This document shows, piece after piece, positions 1 to 64,000 of a DNA stretch of 64,000 nucleotides. The stretch covers positions 3,724,501 through 3,788,500 of the forward strand of contig NZ_AP023213.1 of the NCBI RefSeq assembly GCF_014218275.1, given 5' to 3'. The notes under the pieces are model-generated. The model was not told the DNA's origin and ran no database searches. It was given only the letters and a program-made list of their open reading frames with translations. Source of the stretch: Citrifermentans bremense. GTDB lineage: Bacteria > Desulfobacterota > Desulfuromonadia > Geobacterales > Geobacteraceae. The first letter of the stretch is position 1, and each line of letters begins with the position of its first letter. Both the position numbers and the translations under genes were made by a program.

Positions 1-965
1 CGACCGCCAAGGGGGTGCTTACCACCGAGTACGTGGACGGCATCAAGGTGAGCGACATCTGCGCCATTGAGAAGGCTGGGCTGGACCGGCGCGAGATCGC
101 GCGGCGCGGGGCGACCGCCTTTCTGAAGATGGTGCTGGAGCACGGCTTCTTCCACGGCGACCCGCACCCGGGCAACGTGATGATACTCCCCAACAACGTG
201 ATCTGCCTGCTCGACTACGGCATGGTGGGAAGGCTCGACCCCGCGGTGAAGCGCTACCTGACCGATGTCCTCGGCGCGGTGATCGAAAGGGACGTGGAGG
301 GGCTCGCCTACATCGTGGTGGAGGCCGGCGACGCAGGCGAGAACGTCAACATGCACGCCCTGAAAAAGGGGCTTGCCGAGTTCATCGACAGCTACTTCGA
401 GATCCCGCTGAAAGAGATCGTGGTGGGGCGCATGCTCCTGGAGTTCATAGACCTGGTCTCGACGCATCGCATCAAGGTGCACCCGGACCTCACCATGCTG
501 GTCAAGGTGCTGGTGGTGGTGGAGGGGATGGGCCGAAAGCTCGATCCCGAGTTCGACATGGTGGGACACCTGCGCCCTTTCCTGGAGCGGGAGTTCAGGC
601 AGCAGCACTCCCCCGGGCGGCTTTTGCGGGAGATGGAGCAGGGGCTCGAAGGATACCTGACCCTGGCGCGCAACCTGCCGCGGGAGCTGAAGGAGATCCT
701 GAACAAGATCAACCGGAACAAGTTCCGCATCGACCTGGAGCACCGCGGACTGGACCGTTTCAGCCGGGAACTCGACCGCTCCGCGAACCGGGTCTGCCTG
801 AGCCTCATCATAGCGGCGCTCCTGATCGGCTCCTCCATCGCCATGCAGACGAACCGCGGCCCGATGCTCTGGGGGTTCCCCGCCTTCGCATTTTTCGGCT
901 ACAGCTGCGCTGGCGTGGTCGGGATCTGGTGGATGATCGCCATCCTGCGCTCCGGGAGACTGTAG
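1..965 (+). CDS. UbiB/ABC1-family atypical kinase, C-terminal part
   Basis: The reading frame is open from base 3 to the stop at 963-965, so the gene starts before the window; about 320 codons are visible. The motif HGFFHGDPHPGN (about 45 residues into the visible part) followed by LLDYG is the catalytic and metal-binding signature of the ABC1/UbiB/COQ8 family, an atypical protein-kinase fold with ATPase activity that supports isoprenoid-quinone synthesis. Two hydrophobic segments close the protein (residues about 260-278 and 285-310 of the visible part), as in membrane-anchored UbiB. With a menaquinone methyltransferase at 12.6 kb the role is probably in menaquinone metabolism, which is inference. 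No terminator is obvious after the stop. Confidence 0.9.
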   Translation, partial: TAKGVLTTEYVDGIKVSDICAIEKAGLDRREIARRGATAFLKMVLEHGFFHGDPHPGNVMILPNNVICLLDYGMVGRLDPAVKRYLTDVLGAVIERDVEGLAYIVVEAGDAGENVNMHALKKGLAEFIDSYFEIPLKEIVVGRMLLEFIDLVSTHRIKVHPDLTMLVKVLVVVEGMGRKLDPEFDMVGHLRPFLEREFRQQHSPGRLLREMEQGLEGYLTLARNLPRELKEILNKINRNKFRIDLEHRGLDRFSRELDRSANRVCLSLIIAALLIGSSIAMQTNRGPMLWGFPAFAFFGYSCAGVVGIWWMIAILRSGRL

Positions 966-1104
966 CAAAAAAGACACACCAGCCGTTGCTTTTCCACCAC
1001 ACGGGCATTTTCGCCACAGCTTCCCCACGTACGCAGCATCCGCCCCGACCCGCCATCATACCGAAAGCGCTACACTTTTCCTTCTCATGAGTAACTTTCG
1101 CGTT

Positions 1105-1121
1105 TTGGCGCGCTCCTTGCT
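1105..1121 (+). promoter_or_regulatory. sigma-54 (-24/-12) promoter candidate for lpxC
   Basis: TTGGCGCG-CTCC-TTGCT matches the RpoN consensus (YTGGCACG-N4-TTGCW) with the invariant GG (1107-1108) and GC (1119-1120) exactly 10 bases apart. Transcription would start near 1132, leaving a leader of about 26 bases before the lpxC ATG, which has a GGAG ribosome site at about 1147. No enhancer-binding-protein site was identified upstream. Confidence 0.6.
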
Positions 1122-1157
1122 TAATACTCCGCATACTGATTATCAGGGAGCACGCAG

Positions 1158-2075
1158 ATGATATTCCAGCAGACCTTGGGGAACAAAGCAAAATTCAGCG
1201 GCATCGGGCTGCACACGGGTAAGACCATCACCCTGACGCTGCGCCCGGCCGAGGCCGGGACCGGCATCGTCTTCCACAGGGTTGACCTCTCCCCTGCCGT
1301 CTCGATAGAAGCGCACGCCTCCAACGTCGTCAACACCAGACTCTCCACCACCATCGGCCGCGGCGAGGCGAGCGTATCGACCATCGAGCACCTGATGGCC
1401 GCCCTCTACGGCTGCGGCATAGACAACGCCCACGTCGACATCGACGGCCCCGAAGTCCCGATCATGGACGGCTCCGCAGCCCCCTTCGTGGCCGCGATCG
1501 CCAAGGCGGGGGTGAAGGCCTCCGGCAAGGCGCGCAAGTACCTCGTGGTCAAAAAGGCGGTGACCGTGGTGGACGGGGACAAGAAAGCGACCATCATCCC
1601 CTCGCGCCACTACAAGATATCCTTCGATATGCAGTTCGCCCACCCGGCGGTGAAAAGCCAGTTCCGCTCCCTGGAGTTCAGCCAGGAAAGCTTCACCCAC
1701 GAGTTCGCCGCGGCAAGAACCTTCGGATTCCTGGCCGAGGTGGAAATGATGAAGTCCCACGGCCTGGCACTGGGGGGATCGCTGGAAAATGCCGTGGTTA
1801 TCGGCGACAACGGCGTCATCAACCCGGAAGGGCTCAGGTTCCAGGACGAGTTCGTGCGCCACAAGATCCTGGACTCGGTAGGCGATTTCTCGCTCGCCGG
1901 CCATCGCCTCATCGGCCACGTGAAAGCGACCAAGTCGGGACACGACCTGAACCACAAGCTGGTCACCGAGCTCCTGAAGCGCCCGGACTGCTACACGCTG
2001 ATCGAGTTCACCCCGCAGGCCTTCAACGCGCCGTTCAACATCGGCATCCCCGAGCTCTCCTGGCTGGAGGCTTAG
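1158..2075 (+). CDS. lpxC: UDP-3-O-acyl-N-acetylglucosamine deacetylase
   Basis: LpxC performs the committed step of lipid A synthesis, zinc-dependent deacetylation of UDP-3-O-acyl-GlcNAc in the cytoplasm. The 305-residue length is typical. Zinc ligands are visible: His78 in TIEHLMAALYG, His235 and Asp239 in RHKILD; the catalytic His262 lies in SGHDLNH. The start ATG is preceded by GGAG at a proper distance. The gene is monocistronic-looking: a -24/-12 element lies 40 bases upstream and a hairpin terminator follows at 2135-2170. It stands far from lpxA, lpxB, lpxD and lpxK (49-59 kb), so the rate-controlling step is regulated apart from the main locus. Confidence 0.97.
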   Translation: MIFQQTLGNKAKFSGIGLHTGKTITLTLRPAEAGTGIVFHRVDLSPAVSIEAHASNVVNTRLSTTIGRGEASVSTIEHLMAALYGCGIDNAHVDIDGPEVPIMDGSAAPFVAAIAKAGVKASGKARKYLVVKKAVTVVDGDKKATIIPSRHYKISFDMQFAHPAVKSQFRSLEFSQESFTHEFAAARTFGFLAEVEMMKSHGLALGGSLENAVVIGDNGVINPEGLRFQDEFVRHKILDSVGDFSLAGHRLIGHVKATKSGHDLNHKLVTELLKRPDCYTLIEFTPQAFNAPFNIGIPELSWLEA

Positions 2076-2130
2076 AGGCAGACTAAGCAGACTGAGATTA
2101 AGATTGAAATTGAGATAAAGACTAGGAATT
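2076..2130. repeat. short AGATTAAGATTGA-type intergenic repeat
   Basis: Directly after the lpxC stop comes a run of imperfect 6-12 base units (gcagactaag, gattaagattg, aaattgag, ataaagac). The same units occur at 56036-56062 and, inverted, at 56115-56205. It lies between the stop codon and the terminator hairpin and encodes nothing recognisable. Confidence 0.6.
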
Positions 2131-2134
2131 AACG

Positions 2135-2170
2135 GAGCAGCCACCGGAAACGGGGCTGCTCTTTTCGTTT
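2135..2170 (+). terminator. rho-independent terminator after lpxC
   Basis: An 8-bp stem GAGCAGCC (2135-2142) / GGCTGCTC (2154-2161) with an 11-base loop is followed by TTTTCGTTT. Confidence 0.75.
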
Positions 2171-2224
2171 ACAGCTCCCCCTGCACTACTTGAATTCCCG
2201 CATCCTTTCGTATAGAGTGGCCAA

Positions 2225-4495
2225 ATGCCGATTTCAGCCGAAAAACGGGGGACGCCCCCGCAGCACCAAGGGGCAGAGCTCTCCGCCGGTGAACTGAGGA
2301 AAAGAAAGCGCGAGGCCATCATCGTCTGCCTCTCGCTTCTGACCATCTGCCTCCTCACCTTTTTGGAGATCCACCTCACCCGCCTGAGCGAGCAGGTGCC
2401 GATGGGAAGCAATATCGCCATCTTCGGGATGGTCAACCTGATCATCCTCCTCATCATCCTGCTGGTCTACCTGGTCTTCCGAAACATCGCCAAGCTGGTC
2501 CTGGAACGGCGCAAGAACACGCCCGGAGCGAAGCTGCGTACGAAGCTCGTGCTTGCCTTTGTCACCCTGTCGCTGGTCCCGACCATGATGCTCTTCTTCG
2601 TCTCCGCCGGATTCATAAAGAACAGCATCTCGAACTGGTTCAACAAACAGGTGGAGACCTCGCTCAATGAGTCGATGGAGGTGGCCCAGGTCTATTACAA
2701 GACCTCCGCCGCCAACGCCCTCTACTACGGCGACCAGATCAGCGCAGCCATCAAGGAACGGAAGCTTTTGAACGAGGAGAACCTCCCCGAGCTTAAGGCC
2801 CTGGTGCGCCAGAAACAGACAGAGTACAACCTGGGTGTGGTCGAGGTCTTCTCGGCGCAGCGCGAGGAGCTGTTCCGTGCCGCGAACGCCAAGCTGCCGC
2901 TGGGCGAATTCACCAACCCCTCGTCGGATGACATCCAGCGCGTCCTCTCCGGGGGAAGGCTCACCCGTGTGAACGCCATCGGCAAGGCCGACCTGATCCG
3001 CGGCATCGTCCCGATACGGAGCAACTGGAACGAGAAGGAGGTGGTCGGGGTGGTGGTGGTCAACTACTACGTCCCCTACTCGCTGGTGTCCAAGATGCGG
3101 GAGATTTCCTCCTCCTACCAGGAATTCCGCCAGCTCAAGATCCTCAAGAACCCGATCCGGACCGGATACATCCTCACCCTGTTCCTGATCACCATGGTGA
3201 TCATCTTCCTCGCCGTGTGGTTCGGGATGTACCTCGCCCGAAGCCTCACCATCCCGATCCAGGAGCTGGCGGAGGCGACCAGGCAGGTCGCCGAGGGCAA
3301 CCTGGACGTGCACCTGGGCCAAAGCGGGGGCGACGAGATCGGCATGCTGATCTCCTCCTTCAACCGCATGACCGAAGACCTGCGGGCCAACCAGCTCGCG
3401 CTTCAGCACACCAACGAGGAACTGCAAAAAAGCAACCTCGAGCTGGAGCAGCGCCGCCGCTACATGGAGGCGGTGCTCGCTAACGTCACCGCCGGTATCA
3501 TCTCGGTGGACAAAAACGGCCTGCTCACCACGGTGAACAAATCGGCCGAGAAGCTCCTTTTGATCAACACGGACAAGGTCACCGGGCAGAACTTCCGGGA
3601 AGTGCTGCGCCCGGAGCACCTGGATATCGTCAAGGGGCTCCTGCGGGAAATGGTGCTCGCCAAGCACGACTCCATCGTGCGGCAGGTGGTGATCCCGATG
3701 CGCGACGCGGAGCTCACCCTGCTCACCAACCTCACCGTACTGAAGGATGAAAACGACGCCTTCATGGGGATGGTGGTGGTCCTGGACGACATGACCTCGC
3801 TGATCAAGGCGCAGAGGATGGCCGCCTGGCGCGAGGTCGCGCGAAGGATCGCCCACGAGATCAAGAACCCGCTCACCCCGATCCAGCTCTCGGCCCAGCG
3901 GCTGAGGAAGCGCTACCTCACCCGCTTCGAGGGGGAGGAAGAGGTGTTCGACCAGTGCACCGCCATGATCATCAAATCGGTGGACGAACTGAAGGGGCTG
4001 GTGAACGAGTTCTCCAACTTCGCCAGGATGCCGGCCGCAGTGCTGAAGCCAAACGACCTGAACGCCATACTCAAGGAGGCGCTCACCCTCTACGACGAGG
4101 CGCACCGGCACATCCGCTTCGTCTTGAACGCAGACGACGCCCTGCCCCCGATCCTTTTGGACCGGGACCAGATCAAGCGGGTGGTGATCAACCTTTTGGA
4201 CAACGCCGTCGCCGCCATAGAGGGGGACGGCGAGGGGGTGGTCGAGCTCAGCACCAGCTACGACAGCCAGCTCAAGATGGCGACCTTCACCGTTTCCGAC
4301 ACCGGCCACGGCATTTCCGCCGAGGACCGCCCGCGGCTTTTCGAACCTTACTTCTCCCGCAAGAAAAGCGGCACCGGGCTGGGGCTTGCCATCGTCAACA
4401 CCATCATCACCGACCACCACGGCTTCATCAGGGCCAAGGAAAACTACCCCAAGGGGAGCAGGTTCGTCATCGAACTCCCCGCTGACGCAGCATAA
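2225..4495 (+). CDS. NtrY-type membrane sensor histidine kinase
   Basis: 756 residues. The order is three N-terminal membrane spans (about 37-55, 66-90, 107-128), a periplasmic sensing region, a fourth span (about 318-340), HAMP (about 340-392), a PAS domain (about 415-525), HisKA and HATPase. The H-box RIAHEIKNPLTPIQLSA carries phospho-acceptor His544 and is the NtrY subtype. The N-box INLLDNAVAAI, G1 DTGHGIS and the GTGLGLAI lid are intact. NtrY kinases normally phosphorylate NtrX, a sigma-54 activator, but no response regulator is adjacent; an AsmA-type gene follows 18 bases later. A TTGAAT-15-TATAGA element (2190-2216) would place the transcript start almost at the ATG. The signal sensed is unknown. 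Confidence 0.9.
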   Translation: MPISAEKRGTPPQHQGAELSAGELRKRKREAIIVCLSLLTICLLTFLEIHLTRLSEQVPMGSNIAIFGMVNLIILLIILLVYLVFRNIAKLVLERRKNTPGAKLRTKLVLAFVTLSLVPTMMLFFVSAGFIKNSISNWFNKQVETSLNESMEVAQVYYKTSAANALYYGDQISAAIKERKLLNEENLPELKALVRQKQTEYNLGVVEVFSAQREELFRAANAKLPLGEFTNPSSDDIQRVLSGGRLTRVNAIGKADLIRGIVPIRSNWNEKEVVGVVVVNYYVPYSLVSKMREISSSYQEFRQLKILKNPIRTGYILTLFLITMVIIFLAVWFGMYLARSLTIPIQELAEATRQVAEGNLDVHLGQSGGDEIGMLISSFNRMTEDLRANQLALQHTNEELQKSNLELEQRRRYMEAVLANVTAGIISVDKNGLLTTVNKSAEKLLLINTDKVTGQNFREVLRPEHLDIVKGLLREMVLAKHDSIVRQVVIPMRDAELTLLTNLTVLKDENDAFMGMVVVLDDMTSLIKAQRMAAWREVARRIAHEIKNPLTPIQLSAQRLRKRYLTRFEGEEEVFDQCTAMIIKSVDELKGLVNEFSNFARMPAAVLKPNDLNAILKEALTLYDEAHRHIRFVLNADDALPPILLDRDQIKRVVINLLDNAVAAIEGDGEGVVELSTSYDSQLKMATFTVSDTGHGISAEDRPRLFEPYFSRKKSGTGLGLAIVNTIITDHHGFIRAKENYPKGSRFVIELPADAA

Positions 4496-4513
4496 GCTGT
4501 TCTTAGGACGCCC

Positions 4514-7500
4514 ATGCCGCTGAAAAGAATACGGAGCTGGCTCTTGCCGGCTCTGGCCACCATACTCACCGTGATAGTCCTTGCCGCGGCGCTCCTGCCG
4601 AGGCTTTTGGACCTCGACACCTACAAGCAGGAGATCCTGGCCCAGGTGAAGAGCGCCCTGAAACGGGACCTGCAGTACCAGACCGGCGAATTTTCCCTCC
4701 GCCTCACCCCCGCCTTCACCTTCACCGGGGTCAAGGTCCTGGAAAAGGACGGTTCCGGCGACTTCATCACCGCGGACCGGCTCACGGTACGCATCGCGAT
4801 CCTCCCGCTTTTGCGCAAGGAGCTCGTGCTGTCGCGCCTGCAACTGGAGCGCCCGACGCTTCGAATCGTGCGCGACCGCCAGGGGAGCTTCAACATAGGC
4901 GACCTCCTCACCCCTTCCACCGGCGGCGAGGCGCCCGGGATCAGGGGGCTGGAGTTGAAAAAGGCCCACATCCGCTTCACCGATTTAGCCTTCTCCGAAA
5001 CGCCGGTCATCACCGAACTCTCCGACGCCGACCTCTACCTAAGCCGCCTGGTGCGGGGGAAGAGCTGCGATTTCAAGCTCGCCGCAGCGCTCGGCTCCCC
5101 CAAGGGACCGGTCCCCTTATCCATCTCCGGCACCGCCAGGATACCTGAGGCCGGAGCGCCGCTGTCCGGCATGGAGCTAAACGGCAAGGTCGAAACCGGC
5201 CCGCTAGACGCCGGGCACTTCTGGCCTTACTACAGCAAGTGGGTCCCCTTCAAAAGCCTCGCCGGCGAACTGGCGCTCGACGCCTCGTTCAAGGGAAGGC
5301 TCGACGCGTTCAAGAGCAAGGCGGAGTTCCGGATCACCCGGATGAACCTGGACTACCCCCAGGTGTTCCACGCAAGGCTCACCCCGAGGCTTCTCAAGGG
5401 ATCCTGCGCGCTGACCCTGACGGGGAACCAGCTCGACATCGACCACGTCAAAGTCGACCTGGACGGGTTCAAGGTAAGCGGCGGGGTGCGCCTGTCCGAC
5501 CTCCACTCGGGGGACCTTCGCATCACCGCCAACGCTACCAGCAACAGCTTCAACCTGCGCGACTTCCACCAGTACATCCCCTACGGCATCATCGTCGACG
5601 GCACCTCGCAGTTCATCGAGCAGAAGATCAAGGGTGGGATCTACCGCCTGGAGCAGGGTCACCTGGACGGCAGGGTGAGCCAGATCCTGCACATGGAACG
5701 GGGACAGAACTACAACGTGCTCGCCATAAAGGCACGGGTGGAGGAAGGGGTGGTGGATTACGGCTCCGGCATCCCGGTATTCAGCGCCATCCGCGGCGAA
5801 CTGGTGCTGGCCGGCAAGGACTTCCATCTCAAGGGGATGAGCGGAAAGTTCGGCGGCTCCCCGCTCACCCTGGAGGGGCGCATCACCGACTACCCCCTCA
5901 CCGTTCCCTGCCAATACCTCTTCAACGCGAAGGTGCAGGCCAAGAAACCGGAGGCGGTCTGGCTTCTCGGCAAAGGTCTAACCTCCTTCTCCGACGGCTC
6001 CACTGTGAACCTCAAGGGGGAAGGGACTACCGATCTCTACAAGCTTTCCGGGGATGCGAACCTCACGGCGACCTCCTATGCCTTCCGCGACATCGTGGCC
6101 AAACCGGTGTCGCGCCCGAACACCCTCTCCTTCGCGATGGACTTCGACAAGGATCAGTTCCGGATCACCGCGCTCAACTATCAGCTTCCCCCGGCGGCAC
6201 TCTCGGCTACTGCCGTCAGCCGCTACGACGGCCCGGTCAGCTTCGACATCAGGAGCAACCAGTTCCAGTCCGGAGAGGTGGGGTACATGGTGCCGATGGT
6301 GCGCAACTACCACCCGGCCGGCCTGGTACAGCTGCAGCTGCACGCGGCCGGCCCCGATATGGAGCGGCTTTTCTGGAGCGGCAACGCGGCACTTTCCAAC
6401 GTCTCGGTGAAGGCAGGCGAGAAGGTGAAGCCGGTGACAGGGGTGAACGGCAACGTCCGGATCAACGGCGAGAGCTTTGAGAGCTCGCAACTGTCGCTAA
6501 GGGTCGGCGCTTCGAGCGTGAGCGGCAAGGGGACGGTGACCGGGCTGGACCACCCGAGCTTCCTGATCTCCTTCAGCTCACCGTCGCTTGATCTGGCCGA
6601 CCTGGGGCTGGCACCCGGCAATAGGTCGGTGCGGGTGGAGCGCGTGCAGGGAACCCTCGCTTACCAAAAGGACAACCTCCAGATCTCGGCGCTCTCGGGA
6701 ACCCTCGGCAAGAGCACGCTATGGATGAAAGGAAGCGTGAAGGAGCTCAAGAACCCGGTAGCAGACCTGTCGGTAAGCTCGCCGCACCTGGAGGTCGAGG
6801 ACCTTTTCCCGCTCTTCGGCGGCTCGGGCGAGGGAGAGAGCCGCGTCACGCTCAGGGCGCACCTTGCGGCCAGCGAGGGGAGGTTCAGCGACATCCCCTT
6901 CCAGCACCTGCGCTGCAACGTGCTGCTGGAAAACAAGGTGCTGCACCTGCAACCCTTCGACTTCGCCGCCTTCGAGGGTGAGGTGTCCGGGAGGCTCAAA
7001 AGCGACTTCAACCAGGTGCCGGTGCACCACACCTTGAGCTACAACGTGCAGAAGGTCTCCGCGGACCGGCTGATGCGTGCCATGGGGGTGAAGAAGCAGG
7101 AATTAACCGGGGCGATGTCGCTGCAGGGTGAAGTGGCGGGAAGAGGCGACACCCCCGCGGAATGGAAGAGGAGCGCGCAGGGGAACGTGAAGCTCAAGGT
7201 GGAGCGGGGCAGCGTCAGGAAGTTCTCCACCCTGTCGAAGGTCTTCTCGATCCTGAACGTCTCGCAACTCTTCAAGTTCCAGCTCCCCGACATGGTTTCC
7301 GGCGGGATGCCCTTCAACAGGATCACCGGCGACTTCGCCCTCAAAGATGGCGTCGCCTCCACGGAAAACCTGTTCCTGGACAGCAACGCCATGAACATCT
7401 CGGCGGTGGGGAGGGTGAACCTGGCAAGAAACGAGCTCGATCTCAACATCGGGGTGCAGCCGCTGCAGACCGTGGACAAGGTGGTGAGCAAGATCCCGAT

Positions 7501-7699
7501 TGTTGGGTGGGTGCTGACCGGCAAGGATAAGTCGCTGATCACCACCTACTTCGAGGCCAAGGGAAGGATCGACGATCCCCAGGTCACCGCGGTTCCGGTG
7601 AAATCCCTGGCCAAGGGGGTGTTCAACATCTTTAAGAGGGTTTTCGAACTCCCCGCCCGGCTCATCACCGACACCGGAGAGGTCGTGATAGGAAGGTAG
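4514..7699 (+). CDS. AsmA-family inner-membrane protein
   Basis: A 1061-residue protein with a single N-terminal membrane span (about 8-28), an AsmA N-terminal domain and a long periplasmic stretch of repeating beta-rich segments, ending in an AsmA-type C-terminal domain (about 870-1045: LSKVFSILNVSQL and NAMNISAVGRVNLA). Proteins of this class (AsmA, TamB, YhdP, YicH) are bridge-like and are implicated in moving phospholipid toward the outer membrane and in outer-membrane integrity. It follows the NtrY-type kinase by 18 bases, probably in one transcript, so the kinase may sense an envelope state; that is inference. An AGGA ribosome site lies at about 4504. Confidence 0.85.
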   Translation: MPLKRIRSWLLPALATILTVIVLAAALLPRLLDLDTYKQEILAQVKSALKRDLQYQTGEFSLRLTPAFTFTGVKVLEKDGSGDFITADRLTVRIAILPLLRKELVLSRLQLERPTLRIVRDRQGSFNIGDLLTPSTGGEAPGIRGLELKKAHIRFTDLAFSETPVITELSDADLYLSRLVRGKSCDFKLAAALGSPKGPVPLSISGTARIPEAGAPLSGMELNGKVETGPLDAGHFWPYYSKWVPFKSLAGELALDASFKGRLDAFKSKAEFRITRMNLDYPQVFHARLTPRLLKGSCALTLTGNQLDIDHVKVDLDGFKVSGGVRLSDLHSGDLRITANATSNSFNLRDFHQYIPYGIIVDGTSQFIEQKIKGGIYRLEQGHLDGRVSQILHMERGQNYNVLAIKARVEEGVVDYGSGIPVFSAIRGELVLAGKDFHLKGMSGKFGGSPLTLEGRITDYPLTVPCQYLFNAKVQAKKPEAVWLLGKGLTSFSDGSTVNLKGEGTTDLYKLSGDANLTATSYAFRDIVAKPVSRPNTLSFAMDFDKDQFRITALNYQLPPAALSATAVSRYDGPVSFDIRSNQFQSGEVGYMVPMVRNYHPAGLVQLQLHAAGPDMERLFWSGNAALSNVSVKAGEKVKPVTGVNGNVRINGESFESSQLSLRVGASSVSGKGTVTGLDHPSFLISFSSPSLDLADLGLAPGNRSVRVERVQGTLAYQKDNLQISALSGTLGKSTLWMKGSVKELKNPVADLSVSSPHLEVEDLFPLFGGSGEGESRVTLRAHLAASEGRFSDIPFQHLRCNVLLENKVLHLQPFDFAAFEGEVSGRLKSDFNQVPVHHTLSYNVQKVSADRLMRAMGVKKQELTGAMSLQGEVAGRGDTPAEWKRSAQGNVKLKVERGSVRKFSTLSKVFSILNVSQLFKFQLPDMVSGGMPFNRITGDFALKDGVASTENLFLDSNAMNISAVGRVNLARNELDLNIGVQPLQTVDKVVSKIPIVGWVLTGKDKSLITTYFEAKGRIDDPQVTAVPVKSLAKGVFNIFKRVFELPARLITDTGEVVIGR

Positions 7700-7765
7700 C
7701 CCGCCCAAGCCCTCCAACCGCCTACACTTTTTTTAGTTGTCAAGCCAGCCAAGGTTATGCTATTT

Positions 7766-7794
7766 TTGCTCGTCGTTCGGAAGCTTAATATTAT
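7766..7794 (+). promoter_or_regulatory. sigma-70-type promoter for the small lipoprotein gene
   Basis: TTGCTC (7766-7771), a 17-base spacer and TATTAT (7789-7794) stand just ahead of the ribosome site of the gene at 7813. A TTGTCA at 7737 with an 18-base spacer to TATTTT is a weaker alternative. Confidence 0.45.
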
Positions 7795-7812
7795 CCAACA
7801 CGGAGGAAGACT

Positions 7813-8220
7813 GTGAAGAAGATTTTGGTACTGTTGGCAATCGTTGCTGTGGCAGCAGTTGGCTGCAAGAAGAAGGAAGAAGCACCCCAGACCACCGCTC
7901 CCGCGGCAGCACCCGCAGGCCAGATGCCCGCAGCAGCACCTGGCGGCGACCCCCATGCCGGCCTGAAGCCCCAGGAAGTGAAGCCGGGCGCAGGGCACAA
8001 AGGCAAGGTCCTCGAGACCATGGACTCCGGCGGGTACACCTATGTGCAGATCGAAGAAAAAGGCGAGAAACTGTGGGTTGCTGCAATGCAGACCCCGGTG
8101 AAAGTCGGCGACACCGTTGAGTTCCCGGACTCCCCGCCGATGGTGAACTTCCAGAGCAAGACTCTGAAGCGCACCTTCGACAAGATCATCTTCGCCCCGG
8201 GCCTCGCAGTCAACAAGTAG
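7813..8220 (+). CDS. small predicted lipoprotein
   Basis: 135 residues, GTG start with GGAGG 5 bases upstream. The type II signal peptide ends in the lipobox AVGC, with lipidated Cys18. Next is a Lys-rich then Ala/Pro-rich linker (about 19-58) and a compact C-terminal domain (about 60-128) containing VLETMDSGGYTYVQIE and VGDTVEFPDSPPM, which resembles small beta-barrel (OB/NrfJ-like) folds of secreted Geobacter proteins. The function is unknown. It has its own promoter and a strong terminator, so it is a single-gene unit. Confidence 0.85.
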   Translation: MKKILVLLAIVAVAAVGCKKKEEAPQTTAPAAAPAGQMPAAAPGGDPHAGLKPQEVKPGAGHKGKVLETMDSGGYTYVQIEEKGEKLWVAAMQTPVKVGDTVEFPDSPPMVNFQSKTLKRTFDKIIFAPGLAVNK

Positions 8221-8236
8221 GCCTCCCTGAAGCGAT

Positions 8237-8275
8237 AAAAAAAGGCGCCCTCCGCAAGGAAGGCGCCTTTTTTAT
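8237..8275. terminator. bidirectional terminator
   Basis: AAAAAAGGCGCC and GGCGCCTTTTTT form a long symmetric stem around ctccgcaaggaa. It ends the + lipoprotein gene and, read on the other strand, the radical SAM gene whose stop lies at 8272. Confidence 0.9.
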
Positions 8276-9966
8276 TTCCCCCGCTTCCCCTTTGGCCCTT
8301 TTCCTGCGCCGGCCGCGGCCGCACCTTCCAGCGCCATCGGGTCGGCAGGGTCGAGTTTGAGCGCAGCGGCGAAGTGACTGGCCGCGCCGGAGCGGTCTCC
8401 CTGCTCCAGGGCCAGCTCTCCCAACGCCAGCAGCGCAGGGAGGTGCCGCGGCACCAGTTGCAGCACCTTCTGATAGGATCGGGCGGCCCCCTTCAGGTCA
8501 CCCAGGCGCGCCTGCAATCCCCCGAGCTGGAGCCAACCCCAGGGGTTGTCCGGCTCGGCCTTCACCATGCCACGGTACAGCCGGAGCGCCCCCTCCCAGT
8601 CCCCCTGCTGCTCCAGGGATTCGGCGCAGAGCATCTCGGTGACGAAGCAGTACCCCAAAAGGGCGCGCTGCGCCGCATAGGCCGCCTGGGTGAAGACCGC
8701 CTTGCGCCCGGCCTTCTCCAGCGCCTTCAGCATCGCCTGGCGCGACCGCTCCACGAACGGGTCGCGACGCACCAGGAACCCCTCGCCGCGCTCTTCCTCG
8801 AAGAGGTCTGACGGCACCCCCTCTTCCCGCACCGCACGGGCCAAAAGCTCCGTTCCCGGGTAGTAGACCAGCGGGGAAACCTGCCCATCGTGCGGGCGGA
8901 TGCTCTCGATGAGTTGCACCGTCTGCCGCAGGTCCTCCTCCCCTTCCCCCGGAATCCCCGTGATCAGGTAGACCGACAGGTTGATCCCAGCGCGCCGCAC
9001 CGCCGCCGCGGCCCGCTCCACCTCGGGAGGGAGGATCCTCTTCCCCAACGCCTTCAGCATCTGCGGAGAGCCCGATTCGACCCCGAACTGGATGCACTCG
9101 CAGCCGGCCTTTTTCATGGCGACCAGCATCTCCTCGTCCACCGCATTCACCCGGGACTGGCAGTTCCACATGACGTGAAGCCGCTCCTCCCGGAGCAGGC
9201 GGCAGATCTCCAGCACCCGGCCCCGGTTGGCGGTGAAGGTGTCGTCGCGGAAGGAGAAGTAGATCAGGCCGTAGCGCTCCTTGAGCATGCGGATCTCCCG
9301 CACCACCGCTTCCGGCGACCGGAAGCGGACCCCGCGCCCCCAGAACAGGGGCGAGGAGCAGAAGAGGCAGCTGGCCGGGCAACCGCGGGAGGTGATCACG
9401 AACTCAAGCTGGCGCCGAAAGTCGACGCCTACGCTGTCGCCTTCAGCCTCTCCGGGAAGAGGGAGGAGGTCCAGGTCGGCGATGGGAGCCCTGGGCGCGC
9501 TCAGGCAGGCTTTGCCGTCGGTGCGGTAGGCAAGCCCCGCCACCTGGCCAAAGGAGCTTCCCTCGGCCTTGGCCTGCGCCAGCTCGCAAAGCGTCACCTC
9601 CCCCTCGCCGAGCACCACCAGGTCGACCTCGGGGTGCCCCGCCAAAAGCTCACGCCAGCAGTGGGTCGCGTGCGGCCCCCCTAGCACCACCAGGCAGCGC
9701 GGGTCGAGTTCCTTGGCGAGGGAGGCCAGGCGCAGCGACTCAACCCGGTTGTGGGTGAACTGCGACACACCGAGGATGTCGGGGCGCAGTCGCGTCAGAA
9801 GCGCCCTCACCTCGCGCCAGCTGGAACCGGAGAGGTTCGCAAGTGTCACCTGGTGACCCGCCTGAAGCAGCACGGCGTGCAGGGAGAGGAGCCCTGCCGG
9901 CAGCAGGGAGGTGAAAGGGTCTTCAGCGCCTTCGGGATGGCATTTGTAGGCAAGGACGATCTTCAA
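8272..9966 (-). CDS. B12-binding radical SAM protein with TPR tail
   Basis: 564 residues. An N-terminal cobalamin-binding Rossmann-type domain (about 1-140) is followed by a radical SAM barrel with the cluster motif GCPASCLFC (about 190-202) and then a C-terminal helical region (about 435-545) with tetratricopeptide-like repeats (EPDNPWGWLQLGGL, VPRHLPALLALGELALEQG, DPADPMALEGAA). This architecture belongs to the large B12-radical SAM class (methyltransferases and ring or backbone rearrangements); the substrate cannot be read from sequence. The apparent start is TTG (9966) with no strong ribosome site. The tail is Gly/Lys-rich. The gene stands alone between two terminators. Confidence 0.85.
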   Translation of the reverse strand: MKIVLAYKCHPEGAEDPFTSLLPAGLLSLHAVLLQAGHQVTLANLSGSSWREVRALLTRLRPDILGVSQFTHNRVESLRLASLAKELDPRCLVVLGGPHATHCWRELLAGHPEVDLVVLGEGEVTLCELAQAKAEGSSFGQVAGLAYRTDGKACLSAPRAPIADLDLLPLPGEAEGDSVGVDFRRQLEFVITSRGCPASCLFCSSPLFWGRGVRFRSPEAVVREIRMLKERYGLIYFSFRDDTFTANRGRVLEICRLLREERLHVMWNCQSRVNAVDEEMLVAMKKAGCECIQFGVESGSPQMLKALGKRILPPEVERAAAAVRRAGINLSVYLITGIPGEGEEDLRQTVQLIESIRPHDGQVSPLVYYPGTELLARAVREEGVPSDLFEEERGEGFLVRRDPFVERSRQAMLKALEKAGRKAVFTQAAYAAQRALLGYCFVTEMLCAESLEQQGDWEGALRLYRGMVKAEPDNPWGWLQLGGLQARLGDLKGAARSYQKVLQLVPRHLPALLALGELALEQGDRSGAASHFAAALKLDPADPMALEGAAAAGAGKGPKGKRGK

Positions 9967-9976
9967 TCTGCACCCA

Positions 9977-10006
9977 TAAAAAAATCCGGCCCAGAGGGCC
10001 GGATTC
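9977..10006 (-). terminator. terminator of the LysM-NlpC/P60 gene
   Basis: On the minus strand AATCCGGCCC-tct-GGGCCGGATT is followed by a run of seven T. It lies 24 bases past the stop of the upstream gene and ends just before the TTG start of the radical SAM gene. Confidence 0.88.
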
Positions 10007-10029
10007 GGAAGTTCGTTGTTTCTTCTCTG

Positions 10030-11055
10030 CTAGTTGCTGCTGGTCAGACCGAGCGCGTCGTTTTCCAGCATCTCCTCCGGGTTCTCCTCCTCGACCCCGA
10101 GGATCAGGTCGTCCAGCTTGAACACGTCAGGATTGACCTTGGCGATCCGTTTGGCGCCGAGGAAGCGTGAACGGTAGTATGAGGTGTTGAGCGAGGATAT
10201 GACCACCCGGCGGTCGCGCGAGGAGGCGTGGATCATCTTGTTGTTGCCCAGGTAGATCCCTACGTGTGACGGATAGGAGGCGTAGGTGGCGAAGAAGATG
10301 AGATCCCCCTTCTGCAGGTCCCCGGGCGCCACCGCGTTCCCCACCTCGAACTGCTCGCGGGCTGTGCGCGGCAAGGCGACCTCCAGGTCTCGGAACACGT
10401 GCTGCACGAAGCTTGAGCAGTCGATGCCGGAGCGGGAACTCCCGCCGAAGCGGTAGCGGGTCCCCAGGAAACCGTAGGCCGATTTCTTCAACTCCTTCAG
10501 GTTGTCCACCTTGAGCTCTGCGTTCTTGGCGAGGTCGACCTGCTGCTCAGGTTCGAGCGCGGTCAATTCCTGCAGGCTCTGCTCGTAATCCTTCTCGTTA
10601 AAAAGGTCGCCGTGACGCAGTTGCAGCTTTTTAACCACCTTGACCTTCGGTTCCTCGGCGGGTTCGCTCTCCTTGAGCACCAGCACCTTTCCGGCTTTGA
10701 CCTTGCTGCCGCGCAGACCGTTCAGACGCTTCAGCTCAGCTACGGAGACGCCGGTCTTCTTGGCGATGCGGGAAAGGGTTTCGCTTTTCTTCACCTTGTA
10801 AACCGCACTCGATGCGGCCTCGTTTTTTCCCTCGGAAACCGAGCGCGCGGGAATGACCAGGACGACGCGCGGCTTCACGCTGTTGCCAACCAGGTTGTTC
10901 GCCGCTTTCAGTTCTTCGACGGTGACGTGATATTTTTTGGCGAGGGAATATAGGGTTTCATGCTTTTTAACGCGGTGGGTCTTGGCAGCGAAGGAGAGCG
11001 AAGGGACGGAGAGCATGAGAAGGCATAAGGCGATTAGCTTGACGCATTTTATCAT
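10030..11055 (-). CDS. LysM and NlpC/P60 cell-wall hydrolase
   Basis: 341 residues. An N-terminal signal peptide (about 1-23) is followed by two LysM peptidoglycan-binding modules (about 25-70, HRVKKHETLYSLAKKYHV, and about 85-130, YKVKKSETLSRIAKKTGV), a linker, and an NlpC/P60 cysteine peptidase domain (about 190-315). The catalytic Cys lies in IDCSSFVQHVF, the His in YPSHVGIYLG, with MIHASSRDR as the third site. It most likely cleaves peptide cross-links in periplasmic murein. The ATG has GGAGG 5 bases upstream. A near-consensus promoter is at 11099-11127 and a terminator follows the gene. Confidence 0.93.
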   Translation of the reverse strand: MIKCVKLIALCLLMLSVPSLSFAAKTHRVKKHETLYSLAKKYHVTVEELKAANNLVGNSVKPRVVLVIPARSVSEGKNEAASSAVYKVKKSETLSRIAKKTGVSVAELKRLNGLRGSKVKAGKVLVLKESEPAEEPKVKVVKKLQLRHGDLFNEKDYEQSLQELTALEPEQQVDLAKNAELKVDNLKELKKSAYGFLGTRYRFGGSSRSGIDCSSFVQHVFRDLEVALPRTAREQFEVGNAVAPGDLQKGDLIFFATYASYPSHVGIYLGNNKMIHASSRDRRVVISSLNTSYYRSRFLGAKRIAKVNPDVFKLDDLILGVEEENPEEMLENDALGLTSSN

Positions 11056-11098
11056 GAATCCTCCTTCATTGTTTTAAAAAATACCGCAGGCGCCAAAG

Positions 11099-11127
11099 TT
11101 TATATAACAAAAGTTGCCTGATGTCAA
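11099..11127 (-). promoter_or_regulatory. strong sigma-70-type promoter for the LysM-NlpC/P60 gene
   Basis: On the minus strand TTGACA (11127-11122), a 17-base spacer and TATAAA (11104-11099) are near-perfect. The transcript start would fall near 11092, with a leader of about 37 bases. Confidence 0.75.
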
Positions 11128-11182
11128 CCAATTGATCGTATTGCTAAGAAATATTTTTTAAATGGTTTGTAAAATCAGGCGG

Positions 11183-12349
11183 TTAGCGCCGGCGGTTTTC
11201 CTCCTTCAAGGGCTTGCGCTCCGCCGTGACGCGGATGAGGGAGCGGTCCATGTTCACCACTACGACCCCCGGGGGAAGCTTGATCTGCTCCTTGCTGATC
11301 TGGATGCTGTTGTTCCCTTCCTTCACCTTGGAAAGGTCGAGGTCCACCACGATGTCGAGCTGTTTGGGCGAGACGAGGTTCGAAAACGACTTGAGCTGCA
11401 GGTCGACCTGGTCCGGGTAGCTGCGGGTCAAGGTGAGCGTGTCGGGGAGGTTATGGAAGGTGACCGGTGCAGTTATGGTCAGGATCTCACCCTGGCGGAA
11501 GGTGATCAGCAGCCAGCAGATAACCACCGTGCAGAGGATCGCCACCTTGGGCCAGAGGTTGGAGAAGAGCCGCGACCTGAGCCCCACCCTCTGCTCTTCC
11601 GGGGAGAGGGGCTGCAGCAGGGAGGTGAGTTTCTCGTGAAGTTCCGCGGCGGAGGCGACCGGCTGCAATTCGCCCCCTATGGAAAGGGAGACCTCCCCAC
11701 GCTCCTCGGAAACCACCACGATGGCGGCGTCGGAGCGCTCCGACAAGCCGAGTGCTGCCCTGTGTCTCGTCCCCAGGTGCTGCGGCACCTCTGCGCTCAC
11801 CGAAAGCGGCAGATGGCAGGAGGCAAGCGAGACCCTGCCGTCCTTGATCAGCACCGCTCCGTCATGCAGCGGCGAAGTGGGGATGAAGATGCTGCTGATC
11901 AACGAACCGCTCACCAGGGAATCCAGGGGAACGCCGTGCAGGATGTGGTCGTCCAAAAGCTCCTCGCGCTGGAAGACGACCAGCGCGCCGATGCGCTGGG
12001 AGGCCAGGGAGAAGACGGTTGCCGAGAACTCCATGAGGTCGATGCGCAGCGTGTTCTCCTCGCGGTCGAAGAAGTTGCGCAACAGGCTGAACCGGTAGAG
12101 GGCCTGGCGGATCTCCGCCTGGAACACCACGATCAAGAGCACCAGCAGCACGGTTCCCAGTTCCTGCAGGATCCAGCTGGTCATGAAGAGCCCGAGGTTC
12201 TTGGTGATGAAGTAGATCACCCCAAGAAAGAGCAGTCCCAGGACGACCTGGAGCGCCTTGGAGTTCTTGAACCAGCTGTAAAGCTGGTAGACCAGGAAGG
12301 TCATGATGAGGATGTCTGCGATGTCCTGGGGCCGGAATTGCGGGAGCAA
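11183..12349 (-). CDS. cdaA: CdaA-type diadenylate cyclase fused to a YbbR/CdaR domain
   Basis: About 388 residues from a TTG start at 12349, chosen because AGGAGG stands 6 bases upstream; a longer reading to 12412 adds an Arg-rich stretch. Three membrane helices (about 10-95) precede the DAC domain (about 105-225), whose catalytic motifs are PLHDGAVLI and GTRHRAALG. It makes cyclic di-AMP from two ATP. A further membrane span (about 275-295, VAILCTVVICWLLITF) and one YbbR-like repeat (about 300-385) follow. In Firmicutes the cyclase CdaA and the YbbR regulator CdaR are separate neighbouring genes; here both are in one chain with the YbbR part predicted outside the cytoplasm. Confidence 0.92.
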   Translation of the reverse strand: MLPQFRPQDIADILIMTFLVYQLYSWFKNSKALQVVLGLLFLGVIYFITKNLGLFMTSWILQELGTVLLVLLIVVFQAEIRQALYRFSLLRNFFDREENTLRIDLMEFSATVFSLASQRIGALVVFQREELLDDHILHGVPLDSLVSGSLISSIFIPTSPLHDGAVLIKDGRVSLASCHLPLSVSAEVPQHLGTRHRAALGLSERSDAAIVVVSEERGEVSLSIGGELQPVASAAELHEKLTSLLQPLSPEEQRVGLRSRLFSNLWPKVAILCTVVICWLLITFRQGEILTITAPVTFHNLPDTLTLTRSYPDQVDLQLKSFSNLVSPKQLDIVVDLDLSKVKEGNNSIQISKEQIKLPPGVVVVNMDRSLIRVTAERKPLKEENRRR

Positions 12350-12529
12350 CAGTTTCCTCCTTGAGGAGATGACGCCGGAGAGTGAGCAGCGCCGCCGCCG
12401 GTTCTTCACCACCCGTTTTGAAGTGAACCGGAAGAGGCGGGACCGCTTTTTGCTGGCAAGAGGGGGCGCTTTATGTTAAAAATCAAGGCTTGCCAACCCT
12501 TTCCACCACGGGAAGAGGTTAAAATTTAT

Positions 12530-12546
12530 AGCATTTCACGCGCCAA
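12530..12546 (-). promoter_or_regulatory. weak sigma-54-like element upstream of cdaA
   Basis: On the minus strand TTGGCGCG-TGAA-ATGCT keeps GG and GC 10 bases apart, but the -12 block is ATGC rather than TTGC. It overlaps the ubiE leader and is about 180 bases from the cdaA start. Confidence 0.25.
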
Positions 12547-12560
12547 AAAGGTAGGAAAAT

Positions 12561-13271
12561 ATGTACGCATTGTCGGAAAAGGGTGAACGTATCCGCGCCA
12601 TGTTCGGGAGCATCGCCCCGCGCTACGATCTTTTGAACAGGCTTCTTTCCCTGGGGATTGACCGCCGCTGGCGCCGCTTCGCGGTAAAGCAGATCGGGGT
12701 CAAGGGACCCGGGCGCGTGCTCGACGTCGCCACCGGCACCGGGGACGTGGCGCTGGAAATCGCCTCCCAGACCCCTGCCTCCGTCAGCATCGTCGGCATC
12801 GACTTCACCCCCGAGATGATAGATTTGGGGAAGGTGAAGGTTGAGGGATCGCGCCACTCCGGCCGGATCACCCTGCAGGTGGCGCCCTGCGAAGAGATCC
12901 CTTTCGAGGACGGGAGCTTCGACGCTGCCACCATATCCTTCGGCATCAGGAACGTGGTGGACCGGATCAAGGGTCTCACCGAGATGCACCGGGTGCTCAA
13001 GGAGGAGGGAAAGATCGTCATCCTTGAGTTCTCAACCCCTACTCTCCCCATCTTCAAGGACCTGTACCATTTCTACTTCCTGAAGGTGCTCCCCAAGATC
13101 GGCGGCGCCTTCTCCAGGTTCAGCGCCTACCAGTACCTGCCGGATTCCGTCCTGGAGTTTCCTCCAAGGGAGGTGTTCAAGGGGATGATGACACAGGTGG
13201 GGTTCAAGGACGTGCGGCACTTCGACCTGACCGGCGGCATCGCCACCGTCTACGTCGGCACGAAGAAGTAA
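12561..13271 (+). CDS. ubiE: demethylmenaquinone methyltransferase
   Basis: 236 residues, the normal size of MenG/UbiE. It transfers a methyl group from S-adenosylmethionine to demethylmenaquinone, the last step of menaquinone synthesis. SAM-binding motif I VLDVATGTGDVALEI (about 54-68), the family motif FGIRNVVD (about 130-137) and the tail GGIATVYVGTK are all present. The ATG has a GGTAGG-type ribosome site. It is divergent from cdaA. Menaquinone is the respiratory quinone expected in Geobacter-type anaerobes. Confidence 0.96.
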   Translation: MYALSEKGERIRAMFGSIAPRYDLLNRLLSLGIDRRWRRFAVKQIGVKGPGRVLDVATGTGDVALEIASQTPASVSIVGIDFTPEMIDLGKVKVEGSRHSGRITLQVAPCEEIPFEDGSFDAATISFGIRNVVDRIKGLTEMHRVLKEEGKIVILEFSTPTLPIFKDLYHFYFLKVLPKIGGAFSRFSAYQYLPDSVLEFPPREVFKGMMTQVGFKDVRHFDLTGGIATVYVGTKK

Positions 13272-13279
13272 GAATAGAT

Positions 13280-13330
13280 CGAGGTTGAGGTCGAGAGCAG
13301 TGCCGCTCGCCTCAACCTTTTTTTTGTTTT
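13280..13330. terminator. bidirectional terminator between ubiE and a methyltransferase gene
   Basis: GGTTGAGG.CGAG and its complement CTCG.CCTCAACC form the stem around a short loop, followed by eight T on the + strand. The left arm is a small direct repeat (gaggttgaggtcgag). It serves the convergent pair ubiE (+) and the gene ending at 13312 (-), whose stop lies in the T run. Confidence 0.7.
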
Positions 13331-13890
13331 TGAAACAGCACCCGCGCAACCGGCGTCTCGAGACAGGCGTCCTCTTCCAGAAGCAGCACCCTCCCGTCGA
13401 ACGCAGCGAAGATGGTCCCCAACTCTCCGGGTTGCAGCAGGTATTCCTTCCGATGCTCCCCCTGCAGGCTGGGCGCGTCCAGTATCGTCTCCATCAGCAC
13501 CACTCCTCCCGGCGAAAGAGAGTCGACCAGCGACGGGAGCAACCCCCGCATCAGGAAGTTGAAGTTGAGGATCAGGTCGTAGCTTCCCTGCGGGCGCCAG
13601 TCGTCCAAGTCCGCCTCGACAAACCGTACGGAAACCCCTAGATCGGCCGCCCTCCTCCTCCCCCGTTCCAGCCCCACCGGTGAAATGTCAACGCCGCTCA
13701 CCTCGAACCCCTGCTGCGCCAGGTAGATGCTGTTGCGCCCTTCACCGCAGGCAAGATCCAGCGCCTTCCTCCCCGGGACCAGTGACAGTACCCTCACCAG
13801 GGAGTCGGCGAGAAACTTGGAGGGCCCGAGAGAGAAGAAGCGCTCAACCTCGCGGTAACGCCGGTCCCACTTGATGCGATCTCCATCCAT
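13312..13890 (-). CDS. class I SAM-dependent methyltransferase (TehB-like)
   Basis: 192 residues forming one Rossmann-type methyltransferase domain. Motif I ALDLACGEGRNSIYLA (about 40-55), the acidic strand end VSGVDISPVGLERG, VEADLDDW and YDLILNFNFLMRGLL are visible. The length and DLACGEGRN form resemble TehB/SAM-dependent detoxification methyltransferases, but the substrate (tellurite, thiol or other) cannot be assigned. The ATG at 13890 has a GGGG-rich ribosome site. It is a single-gene unit convergent with ubiE. Confidence 0.82.
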   Translation of the reverse strand: MDGDRIKWDRRYREVERFFSLGPSKFLADSLVRVLSLVPGRKALDLACGEGRNSIYLAQQGFEVSGVDISPVGLERGRRRAADLGVSVRFVEADLDDWRPQGSYDLILNFNFLMRGLLPSLVDSLSPGGVVLMETILDAPSLQGEHRKEYLLQPGELGTIFAAFDGRVLLLEEDACLETPVARVLFQKQKKG

Positions 13891-14049
13891 AGCCGCCCCT
13901 CCCCCCCGACGATTTGATCCTGGAAATCATCCGTACAATCGTGGCGCGCAATTGTCAACCCTTTCCCCCCGCGCTGTGCCCCTCCCCCCCTGTGCGACTT
14001 AATCTGTCACCGCCCCGTGGTTTCATGTAGAAAAACGAGGAGGTGCACC

Positions 14050-14316
14050 ATGATCTACCTTACCAACGACGCGCTGGACCAGGCAGTGTATTTCGAGATG
14101 AGGGGCAAAGAGGCTCTCCGTAGCCGCAACGGGCTGGACCAGGTCTACTACGGCCTTCTCGGCAACGGAGTCCATGAGGTGGACGTCACCCTGAAAAAAA
14201 GACGCGGGAGCGTCGAGGTCGCTTTCGGAAGTAGGAGCGAGCTTTTCAGTTTCGTTGAGGAAGACGAGCTGCGCCAGATGCTCGGCCGCATGGTCCGGGA
14301 GAAGACGGTGCACTAA
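14050..14316 (+). CDS. hypothetical protein, 88 residues
   Basis: A small cytosolic protein. The ATG at 14050 is chosen because GAGGAGG stands 6 bases upstream; an upstream in-frame extension to 14017 has no such site. No domain was recognised. It is mixed alpha/beta with a basic centre (LKKRRGSVEVAFGSRSE) and an acidic-then-amphipathic C-terminus (FVEEDELRQMLGRMVREK). Codon use matches its neighbours, so it is probably a real gene. A hairpin with an 8-bp stem (14330-14337 / 14353-14360, AGGAGCTG / CAGCTCCT) follows but lacks a T run. Confidence 0.65.
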   Translation: MIYLTNDALDQAVYFEMRGKEALRSRNGLDQVYYGLLGNGVHEVDVTLKKRRGSVEVAFGSRSELFSFVEEDELRQMLGRMVREKTVH

Positions 14317-14408
14317 GCTGCAATAACGCAGGAGCTGAGTCTGGTGGCGGCGCAGCTCCTTGGTCGCCCCTGCGCCGGCTCCGTCATGTGGTCGTCGAGG
14401 AGAATCTC

Positions 14409-14588
14409 ATGATAAGGTCGGTGTACTGGGCGGGAGTGGCCTGCGCTTTCTTGGCAGCGGCAGGGGGCTTTTCTGTTCCAGAGGCGCGATCCGCTTCAAT
14501 TCTCTCTCGACAAAGTGAGCCTTTTGCAATATATTCCGGGATACTGTATACAAATTATCCTGCCTTCAGTCCCGGCAGGAGCCGATAG
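14409..14588 (+). CDS. possible 59-residue exported peptide (doubtful)
   Basis: The ATG at 14409 has a perfect GAGGAG 6 bases upstream, and the first 30 residues look like a signal peptide (Arg, then [16 protein letters not shown], then a small-residue cleavage region). The remaining 25 residues have no recognisable fold, and the fumarase promoter lies inside the 3' half. It could be a decayed secreted-protein gene or chance. Apart from this and the hairpin at 14330-14360, I see nothing else in the gap between 14317 and the promoter at 14525. Confidence 0.3.
14525..14552 (+). promoter_or_regulatory. sigma-70-type promoter with overlapping palindrome upstream of fumarase
   Basis: TTGCAA (14525-14530), a 16-base spacer and TATACA (14547-14552). 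The -10 is embedded in the perfect palindrome TGTATACA (14545-14552), a plausible operator for a dimeric repressor since a protein bound there would block the -10. Confidence 0.55.
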
Positions 14589-14631
14589 AGCAGATTGTCA
14601 CCATCATCCCAGCAAAAGGAGAAGAGAATCG

Positions 14632-16257
14632 ATGGCAACTCCAGAGTTCAAGTACCAGGAAGCCTTCCCGCTCGGACCGGACAGCACCAAGTACCGCCTG
14701 ATCCCGGATTCCAAGCAGTACGTGTCGGTGGCCAGCTTCGAGGGGCAGGAGATCCTCAAGGTGGCGCCCGAGGCGCTCACCATAGCGGCCAACACCGCGA
14801 TGAAGGACCTCTCCTTCATGCTGCGCCCGGAGCACAACGAGCAGGTGGCTAAGATCCTTGCAGACCCGGAAGCGTCCCAGAACGACAAGGGCGTCGCCCT
14901 CGCCTTCCTGAGAAACGCCGAGGTCGCAGCGAAGCTCGAACTCCCCATCTGCCAGGACACCGGCACCGCCATCGTCATGGGCAAGAAAGGGCAGCAGGTC
15001 TGGACCGGCGTCAACGACGAGGAGTACCTCTCCAAGGGGGTCTACAAGACCTACACCGAGGAGAACCTGCGCTACTCCCAGACCGTGGCGCTCGACATGT
15101 ACAAGGAGATCAACACCGGGACCAACCTCCCGGCGCAGATCGACGTCTACGCCACCAAGGGTGCGGAGTACAAGTTCCTCTTCATGGCCAAGGGGGGCGG
15201 CTCCGCCAACAAGACCTACCTCTACCAGGAGACCAAGGCGCTCCTTAACCCTGACAGCCTGATCAAGTTCCTGGTTGCCAAGATGAAGACCCTGGGGACC
15301 GCGGCCTGCCCGCCGTACCACCTGGCCTTCGCCATCGGCGGCACTTCCGCCGAAGCGTGCCTGAAGACAGTGAAGCTCGCGTCCGCCAAGTACCTCGACG
15401 CGCTTCCCACCTCCGGCAACGACGGCGGCCAGGCGTTCCGCGACGTCGAGCTCGAGGCGAAGCTCCTCGAGGAGGCCCAGAAGAGCGGCATCGGGGCCCA
15501 GTTCGGCGGCAAATACTTCGCCCACGATGTGCGCATCATCCGCCTGCCGCGCCACGGTGCCTCCTGCCCGGTCGGCATGGGGGTATCCTGCTCCGCGGAC
15601 CGCAACATCAAGGCGAAGATCAACAAGGAAGGGATCTGGGTCGAGCAGATGGACGACAACCCGGGCCGCCTGATCCCCGAGCGCTACCGCGGCAAGCACG
15701 AGCACGGCGTCAAGATCAACCTGAACCAGCCGCTCAAGGACGTGCTGGCCGAGCTGACCAAGCACCCGGTCTCCACCCCGCTGCTCCTCTCCGGAACCAT
15801 CGTGGTCGGCCGCGACATCGCTCACGCCAAGTTCAAGGAGATCCTGGACTCCGGCAAGCCGCTTCCCGAGTACCTGAAGAACCACCCTATCTACTACGCG
15901 GGCCCGGCCAAGACCCCGAAAGGGAAGCCCTCCGGCTCCTTCGGCCCCACCACCGCCGGCCGCATGGACTCCTACGTCGACCTGCTGCAGGCAAACGGCG
16001 GCTCCATGATCATGATCGCCAAGGGTAACCGCTCCCAGCAGGTCACCGACGCCTGCAAGAAGCACGGCGGCTTCTACCTCGGCTCCATCGGCGGCCCCGC
16101 AGCGATCCTCGCCGAGGAGAACATCAAGAAGGTCGAGTGCATCGACTTCCCCGAACTTGGCATGGAGGCGGTCTGGAAGATAGAGGTGGTCGACTTCCCG
16201 GCGTTCATCCTGGTGGACGACAAGGGGAACGACTTCTTCAAACAGCTCGGCATCTAG
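14632..16257 (+). CDS. class I fumarate hydratase ([4Fe-4S])
   Basis: 541 residues from the ATG at 14632, which has AAAGGAGAAG upstream; an open frame extends further 5' but contains the promoter. It interconverts fumarate and malate in the TCA cycle. Single-chain class I size and motifs fit FumA/FumB: Cys in [17 protein letters not shown] (about 105), EACLKTVKL (about 243) and [16 protein letters not shown] (about 305-320) for the iron-sulfur cluster. The C-terminal beta part has [13 protein letters not shown] and the KGNRSQQV loop. It is monocistronic, with its own promoter and a very strong terminator at 16307. Confidence 0.95.
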
Positions 16258-16306
16258 GATGCCTTAGCGCCTGGCGCTACGGCCCGCAAGGCCAAGCAGA
16301 AAAAAG

Positions 16307-16345
16307 AAAAGCCCCCGTTGCCATTTCGGCAACGGGGGCTTTTTA
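16307..16345. terminator. strong terminator after fumarase
   Basis: AAAAGCCCCCGTTGCC and its exact complement form a 16-bp stem around a 5-base loop, followed by T on the + strand and able to act on both strands. It also lies downstream of cheX (stop at 16436). Confidence 0.93.
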
Positions 16346-16435
16346 GTTGGAGGATCAGCGGAGGGGGGGAGCGCTTGAAACCCGGAGGCCGGTGACCTAG
16401 AGGCTTTCCAGCCCCTAGCCCTTAGCCCCTGTCTT

Positions 16436-16936
16436 TTACATGTAGACCATGACCCGGAAGGTCAGTCTCCCGTCCATGGTGGTGAAGGGGATGGTGACCC
16501 CCTTGCACTGGACCACCATGCTGCCGTCGGCCGCGGACTGTTCGGGGGGGTCGGTGATCGGCCTCAGGCGTCCCGAGAGTACCAGGGGAAGCCCCAGGGC
16601 CACGCTTCCGTACTGCTCATGGTACTTGGTCTTGAACACGCCGGCGATGTTGTTGACCACCTCCCCAACCGCGTCGTTGATCGCTTCGTCGTCCGCCTCG
16701 TCCATCATAAGGAGCTGCTTCGCTATCTGCTCGGCCGGTCCTTTTTCGGTGGCGAAAAGGATGTAGCCGACACGGTCTCCGGCAACCCCGACGATGCCGA
16801 CCACGTCGCTGTGCAGCGGGTTTATCTTCTTCTCCACCTTGCCGGCGAAGATGTCCGTGTTCATGTAGCTTTTGAAGGTATCCTGCGTGGCGGACATGAT
16901 GGTGAACATGATCTCTTCGAAAGTGATGCTGCTCAA
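16436..16936 (-). CDS. cheX: CheX/CheC-type chemotaxis phosphatase, stand-alone
   Basis: 166 residues. The start is TTG at 16936, supported by AGGAGG 5 bases upstream. The protein has the CheX fold: an N-terminal helix, the beta segment VVGIVGVAGDRVGYILFATEK (shortened here in description to residues about 45-65), and the active-site helix with DAVGEVVNNIAG (about 87-98), whose Glu and Asn residues are those that dephosphorylate CheY-P or other receiver domains in the CheC/CheX/FliY family. No chemotaxis cluster is nearby, so its partner may be another receiver such as the REC-HD-GYP protein 0.8 kb away, which is inference. Confidence 0.85.
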   Translation of the reverse strand: MSSITFEEIMFTIMSATQDTFKSYMNTDIFAGKVEKKINPLHSDVVGIVGVAGDRVGYILFATEKGPAEQIAKQLLMMDEADDEAINDAVGEVVNNIAGVFKTKYHEQYGSVALGLPLVLSGRLRPITDPPEQSAADGSMVVQCKGVTIPFTTMDGRLTFRVMVYM

Positions 16937-16952
16937 GGCAACCTCCTGAGAC

Positions 16953-16988
16953 CAATTGACAACTGACGATTGACAATTGACAACTGAT
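16953..16988. repeat. AATTGACA-type short tandem repeat
   Basis: Imperfect units of caattgacaa / ctgacgattgacaattgacaactg stand just 5' of the cheX ribosome site. The same unit set recurs at 20990-21021 after asnS. Each unit contains TTGACA, so apparent -35 boxes here should be treated with caution. Confidence 0.65.
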
Positions 16989-17019
16989 GCTTGGTATTTT
17001 TCAGAGCGGGGCGGCTCCT

Positions 17020-17266
17020 GTAATTTCCCATAATCTACGGCCAGGCAATGAGTGGTGGGCGAGACGGGTACCTTACCGAAATCGTGCAGGAGCGTCCCGA
17101 TGCGACATCAAGCATCCGGGTTCATTGGACAGAAGGTAGGATCAAGCAGCACCGTGAGAGATCTGCCCGTGGTTACCTTTGCCCCCTGCGTGGTCGGCAC
17201 AGGTAACTATATCGGCAGCACGGTCATGAGCTTAAGGGCCAGCAGGGCATTTTCCGTCGTGTACAG
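17020..17266 (-). pseudogene. decayed reading frame downstream of the HTH gene
   Basis: Reading on from the HTH gene in the same frame on the minus strand gives codon-biased sequence interrupted by two further stops (TAG at about 17209, TGA at about 17107): LYTTENALLALKLMTVLPI, stop, LPVPTTQGAKVTTGRSLTVL continuing to NPDA, stop, CRIGTLLHDFGKVPVSP. G/C is strongly preferred at third positions in the first and last blocks. LLHDFGKV resembles the HD-motif region of HD-type phosphohydrolases, but the match is too short to be sure. The stretch from 16989 to 17020 holds nothing else that I recognise. Confidence 0.3.
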
Positions 17267-17446
17267 CTATATCCCGGTCAGTTCCTCGATTTTAAGCTCC
17301 AGATCGTCCCCGTTCATCCGGACGACCCCGCTTTCCTCCTCGGTCCGGATCACCCCCTCGTCGATCCACACCCTGAGCCGCTCCTCTTCCACCCCGAACT
17401 TCTCCGCCGCTTCAGCAATCGTGTACCAGGTCTTGGTGATCAGCAT
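17267..17446 (-). CDS. 59-residue MerR/excisionase-like helix-turn-helix protein
   Basis: ATG at 17446 with GGGGGA upstream; stop TAG at 17267. The N-terminal half TWYTIAEAAEKFGVEEERL followed by VWIDEGVIRTE is a winged-helix motif of the MerR/excisionase (helix-turn-helix type 17) kind: first helix, turn, recognition helix, then the wing containing VVRMNGDDLELKIEEL. It is just under 60 residues. Small proteins of this type act as DNA-binding regulators or recombination directionality factors; no integrase is nearby. Similar small proteins are often found beside signalling genes. It is divergent from the REC-HD-GYP gene. Confidence 0.7.
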   Translation of the reverse strand: MLITKTWYTIAEAAEKFGVEEERLRVWIDEGVIRTEEESGVVRMNGDDLELKIEELTGI

Positions 17447-17703
17447 GGTTTCCCCCTTTGGCCAGCTCTCCCGCGAACGGTGTATCGGGAAATTAAGAAA
17501 GATAGCTGCGCGTCTTTTTAATTGAACTACCCCGTTGCATGGTACCGCTCTTGCCTAGCGTGTCAAGCGGCGCGCAGCGCGCCCTCAGCTCGGCAATTAG
17601 AATAGTTGCCGCAGCCGCACATTTTTTTCTTTTCTAATGGGAACTTCTGCCGATAAGTACCAGGCGCACTCCTTCAAAGCTGCGCCCAGCCGGAGATGAA
17701 CCT

Positions 17704-18681
17704 ATGCCCAACGACAGACAAGAACGAGATACGATCCTTTTCGTCGACGACGAAAAAAGCTACCTCGCCTATACCAGAGGGGTCTTCGATAACAGGGGGC
17801 TCAACGTCCTGACTGCCGCTTCCGCCCTGGAGGCGCTGCAGATCGTGGAGGAGCAGAATGTAGCCGTGGTCATCTCTGACAACGAGATGCCAGGGATGCG
17901 GGGAATAGAGCTTCTGTCGAAGATCAAGGAGGTCTCGCCGCACACGGTGAAAATCATGATGACCGGGAGCGCCGACCTCTCCACCACCCTGGCCGCCATA
18001 AACAGCGGCGAGGTCTTCCGCTTCGTGCTCAAGCCGTGGAAAAAGGCGGACATGCTGCGCGCGGTGAAGGACGGGATCCGCAGGTATCGGGTGCTGCAAT
18101 CGCTAAAGCGCGAGGACGAATTCATCCTGCACTCGCTGGCGCAGACCATAGAGCTGAAGGACTCCTCCACCAAGGGGCACTGCGACCGGGTCGCCACCCT
18201 CGCGATGAAGATAGCGGAACGCCTGGGGGTGACCGAGGATATAAAGCAGGAGATCAGGTACGGCAGTTGGCTGCACGACTGCGGCAAGATAGGGGTCCCT
18301 GAGGCGATCCTGAACGCGGAGCGCGGCCTGACCGACGAGGAGTTCAAGGTCGTGATGAAGCACCCGGAATGGGGATGCGAGGTGGTGCGCAAGGCGAACC
18401 TGTCGAAGACCGTGCAGAACATAGTCCTTTATCACCATGAGCGCTTCGACGGCAATGGGTACCCCCATAAGCTGGACGGGGACCGGATCCCGATCGAGGC
18501 GCAGATTGTCGCCACCGCCGACATCTGCGACGCGCTGACCATGGACCGCCCCTACCGCAAGGGGTTCACCCGCGAGGAGACCATCTGGACCATGACCGAG
18601 ATGAAGGGAAAACACCTGGCGCCGCGGCTGGTGGAGGTCCTATTGGAGATCATGGACGAGGAGGCCGAACTGCAGGAATAA
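17704..18681 (+). CDS. response regulator with HD-GYP c-di-GMP phosphodiesterase domain
   Basis: 325 residues: a receiver domain (about 10-125) with phospho-acceptor Asp59 in VVISDNEMPG and Lys in FVLKPW, a short linker, and an HD-GYP domain (about 145-315). His191-Asp192 in WLHDCGKIG and HHERFDGNGYP (His244-His245 onward) are the full metal-binding and GYP signatures, so it should be an active cyclic di-GMP phosphodiesterase controlled by phosphorylation. No cognate kinase is adjacent. A GGAG ribosome site lies at about 17692. The last residues are acidic. Confidence 0.95.
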   Translation: MPNDRQERDTILFVDDEKSYLAYTRGVFDNRGLNVLTAASALEALQIVEEQNVAVVISDNEMPGMRGIELLSKIKEVSPHTVKIMMTGSADLSTTLAAINSGEVFRFVLKPWKKADMLRAVKDGIRRYRVLQSLKREDEFILHSLAQTIELKDSSTKGHCDRVATLAMKIAERLGVTEDIKQEIRYGSWLHDCGKIGVPEAILNAERGLTDEEFKVVMKHPEWGCEVVRKANLSKTVQNIVLYHHERFDGNGYPHKLDGDRIPIEAQIVATADICDALTMDRPYRKGFTREETIWTMTEMKGKHLAPRLVEVLLEIMDEEAELQE

Positions 18682-18683
18682 AA

Positions 18684-18711
18684 AAAGGGAGAGCATCGCG
18701 CCCTCCCTTGG
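18684..18711. terminator. bidirectional terminator
   Basis: AAGGGAG-(N10)-CTCCCTT directly after the HD-GYP stop. The A run on the left gives a T tail for the minus-strand glutaredoxin gene ending at 18736. Confidence 0.7.
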
Positions 18712-18735
18712 TCTGAATCGTCTATCTGCCCTTTC

Positions 18736-19104
18736 CTACTTCTTCCTGAATTGATCCAGCGCCTTTTGCACCCGCCCCTCGTCGAACCCCTTCAGCACCT
18801 GGGCATCATCCCCGATCACGATCACCGGCACTCCCTGGCTTTTGTACTTCCCGGTCAGCAGCTCCATCGCCTCGCTGTCCAGTTCCACGTCGCGGTTGAT
18901 GAAGGGGATGTCGTTGCGGGTGAAGAACTCCTTTGCGGCCTTGCAGTGCGGGCACCACGAGGTCGAGAAGAGCACTATCTTCGGGTACTTCTTCTGTGCC
19001 GGGGCGTGCTGCCCCAGCGGGCTCTGCGGCATCTGCTCCGCGGCCAGGCCCGAAAGCGGAAGCATAAGGAAAAACGCCGCTGCTAAAGTCATGAATCTCC
19101 GCAT
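18736..19104 (-). CDS. exported glutaredoxin-like protein
   Basis: 122 residues from the ATG at 19104, chosen for GGGGGAG 6 bases upstream. A signal peptide (MRRFMTLAAAFFLMLPLSGLAA) precedes a short linker and a glutaredoxin/thioredoxin-fold domain (about 38-118). The redox motif is SWCPHCKAA and the cis-Pro loop is QGVPVIVIGD. It is probably a periplasmic thiol-disulfide protein. The upstream PDZ gene ends one base before this start, so the two are one transcription unit. Confidence 0.88.
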   Translation of the reverse strand: MRRFMTLAAAFFLMLPLSGLAAEQMPQSPLGQHAPAQKKYPKIVLFSTSWCPHCKAAKEFFTRNDIPFINRDVELDSEAMELLTGKYKSQGVPVIVIGDDAQVLKGFDEGRVQKALDQFRKK

Positions 19105-19105
19105 G

Positions 19106-19489
19106 TCACTCCCCCTTTTGGTTAACTTTTTTCCCGGCACCGCCGATTTTCAACTGCCGCCGCACCAGGTTGAAACTGAGCGTCTTCGGGTTTCCCGGCC
19201 GCCGCACCAGAATGAGCACGGGGGTCCCGGCCCGCCCGCGCAGCCTGCGCTCCACGATGAACTTGAAGTCGCTCCCCTGAGTCGGCGTTCCGTCCACCTG
19301 GGTGATCACGTCCCCCGCCTTGATTCCGGCCAGATGCGCCGGACCTCCCGCGACCAGCTGTCTCACCACGATGGTGCCGTCTGCCCTGGGGACGCCGTCG
19401 ATGCCGACGCCGCCGAAAGCCTCCTTGCCGAAGGCCGCCGGCGCCTGGAGGAACAGGCAGAGTAATAGGACGAACAATGTCTTCATCAT
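19106..19489 (-). CDS. exported single-PDZ-domain protein
   Basis: About 127 residues from ATGATG at 19489 (or 19486). A signal peptide (about 1-22, TLFVLLLCLFLQAPAAFG) is followed by one PDZ domain (about 28-110: GGVGIDGVPRADGTIVVRQL, GPAHLAGIKAGDVITQVDG, GTPVLILVRRPG). No protease domain is attached, unlike DegP/HtrA, so it probably binds or presents peptides, or scaffolds the glutaredoxin encoded next. There is no good ribosome site: the promoter at 19500-19527 would start the transcript within about 5 bases of the ATG, so the message may be leaderless. Confidence 0.82.
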   Translation of the reverse strand: MMKTLFVLLLCLFLQAPAAFGKEAFGGVGIDGVPRADGTIVVRQLVAGGPAHLAGIKAGDVITQVDGTPTQGSDFKFIVERRLRGRAGTPVLILVRRPGNPKTLSFNLVRRQLKIGGAGKKVNQKGE

Positions 19490-19499
19490 AGGGAGCAAA

Positions 19500-19527
19500 C
19501 CTATACGAACCCCGGGGGGATTGTCAA
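19500..19527 (-). promoter_or_regulatory. promoter of the PDZ-glutaredoxin pair
   Basis: On the minus strand TTGACA (19527-19522), a 16-base spacer and TATAGG (19505-19500). It faces away from the asnS promoter with the two -35 boxes about 8 bases apart. Confidence 0.6.
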
Positions 19528-19535
19528 CTATGCTT

Positions 19536-19564
19536 TTGCCGTGGCCTGACCTCTATGCTATAAA
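19536..19564 (+). promoter_or_regulatory. promoter of asnS
   Basis: TTGCCG (19536-19541), a 17-base spacer and TATAAA (19559-19564), about 28 bases before the expected asnS ribosome site. Confidence 0.65.
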
Positions 19565-19598
19565 TGGTGCATTAAAATCTACCAGCGGAGCGGCTCAC

Positions 19599-20984
19599 AT
19601 GACAGCGAGAACCAGGGTAAAACAGGCACTGAGCGAGGGACGGCCGGGCGAGACTTTACTGCTCAAGGGGTGGGCGAGAACGGTGCGGACCGGCAAGGGG
19701 GTAACCTTCATCTCCCTGAACGACGGCTCCACGCTGGCGGGGATACAGGTGGTCGCCGAGCCGGACCTTGAGAACTACGCCGAGGTCTCGGCGCTTGGAA
19801 CCGGGAGCGCGGTCGCAGTCACCGGCGTGCTGCAGGAGTCGCCCGCCGCCGGGCAGGAACTGGAACTCAAGGCGCTCTCGGTGGAGGTGGTGGGTGCTGC
19901 GGACCAGGAATACCCGATGCAGAAAAAACGGCACAGCTTCGAGTACCTGCGCACCATCGCGCACATGAGGATGCGCAGCAACACCTTCGGCGCCGTGTTC
20001 CGGGTCCGTTCGGCGCTGGCCCAGGAGGTGCACCGATTCTTCGCCGAGCGCGACTTTCTCTACGTGCACACACCCATCATCACCGCAAACGACTGCGAGG
20101 GGGCGGGCGAGCTTTTCCGCGTCACCACGCTCGACCTGGACAACCCGCCCAGGGTCGAGGGGGAGATCGACTTCGGAGAGGACTTCTTCGCCAGGGCCAC
20201 CGGGCTCACCGTGAGCGGCCAATTGGAAGGAGAGCTCTTCGCCCAGGCCTTCTCCGACATCTATACCTTCGGCCCCACCTTCCGGGCGGAAAACTCGAAC
20301 ACGGCGCGCCACGCCGCCGAGTTCTGGATGATCGAGCCGGAGATGGCGTTCGCCGACCTCTCCGACGACGCCGACCTGGCCGAGGCCTTTTTGAAAAGGC
20401 TCTGCCGCTTCGCGCTGGACAACTGCGACGAGGACATGAGGTTCTTCAACGCGCAGATCGACAAGGGACTCATAGAAAGGATAGAGGGGGTGGCGCGGGC
20501 CTCCTTTGCGCGGATGGATTACGGCGAGGCGATCGAGCGGCTCAAGAAGGCGCCGGTCTCCTTCCAGTTCCCCGTTGAATGGGGGCTCGACCTGCAGTCC
20601 GAACACGAACGCTACCTGACCGAGCAGGTGGTCGGCGGGCCGGTCTTCATAATGAACTACCCCAAGGACATCAAGGCTTTTTACATGAGGCTCAACGACG
20701 ACGGCAGGACCGTCGCCGCAATGGACCTCCTGGTCCCCAAGGTGGGGGAGATCATCGGCGGGAGCCAGCGCGAGGAGCGGCTGGAGCCGCTGATCGCGCG
20801 GATGATGGAGGTCGGGATCGAGCCGGAGTCGCTTTCCTGGTACCTGGACACCCGGCGTTGGGGCTCTACCCCGCACGCGGGATTCGGCCTCGGGTTCGAG
20901 AGGCTGATCATGTACCTGACCGGGATGGAGAACATCAGGGACGTGATACCTTTCCCGAGGACGCCGAGACACGCGGAATTCTAG
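19599..20984 (+). CDS. asnS: asparaginyl-tRNA synthetase
   Basis: 461 residues from the ATG at 19599 (GGAG 8 bases upstream); the open frame continues upstream but crosses the promoter. It charges tRNA-Asn with asparagine. An N-terminal OB-fold anticodon-binding domain (about 15-100) is followed by the class II catalytic core: motif 2 PTFRAENSNTARHAAEFW (about 226-243) and motif 3 GFGLGFERLIMYLTG (about 428-442). Length and motifs match AsnS rather than AspS. Transcribed alone, it ends at a shared terminator. Confidence 0.96.
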   Translation: MTARTRVKQALSEGRPGETLLLKGWARTVRTGKGVTFISLNDGSTLAGIQVVAEPDLENYAEVSALGTGSAVAVTGVLQESPAAGQELELKALSVEVVGAADQEYPMQKKRHSFEYLRTIAHMRMRSNTFGAVFRVRSALAQEVHRFFAERDFLYVHTPIITANDCEGAGELFRVTTLDLDNPPRVEGEIDFGEDFFARATGLTVSGQLEGELFAQAFSDIYTFGPTFRAENSNTARHAAEFWMIEPEMAFADLSDDADLAEAFLKRLCRFALDNCDEDMRFFNAQIDKGLIERIEGVARASFARMDYGEAIERLKKAPVSFQFPVEWGLDLQSEHERYLTEQVVGGPVFIMNYPKDIKAFYMRLNDDGRTVAAMDLLVPKVGEIIGGSQREERLEPLIARMMEVGIEPESLSWYLDTRRWGSTPHAGFGLGFERLIMYLTGMENIRDVIPFPRTPRHAEF

Positions 20985-20989
20985 AGAGG

Positions 20990-21021
20990 CAATTGACAAT
21001 TGACGATGGACAATTGACAAC
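20990..21021. repeat. AATTGACA-type short tandem repeat
   Basis: Units caattgacaattgac, gatggacaattgacaac sit directly after the asnS stop. They belong to the same family as 16953-16988. Confidence 0.65.
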
Positions 21022-21077
21022 GAAACCTTGAACTTTCCCTTCAAAGCGGGGGAACGCCTTGATAACGGCTCAATGAA

Positions 21078-21120
21078 AAGGGGCCGGCGGGTCAGCTTTA
21101 AGCTGCCTTGCCGGCCCCTT
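21078..21120. terminator. bidirectional terminator between asnS and the DUF3108 gene
   Basis: AAGGGGCCGGC (21078-21088) and GCCGGCCCCTT (21110-21120) form an 11-bp stem; the loop contains a smaller CAGCTTTAAGCTG hairpin. Short T tracts lie on both sides. Confidence 0.8.
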
Positions 21121-21150
21121 CTATTTTCCGTGCGATGCCCGGCGCTGCTG

Positions 21151-21915
21151 CTAGTTGCTGGCGGTGCGGTCGCCGGCTGTGGGCCAGTAACTCCCTCCGG
21201 CAATGGTGGCGGTGATCTTGCCGATCTTCACCTTGGTGGTCATCTTCACCGGAATGCGCAGCGAATCGTCGGTGAGCCAGACGGTGACGTCGCCGGTGCG
21301 GGAGAAATACCCTTCCGCCTTCATCAGCGGCTTCACCACGATGGTCTTGAACCTCCCGAGCGGAGTGCTGACCTCCTCGCGCCTGAGCACCTTCACCTCT
21401 GTGCTCCAAAGCCTGTTGAAATCGTAGATGTCGACATAAACCGACCTCCCCGGGATGAGCTCCAGGGTCCTGACGTAGTAGACGCAGGAAAGGGAATCGA
21501 AGGTGTTGGTGCTGATCTTGTCCACACGCTTCGACTTCTCCAGGAGGTTGCGCGACTCCACTTTCAGCTCCTGCGGATCGAAGAAGGCCTCCTTCAGCCT
21601 GCGGTGCCTACCCTCCTGGATCTTGTTGCGGGAGTACTTGGGGGTTCCGAAGCGGTCCCCGCTGCCGCGCGTGATGACCGACTCGGCACGGTCGTCTACC
21701 TTGAAGAAAGAGTCGATCCAGGAATTGGAGCGGGTGGTGGAAACGATGTGCATCTCGTTTCCCTTGGTGGATACCTCGTGCACTGAGGTCGCGGCCTTCA
21801 CGCCGGTCCAGCTTACGTCGTAGACCAGCTTCTCGTTGTTGCTGAAGGCCGTGGCGGGAAAAGCGTGCAGAGGGATGAGCAATGCGGCGAGTATAATGAG
21901 AATGGAAGTTTTCAT
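21151..21915 (-). CDS. DUF3108-family exported protein
   Basis: 254 residues with a signal peptide (about 1-23) and one DUF3108 domain. The pattern EKLVYDVSWTGVKAATSVHEV (described rather than complete), followed by the middle motif RSVYVDIYDFNRLWSTEVKVL and the end VTVWLTDDSLRIPVKM, is typical of this outer-membrane-associated beta-rich family, whose biochemical role is unknown. DUF3108 genes often lie near lipid or envelope genes, as here with the hopanoid block on the same strand upstream. It is not tightly coupled to eamA (116-base gap). Confidence 0.82.
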   Translation of the reverse strand: MKTSILIILAALLIPLHAFPATAFSNNEKLVYDVSWTGVKAATSVHEVSTKGNEMHIVSTTRSNSWIDSFFKVDDRAESVITRGSGDRFGTPKYSRNKIQEGRHRRLKEAFFDPQELKVESRNLLEKSKRVDKISTNTFDSLSCVYYVRTLELIPGRSVYVDIYDFNRLWSTEVKVLRREEVSTPLGRFKTIVVKPLMKAEGYFSRTGDVTVWLTDDSLRIPVKMTTKVKIGKITATIAGGSYWPTAGDRTASN

Positions 21916-22031
21916 GGCTACAGCTTATCTCCACTTGGAATTTTTTTTCAAGTGAAAAAGCCTAGGTTTTATCTAATGTTACACAGCCAGCCGCTGCCGG
22001 CCCTTCTACCGCAACCGACGCGATTAGAAGA

Positions 22032-22412
22032 TCAGGCGCCTGAGCTCTTGGTTATCATTATAACGCCCACCGCTACGAGAACCGTCCCGGCCCAGCGCAG
22101 AGGGCTGACTATCTCGTGCAGGAAGTACTGAGACAAAAAGGCGACCAGTATGTAGTTTAGCGCCTGCATCGGCAGCGCGACGGAGAGGTCCTCCCAGGAG
22201 AGCACGGCGAGCCACAGGAAGAAGAAGACGGCGAGCATCGCGGTTCCCAGCACCAGTTTCGGCGTGGTCAGAGCCTGCTGGGAGACCTTCAGTATCCCCC
22301 TGAGATTCATGGTGGAGAGATCCCCCAACTCCTTCATGCCGCTGGCAAGCAGCAGGTCCCCGATGGTTCCGGCGGTGACCGCCATCAGCATGACCACAAC
22401 GGTTTTAAGCAT
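22032..22412 (-). CDS. small EamA/SMR-type membrane transporter
   Basis: 126 residues with four predicted membrane helices (about 3-22, 48-70, 76-98, 103-122), the half-size EamA/EmrE architecture that works as a dimer. The C-terminal helix EIVSPLRWAGTVLVAVGVIMI is typical of the EamA motif. It overlaps the 3' end of hpnK by 8 bases, and GGAGAGG lies upstream of its ATG, so it is translationally coupled to hopanoid modification genes. By analogy with ArnE/ArnF lipid flippases of the same fold it may move a hopanoid intermediate, which is inference. Confidence 0.82.
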   Translation of the reverse strand: MLKTVVVMLMAVTAGTIGDLLLASGMKELGDLSTMNLRGILKVSQQALTTPKLVLGTAMLAVFFFLWLAVLSWEDLSVALPMQALNYILVAFLSQYFLHEIVSPLRWAGTVLVAVGVIMITKSSGA

Positions 22413-23271
22413 ATGTCTTTTCCTCTCCGCGGTAGTTTCTGAGCCGGATTCCCAGCTGGGCCAGCTTCTGCCGCGTGTTCGCGCTGGTCAAGGCGGCCAG
22501 TTCCTGGTCGTGCAGGTAATCCGGCATCCGGCGCTCCAGAGTCGGGCAGGGACGGCTGCCGGGATGGAAGTAGATCTCGGTGAGACCTTCCCCCACGCTT
22601 TCCAGCGCCCGCAAGAGATACTGCTCCGTCATCCGCCCCGAGTTGAGCAGCCCCTTCACCTCGGCAGCGTAGCGGATCCCGAGCCGGTCCAGCATGGGAC
22701 GGCAGCGCCTGGCGAGCGAGGCGAAGATGAAGGCGTCTGCGCACTTGCCGAAGATCCTTTTGCGGTCCTGGGCTAGGTTTGCGGCGAGGTTCTCCCTGGT
22801 GAGCCGGAAGCTTTTGATGCCGTAGCGCGGCATCAGCTCGCAGAGGATGTCGAACACCACCGGGTGCATGTGGATGCTCAAGTGCCCGTCGATGTGGGAG
22901 AGGTCCACCCCCGCGTCCAGGCACTTCGTGATCTGCGCCTCGATCTCCAGGTGCAGCTTCTTTCTCAAAGGCTTCAGGAAGAAAAATCGCATCCCTGCCA
23001 GCACCGGGTCGTCGCCGAAGTAGCCACTCGCGTCGGTCAAGGGAGGCAGGCCGTGTTGCGTCAGCACGCCGCTTCCCTGCACCAGGGTCAGGTGCAGCCC
23101 GACCTGCAGGGCGGGATTGGCCCGGGCGTAGGCTGCCGCCTCCTCGAAGGTGTCGCCGCCGACCATGAGCGAGGCGCTGGTCAATACCCCTTCCTCCCAG
23201 CCCCGGAAGACGCCGTGGTTGGCGCCCCTGGAAAGGCCGAAGTCGTCCGCGTTGATCACTAGCTCTTTCAT
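22405..23271 (-). CDS. hpnK: HpnK, hopanoid-associated ChbG/YdjC-type deacetylase
   Basis: 288 residues from the ATG at 23271; an in-frame GTG at 23286 would instead overlap the hpnJ stop. It is a YdjC/ChbG-fold deacetylase: VINADDFGLSRGAN (metal-binding Asp-Asp, about 5-18) and HIDGHLSIHMHP (about 124-135, metal-binding His) are intact. In the hopanoid pathway HpnK is reported to remove the N-acetyl group of bacteriohopanetetrol-N-acetylglucosamine before ring contraction by HpnJ. hpnJ ends 7 bases upstream and the small transporter overlaps downstream. Confidence 0.9.
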   Translation of the reverse strand: MKELVINADDFGLSRGANHGVFRGWEEGVLTSASLMVGGDTFEEAAAYARANPALQVGLHLTLVQGSGVLTQHGLPPLTDASGYFGDDPVLAGMRFFFLKPLRKKLHLEIEAQITKCLDAGVDLSHIDGHLSIHMHPVVFDILCELMPRYGIKSFRLTRENLAANLAQDRKRIFGKCADAFIFASLARRCRPMLDRLGIRYAAEVKGLLNSGRMTEQYLLRALESVGEGLTEIYFHPGSRPCPTLERRMPDYLHDQELAALTSANTRQKLAQLGIRLRNYRGEEKTYA

Positions 23272-23278
23272 CGACCCA

Positions 23279-24700
23279 CTAGGCACAGGCCTGCTTGCGC
23301 TTTCGCATGTAGCTCAGGTACTGCGCCCCCTCCTTGAGGAGCTTCTTGCGCTGGGCGGAGTCGACCAGCATGCTGTAGAGGCTGCGGGCGATGTAGCGGG
23401 GGCGGAAATAGAACTTGTTGTAGAAGAGCTCTACCGCGTCGAAGATCTCCTTATTGGAGAGGTCGGGGTAGTTGATGACGCATTTCTGGTGCCCGCTTGC
23501 GTCCAGGAAGCTGTCCGAGGCGATCCACCCCTCCTTGAGCGCCATGTCGTAGAACTCGGTGCCGGGATAGGGGGAGGCGAGCGAAACCTGGATCGAGGTG
23601 AGGTCGAGATCTATGGCGTAGGCGATGGTCTCCTTGATGGTCTCCCTGGTCTCGCCGGGAAGACCCAGGACGAAGGCGCCGTGTATGGTGAGGCCGAGCT
23701 TGTGGCAGTTGCGGGTGAATTCGATCGCCTGCTCCTTGGTGACTCCCTTCTTGATGTTCTTTAGGATCTGCTCGTTGCCGGTCTCGTAGCCGACCACCAC
23801 GTGGTGCATCCCCGCGTCGCGCAGTTCCTTGAGCGTGTCGTAGTCGCAGTTGGCCCGGGCGTTGATCACCCAGGATACGTTGAGCGGCTTGATGGCGCGT
23901 GCGATTGCCTTGGCATGCTCTCGGTCGGCGGTGAAGGTGTCGTCGTCGAAGGAGATCTCCTTCACCTGGGGAAGGTTCTCCTTGATCCAGCGCACCTCCT
24001 CGTAGACGTTCTGCGGGCTCCTCTTCCTCAAGGTCCGCCCGGAGAAGGTCTGGGGCCACAGGCAGTAGATGCAGCGCGAGGGGCAGCCGCGGGAGGCGTA
24101 GATGGAGACGTACGGGTGCCGGAAATGCGGGATGACGTACTCCTCGATGGGTAGGTCGCGGTGGTAGACCTGGCTTGCGAAGGGGAGGCTGTCGAGGTCG
24201 GCGATGGGGGGGCGGTCCTTGGTGTGGACCACCTTGCCCTCCTTAAGGAAGCTGATGCCATCCACCTCTGACCAGGGCTTCCCTTCGCAAAGTTCCTTTG
24301 TCGAGTAGTCGAACTCGCCGCGGCAGACGATGTCGACAGCGCCGGCGGCAAAGCGCAGCGACTCCTCGGGGAGGACGCTCACGTGGGGCCCGGTCAAAAC
24401 GGTTAACGTGGCGGGGTTCTGCGCCTTGATCCGACGCGCGGTTTCGACGTCGATGGCGAGGGTCGGGGTGGAGGTGTACATCACCACCATGTCGTACTCT
24501 TGGGCGATCTTCAGGCAGGCATCGAGGTCGAGCCGCTGCACCGGGGCGTCCACCACCCGGGCTCCGGGGATCATGCCGGCGGGGTAGGTAAGCCAGCCGG
24601 GAAACCAGAAGGAGGTGACCTCGCGGGAGGCCTGGTAGCGCGCACCGGCCCCCCCGTCGAAGTCCTCGAAGGTCGGCGGGTTCAGAAACAACGGCTTCAT
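23279..24700 (-). CDS. hpnJ: HpnJ, hopanoid-associated B12-binding radical SAM protein
   Basis: 473 residues. An N-terminal B12-binding-type Rossmann domain (about 15-165) is followed by a radical SAM domain with RGCPSRCIYCLWPQTF (about 207-222). The N-terminal start MKPLFLNPPTFEDFDGGAG is characteristic of HpnJ. HpnJ is linked to contraction of the glucosamine ring to the cyclitol ether of bacteriohopanetetrol. The gene leads the operon hpnJ-hpnK-eamA from a strong promoter at 24747-24775. The genes for squalene-hopene cyclase, HpnH and HpnI are not in the window. Confidence 0.92.
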   Translation of the reverse strand: MKPLFLNPPTFEDFDGGAGARYQASREVTSFWFPGWLTYPAGMIPGARVVDAPVQRLDLDACLKIAQEYDMVVMYTSTPTLAIDVETARRIKAQNPATLTVLTGPHVSVLPEESLRFAAGAVDIVCRGEFDYSTKELCEGKPWSEVDGISFLKEGKVVHTKDRPPIADLDSLPFASQVYHRDLPIEEYVIPHFRHPYVSIYASRGCPSRCIYCLWPQTFSGRTLRKRSPQNVYEEVRWIKENLPQVKEISFDDDTFTADREHAKAIARAIKPLNVSWVINARANCDYDTLKELRDAGMHHVVVGYETGNEQILKNIKKGVTKEQAIEFTRNCHKLGLTIHGAFVLGLPGETRETIKETIAYAIDLDLTSIQVSLASPYPGTEFYDMALKEGWIASDSFLDASGHQKCVINYPDLSNKEIFDAVELFYNKFYFRPRYIARSLYSMLVDSAQRKKLLKEGAQYLSYMRKRKQACA

Positions 24701-24746
24701 GATTCGCCCTCCAGATTAACAGAGTCACACCAAAAAATAAGCCCTG

Positions 24747-24775
24747 ACTATAAGGCGGTGAATCCCGTTTGTCAA
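24747..24775 (-). promoter_or_regulatory. strong sigma-70-type promoter of the hpnJ operon
   Basis: On the minus strand TTGACA (24775-24770), a 17-base spacer and TATAGT (24752-24747). Transcription would start about 40 bases before the hpnJ ATG. On the + strand a TTGACA at 24794 faces hpnG, but no well-spaced -10 follows. Confidence 0.75.
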
Positions 24776-24855
24776 GTTAACCCTCGGCAACCTTTGACAT
24801 TGCGGCAAAAGCCTCGCTCTGTTAAAGTGCGCAAACCAAACAGAGGAGCCTGGCC

Positions 24856-25623
24856 ATGAAGAAAGAGTGCCTCGGGGCGGTGGCCGCCATGCCCCAGGAG
24901 ATAGCCCCGCTTTTGCGGCGGGTGGGCCGCTGCCGGAGGGAAAAGGTCTCGGGGTTCAACCTGTACCGCTTCGATTGCGGCGGCTACCCGGTGGTCCTGG
25001 TGGAATCGGGAATGGGGCCCGAACATGCGGCTAAAGCCACCAAAACCCTGATCCGGACCGCCTCGCCGCGGGTGATCCTCAACTTCGGGTTCTGCGGCGG
25101 CGTCCTCCCGGGCTTGGCCGTGGGCGACCTGGTGCTGGCCGAGCTGATCTTCACGCTTTCCGGGGGAACGCTCACCGAGGCGCCCGCACCTCCCCTGCAG
25201 TTTGCCTCCTCTATCCTGGAAAGCTGCCGCGGGGGGGGGCTCTCACCCAGGCAAGGCTCCTTCATCACCGCCACCGGGGTGGTGAAAAAGCGTGAGCTCG
25301 CACAGAGGCTTGCGGGGTCGATCGACCAGCCGGTACTGGAGATGGAGAGTGCGGCGGTGTTCCGGGAGGCTCGACAAGCCGGGATCGCGGCGGTGGCGCT
25401 TAGGGGGGTGAGCGACCCGGCAGAGGAGGAACTGGGCTTCGACATCGCCGAAATCTGCGACTCGCAGCTTAACCTGAGCCCGTGGCGGCTCATGCTCACC
25501 CTGGCCAAGAGGCCTGCGCTGGTTCCGCAGTTGATCCGGCTGGCGCGGAACTCCAAGGTAGCGGGGGAGAACCTGGCGCTCGGGGTGGAGCTCACGCTCG
25601 TGGCGCTGGGTGAAACGAAGTAA
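24856..25623 (+). CDS. hpnG: HpnG, hopanoid-associated purine nucleoside phosphorylase
   Basis: 255 residues, ATG with GAGGAG 9 bases upstream. It has the nucleoside phosphorylase (PNP/UDP-1) fold: start GAVAAMPQEIAPLLRRV, VVLVESGMGPEHAAKAT, ILNFGFCGGVLPGLAVGD and the base-binding MESAAVFREARQAGI (about 158-172). HpnG removes adenine from adenosylhopane on the way to bacteriohopanetetrol. A plain MTA/SAH nucleosidase is the main alternative; divergence from hpnJ supports HpnG. It is convergent with EI (8-base gap). Confidence 0.88.
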   Translation: MKKECLGAVAAMPQEIAPLLRRVGRCRREKVSGFNLYRFDCGGYPVVLVESGMGPEHAAKATKTLIRTASPRVILNFGFCGGVLPGLAVGDLVLAELIFTLSGGTLTEAPAPPLQFASSILESCRGGGLSPRQGSFITATGVVKKRELAQRLAGSIDQPVLEMESAAVFREARQAGIAAVALRGVSDPAEEELGFDIAEICDSQLNLSPWRLMLTLAKRPALVPQLIRLARNSKVAGENLALGVELTLVALGETK

Positions 25624-25630
25624 AAGGGGG

Positions 25631-27391
25631 TTAGTCGAAGCTCTCGGAGAAGCGCGCCGCTATCTCTCCCTTGAGGTAGGCGTCCGCTTCGGCCGCCGTC
25701 GCAAAGGAAAGGGCGCGCAGGGCGACCTGGCGGGCCTCCTCCATGCTGCAGCGGCGCAGGATTTTCTTGACGCGCGGGATGGAGACGGCATTCATGGAGA
25801 GCTCGTCGAAGCCAAGACCAAGAAGAACGGGGAGGTATTCCGGCTCGCCCGCCATCTCGCCGCAGATGCAGGCGTCGATACCAGCCCCGTGCGCCGCGTC
25901 CACCACCATCTTAAGGGAACGGAGCACCGCCGGGTGCAGCGGCTCGTAAAGAGAGGAGAGGTGCTCGTTGGTGCGGTCGATGGCAAGGGTGTACTGGATG
26001 AGATCGTTGGTGCCGACGCTGAAGAAGTCGACCTCCGCAGCCAAAAGGTCGGCGATGACGACGGCCGAAGGGATCTCGATCATGATGCCGACCTGGACCT
26101 TCTCGTCGAAGCTGTGACGCCCGCGCAACTCGGCCTTGGCCTCCTCGAGTAGCGCCTTGGCGGCGCGCACCTCGGCCACCCCGGAGACCATCGGGAAGAA
26201 GAGGCGGACTTCCCCGAAGGCGCTGGCCCTGAGGATGGCCCTAAGCTGGGCCTTGAATGCATCGGGCTGGCGCAGCGAGAGGCGGATCGCCCTCACCCCC
26301 AAGGCCGGGTTCATCTCGTCGGTCAGATCCAGGTCGGTGAGGCACTTGTCGCCGCCTATGTCCAGCGTCCTGATGGTCACCGGCTGCGGGGCCATTTTCT
26401 TCACCAGCGCCGCGTATGCCTCGAACTGCTCCTCCTCGCCGGGAAGGGTGTTCCGGTTGAAAAAGAGCATCTCGGTGCGGTACAGGCCGATCCCCTCGCC
26501 GCCGTGCCGCTGGATGCCGGCCACTTCCTCGATGAACTCGACGTTCCCCTTGAGCCGCATCCGGTGCCCGTCCAGAGTCACCGCCGGCAGGTCCCGCAGT
26601 TTCAGCAGTTCCCTTTCAACGTACTCGTAGCGCTGCTTTTTCTGCAGGTAGTCCCTGAACTGCTCGACGCCGGGGTTCACTATCACCAGGCCGGTGGCGC
26701 CGTCTACGATGATGGTGTCGCCGTCCGCCACCTCGAGCGTGGCACGCTCCAGCCCCACCACGGCGGGGATCTCGAAGGCGCGCGCGAGGATAGAGGAGTG
26801 GGAGGTCTTCCCCCCGAGATCGGTGATGAAGCCGATCACGTTCTCCTTGTCGATCTGCAGGATGTCCGCCGGGGAGAGGTCGTGGGCCACCACGATCACC
26901 TTCCCCTCGATCTTGGCGATGGACTCCTGCTTTTGCCCCACCATGTTCCTGAGCACCCGCTCGACCACCGTCTCCACGTCGCTGCCGCGCTCGCGCAGGT
27001 AGTCGTCGTCCACCCCTTCGAAGAAGGACTTGAAGCGGGTCAGGGTCCTTTTCAGCGCCCCTTCCGCGTTGATGCCGAGCCTTTCAATGTACTGGGTGGT
27101 CTCCCCCAGCAGCATGGTGTCGTCCAAAAGCATCAGGTGCGCGTCGATGACGCAGAGGTGTTCCGGGCCGTGGGTGCTGGAGAGCTGGTCCTTGAGGGCG
27201 CAAAGCTCCCCCTTGGCCCGCTCGATCGCCTTGGCGAAGCGCACCACCTCCCCAGGGATCTCCTCGTGCGCCACCACCACCTCGGTCACCGACACCCGGC
27301 GCCGGTCCGTGATGCGGACCTGGCCGATGGCGATGCCTGCGGAGGCGCCGATCCCCTTCAGCTCCTTGGAATCACTCCTCTCCAAACCCAT
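25631..27391 (-). CDS. ptsI: PTS enzyme I (phosphoenolpyruvate-protein phosphotransferase)
   Basis: 586 residues, normal length. It autophosphorylates from PEP and passes phosphate to HPr. The phospho-His domain has [14 protein letters not shown] (about 187-200), the PEP barrel has [14 protein letters not shown], the KCLTDLDL stretch, [15 protein letters not shown] and [12 protein letters not shown] with the active-site Cys. It overlaps the HPr gene by 20 bases and is last in the lptC-to-ptsI run. No EIIB or EIIC gene is in the window, so the system looks regulatory. Confidence 0.95.
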
Positions 27392-27638
27392 TACGGATCA
27401 GCTCCCCGATAGCCGCAAACGCCTCGGCGTCGTCCAGCCCCTCGACCTTGAGCACGACGGTGCTCCCCTTCCCCGCGGCCAGCATCATGATCCCCATGAT
27501 GCTCTTGCCGTTCACCTCGACCCCTTCGCGCTCGATCCTGATCTCGGAAGCGAAGCGGCTCGCGGTCTTCACCAGGAGCGCGGAGGCCCTGGCGTGCAAT
27601 CCCAGCTTGTTGGGTATGACGAATTCACCTTGGATCAT
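27372..27638 (-). CDS. ptsH: HPr phosphocarrier protein
   Basis: 88 residues. His15 in LGLHARAS takes phosphate from enzyme I; Ser46 in NGKSIMG is the residue modified by HPr kinase, which is encoded 1.3 kb upstream. Both regulatory sites are therefore present. The ATG has AAGG upstream. It lies between EIIA and EI with a 9-base gap to EIIA. Confidence 0.95.
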
Positions 27639-27647
27639 AGTTGACCT

Positions 27648-28043
27648 TTATTTCTTCAGGTAATCACCTGCTACGGTGATCCCCTCGACGGCGCTCTCCT
27701 TCAGCTTGAGAGCGAGTTCCCCGACGCTGCAGCGGCCGCGCTCCTGGGTGAAACGGATCAGCATGGGGAGGTTGACGCCGGTAAGGACCTCCACGCGCCC
27801 CTCCTCCAGAAAGGAAATGCTCATATTCGAGGGGGTGCCGCCGAACATGTCGGTCATGATGATCGCACCCTCCTCCGAGACTCGGGCCACCGCCTCCTTG
27901 ATGGCGGCCATCACGTCCGTGGCCGATGCGTCCGGGGTCACCCCCACAGCCTCGGCTAACTCCAGCTTGCCCACTATCATCTCCGCCGCGGCCAACAGCT
28001 CGCTCGCCACACCGGCATGCGCTACCAAAAGCAGTCCGATCAT
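27648..28043 (-). CDS. PTS EIIA domain of the mannose/AgaF family
   Basis: 131 residues, a lone EIIA of the mannose class. The start IGLLLVAHAGVASELL carries phospho-acceptor His9, and MTDMFGGTPSNMSISFL (about 66-82) is the family signature. It accepts phosphate from HPr. Without EIIB/C partners it most likely reports the HPr phosphorylation state to other proteins. Its ATG overlaps the rapZ stop by 4 bases. Confidence 0.93.
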   Translation of the reverse strand: MIGLLLVAHAGVASELLAAAEMIVGKLELAEAVGVTPDASATDVMAAIKEAVARVSEEGAIIMTDMFGGTPSNMSISFLEEGRVEVLTGVNLPMLIRFTQERGRCSVGELALKLKESAVEGITVAGDYLKK

Positions 28044-28903
28044 CCCAACCCCTTATCTATGTCCCTGTGTGTAATCTTGATGTTCACGTTTCTCTGGCGA
28101 AAGTAGTTGTAAAGCTCCTCCGCTATGGCAACCGAGCGGTGCCTGCCGCCGGTGCAGCCGATGGAAACAGAGAGGTAGGACTTCCCCTCCCTGCGGTAAC
28201 TGGGGAGCAAGAGCTCCAGCATGTTCCTGAAGTGCTCCAGGAAGACGACCGTTTCCTTGTGTCCCATGACGTAATCCCGCACCCCCTGGTCCAGGCCGGA
28301 CATGGGGCGCAGCGTGGCCACGAAGTACGGGTTGGGGAGAAAGCGCACGTCCATGACCAGGTCGCTCTCTAGGGGGAGCCCGTAGCGGAAGCCGAAGGAC
28401 TGCAGGTTCACCTGCATCTCCAGCACACCCTCCCCCCCCTTGACCAGGCCGATCACCAGCTCTTTCAGGCGATGCACGTTCATCTCGGAGGTGTCGATGA
28501 TGGCAGTGGCGATGCGTCTTAGACCCGCCAGCTGGTCGCGCTCGAAGCGGATCCCCTCGGGGACCGTGGCCCCCTCCAGCGCCGGGTGGCGGCGCCGGGT
28601 CTCGGAGAAGCGGCGGATCAGCACCTCGTCGGTTGCGTCGAAGTAGAAGATCTTGACGCTGTGCCCGGCCGACGATATGGCCTGAAATACCTGGTCGTAC
28701 CCCTTGATGAAGTCGCGGGAGCGGATGTCCATCACCAGGGCCACGTCCTTTATGTCCTCGCGCGAGTGCTCGACCAGCTCGATGAAGGTGGTGACAAGGG
28801 AGACCGGAAGGTTGTCGAGACAGAAGAACCCCTCGTCCTCCAGAGCGCGCACCGCGGTCGATTTTCCCGATCCGGAGAGCCCGGTTATGATGACGATGCG
28901 CAT
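28040..28903 (-). CDS. rapZ: RapZ/YvcJ nucleotide-binding adapter
   Basis: 287 residues. P-loop ITGLSGSGKSTAVRALED (about 6-23), FFCLDNLPVSL, and the C-terminal RapZ domain with SVSIGCTGGRHRSVAIAEEL (about 242-261). In enterobacteria RapZ binds GlmY/GlmZ RNAs and controls glucosamine-6-phosphate synthase; in other phyla the role is less clear but the position beside PTS genes is conserved. GAGG lies before the ATG; the hprK stop is 1 base upstream. Confidence 0.95.
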   Translation of the reverse strand: MRIVIITGLSGSGKSTAVRALEDEGFFCLDNLPVSLVTTFIELVEHSREDIKDVALVMDIRSRDFIKGYDQVFQAISSAGHSVKIFYFDATDEVLIRRFSETRRRHPALEGATVPEGIRFERDQLAGLRRIATAIIDTSEMNVHRLKELVIGLVKGGEGVLEMQVNLQSFGFRYGLPLESDLVMDVRFLPNPYFVATLRPMSGLDQGVRDYVMGHKETVVFLEHFRNMLELLLPSYRREGKSYLSVSIGCTGGRHRSVAIAEELYNYFRQRNVNIKITHRDIDKGLG

Positions 28904-28904
28904 G

Positions 28905-29864
28905 CTATTCCACCTCGTTGCCCAGCGGCCGGAATTCCAGGCGGGCCAGGAGCTTTTCGTGGAACTCCCGCGCTGAGTGGTACCCCATCCCCTTCAACAG
29001 GAAGTTCCTGGCGGCCACCTCGATGATGGAGGTGAGGTTTCTACCGGGGCGCACCGGGATCTTCAGGTGCGGCAGATCGACCCCCAGGATGGTCTTCACC
29101 GGTTCGTCGATCCCCAGGCGCTCGTACTCCTGGTTTGCGTCCCACTCCATGAGTTCCAGGACCATGTCGATGATCTTCTTCTCCCGGATGGAGGAGACGC
29201 CGTAGAGGTCCTTGATGTTGATGATGCCTAAGCCCCGGATCTCCATGTGGTACTGGATAGAGTCGCCCGCCTGCCCGACGAGAGCCGCCGGCATCTTCTT
29301 CTTGATGTGGATCACGTCGTCGGCGACCAGCCGGTGCCCGCGGATCACCAGGTCGAGGGCGCACTCGCTCTTGCCTATGCCGCTCTTGCCCAGAAGCAGC
29401 ACCCCCACCCCCAGGACGTCGACCAGCACGCCGTGGATGTGGGTCGAGGGAAGGAGGCTCTCCTCCAGGAACTTGGTGATGAGGGAGATGAAGGTGGAGG
29501 ACTGGTGGTGCGTCCCCAGAAGCGGGATCCCGGCATCATGCGCGCTCTTCTTCAGGAATTCGGGGGGATCGAGCCCCTTGGTGACGATGAAGCAGGCGAT
29601 GGGATAGCTGCAAAGCTTCTCTATGTGCCGGCTCCCCACTTCCTCGGGGACCTGGCTCAGGTAGGAGATCTCGGTGTTGCCCAGCACCTGGACCCGGTCC
29701 GGGTGCAGGTGCTCCGTGTATCCGGTAAGCGCCAGCCCCGGTTTCTGGATGCGGGAACTGTAGAGACGGTTGCCCAGACCGGTTTCGCCGCAGACAAGCT
29801 GCAGGTCCAGGCCGTAGGCCTTGTCTTCCAGGAGATCCTTGATGCTGAGGCTCATGCTAGTCAA
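28905..29864 (-). CDS. hprK: HPr kinase/phosphorylase
   Basis: 319 residues from TTG at 29864, which has AAAGG about 9 bases upstream; an ATG 9 bases further in is the alternative. It phosphorylates and dephosphorylates Ser46 of HPr. The C-terminal catalytic domain has the Walker A LLLGKSGIGKSECAL (about 148-162), RLVADDVIHI and MEIRGLGIINIKDLYG (the family signature, about 200-215). HprK is the rule in Firmicutes and occurs in a subset of proteobacteria in place of ptsN in the rpoN operon, as here. Confidence 0.95.
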   Translation of the reverse strand: MTSMSLSIKDLLEDKAYGLDLQLVCGETGLGNRLYSSRIQKPGLALTGYTEHLHPDRVQVLGNTEISYLSQVPEEVGSRHIEKLCSYPIACFIVTKGLDPPEFLKKSAHDAGIPLLGTHHQSSTFISLITKFLEESLLPSTHIHGVLVDVLGVGVLLLGKSGIGKSECALDLVIRGHRLVADDVIHIKKKMPAALVGQAGDSIQYHMEIRGLGIINIKDLYGVSSIREKKIIDMVLELMEWDANQEYERLGIDEPVKTILGVDLPHLKIPVRPGRNLTSIIEVAARNFLLKGMGYHSAREFHEKLLARLEFRPLGNEVE

Positions 29865-29896
29865 TTGCGCCGACCTTTCCCCCGTGCAAGCGAAAA

Positions 29897-30004
29897 GCCC
29901 CAGAAGGGGCCGTAGTTATGGCGGGAGGCGCCACGGGGGGCGCCTCCCGATCCTTTACCGGGAGCTTTCAGCTCCGGTTTTCAAGATGATTGCCGCTTTG
30001 CGGC
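29897..30004 (-). promoter_or_regulatory. four consecutive hairpins between hpf and hprK
   Basis: On the minus strand, right after the hpf stop: GCCGC-aaa-GCGGC (30004-29992); CCGGAGCT-gaa-AGCTCCCGG with a one-base bulge (29977-29958); a perfect GGGAGGCGCC / GGCGCCTCCC stem with a 6-base loop (29948-29923); and GCCCC-ttct-GGGGC followed by TTTT (29910-29893), a small terminator shape. The hprK ribosome site lies just beyond. This looks like an intercistronic attenuator or processing region. Confidence 0.5.
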
Positions 30005-30006
30005 TA

Positions 30007-30555
30007 TCAGGTGGTCTCCGGGGAGATCAGGCCGTAGTTGCCGTCTTTTCTGCGGTACACCACGTTGATCTTCTCGGTGGAGGACTCGGTGTAGACCAGG
30101 AAGTCCTTGTGCAGAAGCTCCATCTGCATCACGGCTTCCTCGACAGACATCGGCTTCATGGAGAAGCTCTTGGTCTTGATGATGACCGGGGCCTGGGCCC
30201 CCTCCTCGATGCTCTGGGCCTCTACGATACTCTTTTGCACCTGGCGCTCGCGGGCGTCGGGGGCCGGCTTGTGGGCCTTGATGCGCTCCTTGAAGCGGCG
30301 CAGCTGGCGCTCGATCTTGTCCGAGACGGCGTCGATGGAGGCGTACATGTCGTTGGTTTCTTCTGCGGCCTTGATGGTGATCCCCTTGGCGGTGATGGTC
30401 ACCTCGGCCAGGTGGCGGATCTTCTCGACGGTCAAAAATACCTGGACGACGATCGGCTCGTCTATATATTTCTTAACCCGCTCCAGTTTCTCCTCTGCGT
30501 AGCTCTTGAGAGCGTCGCTCGGCTCCATGTGTCTGAACGTCACGGTTGTTTGCAT
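30007..30555 (-). CDS. hpf: ribosome hibernation-promoting factor, long form
   Basis: 182 residues. The N-terminal S30AE/RaiA domain (about 1-100) is followed by a linker and the C-terminal dimerisation domain (about 125-180) with MSVEEAVMQMELLHKDFLVY. The long form makes 100S ribosome dimers alone, unlike the short E. coli HPF. GGGAGGT precedes the ATG. It is 61 bases after rpoN; the gap contains the palindrome CGCCGGCCGGCG (30596-30607). Confidence 0.94.
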   Translation of the reverse strand: MQTTVTFRHMEPSDALKSYAEEKLERVKKYIDEPIVVQVFLTVEKIRHLAEVTITAKGITIKAAEETNDMYASIDAVSDKIERQLRRFKERIKAHKPAPDARERQVQKSIVEAQSIEEGAQAPVIIKTKSFSMKPMSVEEAVMQMELLHKDFLVYTESSTEKINVVYRRKDGNYGLISPETT

Positions 30556-30616
30556 AATAAGTACCTCCCTTTATTGTCAATACACGCGGCTCACGCGCCG
30601 GCCGGCGGCGCCCGCG

Positions 30617-32164
30617 TTAGAAATGCTTCTTGCGCTCCGAGGACGAACCGATCCGGAGCATCTCGCGATACTTGGTGACGGTGCGGCGGGCGATGACGAT
30701 GTTGTGGTCAGAGAGGAGCTCTGCCAGGCGCTGGTCGCTGTAAGGGCGCTTGGGGTCCTCGTTGTCGACCAGCTCCTTGATCTTGCTCTTCACGCTCTCG
30801 GAGGCGATGAAGTCCCCTTCTCCGGTCGAGATGCCGGAATTGAAGAAGTACTTCAGCTCGAAGAGCCCCTGGGGGGTCTGCATGTACTTGTTGGTGGTGA
30901 CGCGGCTGATGGTGGACTCGTGCATGCCGATGTCCTCGGCGATGTCCCTCAAGACCAGCGGGCGCAGGTGCTCTATGCCGCGGTCGAGGAAGTCGCGCTG
31001 GAACTTAACGATGCTTTTCGCCACCTTGAAGATGGTGCGCTGGCGCTGCTGGATGCTCTTGATGAGCCACAGGGCGGAGCGCATCTTCTCGCCGATGTAG
31101 TCCTCGGCCACCTTGTCGACCGGGCGGCTGCTCTTCGCCTCGGGGGCGTAGATGGGGTTGATCCTCAGGTTGGGCATCCCCTCGTCGTTCAGCATCACCA
31201 CGTACTCGTCGCCAACCTTGTGCACGAAGATGTCGGCCGAGATGTACTGCACGTCGTCGCTGCCAAAGACCCGCCCCGGCTTGGGATCGAGTTCCGCGAT
31301 GATCCTCGTGGCGGCGAGGATGTCGTTCACCTCCACCCCCAGCACCTTGGCGGCCTGCTTGTACTTGTGGCTTTCCAGGTCCTTCAGGTGGTCGCGCAAA
31401 AGCGACTCCACGAGGCTCCCCGCCATGCCGAGGCTCCCCACCTGGATCAGGAGGCACTCGCGCAGGTCGCGGGCCCCGACCCCGACCGGGTCGAATTCCT
31501 GGACCCGCTTCAGAACCGAATCGATGAGCGGCACCAGCACCGTGGCGGAGAACCCGCCGGCCGCATCGGCGATCTCTTCCTCGCCGGCGTCGGCGGAAAG
31601 CCCCGACCACTCGAGCACCTCCTCGTGAAAAGGGGCTACCTGGACACAGGCTGAAGCTACGTCCTCAAGGGAGGCGCGCAGGTAGCCGTCCTCGTCGATG
31701 TTGCCGATGATCTCGGCTCCAGCCGCCATCTCGCGCTCGGTGAGGCGGGTCAGGCTCAGCTGCCACATCAGGTGGTCGAACAGGGTTGATTTCTTGGTGA
31801 GGAGGTTCTCGAAGGAGGGGCGGTCCTCGTCGTCGTAGTACTGCTCTCCGGAGCTGTAGTTGTAGCCGTCGATGTAGGAATCCCAGTCAGCCTCGCGCGT
31901 CTCCTCGCCGGCACGCACTTCCTGAAAGTCGCTCGCAGCGGCCTCCGGCTCGGCTTCCTTCTCGCGCAGCTCTATCTGTTCGGGCTCCCGGATCTCCTCC
32001 TGCTCGATAACCTCGTCGAGTATGGGGTTTTCCTCCAACTCCTGACGTACTACGTCCTGCAACTCCAGCCGGGAAAGCTGGAGGAGCTTGATGGCCTGCT
32101 GCAACTGGGGCGTCATCACCAGTTGCTGACTCATTTTCATCTGCTGGCGCATCTCTATTGCCAT
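30617..32164 (-). CDS. rpoN: RNA polymerase sigma-54 factor
   Basis: 515 residues. Region I is Gln/Leu-rich (QQLVMTPQLQQAIKLLQLSRL, residues about 14-34) and contacts activators; an acidic region II (about 60-115) follows; the core-binding and HTH domains lead to the RpoN box ARRTVTKYRE (about 493-502), which recognises the -24 element. All parts are intact, so GG-N10-GC promoters such as that before lpxC can be read. A promoter candidate lies at 32338-32366. lptB lies upstream with a 265-base gap. Confidence 0.97.
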   Translation of the reverse strand: MAIEMRQQMKMSQQLVMTPQLQQAIKLLQLSRLELQDVVRQELEENPILDEVIEQEEIREPEQIELREKEAEPEAAASDFQEVRAGEETREADWDSYIDGYNYSSGEQYYDDEDRPSFENLLTKKSTLFDHLMWQLSLTRLTEREMAAGAEIIGNIDEDGYLRASLEDVASACVQVAPFHEEVLEWSGLSADAGEEEIADAAGGFSATVLVPLIDSVLKRVQEFDPVGVGARDLRECLLIQVGSLGMAGSLVESLLRDHLKDLESHKYKQAAKVLGVEVNDILAATRIIAELDPKPGRVFGSDDVQYISADIFVHKVGDEYVVMLNDEGMPNLRINPIYAPEAKSSRPVDKVAEDYIGEKMRSALWLIKSIQQRQRTIFKVAKSIVKFQRDFLDRGIEHLRPLVLRDIAEDIGMHESTISRVTTNKYMQTPQGLFELKYFFNSGISTGEGDFIASESVKSKIKELVDNEDPKRPYSDQRLAELLSDHNIVIARRTVTKYREMLRIGSSSERKKHF

Positions 32165-32337
32165 AAGTCCTCGCTGAATCCGTGTACTGCTACGACAGTT
32201 CCTTTCTAAATGAATGAAGTTCTACGTTCTGCTTCTTCGTTCAAGATCGGCGGTTTAACAGTTACAAGCTGCCGTTCTTCGCTTGCACTGTTTTATTGAT
32301 GTCCGGTCAGCCTCAGCTATGACTTGCGCCTATCCTC

Positions 32338-32366
32338 ATTATAACCGCGGAAGGCGATTTGGAAAA
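32338..32366 (-). promoter_or_regulatory. promoter candidate for rpoN
   Basis: On the minus strand a perfect TATAAT (32343-32338) has TTTTCC 17 bases upstream (32366-32361). The start would be about 165 bases before the rpoN ATG, giving rpoN-hpf-hprK its own entry separate from lptCAB. Nothing else was recognised in this gap. Confidence 0.5.
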
Positions 32367-32429
32367 CGGCCGAAGCATTATTTTTTTAAAACGAAGGAAT
32401 TGGAGACAGAACAAAGAGCGTTGCGGCTG

Positions 32430-33167
32430 TCAAAGCCTGAATTTTTCGCCCAGATAGATCTCGCGTGCCTTCTTGCTCTGGGAGATCTGGACCGGGTCCC
32501 CGCATTCCAGCACCTCTCCGGCGCTCATGATGTACGCCTTGTCGCAGACCCCCAGCGTCTCACGCACGTTGTGATCCGAGATCAGCACACCGAGCCCCTT
32601 GTCCTTCAAGGTGGTGATGATGCTCTGTATGTCGATCACCGCGATGGGGTCGATGCCGGCGAACGGCTCGTCCAGGAGGATGAAGGCCGGATCGGTCGCG
32701 AGCGCCCGGGCTATCTCGACCCGGCGCCTCTCTCCGCCGGAAAGAGCGTACCCCTTGCTCCCGGCGATGTGCTCGATGCGGAACTCGCCCAGAAGCTCCT
32801 CGACCCGCTCCTTCCGCCTCACCTCTTCGAGGTCCATGGTTTCCAGCACCGCCATCAGGTTGTCCCGCACGCTCAGGCGCCTGAAGACCGAAGGCTCCTG
32901 GGGGAGGTAGCTGATGCCGCGCCTGGCGCGCTGGTACATGGGGAGCACCGTGATCGGTTCGCCGTCCAGCATGACCTCTCCCTGGTCAGGGCGGCAAAGC
33001 CCCACGACCATGTAAAAAGTCGTCGTCTTGCCGGCCCCGTTGGGCCCCAGAAGCCCCACTACCTCTCCCGACGACACCTCGAGGTCCACGCCGCGGACCA
33101 CCTTGCGCTTGTTGAAACCCTTCTCGAGCCCCTTGGTGCAGAGGGTGCTACGGTTTTGCGCCGACAT
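32430..33167 (-). CDS. lptB: LPS export ABC transporter ATPase LptB
   Basis: 245 residues. Walker A GPNGAGKTTTFYMVVG (about 41-56), signature LSGGERRRVEIARAL, Walker B FILLDEPFAGIDPIAV and the switch His in ISDHNVRE are all present; GIDPIAV is LptB-typical. It powers LptFG-driven extraction of LPS from the inner membrane. It overlaps lptA by 20 bases. LptF and LptG are not in the window. Confidence 0.96.
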   Translation of the reverse strand: MSAQNRSTLCTKGLEKGFNKRKVVRGVDLEVSSGEVVGLLGPNGAGKTTTFYMVVGLCRPDQGEVMLDGEPITVLPMYQRARRGISYLPQEPSVFRRLSVRDNLMAVLETMDLEEVRRKERVEELLGEFRIEHIAGSKGYALSGGERRRVEIARALATDPAFILLDEPFAGIDPIAVIDIQSIITTLKDKGLGVLISDHNVRETLGVCDKAYIMSAGEVLECGDPVQISQSKKAREIYLGEKFRL

Positions 33168-33636
33168 TTTTCCCTCCGGGGTGAATGACCGCTTCCACCC
33201 GCTCCTTCGGGCCGCCGGTTACTACGCTTCTCTGTTCGTTGATGAAGTAGGTGATCACCTTCCCGGTGATGACGTCTTCCCCTGCCATGACCTTGGGGTT
33301 GCCATCCAAAAGGATCACCCCCCGCTTCGGGTCGTAGACCGCGTGCCCACCCGTGGCTTGCCGGTTTCCCTGCAGGATCCTGACGTTGCCGAAGGCTTCC
33401 ACCTTGGAGAGCTCATTGCCCTCGCCGTCGGATGAGACCACCAGACGGTCCGTGTAAAGGGTCAGTTCGCCCTGGTGGGCAACCACCTTCCCCTCGAACG
33501 TCGCCGTCTTCTTCTCGTTATCGGCAGTTAAGTTGTCGGACTTAACCTTTAAGGGCTCTTTTCCGCTAATCGGCGCAGCCAGGGCAGCCGAAGCTAGCAG
33601 CAGCAAAAGCGTTAACTGGCAAAAGACGCTCCGCAT
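33148..33636 (-). CDS. lptA: LPS transport periplasmic protein LptA
   Basis: 162 residues from the ATG at 33636 (GGAGG upstream; TGATG overlap with the lptC stop). A signal peptide (about 1-21) precedes one OstA/LptA beta-jellyroll (about 28-140) with VKSDNLTADNEKKTATFEG and LEGNV-like VEAFGNVRILQG. It forms the periplasmic bridge carrying LPS from LptC to LptD. Confidence 0.93.
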   Translation of the reverse strand: MRSVFCQLTLLLLLASAALAAPISGKEPLKVKSDNLTADNEKKTATFEGKVVAHQGELTLYTDRLVVSSDGEGNELSKVEAFGNVRILQGNRQATGGHAVYDPKRGVILLDGNPKVMAGEDVITGKVITYFINEQRSVVTGGPKERVEAVIHPGGKNVGAKP

Positions 33637-34211
33637 CACCTGGCCTCCTGCTGCCGGAATACGGCGCTCACGTCCTTTTTCAACTTGAACCTCCGTGTCT
33701 GCGTCTGAAACTCCATCCCTACCCCTTCCAGCTCATTGCCTCCATCGCTGAAGCGGACCCGGTCCTCGCTCACCATGAGGTAGCGCGACGCCAGGTATCT
33801 TACATTGGAGGCGGAGAAGCGGACCCCCTTGCTGCTCACCCCTATCACGTTGCCGGTCAAGGCCACGTCTCGGGTGTCGTTATGGTATTCCGCCCGGTCC
33901 GCGGTAACCACCAGATCTCCGAACTTAGCACCCCCGGCTACCACGAGTTTGACGCCAGTGAGGGAGGTAAGGTCCTTCGTCTTGTTGTACTCTGCCTTCT
34001 CGGCCGCGAGGTCCCAACGCTTCACCCCTTGTTTGGTTTCGGTGTAGTGGAACTTCTGCAGCGAGATGTCCACCTGCAGCGGAAGCTTCCTGACCGGCAG
34101 CTTCGGCACCACTCCGTGATCCATCCTTACCAGAATTGTAACCACCACCAAAAGGGATGCGACGACGGCTGCCAGACCGAGAAATCGCTTGATATTATTG
34201 AAGTTATTCAT
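33636..34211 (-). CDS. lptC: LPS export protein LptC
   Basis: About 191 residues from the ATG at 34211; an in-frame GTG at 34247 adds 12 residues, and neither start has a clear ribosome site. A single N-terminal membrane anchor (about 9-28, GLAAVVASLLVVVTILV) is followed by a periplasmic LptC/YrbK-type jellyroll. It receives LPS from LptBFG and passes it to LptA. It is first gene of the lptCAB set. The 200 bases between it and hldE contain no recognised signal. Confidence 0.88.
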   Translation of the reverse strand: MNNFNNIKRFLGLAAVVASLLVVVTILVRMDHGVVPKLPVRKLPLQVDISLQKFHYTETKQGVKRWDLAAEKAEYNKTKDLTSLTGVKLVVAGGAKFGDLVVTADRAEYHNDTRDVALTGNVIGVSSKGVRFSASNVRYLASRYLMVSEDRVRFSDGGNELEGVGMEFQTQTRRFKLKKDVSAVFRQQEAR

Positions 34212-34414
34212 AATTACGCTGCAAAGTATAGCATCATAGAATTTCACTGTAAAGCCAATTTTGGCCGAGTCGGAAAATTTGGCACAAAGATTGAAAAAGG
34301 ATGCAAAACAGTGGTTGCAACCTTTCGACAGCGGTCTCCGAGGCCCCAGGCCCAGGCGTCACGGCATCGCTGACGAGATGCAAGCAGTCCCTCATCCAGC
34401 CACTTCCACGACTC

Positions 34415-35878
34415 TCAGTACGAGGAGAGGATCTTCTCGATGATCCGGCTGGTGGACCTGCCGTCGACGAACTGGATCAGCTCCACGCGCCCGCCGCGTG
34501 CCTCCACCAACTCGCGCCCGACCACCCCTTCTATGCTGTAATCGCCCCCTTTAACCAGGATGTCCGGGGCAAGCGCCTCGATCACCTTGAGGGGGGTGTC
34601 CTCGTCGAAGAGCACCACGTAGTCGATGCAGTCCAAGGCCGCCAGGATGTGGGCCCGCTCCGTCTCCTCGATGAGGGGGCGTTTCTCCCCCTTGAGGCGG
34701 CGGACCGAGGCGTCGGTGTTGAGGCCGACCACCAGAATGTCCCCTAGCCCCCTGGCTTTTTGCAGGTATTTCACGTGCCCCACGTGCAGAAGGTCGAAGC
34801 AGCCGTTGGTGAAGACCACCTTCTTGCCGCGCGAGCGCTCGCGGGCAATGGCGTGGGACAGGACGTCCAGGTTCTTGATCTTCGAGTCGCTGTCCTTCGC
34901 GCCGTGCCCGACCTCGGCGACGATCTCCTCCGGCGCGACCGTCGAGGTCCCGAGTTTTCCGACCGCGATCCCCGCCGCCACGTTGGCGATCCAGGCAGCG
35001 TCAGCCATGGAGAGGCCGCAGGCAAGCCCCAGGGAGAGGACCGAGATCACCGTGTCCCCCGCGCCGGTCACGTCGAAGACCTCGCGGGCCACGGTCGGGA
35101 TGTGGACCGCCTCCCCGGCCGACGGGAAGAGCGACATCCCCGCCTCGCTGCGCGTGATGAGGAGCGCGTCGAGCTCGAGGGAGGAGAGAAGCCCCTCCGC
35201 CGCGCGCTGCAGCGACTCCTGGTCCGTGATGGCTACACCCGAAGCGATTTCGGCCTCCTTGCGGTTGGGAGTGAGTATGGTGGCGCCGCGGTACTTGCCG
35301 TAGTCGTTCCCCTTGGGGTCTACCACCACCGGAATCCCCAGCGCCCTTCCCGTGCGGGCAAGCGCCGTGAGGACCGCCGGGGTCAGGACCCCCTTCAGGT
35401 AATCCGAGACCACGATTACGTCGAAGTCGCGGCTTCTCGCCGTAAGGTAATCGATGATCCCGTTTTCGCTGGCGGCGCCTATGGACGACTTGGTCTCCCG
35501 GTCGATCCTGACGATCTGCTGGTTCGCCGCGAGGACGCGGGTCTTCTTGCTTGTCTTTCTCTCACCTTCCTCGAAGAGGCCTTCCAGCCCCGCACCCTTC
35601 TCCTCCAGGGCGCGGCGCAGTAGCGCGCCGTTTTCGTCCTTTCCTATCACCGAGCAGACACTCACCTGGCATCCCAGGGCGGCGAGGTTGTTGACCACGT
35701 TCCCGGCGCCGCCGAGACGCAGGTCTTCGCTCGCCACCTCGACCACCTGCACCGGGGCCTCCGGCGAGATCCGTTCCGCCCGTCCCCAGAGGTACTCGTC
35801 CAGCATCAGGTCGCCGACAACAAGGGCCCGGATCGACCCGGCCCGTTCGAAAAAGGATTCTACTTCCCTACGTTCCAT
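34415..35878 (-). CDS. hldE: bifunctional heptose kinase/adenylyltransferase HldE
   Basis: 487 residues from the ATG at 35878, chosen for GGGAG 5 bases upstream. An N-terminal PfkB-type kinase (about 10-320: LGGAGNVVNNLAALG, FDVTGAGDTVISVLSL) phosphorylates heptose-7-phosphate at C1. A C-terminal nucleotidyltransferase (about 345-485: FTNGCFDLLHVGHVKYL with the HxGH motif, VKGGDYSIEGVVG) makes ADP-heptose, as in E. coli HldE. It supplies the heptosyltransferases encoded upstream. A repeat-rich gap of about 250 bases precedes it. Confidence 0.96.
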   Translation of the reverse strand: MERREVESFFERAGSIRALVVGDLMLDEYLWGRAERISPEAPVQVVEVASEDLRLGGAGNVVNNLAALGCQVSVCSVIGKDENGALLRRALEEKGAGLEGLFEEGERKTSKKTRVLAANQQIVRIDRETKSSIGAASENGIIDYLTARSRDFDVIVVSDYLKGVLTPAVLTALARTGRALGIPVVVDPKGNDYGKYRGATILTPNRKEAEIASGVAITDQESLQRAAEGLLSSLELDALLITRSEAGMSLFPSAGEAVHIPTVAREVFDVTGAGDTVISVLSLGLACGLSMADAAWIANVAAGIAVGKLGTSTVAPEEIVAEVGHGAKDSDSKIKNLDVLSHAIARERSRGKKVVFTNGCFDLLHVGHVKYLQKARGLGDILVVGLNTDASVRRLKGEKRPLIEETERAHILAALDCIDYVVLFDEDTPLKVIEALAPDILVKGGDYSIEGVVGRELVEARGGRVELIQFVDGRSTSRIIEKILSSY

Positions 35879-35907
35879 AGAAACTCCCAAAAAAACTAGA
35901 AGGCGCT

Positions 35908-36121
35908 CACCACAGAGGTACACAGAGGTTCACAGAGGAAAGGCAAAACCAAAGACGATTAACAGGGATAAAAACGGATAAAAGGGATAAAACCAAAACA
36001 ACTTCTGGTTTAACCAAAGCTTTTGTTCTTTTGCTGTTATCCCCTGTATCTCCTTCATCCCAGTTTCAGGCTTTTAAGGGTTTGATTTTCTTCTGTGTTC
36101 CTCTGTGTTCCTCTGTGGTGA
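35908..36121. repeat. inverted pair of short-period repeats upstream of hldE
   Basis: Three CACAGAGG units at exact 10-base period (35911, 35921, 35931) face CCTCTGTG units with the same period near 36100 and 36110, in inverted orientation. Inside them, units of GGGATAAAA/CGGATAAAA (35964-35992) partly oppose TTATCCCC/TCATCCC (36037-36060). The whole 214 bases could fold as one long imperfect hairpin. There is no transposase or coding sequence. Confidence 0.7.
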
Positions 36122-36131
36122 AAGCCTTTGA

Positions 36132-37085
<954 letters not shown>

Positions 37086-37182
37086 GAGCTTTCCTTTTCG
37101 CTTTTTTCGTTTCGCTACCCTGAGGCAGTTCCAGGGTTTGTACGCCCCCGGGGACCGGACGGTCCCCAGTAACTTGTGCCGT

Positions 37183-38193
37183 TTAGACCTTGTAGAACTC
37201 GCGGTACCAGGCGACGAACCTGCCGATACCTTCCTCGATGGAGGTGGCCGGCTTGAAACCCACGTCCCGCATCAGGTCGTCTACGTCGGCGTAGGTAGCC
37301 GGGACGTCGCCGGCCTGGATCGGGAGCAGGTTCTTCTGCGCCTCCTTGCCCAGGGCCTTTTCCAGCACCTCGATGAAGCGCAGGAGTTCCACCGGGTTGT
37401 TGTTGCCGATGTTGTAGATCTTGTAAGGGGCGTAGCTCGTCCCGGGGTCGGGGTTCGCGCCGCTCCAACCGGGGTCGCCCGGGGGGACGCTGTCGATCAC
37501 GCGGCTAATGCCTTCAACGATGTCGTCCACGAAGGTGAAGTCGCGCTGCATCTTCCCGTAGTTGAAGACGTCGATCGGCTTTCCCTCCAGGATCGCCTTG
37601 GTGAAGAGAAAGAGCGCCATGTCGGGGCGCCCCCAAGGTCCATAGACCGTGAAAAAGCGCAGCCCCGTGGTGGGGAGCCCGTACAGGCTGGAATAGGTGT
37701 GCGCCATCAGCTCGTTGGCCTTCTTGGTGGCGGCGTAGAGCGAGACGGGATGGTCCACGTTGTGGTGTACCGAAAATGGCATCGAGGTGTTGGCGCCGTA
37801 GACCGAGGAGGACGAGGCGTAGACCAGGTGCTTCACCTTGTTGTGGCGGCATCCCTCCAGGATGTTGATGAATCCCGAGAGGTTGCTGTCGATGTAGACG
37901 TAGGGGTTCTGGATCGAGTAGCGGACCCCGGCCTGGGCCGCCAGGTTCACCGCGCTGTCGAACTTCTCGGCGGCGAAGAGCTCCTTGATCCCCTCGCGGT
38001 CCTCGAGGTTCATGCGCAGGAAGCGGAAGCCGGGCTTCCCCTCCAGCCTGGAGAGCCTCCCCTCCTTCAGGGTGACGTCGTAGTAGTCGTTCACGTTGTC
38101 CAGGCCGACCACCTCGCACCCCTTGGCGAGGAGCTTCTCCGAAAGGTGGTAGCCGATAAATCCTGCAGCGCCGGTAACCAGTATCTTCGCCAT
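37183..38193 (-). CDS. UDP-glucuronate 4-epimerase-type NAD-dependent epimerase
   Basis: 336 residues from the ATG at 38193 (GGAGGTAGGT directly upstream). It is an extended short-chain dehydrogenase: NAD-binding [17 protein letters not shown] (about 5-21), catalytic Ser in [11 protein letters not shown] and the YAATKKANE motif (YxxxK). The [17 protein letters not shown] block is characteristic of UDP-glucuronate 4-epimerases, giving UDP-galacturonate for core or O-chain. It is the only nucleotide-sugar epimerase in the window. UDP-glucose epimerase activity is the alternative. Confidence 0.9.
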
Positions 38194-38337
38194 ACCTACC
38201 TCCAATGCGTGCTAGAGAGATTTTATTTCATTAAAAAACGAACAGGCTACAGGTACAACCTCGTTCTGAAGCTTCTGCCACAACTCGTTCCCAAGTTCCA
38301 GTTTTGGACCCGGAACTGCAGGCCGGGGCGCAGCGGA

Positions 38338-39393
38338 TCAAGAAACGGATTCGGCAGCATCCAGGAGTTCCTGGCAGGCCTGCAGCATGGCCTTCACCTC
38401 GATGCTCCTGCGGCACTCGTCGTCCCGGTCGCAGGAGCGGCGCAGGCACTTGGTGCAGGAAAGCGGCGACTGCACCGCCCGGTGCTCTCCCCGCGGCGCG
38501 TTGCGGGAACCGTCGGTAGCGCGGTACAGGCTGACCGTGGGGGTCCCGACGGCAGCGGCGATGTGGATGGGCCCGGTGTCCCCGCCAAGGACCAGGTCGA
38601 CCTTCTTCAAGAGAGCGGCAAATCCCTTCAGGGTCAGCTTGGGGAGCACCCGCACCTGGCGCCCGATCCCCGCGGCGATCTCCTTGGCCCCCTCGTGCTC
38701 GGTCTCCCCGCTCCAGGAAAGGAGGATGGTGGCCTCCGGGTAGAGTGCCAGAAGTTCCTGTCCCAGCGAGATCCACCCTTCCTGGTGCCAGTGCTTCGTG
38801 CTCCAGGTGGTGCCATGATGCAGCACGAAGACCAGCCCGTCGGAGAGCGTCGCCAGGAACGCCTCGGCGGCCGCATCGTCCTCAGGGGGGGTGAAGATAT
38901 CGGTGGCAAGCTGCATCCCCTGGTAGTTCTTGCCGAAGGGGACGCTCACCACCCGCAGCGCCCGGTCGTTCACGTGCTGGTCGGCGCGCCTGAGCGGTAT
39001 CTGGTTCGTGGTGCAGTAGACGTTGAGGCTCTCGCGCACCGCTTCCCGGTCGAAGCCGTAGCGCCTCGGGCAGCCGGTGATCCTGGTGACGATGCCGCTC
39101 TTGATGTTCCCCTGCAGGTCGAAGACGATGTCGTAGTTGCGCTCCTTGAGCGTGTTCGCCAGGGCGTTCACCTCTTTAAGCGTGGCCAGCGCGAACGGCT
39201 TCTTGCGCCACGCCTTGAAGCGCGCGAGGTGCAGCCGGGAGATCAGCGGGTTGCCGGAGAGCATGTCCCGGAAAGCCTCTTCCACCACCCAGTCGATCTC
39301 GACCCCCTTGACCGTTTGGGCCAGGTAATCCAGCACCGGCAGGGCATGTACCACGTCACCCAGCGCCGACATCTTGACGATCAGAACGCGCAC
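38338..39393 (-). CDS. waaC: lipopolysaccharide heptosyltransferase I-like (glycosyltransferase family 9)
   Basis: 351 residues, GTG start at 39393 with AAGGAG upstream. The start RVLIVKMSALGDVVHALPVL, the DWVVEEAF segment and VLGGDTGPIHIAAAVGTPTVSLY (description of the C-terminal ADP-heptose pocket, about 260-282) match WaaC. It would add the first heptose to Kdo-lipid A. The Cys-rich tail CTKCLRRSCDRDDECR (about 318-333) is unusual but resembles a metal-binding finger also seen in the family 9 paralogue at 48448. The gap 38194-38337 contains nothing recognised. Confidence 0.88.
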   Translation of the reverse strand: MRVLIVKMSALGDVVHALPVLDYLAQTVKGVEIDWVVEEAFRDMLSGNPLISRLHLARFKAWRKKPFALATLKEVNALANTLKERNYDIVFDLQGNIKSGIVTRITGCPRRYGFDREAVRESLNVYCTTNQIPLRRADQHVNDRALRVVSVPFGKNYQGMQLATDIFTPPEDDAAAEAFLATLSDGLVFVLHHGTTWSTKHWHQEGWISLGQELLALYPEATILLSWSGETEHEGAKEIAAGIGRQVRVLPKLTLKGFAALLKKVDLVLGGDTGPIHIAAAVGTPTVSLYRATDGSRNAPRGEHRAVQSPLSCTKCLRRSCDRDDECRRSIEVKAMLQACQELLDAAESVS

Positions 39394-39417
39394 GACAGAC
39401 TCCTTCCCCTATTCATC

Positions 39418-40035
39418 TCAGGCGCCTGTCTGCCGGTACAGCTCGGGGTTCAGGGTCGGGTCGTTGTACATCTTGAACTGACGGTACAGCTTCATCTTCC
39501 GGTTCCCCGCCAGGTAATCGTCGAGGAGGCGGTGCAGTGCCTGCTCCAGGTCGGCGCGCTGCTCCCTGAGGGTGGCGAGCTTTTGCTGGGAGCGGCTTCT
39601 GTGGGCGTCGTCGATGTCGTCGCGCAGGGTGTCCTCGTGCATGTGGTAGACCTTGAGCGACATGATGAAGATGCGGTCCACGATAGAGCCGGGGGTCTCC
39701 GAGTTGATCGGGAGATCCTTATCGAAATCGACCTTCGGGGTGAGCCAGGCGAGGATCGCCTCGTCCAGCTTCTCGATCAGGTCGTTTCTCTGCTGGTTGA
39801 AGCCGTCGATGTTGCGCTTCACCTGGGCGATCATGCTGTCGTCGACGTCTGTGCGGCGCGCCTTGTCCTCCTCGTGCCACAGCGAATAGTTGCGCCAGCC
39901 GAGTTCGAGCGCTATAGGGTTCAGTTCGCCCGGCTCGCTTCTGTAATCGGCCGGGTCGCTGTGCCAGAAGGTTATCAGGCGGTCGAACGCCTGGATCAGA
40001 TCTGCCAGTTTCAATTCCTGTACGTGCATCTTCAT
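39418..40035 (-). CDS. DUF4254-family protein
   Basis: 205 residues, cytosolic and all-helical with no signal peptide. It matches the DUF4254 type by MHVQELKLADLIQAFDRLI, NYSLWHEEDKARR and the C-terminal DYLAGNRKMKLYRQFKMYNDP. Its function is unknown, but genes of this family sit repeatedly beside heptosyltransferases in LPS loci, as here between two family 9 enzymes. AGAGGTG precedes its ATG; it starts 1 base after the upstream gene stop. Confidence 0.85.
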   Translation of the reverse strand: MKMHVQELKLADLIQAFDRLITFWHSDPADYRSEPGELNPIALELGWRNYSLWHEEDKARRTDVDDSMIAQVKRNIDGFNQQRNDLIEKLDEAILAWLTPKVDFDKDLPINSETPGSIVDRIFIMSLKVYHMHEDTLRDDIDDAHRSRSQQKLATLREQRADLEQALHRLLDDYLAGNRKMKLYRQFKMYNDPTLNPELYRQTGA

Positions 40036-40036
40036 T

Positions 40037-41044
40037 TCACCTCTCTTTGACTGCCAACATTTCCGTCGCTACCTTATCCGCCTCGTCGACCGTTATCTTC
40101 TCCATGCAGAGCCTGAACTCCTTGTTGCTGCACTTGAAGCTGTTGCAGGGGCAGCAGTCCAGTTCGTCGTGGATGACTATCCGGTGCCCCTCGCCGACCG
40201 GGCCGCTTCTCACAGGGCTGATCGGGCCGTAAAGCGCCAGGTTCCTGGTGCCGACCGCGGCCGCTATGTGCATGGGGCCGGTGTCGCCGGTGACCAGGAA
40301 CTCGCAGTGCTTGAGCAAAGCGGCGAGCTCCCCCAGCGAACAGCCGCACAGATCGTACACCTGCTCCTTCATCCCCGCCCGGATCGCCGCAGCAAGCGGA
40401 GCCTCGTCCCGGCTCCCGACCACCACCACGGCCACGCCGCGCGCAGCCAGCCGGTCCCCCAGCTCCGCGTAGCGCTCGATGGGCCAGCACTTGTTCTCGC
40501 TGCTGGTCCCGGGGTTGAAGGCGACCAGGCGCCTGCCTGCCAGGCCGTTCTCCCGCACGAACCGCTCCGCGTACTCGGTATCCGCCTGCGAGGGGAAGAA
40601 GTCGAGGGAGCGGTCGGCCCGCTCCGGGTCCACACCGAGGCGGGCCAGGGGGCGCAGGTGGTCGACGATGGCGTGGATCACCCGTCCGCGGGTCTTGTGG
40701 TAGACCAGCACCCGGCAAGGGATGGCCGCCGTCACCAGCGCCCAACCCTTCAGGTTGCTCCGCTGGTAGTTGAGCACCAGGTCGAAGCGCTTGGGCCTGA
40801 GCCGCTTCCAGAGTTTGAAGACGCCGCCCCAGGTCTTCTGCTCCCCCTTCTTGTCGAAGATTACCACCTCGTCCACCATCGGATTGTCCGCGAAAAGAAG
40901 CGCGGTGACGCGGGAGCTTACCATGATGGTAATGGAGGCTGCGGGGTAGATCCCCTTCAGGGCCCGGATCACGGGGGTCATGTGCAATAGGTCGCCGATG
41001 GCGCCCGGCTTGATGATGAGTATGTTCGAGACCTTAGCGTTCAT
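40037..41044 (-). CDS. glycosyltransferase family 9 (heptosyltransferase-like)
   Basis: 335 residues from the ATG at 41044, preferred for AAGGA upstream. N-terminal ILIIKPGAIGDLLHMTPVIR (about 7-26) and C-terminal VTGDTGPMHIAAAVGTRNLALYG (region about 253-275) define the GT-B family 9 fold, with the donor-site Asp-Thr-Gly-Pro-His. It probably adds a later heptose to the core. A Cys cluster (CCPCNSFKCSNKEFRLC, about 303-319) follows, as in its paralogues. It forms a tight group with the DUF4254 gene and waaC. Confidence 0.87.
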   Translation of the reverse strand: MNAKVSNILIIKPGAIGDLLHMTPVIRALKGIYPAASITIMVSSRVTALLFADNPMVDEVVIFDKKGEQKTWGGVFKLWKRLRPKRFDLVLNYQRSNLKGWALVTAAIPCRVLVYHKTRGRVIHAIVDHLRPLARLGVDPERADRSLDFFPSQADTEYAERFVRENGLAGRRLVAFNPGTSSENKCWPIERYAELGDRLAARGVAVVVVGSRDEAPLAAAIRAGMKEQVYDLCGCSLGELAALLKHCEFLVTGDTGPMHIAAAVGTRNLALYGPISPVRSGPVGEGHRIVIHDELDCCPCNSFKCSNKEFRLCMEKITVDEADKVATEMLAVKER

Positions 41045-41104
41045 CGGTTCCTTTTTAAGCACCTATATTCATCCCCGTTTGTGAAGGTTCAGGCATAGCG
41101 CTAG

Positions 41105-41195
41105 AACTAACGTTCCCCCCTTTGCGAGGGCCTGCGCGCCGTAGCGCTTCGGTCCGCGAAGGCGGGAGGGGAGACAGGGGGGATTTTCCCCACCG
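41105..41195. repeat. C/G-run palindromic intergenic element
   Basis: TTCCCCCCTTTGCGAGGG and GCGAAGGCGGGAGGGGAGACAGG lie as imperfect inverted arms around gcgccgtagcgcttcgg. Related CCCCCTTTG...CAAAGGGGG elements occur at 53088-53113, 57028-57095, 57603-57655 and 58735-58780. Confidence 0.45.
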
Positions 41196-41205
41196 TGGGC
41201 AAATG

Positions 41206-42294
41206 CTACAGCGCCCCCTCTCCCTCCAGTAGCACCCGTAAAAGGCGCGCCGGATCATGCTCCTGGGCAAGGGTCCTTGCGGCCTCGCAGGCCCTGGCGC
41301 TGTAGCCGTCCCAGTCGGCCAGCACCCGGTCGACGGCCGCGGAGAGCGCCTCCGGCGTGCGCTCGGCAATGGTCTCGCCGGCGCCGAAGCGCTCCACCTG
41401 GGCTCCGGGCCAGGTGCCGCTGGTGGCGATCACCGGGGAGCCGAGCAAAAGCGCGTCCAGCACGATGCCGCTCACCTGGCTTGCGAACTGCTCGCGGGCG
41501 TAGGGTGCCAAGACCAGCGCCCCCTTGAAGCGGGAGAGGTACTCGGCCCTGTCGGGAGCGCTGTCGTCGCCCCTCAACCCCTGGTAGCCGCAGGCAAGAA
41601 GGGCGCGCACAACCTCCCCCTCGCGACGGCCGTGCCGGTCGGCGTGCTTTTGGGAGACCTGCACCAAAAGGGGGATGTTTCTCCCCTGTGCCGCCCAGTT
41701 TCCGGCCATCCCCGCGACCAGGTCGAGCCCCTTGTTGAGGCGCGCCGCCCCCGCCATCAGCAGGTGGGAGAAGGGAACCGGCTCAGGTGCGGTCGCGGGT
41801 CCCTGCGCCGGATATGGGACGCAGACCACGCGGCGGTACCCCATGCCCCGCAGCGACTCGGCCACCTGCTCCGTGGAGGTGACGGCGAGAGCATGCTCAC
41901 GGGCGCCCCAGGTGAGCGGGAACAGGTACTGGTCACGGACCGTGGTGGGAGGACGGTGAAAAAAGAGCCGTGCAGCGTTGGGGTCCTTGCCGGTAAAGGC
42001 GGCGGTCATGGTCACTGCGGCGGCATGGCGCGCATCGGCGGTCAAGACCAGAAAGGGGTTGCCGGCGCGGGTCTCCCGCGCAATGGTGCGCCACTCGGCG
42101 AGCGGGCTCCCCACCCTCGGCTCCTGCCGGCAGACCTGCACCCCGGCCATCCGCTCCAGCATCGCGTCCGCCTCGGGGTGCGCGAAGACCTCGAGAACGG
42201 CGTCGGTGGCGCGGCTCCCCAAAGCGCGCACGAAATCGCAGTAATGCCCGCTGGGACTGCGCAGGTTCGGCTCTATGAACAGAAGTCTTTTCAT
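41206..42294 (-). CDS. glycosyltransferase, GT-B fold (family 4-like)
   Basis: 362 residues. The start RLLFIEPNLRSPSGHYCDF is typical of sugar-nucleotide GT-B enzymes. The C-terminal half shows SHLLMAGAARLNKGLDLVAG (about 180-199), GALVLAPYAREQFASQVSGIVLDALLLGSPVIATSG (abbreviated region about 268-303) and ERFGAGETI. It is divergent from standard family 4 (no clear EX7E), so the family call is tentative and donor and acceptor are unknown. It is separated from the upstream aminotransferase by 74 bases. Confidence 0.75.
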   Translation of the reverse strand: MKRLLFIEPNLRSPSGHYCDFVRALGSRATDAVLEVFAHPEADAMLERMAGVQVCRQEPRVGSPLAEWRTIARETRAGNPFLVLTADARHAAAVTMTAAFTGKDPNAARLFFHRPPTTVRDQYLFPLTWGAREHALAVTSTEQVAESLRGMGYRRVVCVPYPAQGPATAPEPVPFSHLLMAGAARLNKGLDLVAGMAGNWAAQGRNIPLLVQVSQKHADRHGRREGEVVRALLACGYQGLRGDDSAPDRAEYLSRFKGALVLAPYAREQFASQVSGIVLDALLLGSPVIATSGTWPGAQVERFGAGETIAERTPEALSAAVDRVLADWDGYSARACEAARTLAQEHDPARLLRVLLEGEGAL

Positions 42295-42368
42295 TTCAAC
42301 CCTTTGATGCCTTGGTGAGGAACCGCTTCACATCAGTTCCTGGATCACTTCCGTTTGCTTAATCGGGT

Positions 42369-43466
42369 CTACCGCAGTGCCTCGTTCACGACCGCGATGA
42401 CCCGCTCTGCGTCCGCGGCTGAGAGGTGCGGCCCCATCGGAAGGCTCAAGACCTGTTGCGCCAGGCGCTCGGCAACGGGGAGACTTCCCTGCGGCAGCTG
42501 CACGGCCCGATAGGCGTCCTGGCGGTGGGGCGGAACCGGGTAGTGGATCAGGGTCTCGATGCCTGCCTCCTTGAGCGCTCCCTGGAGCCGGTCGCGTTCG
42601 TGATGGCAGACGGCGAAGAGATGCCAGGCCGACTCCGCCCCGTCAATAACGCGCGGCAGGCGCAGCCGGTCAAGGCGTATCCCTTCGAGGTAGAGCTTCG
42701 CGATCGCTTTGCGCCGTTCGTTCCAGGCGTCGAGCCGTGCAAGCTTGACCCGCAAAAACGCAGCCTGCAGTTCGTCCAGGCGCGAGTTGAAGCCCTGCAC
42801 CTCGTGGCAGTAGCGGACCTTGGAGCCGTAGCTGCGCAGCAGGCGGATCTTGTCGGCAAGCGCGCCGTCGTTCGTGGTGACGGCGCCGCCGTCCCCCAGC
42901 GCGCCGAGGTTCTTGCCGGGATAGAAGCTGAAGCCGGCCGCGTCGCCGAGGTTCCCCGCCCTTTTGCCGCGGTAGGTCGCGCCGTGCGCCTGCGCCGAGT
43001 CCTCGATGACCTTCAGACCGTGGCGCCTGGCGATATCGAGGATCGGGTCCATATCCGCCGGCTGGCCGTAGAGGTGCACCGGCATGATGGCACGGGTAGC
43101 AGGGGTGATGGCGGCCTCGATCAGCTCCGGCCTCATGTTGTGCGTCGCCTCGTCCGGCTCGACGGGTACCGGCGTGGCACCGGCGTAGGAGACGGCAAGC
43201 CAGGTGGCGATGTAGGTGTTGGAAGCGACGATCACCTCGTCGCCGGGGCCAATCTCCATGGCGCGCAGGATGAGGTGCAGCGCGTCCAGCCCATTGCCGA
43301 CGCCGATGCAGTGCTTCGTCCCGCAAAAGGCTGCGAACTCCGCCTCGAACGCCTCGACTTCGCGTCCGGTGATGAACCATCCCGACTCCATCACACGGCG
43401 GTAGGCCGCGTCGAGCTCGTCCTTCAGCTCCAGGTAGGGGGCCTTCAGGTCAAGAAAGGGGACCAT
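42369..43466 (-). CDS. DegT/DnrJ/EryC1-type sugar aminotransferase (FdtB/QdtB-like)
   Basis: 365 residues from the ATG at 43466, which overlaps the previous stop as TGATG and has GGGAGGG upstream. It is a PLP-dependent fold: [33 protein letters not shown], the substrate Asp in [19 protein letters not shown] and the Lys in [18 protein letters not shown]. With the ketoisomerase and acyltransferase it would form the 3-amino group of dTDP-3-amino-3,6-dideoxyhexose (Fuc3N or Qui3N). The dTDP-glucose steps (rmlA, rmlB) are not in the window. Confidence 0.93.
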
Positions 43467-43879
43467 CACTTCCCTCCCCTGACGTCGCGCAAAAAGTGAT
43501 CGTATTCGCGGTAGTAGTCGCTTTCGTCGTAGAAGTTTGAGGCAAGCGACAAAAGGACGGCACCGGAGGAGAAGTTGTCGATCTCCCGCCAGACCATGGG
43601 CGCCACGTACAGGGCGTAGTACGAGCGGTTCATGTGGAAGCGCTTCCGCTCGAAGCCGTCGTCGAGCACCACGTCGAAGCTGCCGGACATGGCGATGATC
43701 ATCTGGTTCATCTCGCGGTGCGCGTGCCCGCCGCGTTCCGCTCCCCCCGGGACGTCGTAGAGGTAGTAGACGCGCTTTATGTCGAAGGGGAAGTGCCTGT
43801 TCTCCTCGATGAAGGTCAGGTTCCCGCGCGGATCGGAGATCTTGGGGAGATCGATCAGTTTGCACTTGGAAAGAGACAT
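43466..43879 (-). CDS. dTDP-6-deoxy-hex-4-ulose 3,4-ketoisomerase (FdtA/QdtA-like cupin)
   Basis: 137 residues from the ATG at 43879, with AGGAG upstream and a TGATG overlap with the previous gene. It is a WxcM-type cupin: [39 protein letters not shown] (His cluster), [16 protein letters not shown] and [17 protein letters not shown]. It shifts the keto group from C4 to C3, giving the substrate of the aminotransferase encoded next. FdtA and QdtA differ in product stereochemistry, which sequence alone does not settle. Confidence 0.9.
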
Positions 43880-44349
43880 CAGCACTTCTCCTCGATGTAC
43901 CGGATCAGGCGCGCCGGGTTGCCGGCCACTAAGGCGCCAGCCGGGACATCCTTGGTGACCACGGCGCCAGCCGCCACCATGGCTCCGGCGCCGATGGTCA
44001 AACCGGGAAGGATGGTGGCGTTGGCACCGATCGTCGCCCCACACTCCACGACCGTTTTGAGAAGCTGAAACGGTTTCTTGCTGCGGGGGTACATGTCGTT
44101 GGTAAAGGTGGCGTTTGGGCCGATGAAGACGTCGTCCGCCACGCGCAGTCCGTCCCAGAGCTGCACGCCACACTTGACAGTCACCCGGTCTCCCACCACG
44201 ACGTCGTTTTCGATGAAAACATGGTCGCAGATATTGCAGTCCGAGCCGATGGTCGCCTGCGGGAGCACATGCGCGAAGGCCCAGATCCTGGTGTTGTCGC
44301 CGATCTTCGTCGACTCCACCAGGGCATGGCTGTGTACGAAGTAGTTCAA
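43879..44349 (-). CDS. hexapeptide-repeat acyltransferase (FdtC/QdtC-like)
   Basis: 156 residues if TTG at 44349 is the start; this is preferred because GGGGGG lies 4 bases upstream, homologues begin near [11 protein letters not shown], and it overlaps the previous stop. An ATG at 44376 is possible. Left-handed beta-helix repeats ([39 protein letters not shown]) with a loop at [10 protein letters not shown] and the tail [12 protein letters not shown] are of the maltose-acetyltransferase-like class. It would N-acylate the 3-amino sugar. Confidence 0.9.
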
Positions 44350-45275
44350 ATTGCCCCCCTGCTTCTGCGTCTGCATTTGAATAAGTACTTCAAGACCCGC
44401 GCCTTCTGTCCCCACGAGCCACTCCCTTCCGTGCCGAGAAGCGCCCTGAAGACCCTGCGCGCCCTGCCAAAGCTGTTGTTCCGATAGTACACCTTGGCCA
44501 CGTTGTAAAAAATCTCCCTCCTGGCCAAGTTGAGTTCGCTTCGGAACGCTGGGTACTGCTGTCGCAAATAAACGAAAGTCCGCAGGGTTTCCATGATTAT
44601 GCTGTCACGCTTGGTACTGGAAATATTCTGAGGATGAATGCGGTACAGCGCATACACGCCGTCTACCGCCCCCCATACACCGTCGAGACCGACGACATCG
44701 ATAATGAACTTCCAGTCTGAGGAGATCGGTATCCGCGTGTCGAAACCGCCGGGAGGGGTGGCAGAGGCGCGCCACATCAGCGAGGTCCCCATGAAGAAGG
44801 AACCGACGCCCCCTTCGATGATTTTGCCCGCTCCGACACCGTTGCGACCGGCTCTACCACTTCCTCTCACATGCTCCGAGCCGTCCAAAGAGGTGAAGAA
44901 GACACGCACATCGTGCCCACACATGACCCGTCTCTCGTCCGCCTCCAGCCACTGTACCTGGTGCGAAATCTTCCCCGGAAGCAGGACGTCGTCTCCGCCC
45001 TGGCACGAGATGTATTTTCCGCTACATAGGGCCAAGGCACGATTGCAGTTACTCGTTATTCCCCCATTGCTCTCGGCCAAGGAAGGGATGACTTTCCCGG
45101 GGTACCTCAGGGCAAAGTCAGCGACGATCTCTGCAGTGCCGTCCACTGAACCGTCGTCCGCCACCACAATCTCAAGTTCAGGGTAGTCTTGATCTACGGC
45201 GCTTTGTAGTGCCTGTTCAATGTAGGCGCGCTGATTGTAGGTGATTATGAAGTGTGAAACTTTCGGTAAAGCCAT
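44346..45275 (-). CDS. glycosyltransferase family 2
   Basis: 309 residues from the ATG at 45275, chosen for AAGGGGG upstream; a longer open frame has no ribosome site. GT-A fold: [20 protein letters not shown] (about 5-24), [18 protein letters not shown] with the nucleotide-binding Asp-Asp, and the QGGDDVLLP metal motif (about 100-108, DxD variant). It probably extends the O-chain or core with the amino-sugar made by the genes downstream. Its C-terminus is Arg-rich. Confidence 0.88.
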
Positions 45276-45324
45276 TACGCCCCCTTGCTTAAAAGGCATT
45301 GCTAACGGCAACAGAGTGAGCATG

Positions 45325-46278
45325 TCACCATTTTTTGCTGCGGCGGTACCGGTCGATGATGCGGCCAAGGTGCTTCATTGCGTCCCGAAGGAATTCGGCG
45401 AGGGCACTCCGAAGGCTAGTCGCGTAGCATCTCGCCTCCACGATGCTCCAGTAGCGCTCCATCGCGATACGGTCGCTCAGCGTACGTGCCCTCTCCTTGG
45501 AGATCATGCCTGTCGCCGAGGCCGTTTTCAGGTCGTTTAGCCAAGTCTGCAGCACCGCGGTGGCGTTTTTGGCGCTTCGCTCCCTCCTGGCACGGGAAGG
45601 AATTTTTGTGGCCGCGATGCTCTCGTTGCTGCAGTGAACCCTGTAGTTCACCAGCGGGAGGTCCACGAAAGTGACCCCTCCTCCCAGCAGGCTCCGAAAA
45701 GGAAGCACCATATCCTCGGCAATTACCACTGGGTCGATGGGTCCGAAGTTATCGAAGCTCCGCCTGGTGAACATGTGGGTGCAGCCTGGCACTCCCACCC
45801 CGCCGCGCTGCACTGCCTCCTCGACAGAGCCGGCGAAGGATGCTGCCGTCTTCTCGAAGAGCCGCCCCGTTCGGCACCCCTCCTCGTCGATGAGGAACGC
45901 ATCGGAGAAAACCGAATCCGCTCGTCCTCCCTGTCCCTGCCAATGCTGGTACAGTGCCAGTGTCCGCTCCGGCAAGGATATGTCGTCAGCGGCCGCAAGG
46001 ATTATAAGATCGCCTCTGGAGAGGCCAACGGCTCGGTTGATATGACCGCAGATGCCGAGGTTTTCGGGGCTGCGGTTCAGGATGATCTTGTGCGGGCCGC
46101 GGTACGCCTCAGCCATCTCACTCATGATGCGGAAGGTCCCGTCGGGCGAGCAGTCGTCGGTCAGGATTATTTCCAGCGGCTCATAGGTCTGCGCCAGTGC
46201 CGCCGCCACCGCGTCCGCAACAAACTGCTCCTGGCGGTAGGCGAGCAATATGAAACTGATCAGCGGACGCTCGCTCAC
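45325..46278 (-). CDS. glycosyltransferase family 2
   Basis: 317 residues, GTG start at 46278 inside a GTGA overlap with the previous gene. GT-A motifs: ISFILLAYRQEQFVADAVAA, EIILTDDCSPDGTFRIM, LAAADDISLPERTLALYQHW (DxD-like). The C-terminal third (about 205-317) is Arg/Lys-rich and helical, which suggests membrane-surface association. It is a paralogue of the gene downstream but divergent. The acceptor is unknown. Confidence 0.88.
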   Translation of the reverse strand: MSERPLISFILLAYRQEQFVADAVAAALAQTYEPLEIILTDDCSPDGTFRIMSEMAEAYRGPHKIILNRSPENLGICGHINRAVGLSRGDLIILAAADDISLPERTLALYQHWQGQGGRADSVFSDAFLIDEEGCRTGRLFEKTAASFAGSVEEAVQRGGVGVPGCTHMFTRRSFDNFGPIDPVVIAEDMVLPFRSLLGGGVTFVDLPLVNYRVHCSNESIAATKIPSRARRERSAKNATAVLQTWLNDLKTASATGMISKERARTLSDRIAMERYWSIVEARCYATSLRSALAEFLRDAMKHLGRIIDRYRRSKKW

Positions 46279-47351
46279 CCCCGCTCCCCCGCCATCTCCC
46301 GGTAGCGGTCCACGTAGTCGTCAACCATCCTGTTCAGGTCGAAGCGGACGAAGGCGTCTTCCCGCGCCCTTTGCCTCATCGAGGCAACGAGTTCGGGATC
46401 GGCGGAGAGGCGCGCCAGCGCCTCAACGAACTGGTCCTGGTCGTCGACCAGCACCCCGGTTTCGCCGTCGAGGGCAAGCTCGGGATAGCTGCCGGAGCGG
46501 TAGCCTACGAAGGGTGTGCCGACGGCCAAAGATTCCAGGACGTTCAGGGCGCACCCCTCGCGGCGGAAGGCGCTCACGTTGAAGTCGAGCCCGGCCATGG
46601 CGTCGCCGATCTCCGCATACGGGATCTTACCCGGGAAGTGGACGGCGTCCGCCACCCCCAGCTCGGCCGCAAGCTTCTCGAGCGCGGGCTGCTTCTCGTC
46701 GTCCTTGCCGATGATGACGAGCTTCGCCTGGGGGAGCTTTTCCCGCACCCGCGGCATCATCGCGATCAGCTCCTCCTGGTTCTTGTAGAAGTAGCCGATC
46801 ACCCCCAGCAGCGGCTTGGCGCCCGCTACCGCCGGAACCTTCTCCCAAAAGCCGGGCCTCGGCTCCTTGAACGGGGTGAGGTCGATGCCGTTGTGGATCA
46901 CCTGCACCTTGCCGGAAAGGACCGGGAAGCGGCGCTTCATGTCGTCGCCGATGAAGCCGGATACCGCGACGATCCGGTCGGCCAGGTTGATGATGGAGCT
47001 GGAGGTGCTCCCCAAAAGGCAGTGCTGGGTGAGGAGCATCGGGAGCCCCGCAGCGACGGAGGCGATCTTGCCGACCACGAGGTCATGGTTTCTGTGCACG
47101 TGGATCAGGTCGAACCTGCCGCGCCGGATCTCGCTTGCCGTCCTGGCGACACCGGTGAGAAGCCCGAGCCCCTTTCGCGGCACGGCGCAGACATCATGCC
47201 CCGCCTTCCGGAAAGGCTCCACCAGGGCGCCACCCTCCCGCACGAACACGGTCACCTCGTGGCCCCGCTCGCGCAGCTTGGAAGCGACCATCAGCATAAC
47301 CTGCTCGGCTCCGCCCCAGCCGCGGCTGTTGTCGATCATGGCAACGCGCAT
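46275..47351 (-). CDS. glycosyltransferase family 4
   Basis: 358 residues. GT-B fold: N-terminal RVAMIDNSRGWGGAEQVMLM (about 2-21), donor-domain KPLLGVIGYFYKNQEELIAM, and ADAVHFPGKIPYAEIGDAMAG then RREGCALNVLESLAVGTPFVGY (around residues 265-286, with the E-x7-E arrangement). It is paralogous to the next gene upstream, with the same GGAEQ/GGQEH start. TGATG overlap at 47351. Confidence 0.9.
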   Translation of the reverse strand: MRVAMIDNSRGWGGAEQVMLMVASKLRERGHEVTVFVREGGALVEPFRKAGHDVCAVPRKGLGLLTGVARTASEIRRGRFDLIHVHRNHDLVVGKIASVAAGLPMLLTQHCLLGSTSSSIINLADRIVAVSGFIGDDMKRRFPVLSGKVQVIHNGIDLTPFKEPRPGFWEKVPAVAGAKPLLGVIGYFYKNQEELIAMMPRVREKLPQAKLVIIGKDDEKQPALEKLAAELGVADAVHFPGKIPYAEIGDAMAGLDFNVSAFRREGCALNVLESLAVGTPFVGYRSGSYPELALDGETGVLVDDQDQFVEALARLSADPELVASMRQRAREDAFVRFDLNRMVDDYVDRYREMAGERG

Positions 47352-48451
47352 CAGGCCCCCAGGAGTTTTTTGTAGAACTGCAGGTAGCTTCTTCCCATCG
47401 CCTGCAGCGAGTAGCGCTCGCGGATCAGTTCGTATCCCTCGCGTCCCATGGCGAAGCGACGGGCGTCATCCTTCAAAAGGCCGATAACGGCGGCGGCGAA
47501 GTCGGGGGTGGTCCCGTCCACCATGATCCCCACGTCCTCACCCTTGAATATGTCGACGTAGCCACCCTCGTTGTAGCCCACCACCGGGGTCCCCGCGGCC
47601 AGGCTCTCCAGATGCACGATGCCGAGCCCTTCGTTTCTGTGCGTGGTGACCGAGAGGTCGAGGTCGTGGAACATGTCGTAGATCCGGTCGCGCGGCACGA
47701 GCCCGGTGAAGAGGACGTTCTCCTCCACGCCCAGCTCTTTGGCGCGGACGACGAGCGGCTCGACCAGGGGGCGGGCCGAATCGTTGCCGATGAAGGCGAG
47801 GGTGATGCCGGGAAATTCCTTCATGAGCAAAGGAAGCATCTCCACCATCTCGATCTGGTTCTTCCAGAACTCCCCTACCATGCCGATAACCGGGAAGCGG
47901 CGCCCGGTGAGGTAGCGCCCCGGGCGATCGTTGTCGAACTTCTCTTCCGGCGGCGGTTCGGGGAGCTTGATGCCGTAGTAGAGGATGTGCGACTTGCCGC
48001 GGGCGGCGGGATTGCTGTTCACAAGCTTGTCCTGCACGTGCACCGAGATGTTGACGATGGCGTCCACGGCGGAGAGGAGAAACTGGTTGCGCTCGGTCGG
48101 GAGGTGGTAGCTCATCATCAGCTTGCCGTGGCGCTTGAACGGGAACGCCGCGCGGTAGGCGAGAACGGTGAGCGCGAGGTCGTGCTCCCGGTTGATGGAG
48201 ACGATGTCGAAGCGCTCGCTGCGCAGCATGGAGACCAGCCAGGGGAAGGTCCGCACCATGTTGAGGCCGTGCTTGTAAGGCATCAGGTGCACCTTGAAGC
48301 CAAGCTCTGCGTACCTCGTCTCGTTCACCGTGTCCTGGCGCACCAGGAACTGGACTTCCACGCCGTTTTCGCGCAATTCCAGGGCAAGGTCCTTGAGGTG
48401 CTCCTGCCCCCCGCTCCATCCCTTGCCGTTGTTGATCAGCAGAACTTTCAT
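47351..48451 (-). CDS. glycosyltransferase family 4
   Basis: 366 residues. It starts [20 protein letters not shown]; the donor domain has RRFPVIGMVGEFWKNQIEMV, ENVLFTGLVPRDRIYDMF and RNEGLGIVHLESLAAGTPVV (E-x7-E, about 283-302). A duplication with the gene at 46275 is likely. The ATGA overlap with the heptosyltransferase upstream couples their translation. Confidence 0.9.
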   Translation of the reverse strand: MKVLLINNGKGWSGGQEHLKDLALELRENGVEVQFLVRQDTVNETRYAELGFKVHLMPYKHGLNMVRTFPWLVSMLRSERFDIVSINREHDLALTVLAYRAAFPFKRHGKLMMSYHLPTERNQFLLSAVDAIVNISVHVQDKLVNSNPAARGKSHILYYGIKLPEPPPEEKFDNDRPGRYLTGRRFPVIGMVGEFWKNQIEMVEMLPLLMKEFPGITLAFIGNDSARPLVEPLVVRAKELGVEENVLFTGLVPRDRIYDMFHDLDLSVTTHRNEGLGIVHLESLAAGTPVVGYNEGGYVDIFKGEDVGIMVDGTTPDFAAAVIGLLKDDARRFAMGREGYELIRERYSLQAMGRSYLQFYKKLLGA

Positions 48452-49554
48452 CTATCCGTATGCTCCCTATCCCCTGCGGCAAGCAGGGCTTCAATTTCAG
48501 CCAGTACTTCTTCGACGGTTATCGCCTCGATGCAGGCGGGCCTCCCGCGCTCCGACGGCTCGCACTCGGTGAAGAACCGCTGGCGGCACGGGCTGCAGGG
48601 GAAGTCGTGGCGCACCACGCGGCACACCTTTCCCCAGGGGCCGAACTTCACCGGCGACTGCGGGCCGAAAAGCGCCACCAGCGGCACCTGGAGCGAGGCG
48701 GCGAGGTGCATGATGCCGCTGTCGTTGCAGATAAGCGCCCCGCAGCGGGAGAGAAGCGCCATGGTCTGGCGCAGTGTGGTGGAGCCGACCGCCTCGAGGG
48801 GCGGGACATCCAGGCCGCCGCGTATCGCATCGAGCGCCTCTTTGTCACGGGGACCGCCGAAGAACAGGATCCGGCAGGCGTGACGCTTTTGCAGTGCACG
48901 CGCGAGTTCGGTGAAGTTGTCCAGGTGCCAGGCGCGCGGCGGGTTCGCGGCGAAGGGGTGCATCCCGACCACCAGCTCGTCCGCACCGACGCCTCGCTCC
49001 CGGAAGAAGTCGTCCGCGAACGCCTTTTCCTCGGCCGAGAGCCACGCCTCGAGATGGTCGTCCACAACCGGCACGCCGTCGGCGCGCAGGACGTCCAGGA
49101 AGTTCTGCACCTCGTGCTGTCCGTGCCGGTAGGGCACCCCCTTGGTCAAGAGCAAGCTCCGCCCCTCGGTGGCGAAGCCCACCCGTTTGGGGGCGCCAGA
49201 GAGAAAGCCTATGACGGCGCTGCCGAAGGAGCGCTTCAGCACGTAGACCTTGTCGAAGCGGCGGGCGCGCAACTCCCTGATGAAGCCGAGCTTGTCGCCT
49301 AGCGTCTTGTGGGTGGAACGGCTGTCAGCATGGATGGTGGGGGGATCCCAGAAGATGAGCTCGTCGACGTAGGGGGTTCCCTGGATCACCTCGGAGGATC
49401 CGGGGGCGACGACCCAGGCGATGTAGGCATCGGGCTCGGCACGGCGCAGGTTGCGCAGAAACGGGACAGTGAGGATGGTGTCGCCGATGAAACGGTAGCG
49501 CAGCACCAGGATCCTTTTCCCGGTGCGGTTGTCAGTCATGGCAGCCATGGTCAT
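48448..49554 (-). CDS. heptosyltransferase, glycosyltransferase family 9
   Basis: 368 residues; the ATG at 49554 overlaps the lpxK stop (ATGA), and ATGs 6 and 15 bases further in are alternatives. Family 9 motifs are [20 protein letters not shown] (about 14-33) and [24 protein letters not shown] (region about 278-301). A C-terminal Cys cluster ([22 protein letters not shown], about 322-343) recurs in the other family 9 members here. It is probably heptosyltransferase II/WaaF or III. It follows lpxK and waaA, consistent with core assembly order. Confidence 0.9.
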
Positions 49555-50678
49555 GCGCGTTTATCCCCGCCTTTTTTCTGTTCCAGCGCCCGCGCCTGGC
49601 CGTTCGCGACAAGACGATCCACCATCCCTTGCAGAAGCGGTGCATCGAGAGGCTCGAGATCGAGCCGCGCCACGTAGACGGTTCCCAGTTGTTCTTTGAA
49701 GGGGGCGAGCTTCACCGCGTCCTTCTCGGTGGTTACCATGAAAGTCGACCGGGACGCCTTCTTCAGGCGCAAAACGGCCGCAATTTCGGCGTCACCATAG
49801 CAGATATGGTCCGAAAAAGCGAGAGTGGTAACCAGTTGCACCCCCTCCTTTTCCAGCGAATCGAAGAACCCGGCCGGGTCGGCGATGCCGGCAAAGGCCA
49901 TGGCGCGCTCTCCCTTCAGCTCGGCAAACGCCCGGGGCTCTCCCCCTTCCAGAGGAGCGCAGCCGTTCAGCCGGTGCATTGAGTGGCAGACCGGCTTATC
50001 CAGGTTCGCAAGCTGCGGTGCGCCATCGGGCTGGCAGCGCGTGAAGAGCACAAGGTCGGCACGCTTCACGGCACTCTTCGGTTCCCTCAGGTACCCGGCC
50101 GGGAGCACGCGCTCGTTGCCGAAGGGGCGCCTGCAGTCTAGCAGCAGCAGGTTCAGGTCGCGCTTGAGCTTCAGGTGCTGAAAGCCGTCGTCCAGGATGA
50201 ACACGTCCGGGGCAAGCTCCTTGAGTGCGAGAAGCCCGGCGCGGTAGCGGTCGGCCCCCGTCACCACCATGAGCCCCGGCACCTTGCGCGCAAGAAGGCA
50301 AGGTTCGTCCCCAGCCTCTTCCGGCCCCACGAGGAGGCTTTTGCCGTCGCTGACGATGCGCAGTTCCCCCTCCGCGCTCCCGCCGTAGCCGCGCGACAGG
50401 ACGGCCACCTTTTTGCCGCGCCCGATCAGGTAGGAGGCGAGCCAGGCGACGGTCGGGGTCTTGCCGGTTCCGCCAAGGGTGATGTTACCGACCGAGATCA
50501 CCGGGCGGGGGAGCCGGTGCGACGGAATCAGGCCGCTCGCGTACCCAAGCGCCCGCGCCCTGAGCGCCAGCGCGTAGGGAAGCGAGGCGAGGCGCAGGCC
50601 GGCCAGGGCGAGCCTGTCCTTCCAGCCCGCGCGCTTTCCGTCCATCAGTTCCTTGAAATAGAGTTCGAAATCAGCCAC
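49551..50678 (-). CDS. lpxK: tetraacyldisaccharide 4'-kinase
   Basis: 375 residues from GTG at 50678, which has GGGAG upstream and overlaps the waaA stop by 8 bases. LpxK phosphorylates the 4' position of lipid A disaccharide at the inner membrane. A hydrophobic N-terminal segment (about 20-45) is followed by the P-loop [19 protein letters not shown] (about 61-79), [10 protein letters not shown] and [17 protein letters not shown]. Length and motifs are normal. Confidence 0.93.
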
Positions 50679-51972
50679 GTGTTTCTCCCAGGCACGCCGC
50701 CATCGCGTCCAGATGGCGCGCGGTGGAGCCGGCACTTTCCGCTAGGATCCCCGCGCCACGGCGCCCAATCTCGTCGCGGCTGGCGGCATCGCCGGAAAGG
50801 GAAACGAGCTTATCCCCCAGTTCGGGCGCGCCTGTGAGCTGGATGCCCCCACCCTTGGCGAGGAAGGTCGCGGCGATCTCGCGGAAGTTTTCCATGTGCG
50901 GCCCGAAGAGAACCGGGACGCCGCAGGCCGCGGGCTCCAGCGGGTTGTGCCCACCCGTCGGGACCAGCGAGCCTCCCACGAAGACGAGGTCCGAGGCGCC
51001 GTAAAGCCCGGCGAGCTCGCCGACCGTGTCGAGGATGAACACCTCTCCCGCCTGTTGCGGCGCGGGAGCCGCCTCCAGCTGCGAGCGGCGCCGCAACTGG
51101 AATCCGCTCTTCTTCACCAGTTCGGCGACGCCGGCGGCGCGCTCCGGGTGGCGCGGGGCGAGGATGAGGAAACTCTCCGGCCGCGCCGACAGGAGCATGC
51201 GGTACGCCTCAAGGACGAATTCCTCCTCCCCCTCGTGGGTGCTGGCGGCGGTGAAGATGAAGGGGCCTTCGGGGATGCCGTACTTCGCCTTCACCCCGGA
51301 CGCCTGCTCCGCGTTTCTCGGCCGCAGCGGGATGTCGTACTTCAGGTTCCCGGCGACGTGGACCGTCTCCGGCCGCGCCCCGATGGCCTGGATGCGGCTT
51401 GCATCCTCCGCGCTTTGCATGCAGAGAGAGGAGAGCCTTTGCAGCACGGGGCGGAAGAACCAGGAAAAGCGGAGGTAGCGCGAAAGCGAGCGGTCCGAGA
51501 TGCGGCCGTTGGCGAGTAGTACCGGGATACCGAGCTTCCCCGCCTCCTTGATGAAGTTGGGCCAGATCTCGGTCTCCATGATGACCACTAGGTCGGGCCT
51601 CACCTTTTCAAGGACGGCGCGGACGGCGAAAGGATAGTCGAAGGGGAAATAGATGCAGACGTCGGCGGAGTTGCTTTTGAGAGCTACGCCGCGGCCGGTC
51701 TCGGTCACGTTGGTGATCACCAGCCGGTGTTCCGGGAAACGCGAACGGATCCCCTTGAGGAGCGGTTGGGCGGCGAGGGTCTCCCCTACCGAGACGGCGT
51801 GGACCAGGATGGTCCTCTGGCCTTGAACCGGCGCCAGTTCGCTGTCCGGGATGGCGCCGAAGCGCTCCATGAAGGCGGTGCGCCTCCCCCGGCTCAAGGA
51901 GCGGTAGGCGTGGTAGGGGACCAGCACCGGCAGCAGCAGCCAGAGCAGCAGGTTGTAAAAGAAGTCGATCAT
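50671..51972 (-). CDS. waaA: Kdo transferase
   Basis: 433 residues. WaaA/KdtA adds one or two Kdo residues to lipid IVA. An N-terminal membrane helix (about 2-22) is followed by the acceptor domain with [20 protein letters not shown] (about 53-72, the base Glu in VGE), [20 protein letters not shown], then the donor domain with [17 protein letters not shown] and [20 protein letters not shown]. The number of Kdo added cannot be predicted. The gap 51973-52131 holds only a CCCTCC/GGAGGG hairpin near 52080. Confidence 0.95.
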
Positions 51973-52131
51973 TTAATAGAAAACACCCTCTGGCAATAGG
52001 ACCTGGGTCCGCGCCTCGAAGCCTTGTCAGGCAAGTCATTGCAGTTGCATCAAGATGGCCGCCATCGGCGACGCCCTCACCCCCTCCGGGGGAGGGAATG
52101 CAGACGCTACTCCATCTGCGGCGGGTGTCGC

Positions 52132-53067
52132 TCAGTCGCTGGCTGCCCCGTCCGCTACGGCTGGAGCAGGGGAGTTCTTCCAGCGTTTGTGCACCCAGTA
52201 CCACTGCGTGGGGTGCTGGATCACGTACTCCTCGATGAACCGGGTCAGCGCCCTGGTGTCCTCGGCGGCGGCAAGCTCCGGGTCATCCAGGGTGGACATC
52301 TGGTACTCGGGGTACAGGGTGACTATGTTCTTGCCCCCCTCGCGGTGGATGAAGCCGGGAACCATGGGAGCGCCGCTCTTGCGCCCGATGAGCGCCGGAA
52401 GCCGGATGGTCCAGGCGGGCCGCCCCAGGAAATCGACCAGCACCCCACCGTCGGGATGCACCGCCTGGTCGATCAGAAGCCCCACGATCTCCTGTTTCTT
52501 CAGCGCCGCGAACATGGAGCGCAGCGCTCCGTCCTTGTAGATGACGCCGTTGCCGTAGGCCTTGCGGATCTTCTCGATCAGCGCGTTCAGGTGCGGGTTG
52601 TCCTGGCGCCGGGCCACCACGGAGATCTCGTGGTGACGCACGCCGAAGGCAAGCGCCATCAGTTCCCAGTTGCCGCAGTGGGCGGTGATGAAGGCGATCC
52701 CCTTCCCCTTGGCGAGCGCGGCCTCGTAATGCTCCAGCCCCCGAAACTCGACCGAGTCGATGAGCCCCTGCCCCTTGCCGCGGTAAAGCTTGCAGACCTC
52801 GACCACGCAGCAGCCGAGGTTCTCGAAGGTCTCCCGCGCCAGTTGCTCGGCCGTGCCGCCGCGCCAGCCGGGCTGGCTTTCCAGAAAGGGGAGGCTCGCC
52901 GCGATGTTCTCGATGGCCACCCGCCGCCTTCCTTTCACCAGTCGGAAGAAGAGCCGGCCGATACACCTTCCCGCGGCCAGCGCCACCCGGTCCGGCAGGA
53001 GCGCAACAGCAAAGGAGACCGCGACAAAAAGCGCGGTCTCCAGGTACCATCGGATCTGTTTCAACAT
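52132..53067 (-). CDS. lpxL: lipid A late acyltransferase (LpxL/LpxM-type)
   Basis: 311 residues from the ATG at 53067 (GAGAGG upstream). HtrB/MsbB family: an N-terminal membrane span (about 8-28), the catalytic HCGNWELMALAFG (His-x4-Glu, about 136-148), GNGVIYKDGALRSMF and VDFLGRPAWT. It adds a secondary acyl chain to lipid A. It is the only late acyltransferase in the window, so a second, if any, lies elsewhere. The C-terminal tail is Pro/Ala-rich. Confidence 0.92.
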   Translation of the reverse strand: MLKQIRWYLETALFVAVSFAVALLPDRVALAAGRCIGRLFFRLVKGRRRVAIENIAASLPFLESQPGWRGGTAEQLARETFENLGCCVVEVCKLYRGKGQGLIDSVEFRGLEHYEAALAKGKGIAFITAHCGNWELMALAFGVRHHEISVVARRQDNPHLNALIEKIRKAYGNGVIYKDGALRSMFAALKKQEIVGLLIDQAVHPDGGVLVDFLGRPAWTIRLPALIGRKSGAPMVPGFIHREGGKNIVTLYPEYQMSTLDDPELAAAEDTRALTRFIEEYVIQHPTQWYWVHKRWKNSPAPAVADGAASD

Positions 53068-53122
53068 CAAGAAGCCTCTCGTTCCAATTCCCCTTCCCTT
53101 CCGAGAGGGGGGCTATACCTGA

Positions 53123-54868
53123 CTACGACGTCTTAAACTGCATCCCGTGCAGACGGCTGTAGAGCCCTTCGTTGTCCATGAGCGTCTGGTGGCTCCCCAC
53201 CTCGGCAATCTTCCCCTTCTCAAGCACCACGATCCGGTCGGCGTGGGTGATGGTGGAAAGGCGGTGCGCGATGACGAAGGTGGTGCGGTTGTGCATCAGG
53301 TTGTTCAAGGCCTGCTGCACCATCTGCTCGCTCTCGGTATCGAGCGCACTCGTGGCCTCGTCCAGGATCAGTATCGGGGCGTCCTTGAGGATCGCCCGGG
53401 CGATGCAGAGCCGCTGCCGCTGACCTCCGGAGAGACGGACGCCGCGGTCGCCGATGTTTGTCTCGTACCCCTCGGGGAGCTCCAGGATGAAATCGTGGGC
53501 GAAGGCGGCGCGTGCCGCGGCCTCGACCTCGGCGTCGGTGGCGTTTATCTTGCCGTAGCGGATGTTGTTGGCGATGGTGTCGTTGAAGAGGATGGTCTCC
53601 TGGTCCACCAGCGCGATCTGCTCCAGGAGGCTCTTTACGGTCCGCTGCCGGATATCCACCCCGTCCATGAGCACCGCCCCCTGTGTCGGGTCGTAGAACC
53701 TGGTGATGAGCGAGACCAGCGTGGTCTTGCCGCCGCCGGAAGGCCCAACCAGGGCGATCACTTCTCCCCTTCTGGCCACGAGGCTCACCCCCTGCAGCAC
53801 GTACTCGTCTTCGTACTTGAAGTGGACGTCGCGGAACTCCACCTCCCCCTTGGCCCTCCCCAGGTCGCTGGAACCCGGCAGGTCCACGATCTCAGGCTCC
53901 TCGTCCATCACCTCGAACACCCGCTCCGCAGCGCCCACCGAGCGCTGGACGTTGTTGTAGGAAGAGATCAGTCGCTTGATGGGGGTGAACACCAGCACCA
54001 TAGCGGTGATGAAGGAGAAGAACTCCGAGGCGCTGCGGGTCCCCTGCATGACGCTGCTGCCGCCCACCCAGATTACGGCCGCCACGCCGAAGGAGATGAT
54101 GAACTCCATGATGGGAGCGGAGAGCCCCTCGTACTTGATGTTCTTCCTGGTGAAGTAGTAGAACTCCTCGTTGCTGCGCTTGAAACGCTCCACCTCGCGC
54201 GCCTCGAGCCCGAACGCCTTCACCACCTTGATGCCGGAATAGGTCTCCTGGAGGATGCTCGCCAGATCCCCCATCTTCTCCTGCCCGTGCCGGGCGAGCC
54301 CCTTGATCCTCTTGCCGATCTTCTGGGCAGGGATCACGGTGAGCGGGATGACGACGAAGGAGATAAGTGCAAGCTTCCAGTCGCGGTAGAAGATGACGCA
54401 CAAAAGCGAAACGGACGAGATGCCGTCGCGGAACAGGCCGGTGATGACGCTCGCCACCCCCTCCTGCATCATGGCGACGTCGCTTAGGACCCGCGACATG
54501 AGGGTCCCGGTTTCGTTACGGAAGAAGTACCCAAGGCTGAGCCTCATGTTCCTCTCGTAGAGATCGTTCCTGACGTCCTGCACGGCGAGCTGGCCGGCGC
54601 TCCTGATGAAGAAGTCGTTGGTGTAGCGGCAGCAGCCGCGCAGCGCGTAGAGCACGATTATCCCGATGGGAAGGAGGACGAAGATGCCGGTCTCCTTGCC
54701 GGAGAAGATCTTTCTCAACACCGGCTCCACCAGGTAGGCCAGGGCGCCGTCCATCGCGCCGACGCCAAGGGAGCCCACCGCCGCCAGGGCGATGCGCCAC
54801 CAGTAGGGGCGACTGTATTGCAGCAGCCTTTTGAAGGCATTGGTTGCTTTCTCGTTTACTGCACTCAT
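53123..54868 (-). CDS. msbA: lipid A export ABC transporter MsbA
   Basis: 581 residues: six membrane helices (about 20-310) fused to an ATPase domain (about 340-578), Walker A ALVGPSGGGKTTLVSLI, Q-loop, signature RLSGGQRQRLCIARAI, Walker B APILILDEATSALDTES and H-loop VIAHRLSTI. It flips core-lipid A across the inner membrane as a homodimer. The gene overlaps lpxB by 4 bases (ATGA). It belongs to the lipid A operon, which supports MsbA over a generic exporter. Confidence 0.94.
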   Translation of the reverse strand: MSAVNEKATNAFKRLLQYSRPYWWRIALAAVGSLGVGAMDGALAYLVEPVLRKIFSGKETGIFVLLPIGIIVLYALRGCCRYTNDFFIRSAGQLAVQDVRNDLYERNMRLSLGYFFRNETGTLMSRVLSDVAMMQEGVASVITGLFRDGISSVSLLCVIFYRDWKLALISFVVIPLTVIPAQKIGKRIKGLARHGQEKMGDLASILQETYSGIKVVKAFGLEAREVERFKRSNEEFYYFTRKNIKYEGLSAPIMEFIISFGVAAVIWVGGSSVMQGTRSASEFFSFITAMVLVFTPIKRLISSYNNVQRSVGAAERVFEVMDEEPEIVDLPGSSDLGRAKGEVEFRDVHFKYEDEYVLQGVSLVARRGEVIALVGPSGGGKTTLVSLITRFYDPTQGAVLMDGVDIRQRTVKSLLEQIALVDQETILFNDTIANNIRYGKINATDAEVEAAARAAFAHDFILELPEGYETNIGDRGVRLSGGQRQRLCIARAILKDAPILILDEATSALDTESEQMVQQALNNLMHNRTTFVIAHRLSTITHADRIVVLEKGKIAEVGSHQTLMDNEGLYSRLHGMQFKTS

Positions 54869-56007
54869 CCCATCATCTCCATGGCCAGCCGGGCCACCCT
54901 TTCCAGAGCGCCTCCGCTGCCTAGCTTGACTCTCATCGCGGCGAACCCTTCCCGCATCTCGGCTGCGTATCCCGCGTCGTTCAACAGGGCGTCAACTTCG
55001 TCCGCAATGGCAAGCGGTTCGGCCTCGTGCTGGACCAGTTCCTTTACCATCCGCTTTTCCGCCACGATGTTGCTGATCCCTATGTGCGGCACGTTGATCA
55101 CCCTTTTGCCCACCTCGTAAGTGAAGGTGGACATCTTGTAGATGATCACGTGCGGGGTCCCGACCAGCGCCATCTCCATCACCACCGTCCCCGAGGCGCA
55201 GACGGCGGCGTCGCAGGCGGTCATCACGTCGTGGTTGCGCCCGGAAACAACCTTCACCTCGACCTTGGAGGCTTGAAGGTAGGGATCGAGATCCTCCTGG
55301 CGCAGCGACGAGGCAAGCGGGAGCACGAACTGCAATTCCGGCATCCTCTCTTTCAGGATCTCAGCGGCCTCAAGGATGACCCCCAGAAGCTTCCCGATCT
55401 CGGACTTCCGGCTCCCCGGGAAAAGGCCGACGCAGCGCCGCCCAGGGTCGAGCCCCAGGGAGGCAAGCGCCTCGTCGCGCTTCATGGTCGGGCGCACCAG
55501 GTCGAGCAGCGGATGTCCCACGAAGGTGACCGGGACCCCGGCGTTTTGGTAGAAGGGGACCTCGAACGGGAAGAGGACGGCCATCATGTCCACCACCTGC
55601 CCGATACCCTTGACGCGCCCGCTTCTCCAGGCCCACACCTGCGGGGAGATGAAGTAGAGCACCTTGACGCCGGCCTTTTTCGCCACCTTGGCGAGCCTGA
55701 GGTTGAAGTCGGGGTAGTCGATCAGGATCAACAGGTCGGGAGGATCGCTGCGGAGCTTGTTCTTCAGGGTGTTGAAACCGTTGACGATCACCGGGAGGTG
55801 CGCGAGCACTTCAACCAGCCCCATAACGGCCATGGTGTCCGCATCGACCAGCGTCTCGACGCCGGCCTTGCGCATTTTGCCGCCACCCATCCCGAAGAAC
55901 CGGGTCTTCGGGGCGAGGGCGCGTATCTCGGACGCGATGCTCGCGCCGTACATCTCGCCGGAAGCCTCACCGGCGACGATCATCACGGACTTCGGTTTTT
56001 CTTGCAA
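54865..56007 (-). CDS. lpxB: lipid-A-disaccharide synthase
   Basis: 380 residues from TTG at 56007, with AGAGG 5 bases upstream; the open frame continues to 56064 but that part is translated intergenic repeat (Leu/Asn alternation). GT-B family 19: SVMIVAGEASGEMYGASIA (about 8-26), KTRFFGMGGGKMRKAG, VLYFISPQVWAWRSGRVK and CVGLFPGSRKSEIGKLLG. It condenses UDP-2,3-diacylglucosamine with lipid X. Confidence 0.94.
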   Translation of the reverse strand: MQEKPKSVMIVAGEASGEMYGASIASEIRALAPKTRFFGMGGGKMRKAGVETLVDADTMAVMGLVEVLAHLPVIVNGFNTLKNKLRSDPPDLLILIDYPDFNLRLAKVAKKAGVKVLYFISPQVWAWRSGRVKGIGQVVDMMAVLFPFEVPFYQNAGVPVTFVGHPLLDLVRPTMKRDEALASLGLDPGRRCVGLFPGSRKSEIGKLLGVILEAAEILKERMPELQFVLPLASSLRQEDLDPYLQASKVEVKVVSGRNHDVMTACDAAVCASGTVVMEMALVGTPHVIIYKMSTFTYEVGKRVINVPHIGISNIVAEKRMVKELVQHEAEPLAIADEVDALLNDAGYAAEMREGFAAMRVKLGSGGALERVARLAMEMMG

Positions 56008-56035
56008 ACGAACCTCTGAAAACCAGCTTAAAGGC

Positions 56036-56205
56036 AAAGGCAGATTAAGATTAAGATTGAGCAAAACCTTTCGTAATTCTTAACATCAACCTCAGCGGCA
56101 CCTCAACATAAAGCTTCTTGATATCTTAGTCTTAATCTGGTTCTGCTCTTAATCTGCCTCACTCTTTATCTTAATCTGCCTTACCTCTTAATCTGCCCCA
56201 TCTCT
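56036..56205. repeat. AGATTAAGATTGA-type repeat array between lpxB and lpxA
   Basis: Left: ggcagattaagattaagattgag (described; 56037-56060). Right and inverted: four or more copies of CTTAATCTGCC or CTTAATCTGGTTCTG units between 56127 and 56203, spaced about 20-25 bases. The opposed arms can pair. Related units lie at 2076-2130. No gene is seen in the 196 bases. Confidence 0.65.
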
Positions 56206-56980
56206 ACCTAGTGACCCCGCGCTTGGCGGACTCTATGAAGGAAATGAAGTGCTCGAGCTCGGGGCAGGTGGGGATGTCGCTCTTCATCTTCTCCAGCGCT
56301 TCGGTCAGCTTCATGCCTGAAAGCGACAGGATCTTGTACGCCTTCTTCAGGCTTGAGATGGTCTGCTCCGGAAAGCCGCGCCTTTTAAGCCCGACCAGGT
56401 TCAAGCCCCTGAGCCTCGACTCGGTGCGGTCGCCGGTGACGATGGTGTAGGGGGGGACGTCGAGGGTGATCGAGGTCATGCCGCCGACCATGACGTGCGC
56501 GCCGATCCGGGTGAACTGCAGCACCGCGGAGAGCCCCCCCATGATGGCGTAGTCCTCGACGGTGACGTGCCCGGCGAGGGTGGCCGAGTTGGCCATGATG
56601 ACATGGTTGCCGATGTGGCAGTCGTGGGCTACGTGCGAATAGGCCATGAAGAGGTTGCCGTCGCCGACGGTGGTCTCGCCGTCGCCGGTCACGGTTCCCA
56701 GGTGCAGGCTGGCGAACTCCCTGATGGTGTTGCCGTTGCCGATCCGCAGCCAGGTCTTCTCCCCTTTGTACTTCAGGTCCTGGGGGACGGCCCCCACCGA
56801 GGCCATGTGGAAGATATTGTTGTCCTCGCCGATCTCGGTCCAGCCGTCGATCACGGTGTGCGGGCCGATCTTGGTCCCCTTGCCGATGCTTACGTTCTCA
56901 CCGATGACGACGTACGGGCCGATTTCAACCCCGTCGGCGATCTTGGCGCCGGGGTGGATTACTGCGGTGCTGTGAATCAT
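56204..56980 (-). CDS. lpxA: UDP-N-acetylglucosamine acyltransferase
   Basis: 258 residues from the ATG at 56980, chosen because GGAGAAAGAG precedes it and family members begin MIHSTAVIHPGAKI. Left-handed beta-helix hexapeptide repeats run through about 190 residues. The catalytic His lies in MAYSHVAHDCHIGNH (about 120-134); a C-terminal helical domain with LKKAYKILSLSGM follows. It starts lipid A synthesis by acylating UDP-GlcNAc. It is separated from fabZ by 128 bases containing a C/G-run palindrome. Confidence 0.95.
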   Translation of the reverse strand: MIHSTAVIHPGAKIADGVEIGPYVVIGENVSIGKGTKIGPHTVIDGWTEIGEDNNIFHMASVGAVPQDLKYKGEKTWLRIGNGNTIREFASLHLGTVTGDGETTVGDGNLFMAYSHVAHDCHIGNHVIMANSATLAGHVTVEDYAIMGGLSAVLQFTRIGAHVMVGGMTSITLDVPPYTIVTGDRTESRLRGLNLVGLKRRGFPEQTISSLKKAYKILSLSGMKLTEALEKMKSDIPTCPELEHFISFIESAKRGVTR

Positions 56981-57027
56981 CTCTTTCTCCATTTTTGCCG
57001 CGCCCGCTTCGGTAAAACGCAAAGACG

Positions 57028-57095
57028 CGACTCCCCCTTCGCAAGGGGGGGCGGGGTGGGATTTACCTGTTGGACGGAAAATCCCCCTGAATCCC
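57028..57095. repeat. C/G-run palindromic element between fabZ and lpxA
   Basis: CTCCCCCTTCGCAAGGGGGGG, then gattt, GGAAAATCCCCCTGAATCCC: short inverted runs like those at 41105, 57603 and 58735. Confidence 0.45.
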
Positions 57096-57108
57096 ACGTT
57101 GAACGGGG

Positions 57109-57543
57109 CTACTTGTCCCCGAGGGTCGCCTTCAGCTCCGCTTCAGTCATCAGGGTCTCGCCTACGTACGCCTTGGCACCGACGCTCCAGACACCCCGCT
57201 TGCAGAACAGGGTCTCCACCTCGATCCTCAGGGTGTCGCCCGGTTTCACCGGTTTCCTGAAACGGGCTTTGTCGATCGCCATGAAGTAGCTCACCTTATC
57301 CTTCGCGTCGCCTTCGGCCGCCTTGTAGGCCAGGATGGCCGCAACCTGCGCCATGGCCTCGATGATCAGGACCCCGGGCATGACCGGAAATCCGGGGAAG
57401 TGCCCCTGGAAAAACGGCTCGTTCATGGTGACGTTCTTGATGCCGACGATCCGCTTGCCCGGTTCCATCTCCACGATCTTGTCGACCAGGAGGAAAGGGT
57501 AGCGATGCGGAAGGAGCTCCATAATTTGCACTATATCAAGCAT
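57109..57543 (-). CDS. fabZ: 3-hydroxyacyl-ACP dehydratase
   Basis: 144 residues from the ATG at 57543 (AAGGAGAG upstream). Hot-dog fold FabZ: MELLPHRYPFLLVDKIV (about 8-24), catalytic His and Glu in FFQGHFPGFPVMPGVLIIEAMAQ (around 47-69). It dehydrates hydroxyacyl-ACP in fatty acid synthesis and competes with LpxA and LpxD for hydroxyacyl-ACP. Between lpxD and lpxA is its standard proteobacterial place. Confidence 0.96.
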   Translation of the reverse strand: MLDIVQIMELLPHRYPFLLVDKIVEMEPGKRIVGIKNVTMNEPFFQGHFPGFPVMPGVLIIEAMAQVAAILAYKAAEGDAKDKVSYFMAIDKARFRKPVKPGDTLRIEVETLFCKRGVWSVGAKAYVGETLMTEAELKATLGDK

Positions 57544-57602
57544 TGATAATCTCTCCTTGCACCGGCTCCAGCGAACGGAGCCGAGATTTACATTGAAGTG
57601 CC

Positions 57603-57655
57603 TCAGTTGACTTACCCTTGGCAAAGGGGGTTCACGAAGTTACTCCCCCTTGGCC
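57603..57655. repeat. C/G-run palindromic element at the lpxD end
   Basis: TTACCCTTGGCAAAGGGGG followed by TTACTCCCCCTTGGCC, inverted runs overlapping the lpxD stop codon at 57640. Confidence 0.35.
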
Positions 57656-58677
57656 AGCTTTGCTTCCAGCTCCGCCACCCGCTTCTCAAGCGCCGAGAGC
57701 GTCTTCTTCATCTCGGGGAGCTTGGGTGCGATCCCTGCGGAGCGGAGCCAGTCGCGGTGGGGCATGACCGGGATGCCGGAAAGGACCTGGTTCGGCTCCA
57801 CGTTGCCGGCGACGCCGGACTTGGCGCCGATCATGACGTTGTCGCCGATCTTGATGTGACCCGCGACGCCGACCTGCCCCCCGAGCGTTACGTGGTTCCC
57901 CAGCTGGGTGCTGCCGGAGATGCCGACCTGGGAGACGATGATGCAGTCCTCGCCGATGACGACGTTGTGCGCGATCTGCACCAGGTTGTCGATTTTCGTA
58001 CCGCGGCGGATCCGGGTGGCCTCGAGGGCTGCGCGGTCGATGACGCAGTTGGAGCCGATTTCCACGTCGTCCTCGATGATGACGATGCCTATCTGCGGGA
58101 TCTTGTAATAGGAGGCGCCGTCGGGTGCGTAGCCGAAGCCGTCGGAGCCGATCACGGTCCCGTCGTGTATGGTGACGCGGTTGCCGATGCGGCACCTCTC
58201 GCGCACGCTCACGTTGGCGTGCAGCGTCACGTCGTTGCCGACCACGACCCCGGGGTAGATCACCACCCCCGGGTGCAGCACCACGCGGTCCCCGATCACT
58301 GCGCCGGCGCCAATGGAGGCCCCCGGGTACACCGATACGTCCGCCCCGAGCTTCACCCCTTCGGCAACGAAGGCGCCCGGAAGCACACCCAGCGGCTTTG
58401 CCGGAGCGGTGTAAAAGAGGGTGAGCAGCTTGGCGAAGGCGAGGTAGGGGTTGGGGTGGAAGATGGCGTTCTTGCCGTGGGTGTTCCCACCGGTTCCCAT
58501 CAGCACCGCCGAGGCCTTGGTGGTGGCCACCTTGGCGGCGTACTTCGGGTTGGCGAGGAAGGTGAGGGTCCCCTCCCCCGCGTCGTCCAGGGTCGCGAGC
58601 CCGCCGATCAGGACGGAGCCGTCGCCGGAAACCGTCCCTCCCAGGTACTGCGCTATTTCATTAAGCGATTTCTTCAT
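57640..58677 (-). CDS. lpxD: UDP-3-O-acylglucosamine N-acyltransferase
   Basis: 345 residues; GAGG lies before the ATG. An N-terminal uridine-binding domain (about 1-100: [20 protein letters not shown]) precedes the left-handed beta-helix (about 105-300) and a C-terminal coiled-coil helix (about 322-345). The catalytic His lies in [14 protein letters not shown] (about 236-249). It adds the second hydroxyacyl chain in lipid A synthesis. Full length. Confidence 0.95.
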
Positions 58678-58734
58678 CTAAAACCTCACCAGAGCTTCCT
58701 GGCTCCGGTTCCAGCTCCGGCGATAAAAACGACA

Positions 58735-58780
58735 ATTCCCCCTTTGCCTGAAGGAAGGTTTGGCAAAGGGGGGAACTGTG
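58735..58780. repeat. C/G-run palindrome between skp and lpxD
   Basis: AATTCCCCCTTTGCC-tgaaggaaggttt-GGCAAAGGGGGGAA: the clearest member of the family, with a 12-14 bp stem. It lies in the 152-base gap and could act as a terminator or RNA-processing hairpin, although it has no T run. Confidence 0.6.
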
Positions 58781-58829
58781 TCAGGTCGTTAACGCAGAAG
58801 GTTGAACACGGAACGCGGAACGATCGTTG

Positions 58830-59342
58830 TTATTTCTTCCTGGAGGCGTTGAAAGCCTTCAGCACTTCGTCGGTCACGTCAGCGGCCGGGTCCAGGTAGA
58901 TCATGGTCTCGTTGCGCACCAGGATGAAGGTGTAGCCGTTCTTGCGCCCGAATTCCTGCGCCACCTTGACGATCTCGTCCACGATCTTGCCGGTGAACTC
59001 GTCGTTTTTGGCCTGCAGGTCGTCCTGCGCGTCCTTCAGGAAACGCTGGTACTCCTTGAGGCGCTGCTGGTAGTCGCGTTCCTTGGCGCCGCGGGCGGAT
59101 TCGTTAAGCACGACCCCCTGGCTTTCCAGCTCCCCCTTGAGCTTCTTCAGCTCGCTTTCCTTGGTGTTCTTCTCGCTCTCGTACTTGGCCGCCTTCTGGC
59201 TAAGCTGGTCCTTCGCCTCTTTGCCCGCATCGGACATGAGCAGCACCTTCTGGATGTCGACGGAGCCGAACTTGGCGTCAGCAGCCAAAGCGGAGAGAGG
59301 AAGGGAAAACACCACCAGTAATGCGATGATAAGACGTTTCAT
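58830..59342 (-). CDS. skp: periplasmic chaperone Skp/OmpH
   Basis: 170 residues from the ATG at 59342 (AAGGAG upstream). A signal peptide (about 1-20, ending ALAADAKFG) is followed by an OmpH fold with a long charged coiled coil (about 40-110), typical of the trimeric jellyfish-like chaperone. It carries unfolded outer-membrane proteins to BamA, whose gene is 25 bases upstream. Confidence 0.93.
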   Translation of the reverse strand: MKRLIIALLVVFSLPLSALAADAKFGSVDIQKVLLMSDAGKEAKDQLSQKAAKYESEKNTKESELKKLKGELESQGVVLNESARGAKERDYQQRLKEYQRFLKDAQDDLQAKNDEFTGKIVDEIVKVAQEFGRKNGYTFILVRNETMIYLDPAADVTDEVLKAFNASRKK

Positions 59343-59367
59343 GACTTGCTCCTTGCAGTGCATGGAT

Positions 59368-61812
59368 TTAGAAAATACTCCCTATGGAGAACTCGAGCCT
59401 TCCGCCCGAATCTATTCCCTGTCTGGGGTTGATGGGGATGCCGTATTCGAGCCGCAGCGGCCCGATCGGGGAGAACCACCTGATGCCGCCGCCGTAACTG
59501 GTCAGGATGTTGCCGAAGGTGTCGTTCAGGCTGTTGGCCGCGTTCCCCGCGTCGAAGAAGACAACCGCCTTGAGCCCCGCCTCTTTCAGGAGCGGGAAGG
59601 TGAACTCTGCGTTCGCCACCGCCTCCATCTCGCCACCGAGGTAGACGCGGCTTTCGGTCATCCCGGCGAAGCCGCCGGTCGCGTCCAGTTGCGGGACGGG
59701 GGTGGTCTTGTTCGGGCTAACCGTCCTGGAGCGGTAGCCGCGCAGCGAGTTGATCCCCCCGAGGTAAAACATCTCGTCGATCGGGATCTCTTTGCCGCCG
59801 AAGCCCTGTACGTATCCGAGCGTCCCCCGCAAGGACCCGACCCCGAAGAGCAGCGGATGGAACAGCGTGTGCTCGGTGATGGTCTTGATGTAGCGGTTGG
59901 TGCCGCCAAACCCGGCCACCTCCATGGAGAGGGTGTTCATCATCCCGGTGGAGGGGTCCAGCCGATAGTCGGTGGTGTTGCTGGTGAGACTGCCGACGAT
60001 GGCGGAAGTGGTCGAGGTCTTTTCGGGTGCCACGATGGCGCCGTTGGCGATGTTGTTCAGGAGTTCAGGAGACTCGTCGAAGATCTCCTTTTGCTCGTAC
60101 TTGTAGAGCCAGAAGGTGCTCAGGGTATCCGAGAAGGGGTAGCCGGCCTTGATGTCACCGCCGGTAGCGCGGCGGGTGTAGTCCAGGTACTGCCGCTCGT
60201 TGCGGTAGAGATCCCCACCCAGGGTCCACTTGGTATCGTTGAAATACGGGTCGGTGAGCCCGAGGTTGTAGGTCTGCGACTTGCTGCCGAAGGAGGCGGC
60301 GGCGGTCATCTTGAGGCCGAGCCCCAGGAAGTTCGCCTGCTGCACCGAGCCCTGCCCGATGATGCCGTCCAGCGAGCTGTAGCCGGCGCCGATGCTGAAG
60401 GTGCCGGTCGGCTTCTCCTTCACGTCGACGTTCAGGTCGAGCTTGTTGGAGGCGCTCCCCTTAGCCGTCACCAGGTTGGCCTCCTCGAAGAAGCCGGTGT
60501 TCATCAGGTTCTGCTTGCTCCGCTTCAGCGCGGTCGAGCTGTAAAGCTCGCCCTCGGCGAGCCTCAGTTCGCGGCGCACCACCTTGTCGCGGGTCTTGGT
60601 GTTGCCGCTGATGTTGATCCGGTCGATGTTAACCTTCTCCCCCTTCTCCAGGTCGAAGCTGATGTCGATGATGCGCTGCTCCCGGTTCAGGTTGGTGATC
60701 GGGGCGACGTTGGCGAAGGCGTACCCCTTGTCGGCGTAGAAGTCGGTAAGGGTGAAGATGTCGGCGCGCAGGTTGCTGCGGCTGAAGATATCACCGCTCT
60801 TCTCCTTGAGCTTGCCGAAGAGGACGTCACGGTGCTCCAGGAGGTCTCCCTTGAAATCGAGCTTGCCGATGCGGTACTGCTCTCCCTCGGTGATCCCGAT
60901 GGTGACCATGAGCGCCTTGCGGTCCGGGGTCAGCTCCACCTTCGGCTCCCCGATCTTCACGTTGATGTAGCCGTCGTTCATGTACAGCTCTGTAAGGAGC
61001 GCCATGTCGTTTTTAAGGGTTTCTTCCTTGTAGGTGCCGGCGCCGGTGAGCCAGGAGAACATCCATTTCTCAGAGGTCTCCATGGCCTTTTTCAGCTTCT
61101 TCGCCTTGAAGGCGTGGTTCCCCTCGAAGCGGATCGACTTGATCAGGACCTTGTCCCCCTCCTTGACCCGGAAGATGACGTTGAGTTCAGTCTCCGAGCG
61201 CATGCTGATGTCGCCCGTCACCTCGGCCAGGTAGTAACCCTCGTCCGCGTAGAGCTTTTTCACCTTCTTGATGCTCTTTTGCAGGTCCTTCTGGGAGAAG
61301 ATGGCGTTAGGCTTGATCTCCACCGCATCGCGCACCTTCTCGGGGGCAAGTTCCTTCGCGCCCTCGACTTTCACCTCGCGCACGATCGGTTTTTCCTGCA
61401 CCACGTACTCTAGGATCACACCCCCGTCCGCCGGCTCGGTCTGCGCCTTCACGTCCTTGAAGTAACCGAGCTGGTAGATCGTTTTCAGGTCGGCATCGAC
61501 CTTTTCCGGGTCCAGCGCCTCACCCGCCTTTACCCGCAATGCAGGCATGATCACGGCGGTCTCTATGCGCCGGTTGCCGCTGACCTTGATCGCGGTGATC
61601 TTCTCGGCGCCGGCATGGGGCGCTGCCGCCTCGGGCGCTGCTGCAGGGGATGAAGCCGGCTGCGTGGGCTGCGTTGCCGGAACGGGCCCGGCCGAAGGAG
61701 CCGGCGTAGCAGACGGTACATTTTGCTCGCCCTGGGCAAACGACAACGTCGGGCAGACCAGGAGCTGAACGGCAAGCACGGCTGAAATCAAGGTACGCAA
61801 TGTACGCAGCAA
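59368..61812 (-). CDS. bamA: outer-membrane protein assembly factor BamA
   Basis: About 814 residues. The start is uncertain: TTG at 61812 gives a normal signal peptide (LRTLRTLISAVLAVQLLV...SFA) and has GGGGG upstream; TTG at 61836 is possible. A Pro/Ala-rich linker (about 27-68) precedes five POTRA domains (first ITAIKVSGNRRIETAVIMPA, about 72 onward to about 420) and a 16-strand Omp85 barrel with the conserved SLRGYRSRTVSP (VRGF-like) and the C-terminal LEFSIGSIF ending in Phe. It inserts outer-membrane proteins. Confidence 0.95.
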   Translation of the reverse strand: MLRTLRTLISAVLAVQLLVCPTLSFAQGEQNVPSATPAPSAGPVPATQPTQPASSPAAAPEAAAPHAGAEKITAIKVSGNRRIETAVIMPALRVKAGEALDPEKVDADLKTIYQLGYFKDVKAQTEPADGGVILEYVVQEKPIVREVKVEGAKELAPEKVRDAVEIKPNAIFSQKDLQKSIKKVKKLYADEGYYLAEVTGDISMRSETELNVIFRVKEGDKVLIKSIRFEGNHAFKAKKLKKAMETSEKWMFSWLTGAGTYKEETLKNDMALLTELYMNDGYINVKIGEPKVELTPDRKALMVTIGITEGEQYRIGKLDFKGDLLEHRDVLFGKLKEKSGDIFSRSNLRADIFTLTDFYADKGYAFANVAPITNLNREQRIIDISFDLEKGEKVNIDRINISGNTKTRDKVVRRELRLAEGELYSSTALKRSKQNLMNTGFFEEANLVTAKGSASNKLDLNVDVKEKPTGTFSIGAGYSSLDGIIGQGSVQQANFLGLGLKMTAAASFGSKSQTYNLGLTDPYFNDTKWTLGGDLYRNERQYLDYTRRATGGDIKAGYPFSDTLSTFWLYKYEQKEIFDESPELLNNIANGAIVAPEKTSTTSAIVGSLTSNTTDYRLDPSTGMMNTLSMEVAGFGGTNRYIKTITEHTLFHPLLFGVGSLRGTLGYVQGFGGKEIPIDEMFYLGGINSLRGYRSRTVSPNKTTPVPQLDATGGFAGMTESRVYLGGEMEAVANAEFTFPLLKEAGLKAVVFFDAGNAANSLNDTFGNILTSYGGGIRWFSPIGPLRLEYGIPINPRQGIDSGGRLEFSIGSIF

Positions 61813-61914
61813 AGGGCCCCCAGGGAATACAGTCAATAAGTAAAGTAACTAAAGCCTTGCGGCAGCGGCAGTTCCGGGGCGTTTCCGCGCCTGGCCCGGC
61901 GGGAAAGAGCCCGG

Positions 61915-62589
61915 TTATTCCAAGATCTTGCCGTCGACCACGCGGATGGTGCGGTTCATCCCCGCGGCCAGCTGCTCGTTGTGGGTGACGATCACCAGGG
62001 AGATCCCGGTACTGCGCTGTATCGAGTAGAGCAGTTCGTGCACCTCGTGGCTGGTCTTCATGTCGAGGTTGCCGGTAGGCTCGTCGGCCAGAAGCAGCCT
62101 CGGCTGCCGCACCAGCGCCCGCGCGATGGCCACGCGCTGCTGCTCGCCTCCGGAAAGCTCGCCCGGCCGGTGGGTGACCCGGTGCGCGAGCCCCACGTCG
62201 CTCAAAAGCTCGCGGGCGCGCCCCTCCACCTTGGACCTCTTCTCGCCGCCGATCAGAAGCGGCATCATCACGTTCTCCAGCGCCGAGAACTCGGGCAGGA
62301 GGTGGTGGAACTGGAACACGAAGCCGATGGAGCGGTTCCTGAAGGCGGCCAGCGGCTGGTCCCCGAGCGCGAAGACCGGCTGCCCGTCGAAGAGCACCTC
62401 TCCGCTTGTGGGACGGTCGATGGTCCCCATGATGTGCAGCAGCGTGCTTTTCCCGGCGCCGGAGGGGCCCACCAGGGCAATGGTGTCCCCCGGCTCGACT
62501 GTGAGGTCGATTCCCTTCAGGACCTCCACCTTGGCCGCGGCTTCCCCGTAGGACTTGTAGAGGTTCTTCACCTCGAGAAGGCTACTCAT
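61915..62589 (-). CDS. lolD: lipoprotein-releasing ABC transporter ATPase LolD
   Basis: 224 residues from the ATG at 62589 (GGAGG upstream; overlaps the lolC stop by 8 bases). Walker [18 protein letters not shown] (about 38-54), signature [16 protein letters not shown], Walker [18 protein letters not shown]. It powers release of lipoproteins to Lol[21 protein letters not shown] is LolD-like. Confidence 0.94.
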
Positions 62590-63832
62590 AGCGGAGCGCC
62601 TCCGCCGGGGCCATGCGCGAGGCGGCCCAGGAGGGGTAGAGCGTCGCGGCAAAGGAGATCAGGACCGCCGTGATGCTGATCAGCACCACGTCCGACGGGA
62701 TCACCTGGGAGGGGAAGTGGTCCAGGTAGTAGATGTCCTTGCTGAACAGCTCGAACCCGGTCACCTTCTGCACGAAGGTCACGATCGGCTCCAGGTTGAG
62801 CGCCACCAGCAGCCCTCCCAGGACGCCGATCACGGTGCCGAGGACGCCGATGATGACCCCCTCGAAGACGAAGATGCGCATGATGCTGCGGCTGGTCGCC
62901 CCCATCGACTTCAGGATGGCGATGTCGCGGGTCTTCTCCATGACCACCATGAAGAGCGTGGAGGCGATGCCGAAGGCGGCCACCAGCACGATCAGGGTCA
63001 GGATGATGAACATCACGCTCTTTTCAGTCTTCAGCGCGAAGAGGATGTTCTTGTTCATCTGCATCCAGTCGCGGGCATGGTACGGGGGACCGAGCTCCTG
63101 GTTGATCTTTTGCGCCAGTTCGCCGGTCTTGTAGACGTCCCGCACCTTGAGCTGGACCCCGGTCACCACGTCGCCCAGCCCCAGGAACTGCTGGGCCTCC
63201 TTGAGCGAGACGTAGGCGAGGGTCGAGTCGTACTCGAACATGCCGGTGTTGAAGATGCCGGTGATGCGGAAGCGGTTCAGCTTGGGCATCATGCCGAGCG
63301 GCGTGATGTTCCCCATGGGCGAGATCACGTCAACCGTGTCCCCCAGAAAGAGCCCCAGGTTCTTGGCGAGCTCCTTCCCTATCACCACCCCCGGGGTCTT
63401 GCCGACCTCGTTCTCCAGGGTCTCCAGTTTCCCCTCCACCATGGACTTGTGCAGGTTGGTGACGCGGGCGTCGCTCTTCACGTCGATGCCGCGCAGCACC
63501 ACGCCGGAGACGTTCTTGCCGGTGGAGAGCATGACCTGGTTGTAGATGAAAGGGGTCGCGGCTACCACGCCGTCCATCCCTTCCAGCTTCTTGATGACCT
63601 GGGGGTAGTCCTGCACAGCACCGAGCCCGTTCAGGACCACGATGTGCGCGTTGGTCCCGAGGATCTTGTCCTTCAGGTCCTCCTCGAACCCCGTCATCAC
63701 GGCGAGGACGATGATGAGCGCCATGACCCCCAGGGCCACGCCGGCCACGGAGATCAGGGTGATCAGGGAGATGAAGGTGGATTTGCGCTTGGCCTTCAGG
63801 TAGCGCAGCCCTATGAAGAGCTCAAAGGGCAT
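62582..63832 (-). CDS. lolC: lipoprotein-releasing ABC transporter permease LolC/LolE
   Basis: 416 residues. An N-terminal membrane helix (about 22-45), a large periplasmic domain (about 50-270), then three helices (about 275-300, 320-345, 380-400): the MacB/FtsX/LolC topology. It starts [21 protein letters not shown]. Only one permease gene is present, so it probably forms a homodimer (LolF-type), since no second gene lies between it and lysS. Its ATG follows the lysS stop directly (TAAATG). Confidence 0.93.

Positions 63833-64000
<168 letters not shown>

Follow-up and report, generated by a model that had tools for sequence, protein, structure and literature searches.

Gene organisation of the locus

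The window analysed was the whole 64,000-nucleotide stretch of contig NZ_AP023213.1 of Citrifermentans bremense, and the features of the locus are given in Table 1 together with related loci. The open frame at its centre runs on the minus strand, which the earlier note had left unstated, and closes with a TAA stop codon (11183-11185). A longer minus-strand frame of 409 amino acids (12412..11183) begins with GTG at 12412, and comparison with homologues indicated that the TTG at 12349 is the better start. Pfam coordinates were computed on the 409-residue frame, where CdaA_N, DAC and YbbR span residues 25-101, 133-248 and 316-396, and 21 was subtracted to obtain the 388-residue numbering used here.

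The encoded protein begins with an N-terminal membrane domain and a DAC domain, after which come another membrane helix and a single YbbR domain, and it matched the NCBIfam model of CdaA (TIGR00159) with 202.5 bits against a cut-off of 188.8. A stop or frameshift between the domains was looked for and none was found. A frameshift or read-through artefact as the source of the fusion was ruled out, since 56 of 58 genomes, that of the window included, match over the full length; the two exceptions were G049, which lacked a full-length fused match, and G057, in which the match falls in two pieces.

Table 1. Coordinates of the fused gene, its domains and neighbours in the window, and of related loci elsewhere
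Feature	Coordinates	Strand	Details and evidence
Fused diadenylate cyclase-YbbR gene	11183..12349	-	388 aa, TTG start; ORF list, homologues, Pfam, NCBIfam
CdaA_N transmembrane domain, residues 4-80	12110..12340	-	Pfam PF19293, E 1.1e-9
DAC cyclase domain, residues 112-227	11669..12016	-	Pfam PF02457, E 3.4e-37
DGA active-site motif, residues 163-165	11855..11863	-	Sequence
RHR active-site motif, residues 195-197	11759..11767	-	Sequence
Further membrane helix, residues 265-283	11501..11557	-	Hydropathy, model helix 265-286, hhalign
Single YbbR domain, residues 295-375, predicted periplasmic	11225..11467	-	Pfam PF07949, 3lyw/5hqh fold match, Foldseek
LysM-LysM-NlpC/P60 peptidoglycan endopeptidase	10030..11055	-	127 nt downstream of fused gene; Pfam
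Divergent menG/ubiE methyltransferase gene	12561..13271	+	Pfam PF01209
Conserved promoter-like element TTGACA-N11-TTGTTATATAAA	11099..11127	-	Between fused gene and hydrolase gene
Stand-alone YbbR of the same genome (G000)	L005:6835-7218		Between cdaA and glmM; 14.8 bits against Pfam YbbR
Third DAC gene, DACNV sensor domain	L006:6876-8267; genome C1 2,795,875-2,797,266	-	DGA and GTRHR present
Divergent sister-family fusions carrying RHA	L187:463-1638, L188:5281-6456, L190:5337-6530
Canonical Geobacterales cdaA loci without recognisable ybbR	L063, L069, L071, L072, L073, L075, L076

Domain structure of the fused protein

The AlphaFold2 model of the whole protein was of moderate confidence (pLDDT 73.8, pTM 0.43). 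The N-terminal domain was modelled as three helices (7-27, 31-52 and 58-94) at low confidence, with pLDDT mostly 55-66; hydropathy flagged only the second and third of these, missed the first, and also marked two stretches within the DAC domain. The modelled DAC domain superposed on CdaA (6hvm_B) with a VIA-align Z of 25.3 and an rmsd of 1.8 over 152 residues, and a Foldseek search with the whole model returned solely DAC chains among the 50 matches listed. Both active-site motifs are intact, as the earlier note had it, and are invariant across 21 aligned Geobacterales fused proteins. Across a wider set of 37 fused proteins the D and G of DGA are present in all and the A in 36, while the R and H of RHR are present in all and the last R in 34, three proteins of a sister family having RHA instead. 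Certain residues characterise the fused proteins, R217 for example (33/37, against 7/78 canonical ones). R126 of B. subtilis CdaA, the GlmM contact, presumably corresponds to R128 of the fused protein, judged by the placing of the B. subtilis motif.

The Pfam YbbR match of the window protein (E 1.4e-4; 22.6 bits, 0.3 above the cut-off of 22.3) is by itself marginal. A two-repeat homologue (L038) scored 57.8 bits over two stretches (E 1.4e-15), and a profile of the 21 fused proteins matched the YbbR-type chains 2kxy, 4qdy, 2l3u and 5hqh with E values of 0.0003 to 0.005. When the further helix (TM4) and YbbR part of 31 of the 37 fused proteins was compared with 13 of the 14 stand-alone YbbR hits of the same order, hhalign gave 99.4% and E 3.2e-21 over 125 columns, the helix included, by which residues 265-283 correspond to the helix that anchors stand-alone YbbR/CdaR at its N terminus. 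Modelled residues 288-379 superposed on the solved YbbR domain 3lyw (Z 10.2, rmsd 2.0, 85 residues), and the modelled domain also on that of Listeria lmo2119, 5hqh (Z 9.1, rmsd 3.0, 93 aligned). The C-terminal part modelled alone had a low pLDDT of 64.2, with 3lyw ranked top by Foldseek (E 5.5e-5). A false-positive YbbR assignment was thereby ruled out, and because of the profile, hhalign and fold matches the fused protein is described as CdaA followed by a small but complete CdaR with its anchor helix. The earlier reading of DAC, an extra membrane span and YbbR in one chain thus agrees with Pfam domains, helix and fold matches alike.

The single YbbR repeat that had been reported is correct for the window protein, and it is the less common form, as 16 of the 21 aligned relatives carry two. 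One-repeat proteins were found in the genus of the window organism, in G023 and G024, which are closely related to it, and likewise in G040, G046 and G050, a genus of another family. Going by length, the tree described below requires four or more switches in repeat number, and the TM4-YbbR part retains only three invariant columns in 31 fused proteins. Such freedom would suit a YbbR part that is a mere anchor or scaffold, keeping the cyclase at one site of the envelope or within a complex with no effect on its activity, and a study of S. aureus YbbR likewise reports no conclusive regulatory role (PMC6368335); set against this are the rise in c-di-AMP reported when B. subtilis cdaR was co-expressed with cdaA in E. 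coli (PMC8316131) and the negative regulation reported in some Gram-positives (PMC12974146), so some effect of YbbR is likely and a purely structural role appears rather unlikely.

Other cyclases and c-di-AMP components of the genome

The genome of the window organism contains three DAC genes, namely a canonical cdaA, the fused gene and a DACNV-DAC gene. Gene names read from translations gave the order tilS-ftsH-folP-cdaA-ybbR-glmM-pdxJ for the canonical operon, where four bases are shared between the frames of cdaA and ybbR. It is here, beside the ordinary cdaA, that a ybbR gene lies, and none adjoins the fused gene, in accordance with the earlier note. The stand-alone YbbR resembles the fused C-terminal part in having an anchor helix and one YbbR domain, and differs in being a separate gene. 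The third cyclase shares the DAC domain and differs by its DACNV sensor domain, with no CdaA_N or YbbR match in Pfam; its gene adjoins genes reading by translation as lexA and dinB. The interpretation first offered for the locus therefore stands as regards the domain layout and the notion that the regulator sits in cis, and has to be amended for these other cyclases, the cdaA-ybbR-glmM operon and the DACNV-type DAC.

In other genomes ftsH/folP, cdaA and glmM were found together at 37 of 37 canonical loci, a count that excludes the 38th locus examined (L190), which is a fused locus. At an E value of 1e-5, ybbR was not recognisable between cdaA and glmM in 7 of 20 canonical Geobacterales loci.

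The window's genome also encodes a 7TMR-HDED (PgpH-type) protein and gave eight TrkA_C matches, which fall in seven frames; degradation or binding of c-di-AMP belongs to the known activities of these families. The c-di-AMP riboswitch RF00379 was found in 10 of 39 relatives' genomes and had no match in the genome of the window organism. A c-di-AMP riboswitch before the hydrolase gene was accordingly ruled out, the window being without any Rfam match. Eight of the relatives' riboswitch loci (L207-L214) were read by eye, and the downstream frames appeared Kup-like in six and permease-like in two; a Pfam check of two loci gave one K_trans transporter and one AA_permease_2.

In an alignment the organism's GlmM reads R/D/E at the contact sites D151/E154/D195. 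This would fit weak GlmM control and is not decisive, since the CdaA contact arginine seems to be kept in the fused protein (R128), which GlmM may therefore still control. The same R/D/E pattern occurs in GlmM of E. coli and P. aeruginosa, and it has been suggested that it may hinder binding in Gram-negatives (PMC8573169).

Distribution of the fused form

A canonical-type match was read from the match table for all 58 genomes. In a class-wide sample of 146 genomes the fused protein was found above 580 bits in 71 of 72 Geobacterales and in none of the 74 others, and the non-Geobacterales genomes showed a separate cdaA, in both cases among the matches listed. At least 20 rows from sister orders matched the profile through cdaA into ybbR across one stop, and three divergent fusions, each in a single frame, were present in two genomes of the sample outside Geobacterales (G113 and G142). 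Both fused genes of G113 (L187 and L188) have an NhaA-type antiporter gene directly after them.

A scan of named genomes, in which the best 80 of 584 loci were examined, revealed a single frame through both parts in 13 loci (L107-L117, L119 and L142). These belong to Geobacterales, Desulfobacterales, another Desulfobacterota record and metagenome-assembled genomes (MAGs) titled Deltaproteobacteria, which NCBI files under Myxococcota. At L117 a DUF2914 protein is encoded just upstream of the fused gene (L117:3527-3964), and at L119 a protein of the same length occupies the same place.

For the order of the Desulfobacula record G161 a sample of 96 genomes was searched, and a DAC match was obtained in 74 of them. 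The fused form was found in 67 genomes with 77 full-length matches, meaning that the frame is as long as the match, although three list a stop within it; five further rows were partial or short. Judged by match end, 58 of the 77 extend into the second repeat and the other 19 stop short of it; five of these 19 have frames of 481-595 amino acids that may hold a second, unaligned repeat. By frame length, six genomes (G170, G196, G222, G233, G242 and G255) hold both one- and two-repeat-length fused cyclases. No CdaA-sized frame scoring like the full-length fusions was seen in the 96-genome sample. Seven rows matched the YbbR part alone, and therefore separate YbbR proteins also exist in this order.

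Behind the named fused loci outside Geobacterales lie ten genomes, nine of which were searched; in five of the nine (MAGs) the fused gene was the sole DAC match, so it would supply any DAC-made c-di-AMP there. This finding, like the invariant DGA and RHR motifs of the Geobacterales proteins, argues against a degenerate protein or one that makes something other than c-di-AMP, with the canonical CdaA and the third DAC doing the work. Such a protein would be compatible with the two other DAC genes of the genome and with the RHA of the three sister-family proteins, but is considered improbable.

Descent of the fused cyclase

A tree of 115 proteins was computed from the cyclase part without YbbR, using the 133 rows that passed a motif filter, less 21 that were all from Bacillota, plus the three RHA proteins that the filter had missed; six loci (L125, L126, L170, L171, L174 and L177) provided no closed frame with the motifs. 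All 37 fused rows fell on one side of a branch with an SH-aLRT of 98, and the 22 canonical rows of Geobacterales formed a branch of their own (SH-aLRT 100). In a smaller tree of 46 rows the 17 fused rows again grouped together (SH-aLRT 99), and an AU test on these 46 of the 115 rows, with the Geobacterales fused rows held with the canonical rows of the class, gave a topology 99.6 log units worse (p-AU 2.8e-10).

The fused gene might instead have arisen lately and locally, by fusion or duplication within the cdaA-ybbR operon of this genome, and then mean little beyond it. The four-base overlap of the two frames would make such an event easy, and the sister-order rows that run from cdaA into ybbR with a single stop between them illustrate a similar arrangement; the single clade recovered in both trees and the rejection by the AU test, under the models used, nevertheless make it very improbable. 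On the sequence comparisons made here, the fused form is an old clade shared by Geobacterales, Desulfobacterales and others and not a one-off.

Gene neighbourhood

Downstream of the fused gene, and in the same orientation, lies the gene of a LysM-NlpC/P60 protein whose start, judged by eye, resembles a signal peptide. That gene was next in line in 60 of 60 Geobacterales genomes in which the locus was examined. The divergent neighbour menG was present in 56 of the 60, the other four loci having short flanks in which menG was not seen. Reading and comparing the gap sequences between fused gene and hydrolase gene revealed the promoter-like element, which recurs as TTGACA-N11-TTGTTATAWWAA with at most two mismatches in 55 of 60 genomes and has no second copy in the genome of the window organism; apart from the ribosome-binding region, conservation is poor over most of the remaining gap. 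A consensus promoter scan of positions 10900-12700 found none. We read the element as a putative promoter of the hydrolase gene itself or a regulator site, in which case the two genes could be transcribed separately.

The adjacency may reflect stable synteny. At 10 fused loci outside Geobacterales, some of them short, neither a hydrolase nor a glmM match was found at E 1e-8, and the link to the hydrolase is thus not general. Within Geobacterales the constancy of this neighbour makes an envelope role the best reading for the fused cyclase. For Corynebacterium glutamicum a link between c-di-AMP and an NlpC peptidase has been published (PMC9960051).

Comparison with known cyclases and proposed function

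With the Firmicutes system of CdaA (DacA), CdaR/YbbR and GlmM the fused protein shares the CdaA_N domain, a DAC domain with DGA and RHR, and a TIGR00159 score above cut-off, and its C-terminal part shares with the CdaR/YbbR partner one membrane helix and an outward YbbR portion. It differs in being one chain instead of two, with helix and YbbR placed after DAC, in lying outside any ybbR-glmM operon between menG and the LysM-NlpC/P60 gene, and in co-existing with a canonical copy in Geobacterales. The window protein has one YbbR repeat, compared to three or four in CdaR of lactic acid bacteria (PMC10243994). That CdaA and CdaR are separate in Firmicutes, as the earlier note assumed, does not hold for some streptococci, in which the two are likewise joined in one chain, and the same source gives the function of CdaR as unknown (PMC10243994). 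The joining of CdaA and CdaR is therefore of a known kind; the streptococcal fusions are described for some strains (PMC10243994), while the form described here is, among the proteins of the tree, a separate old clade that extends across an order and beyond. Our literature search turned up only the streptococcal fusions and no report from this lineage, nor any title on the signal in Geobacter; the 2023 catalogue of DAC architectures (10.1128/jb.00023-23) may list the architecture. The lineage-wide old clade, the standing as sole DAC found in several genomes and the fixed hydrolase neighbour did not come up in that search either.

We consider it rather probable that the fused protein is a membrane-bound diadenylate cyclase with a built-in CdaR/YbbR that is tuned in cis by the envelope, and that in Geobacterales it forms a second cyclase linked to the hydrolase. 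The N-terminal helices would anchor a cytoplasmic DAC domain, two DAC domains would meet head to head to form c-di-AMP from two ATP, and the further helix would cross to the periplasm, where the YbbR domain would lie. The state of the envelope, acting via YbbR and this helix, could then set DAC pairing and hence c-di-AMP output, giving control in cis that would need no separate CdaR or GlmM. What the analysis establishes is the domain make-up, the motifs, descent as one clade, conservation across the lineage and the constancy of the hydrolase neighbour. We infer c-di-AMP synthesis, head-to-head pairing and topology from knowledge of the family; the pairing and the DGA and RHR motifs are described for CdaA (PMC8573169 and PMC6368335). 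Tuning in cis by the periplasmic domain is drawn from published CdaA and YbbR features together with the domain anatomy: an interaction between YbbR and the membrane region of CdaA has been reported (PMC6368335), and the fusion puts YbbR at that place. Any sensing by YbbR is speculative, as is a role of the hydrolase as partner or output. In Geobacterales the fused protein probably serves as a second cyclase in addition to the housekeeping CdaA, facing the envelope and tied to its LysM-NlpC/P60 neighbour.

A broader proposal, put forward tentatively as possible but not probable, is that these proteins make up an ancient and separate class, spanning Desulfobacterota and neighbouring groups, of c-di-AMP synthases that sense the envelope and consist of a single chain. 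YbbR would read the periplasm or peptidoglycan directly and tune the cyclase in cis, the single chain would replace CdaA plus CdaR in many Desulfobacterales, and in Geobacterales a secreted LysM-NlpC/P60 endopeptidase would go with it as the envelope arm of the circuit.

The literature leaves open what CdaR/YbbR does and whether CdaA is under its control at all (PMC10243994, PMC6368335). The natural fusion holds the regulator at a fixed one-to-one ratio with intact active-site motifs, making the question testable by cutting one tail. Its distribution suggests that many sulfate- and metal-reducing Gram-negatives may synthesise c-di-AMP through the fused form, and the constant peptidoglycan-hydrolase neighbour provides a place to look for its function.
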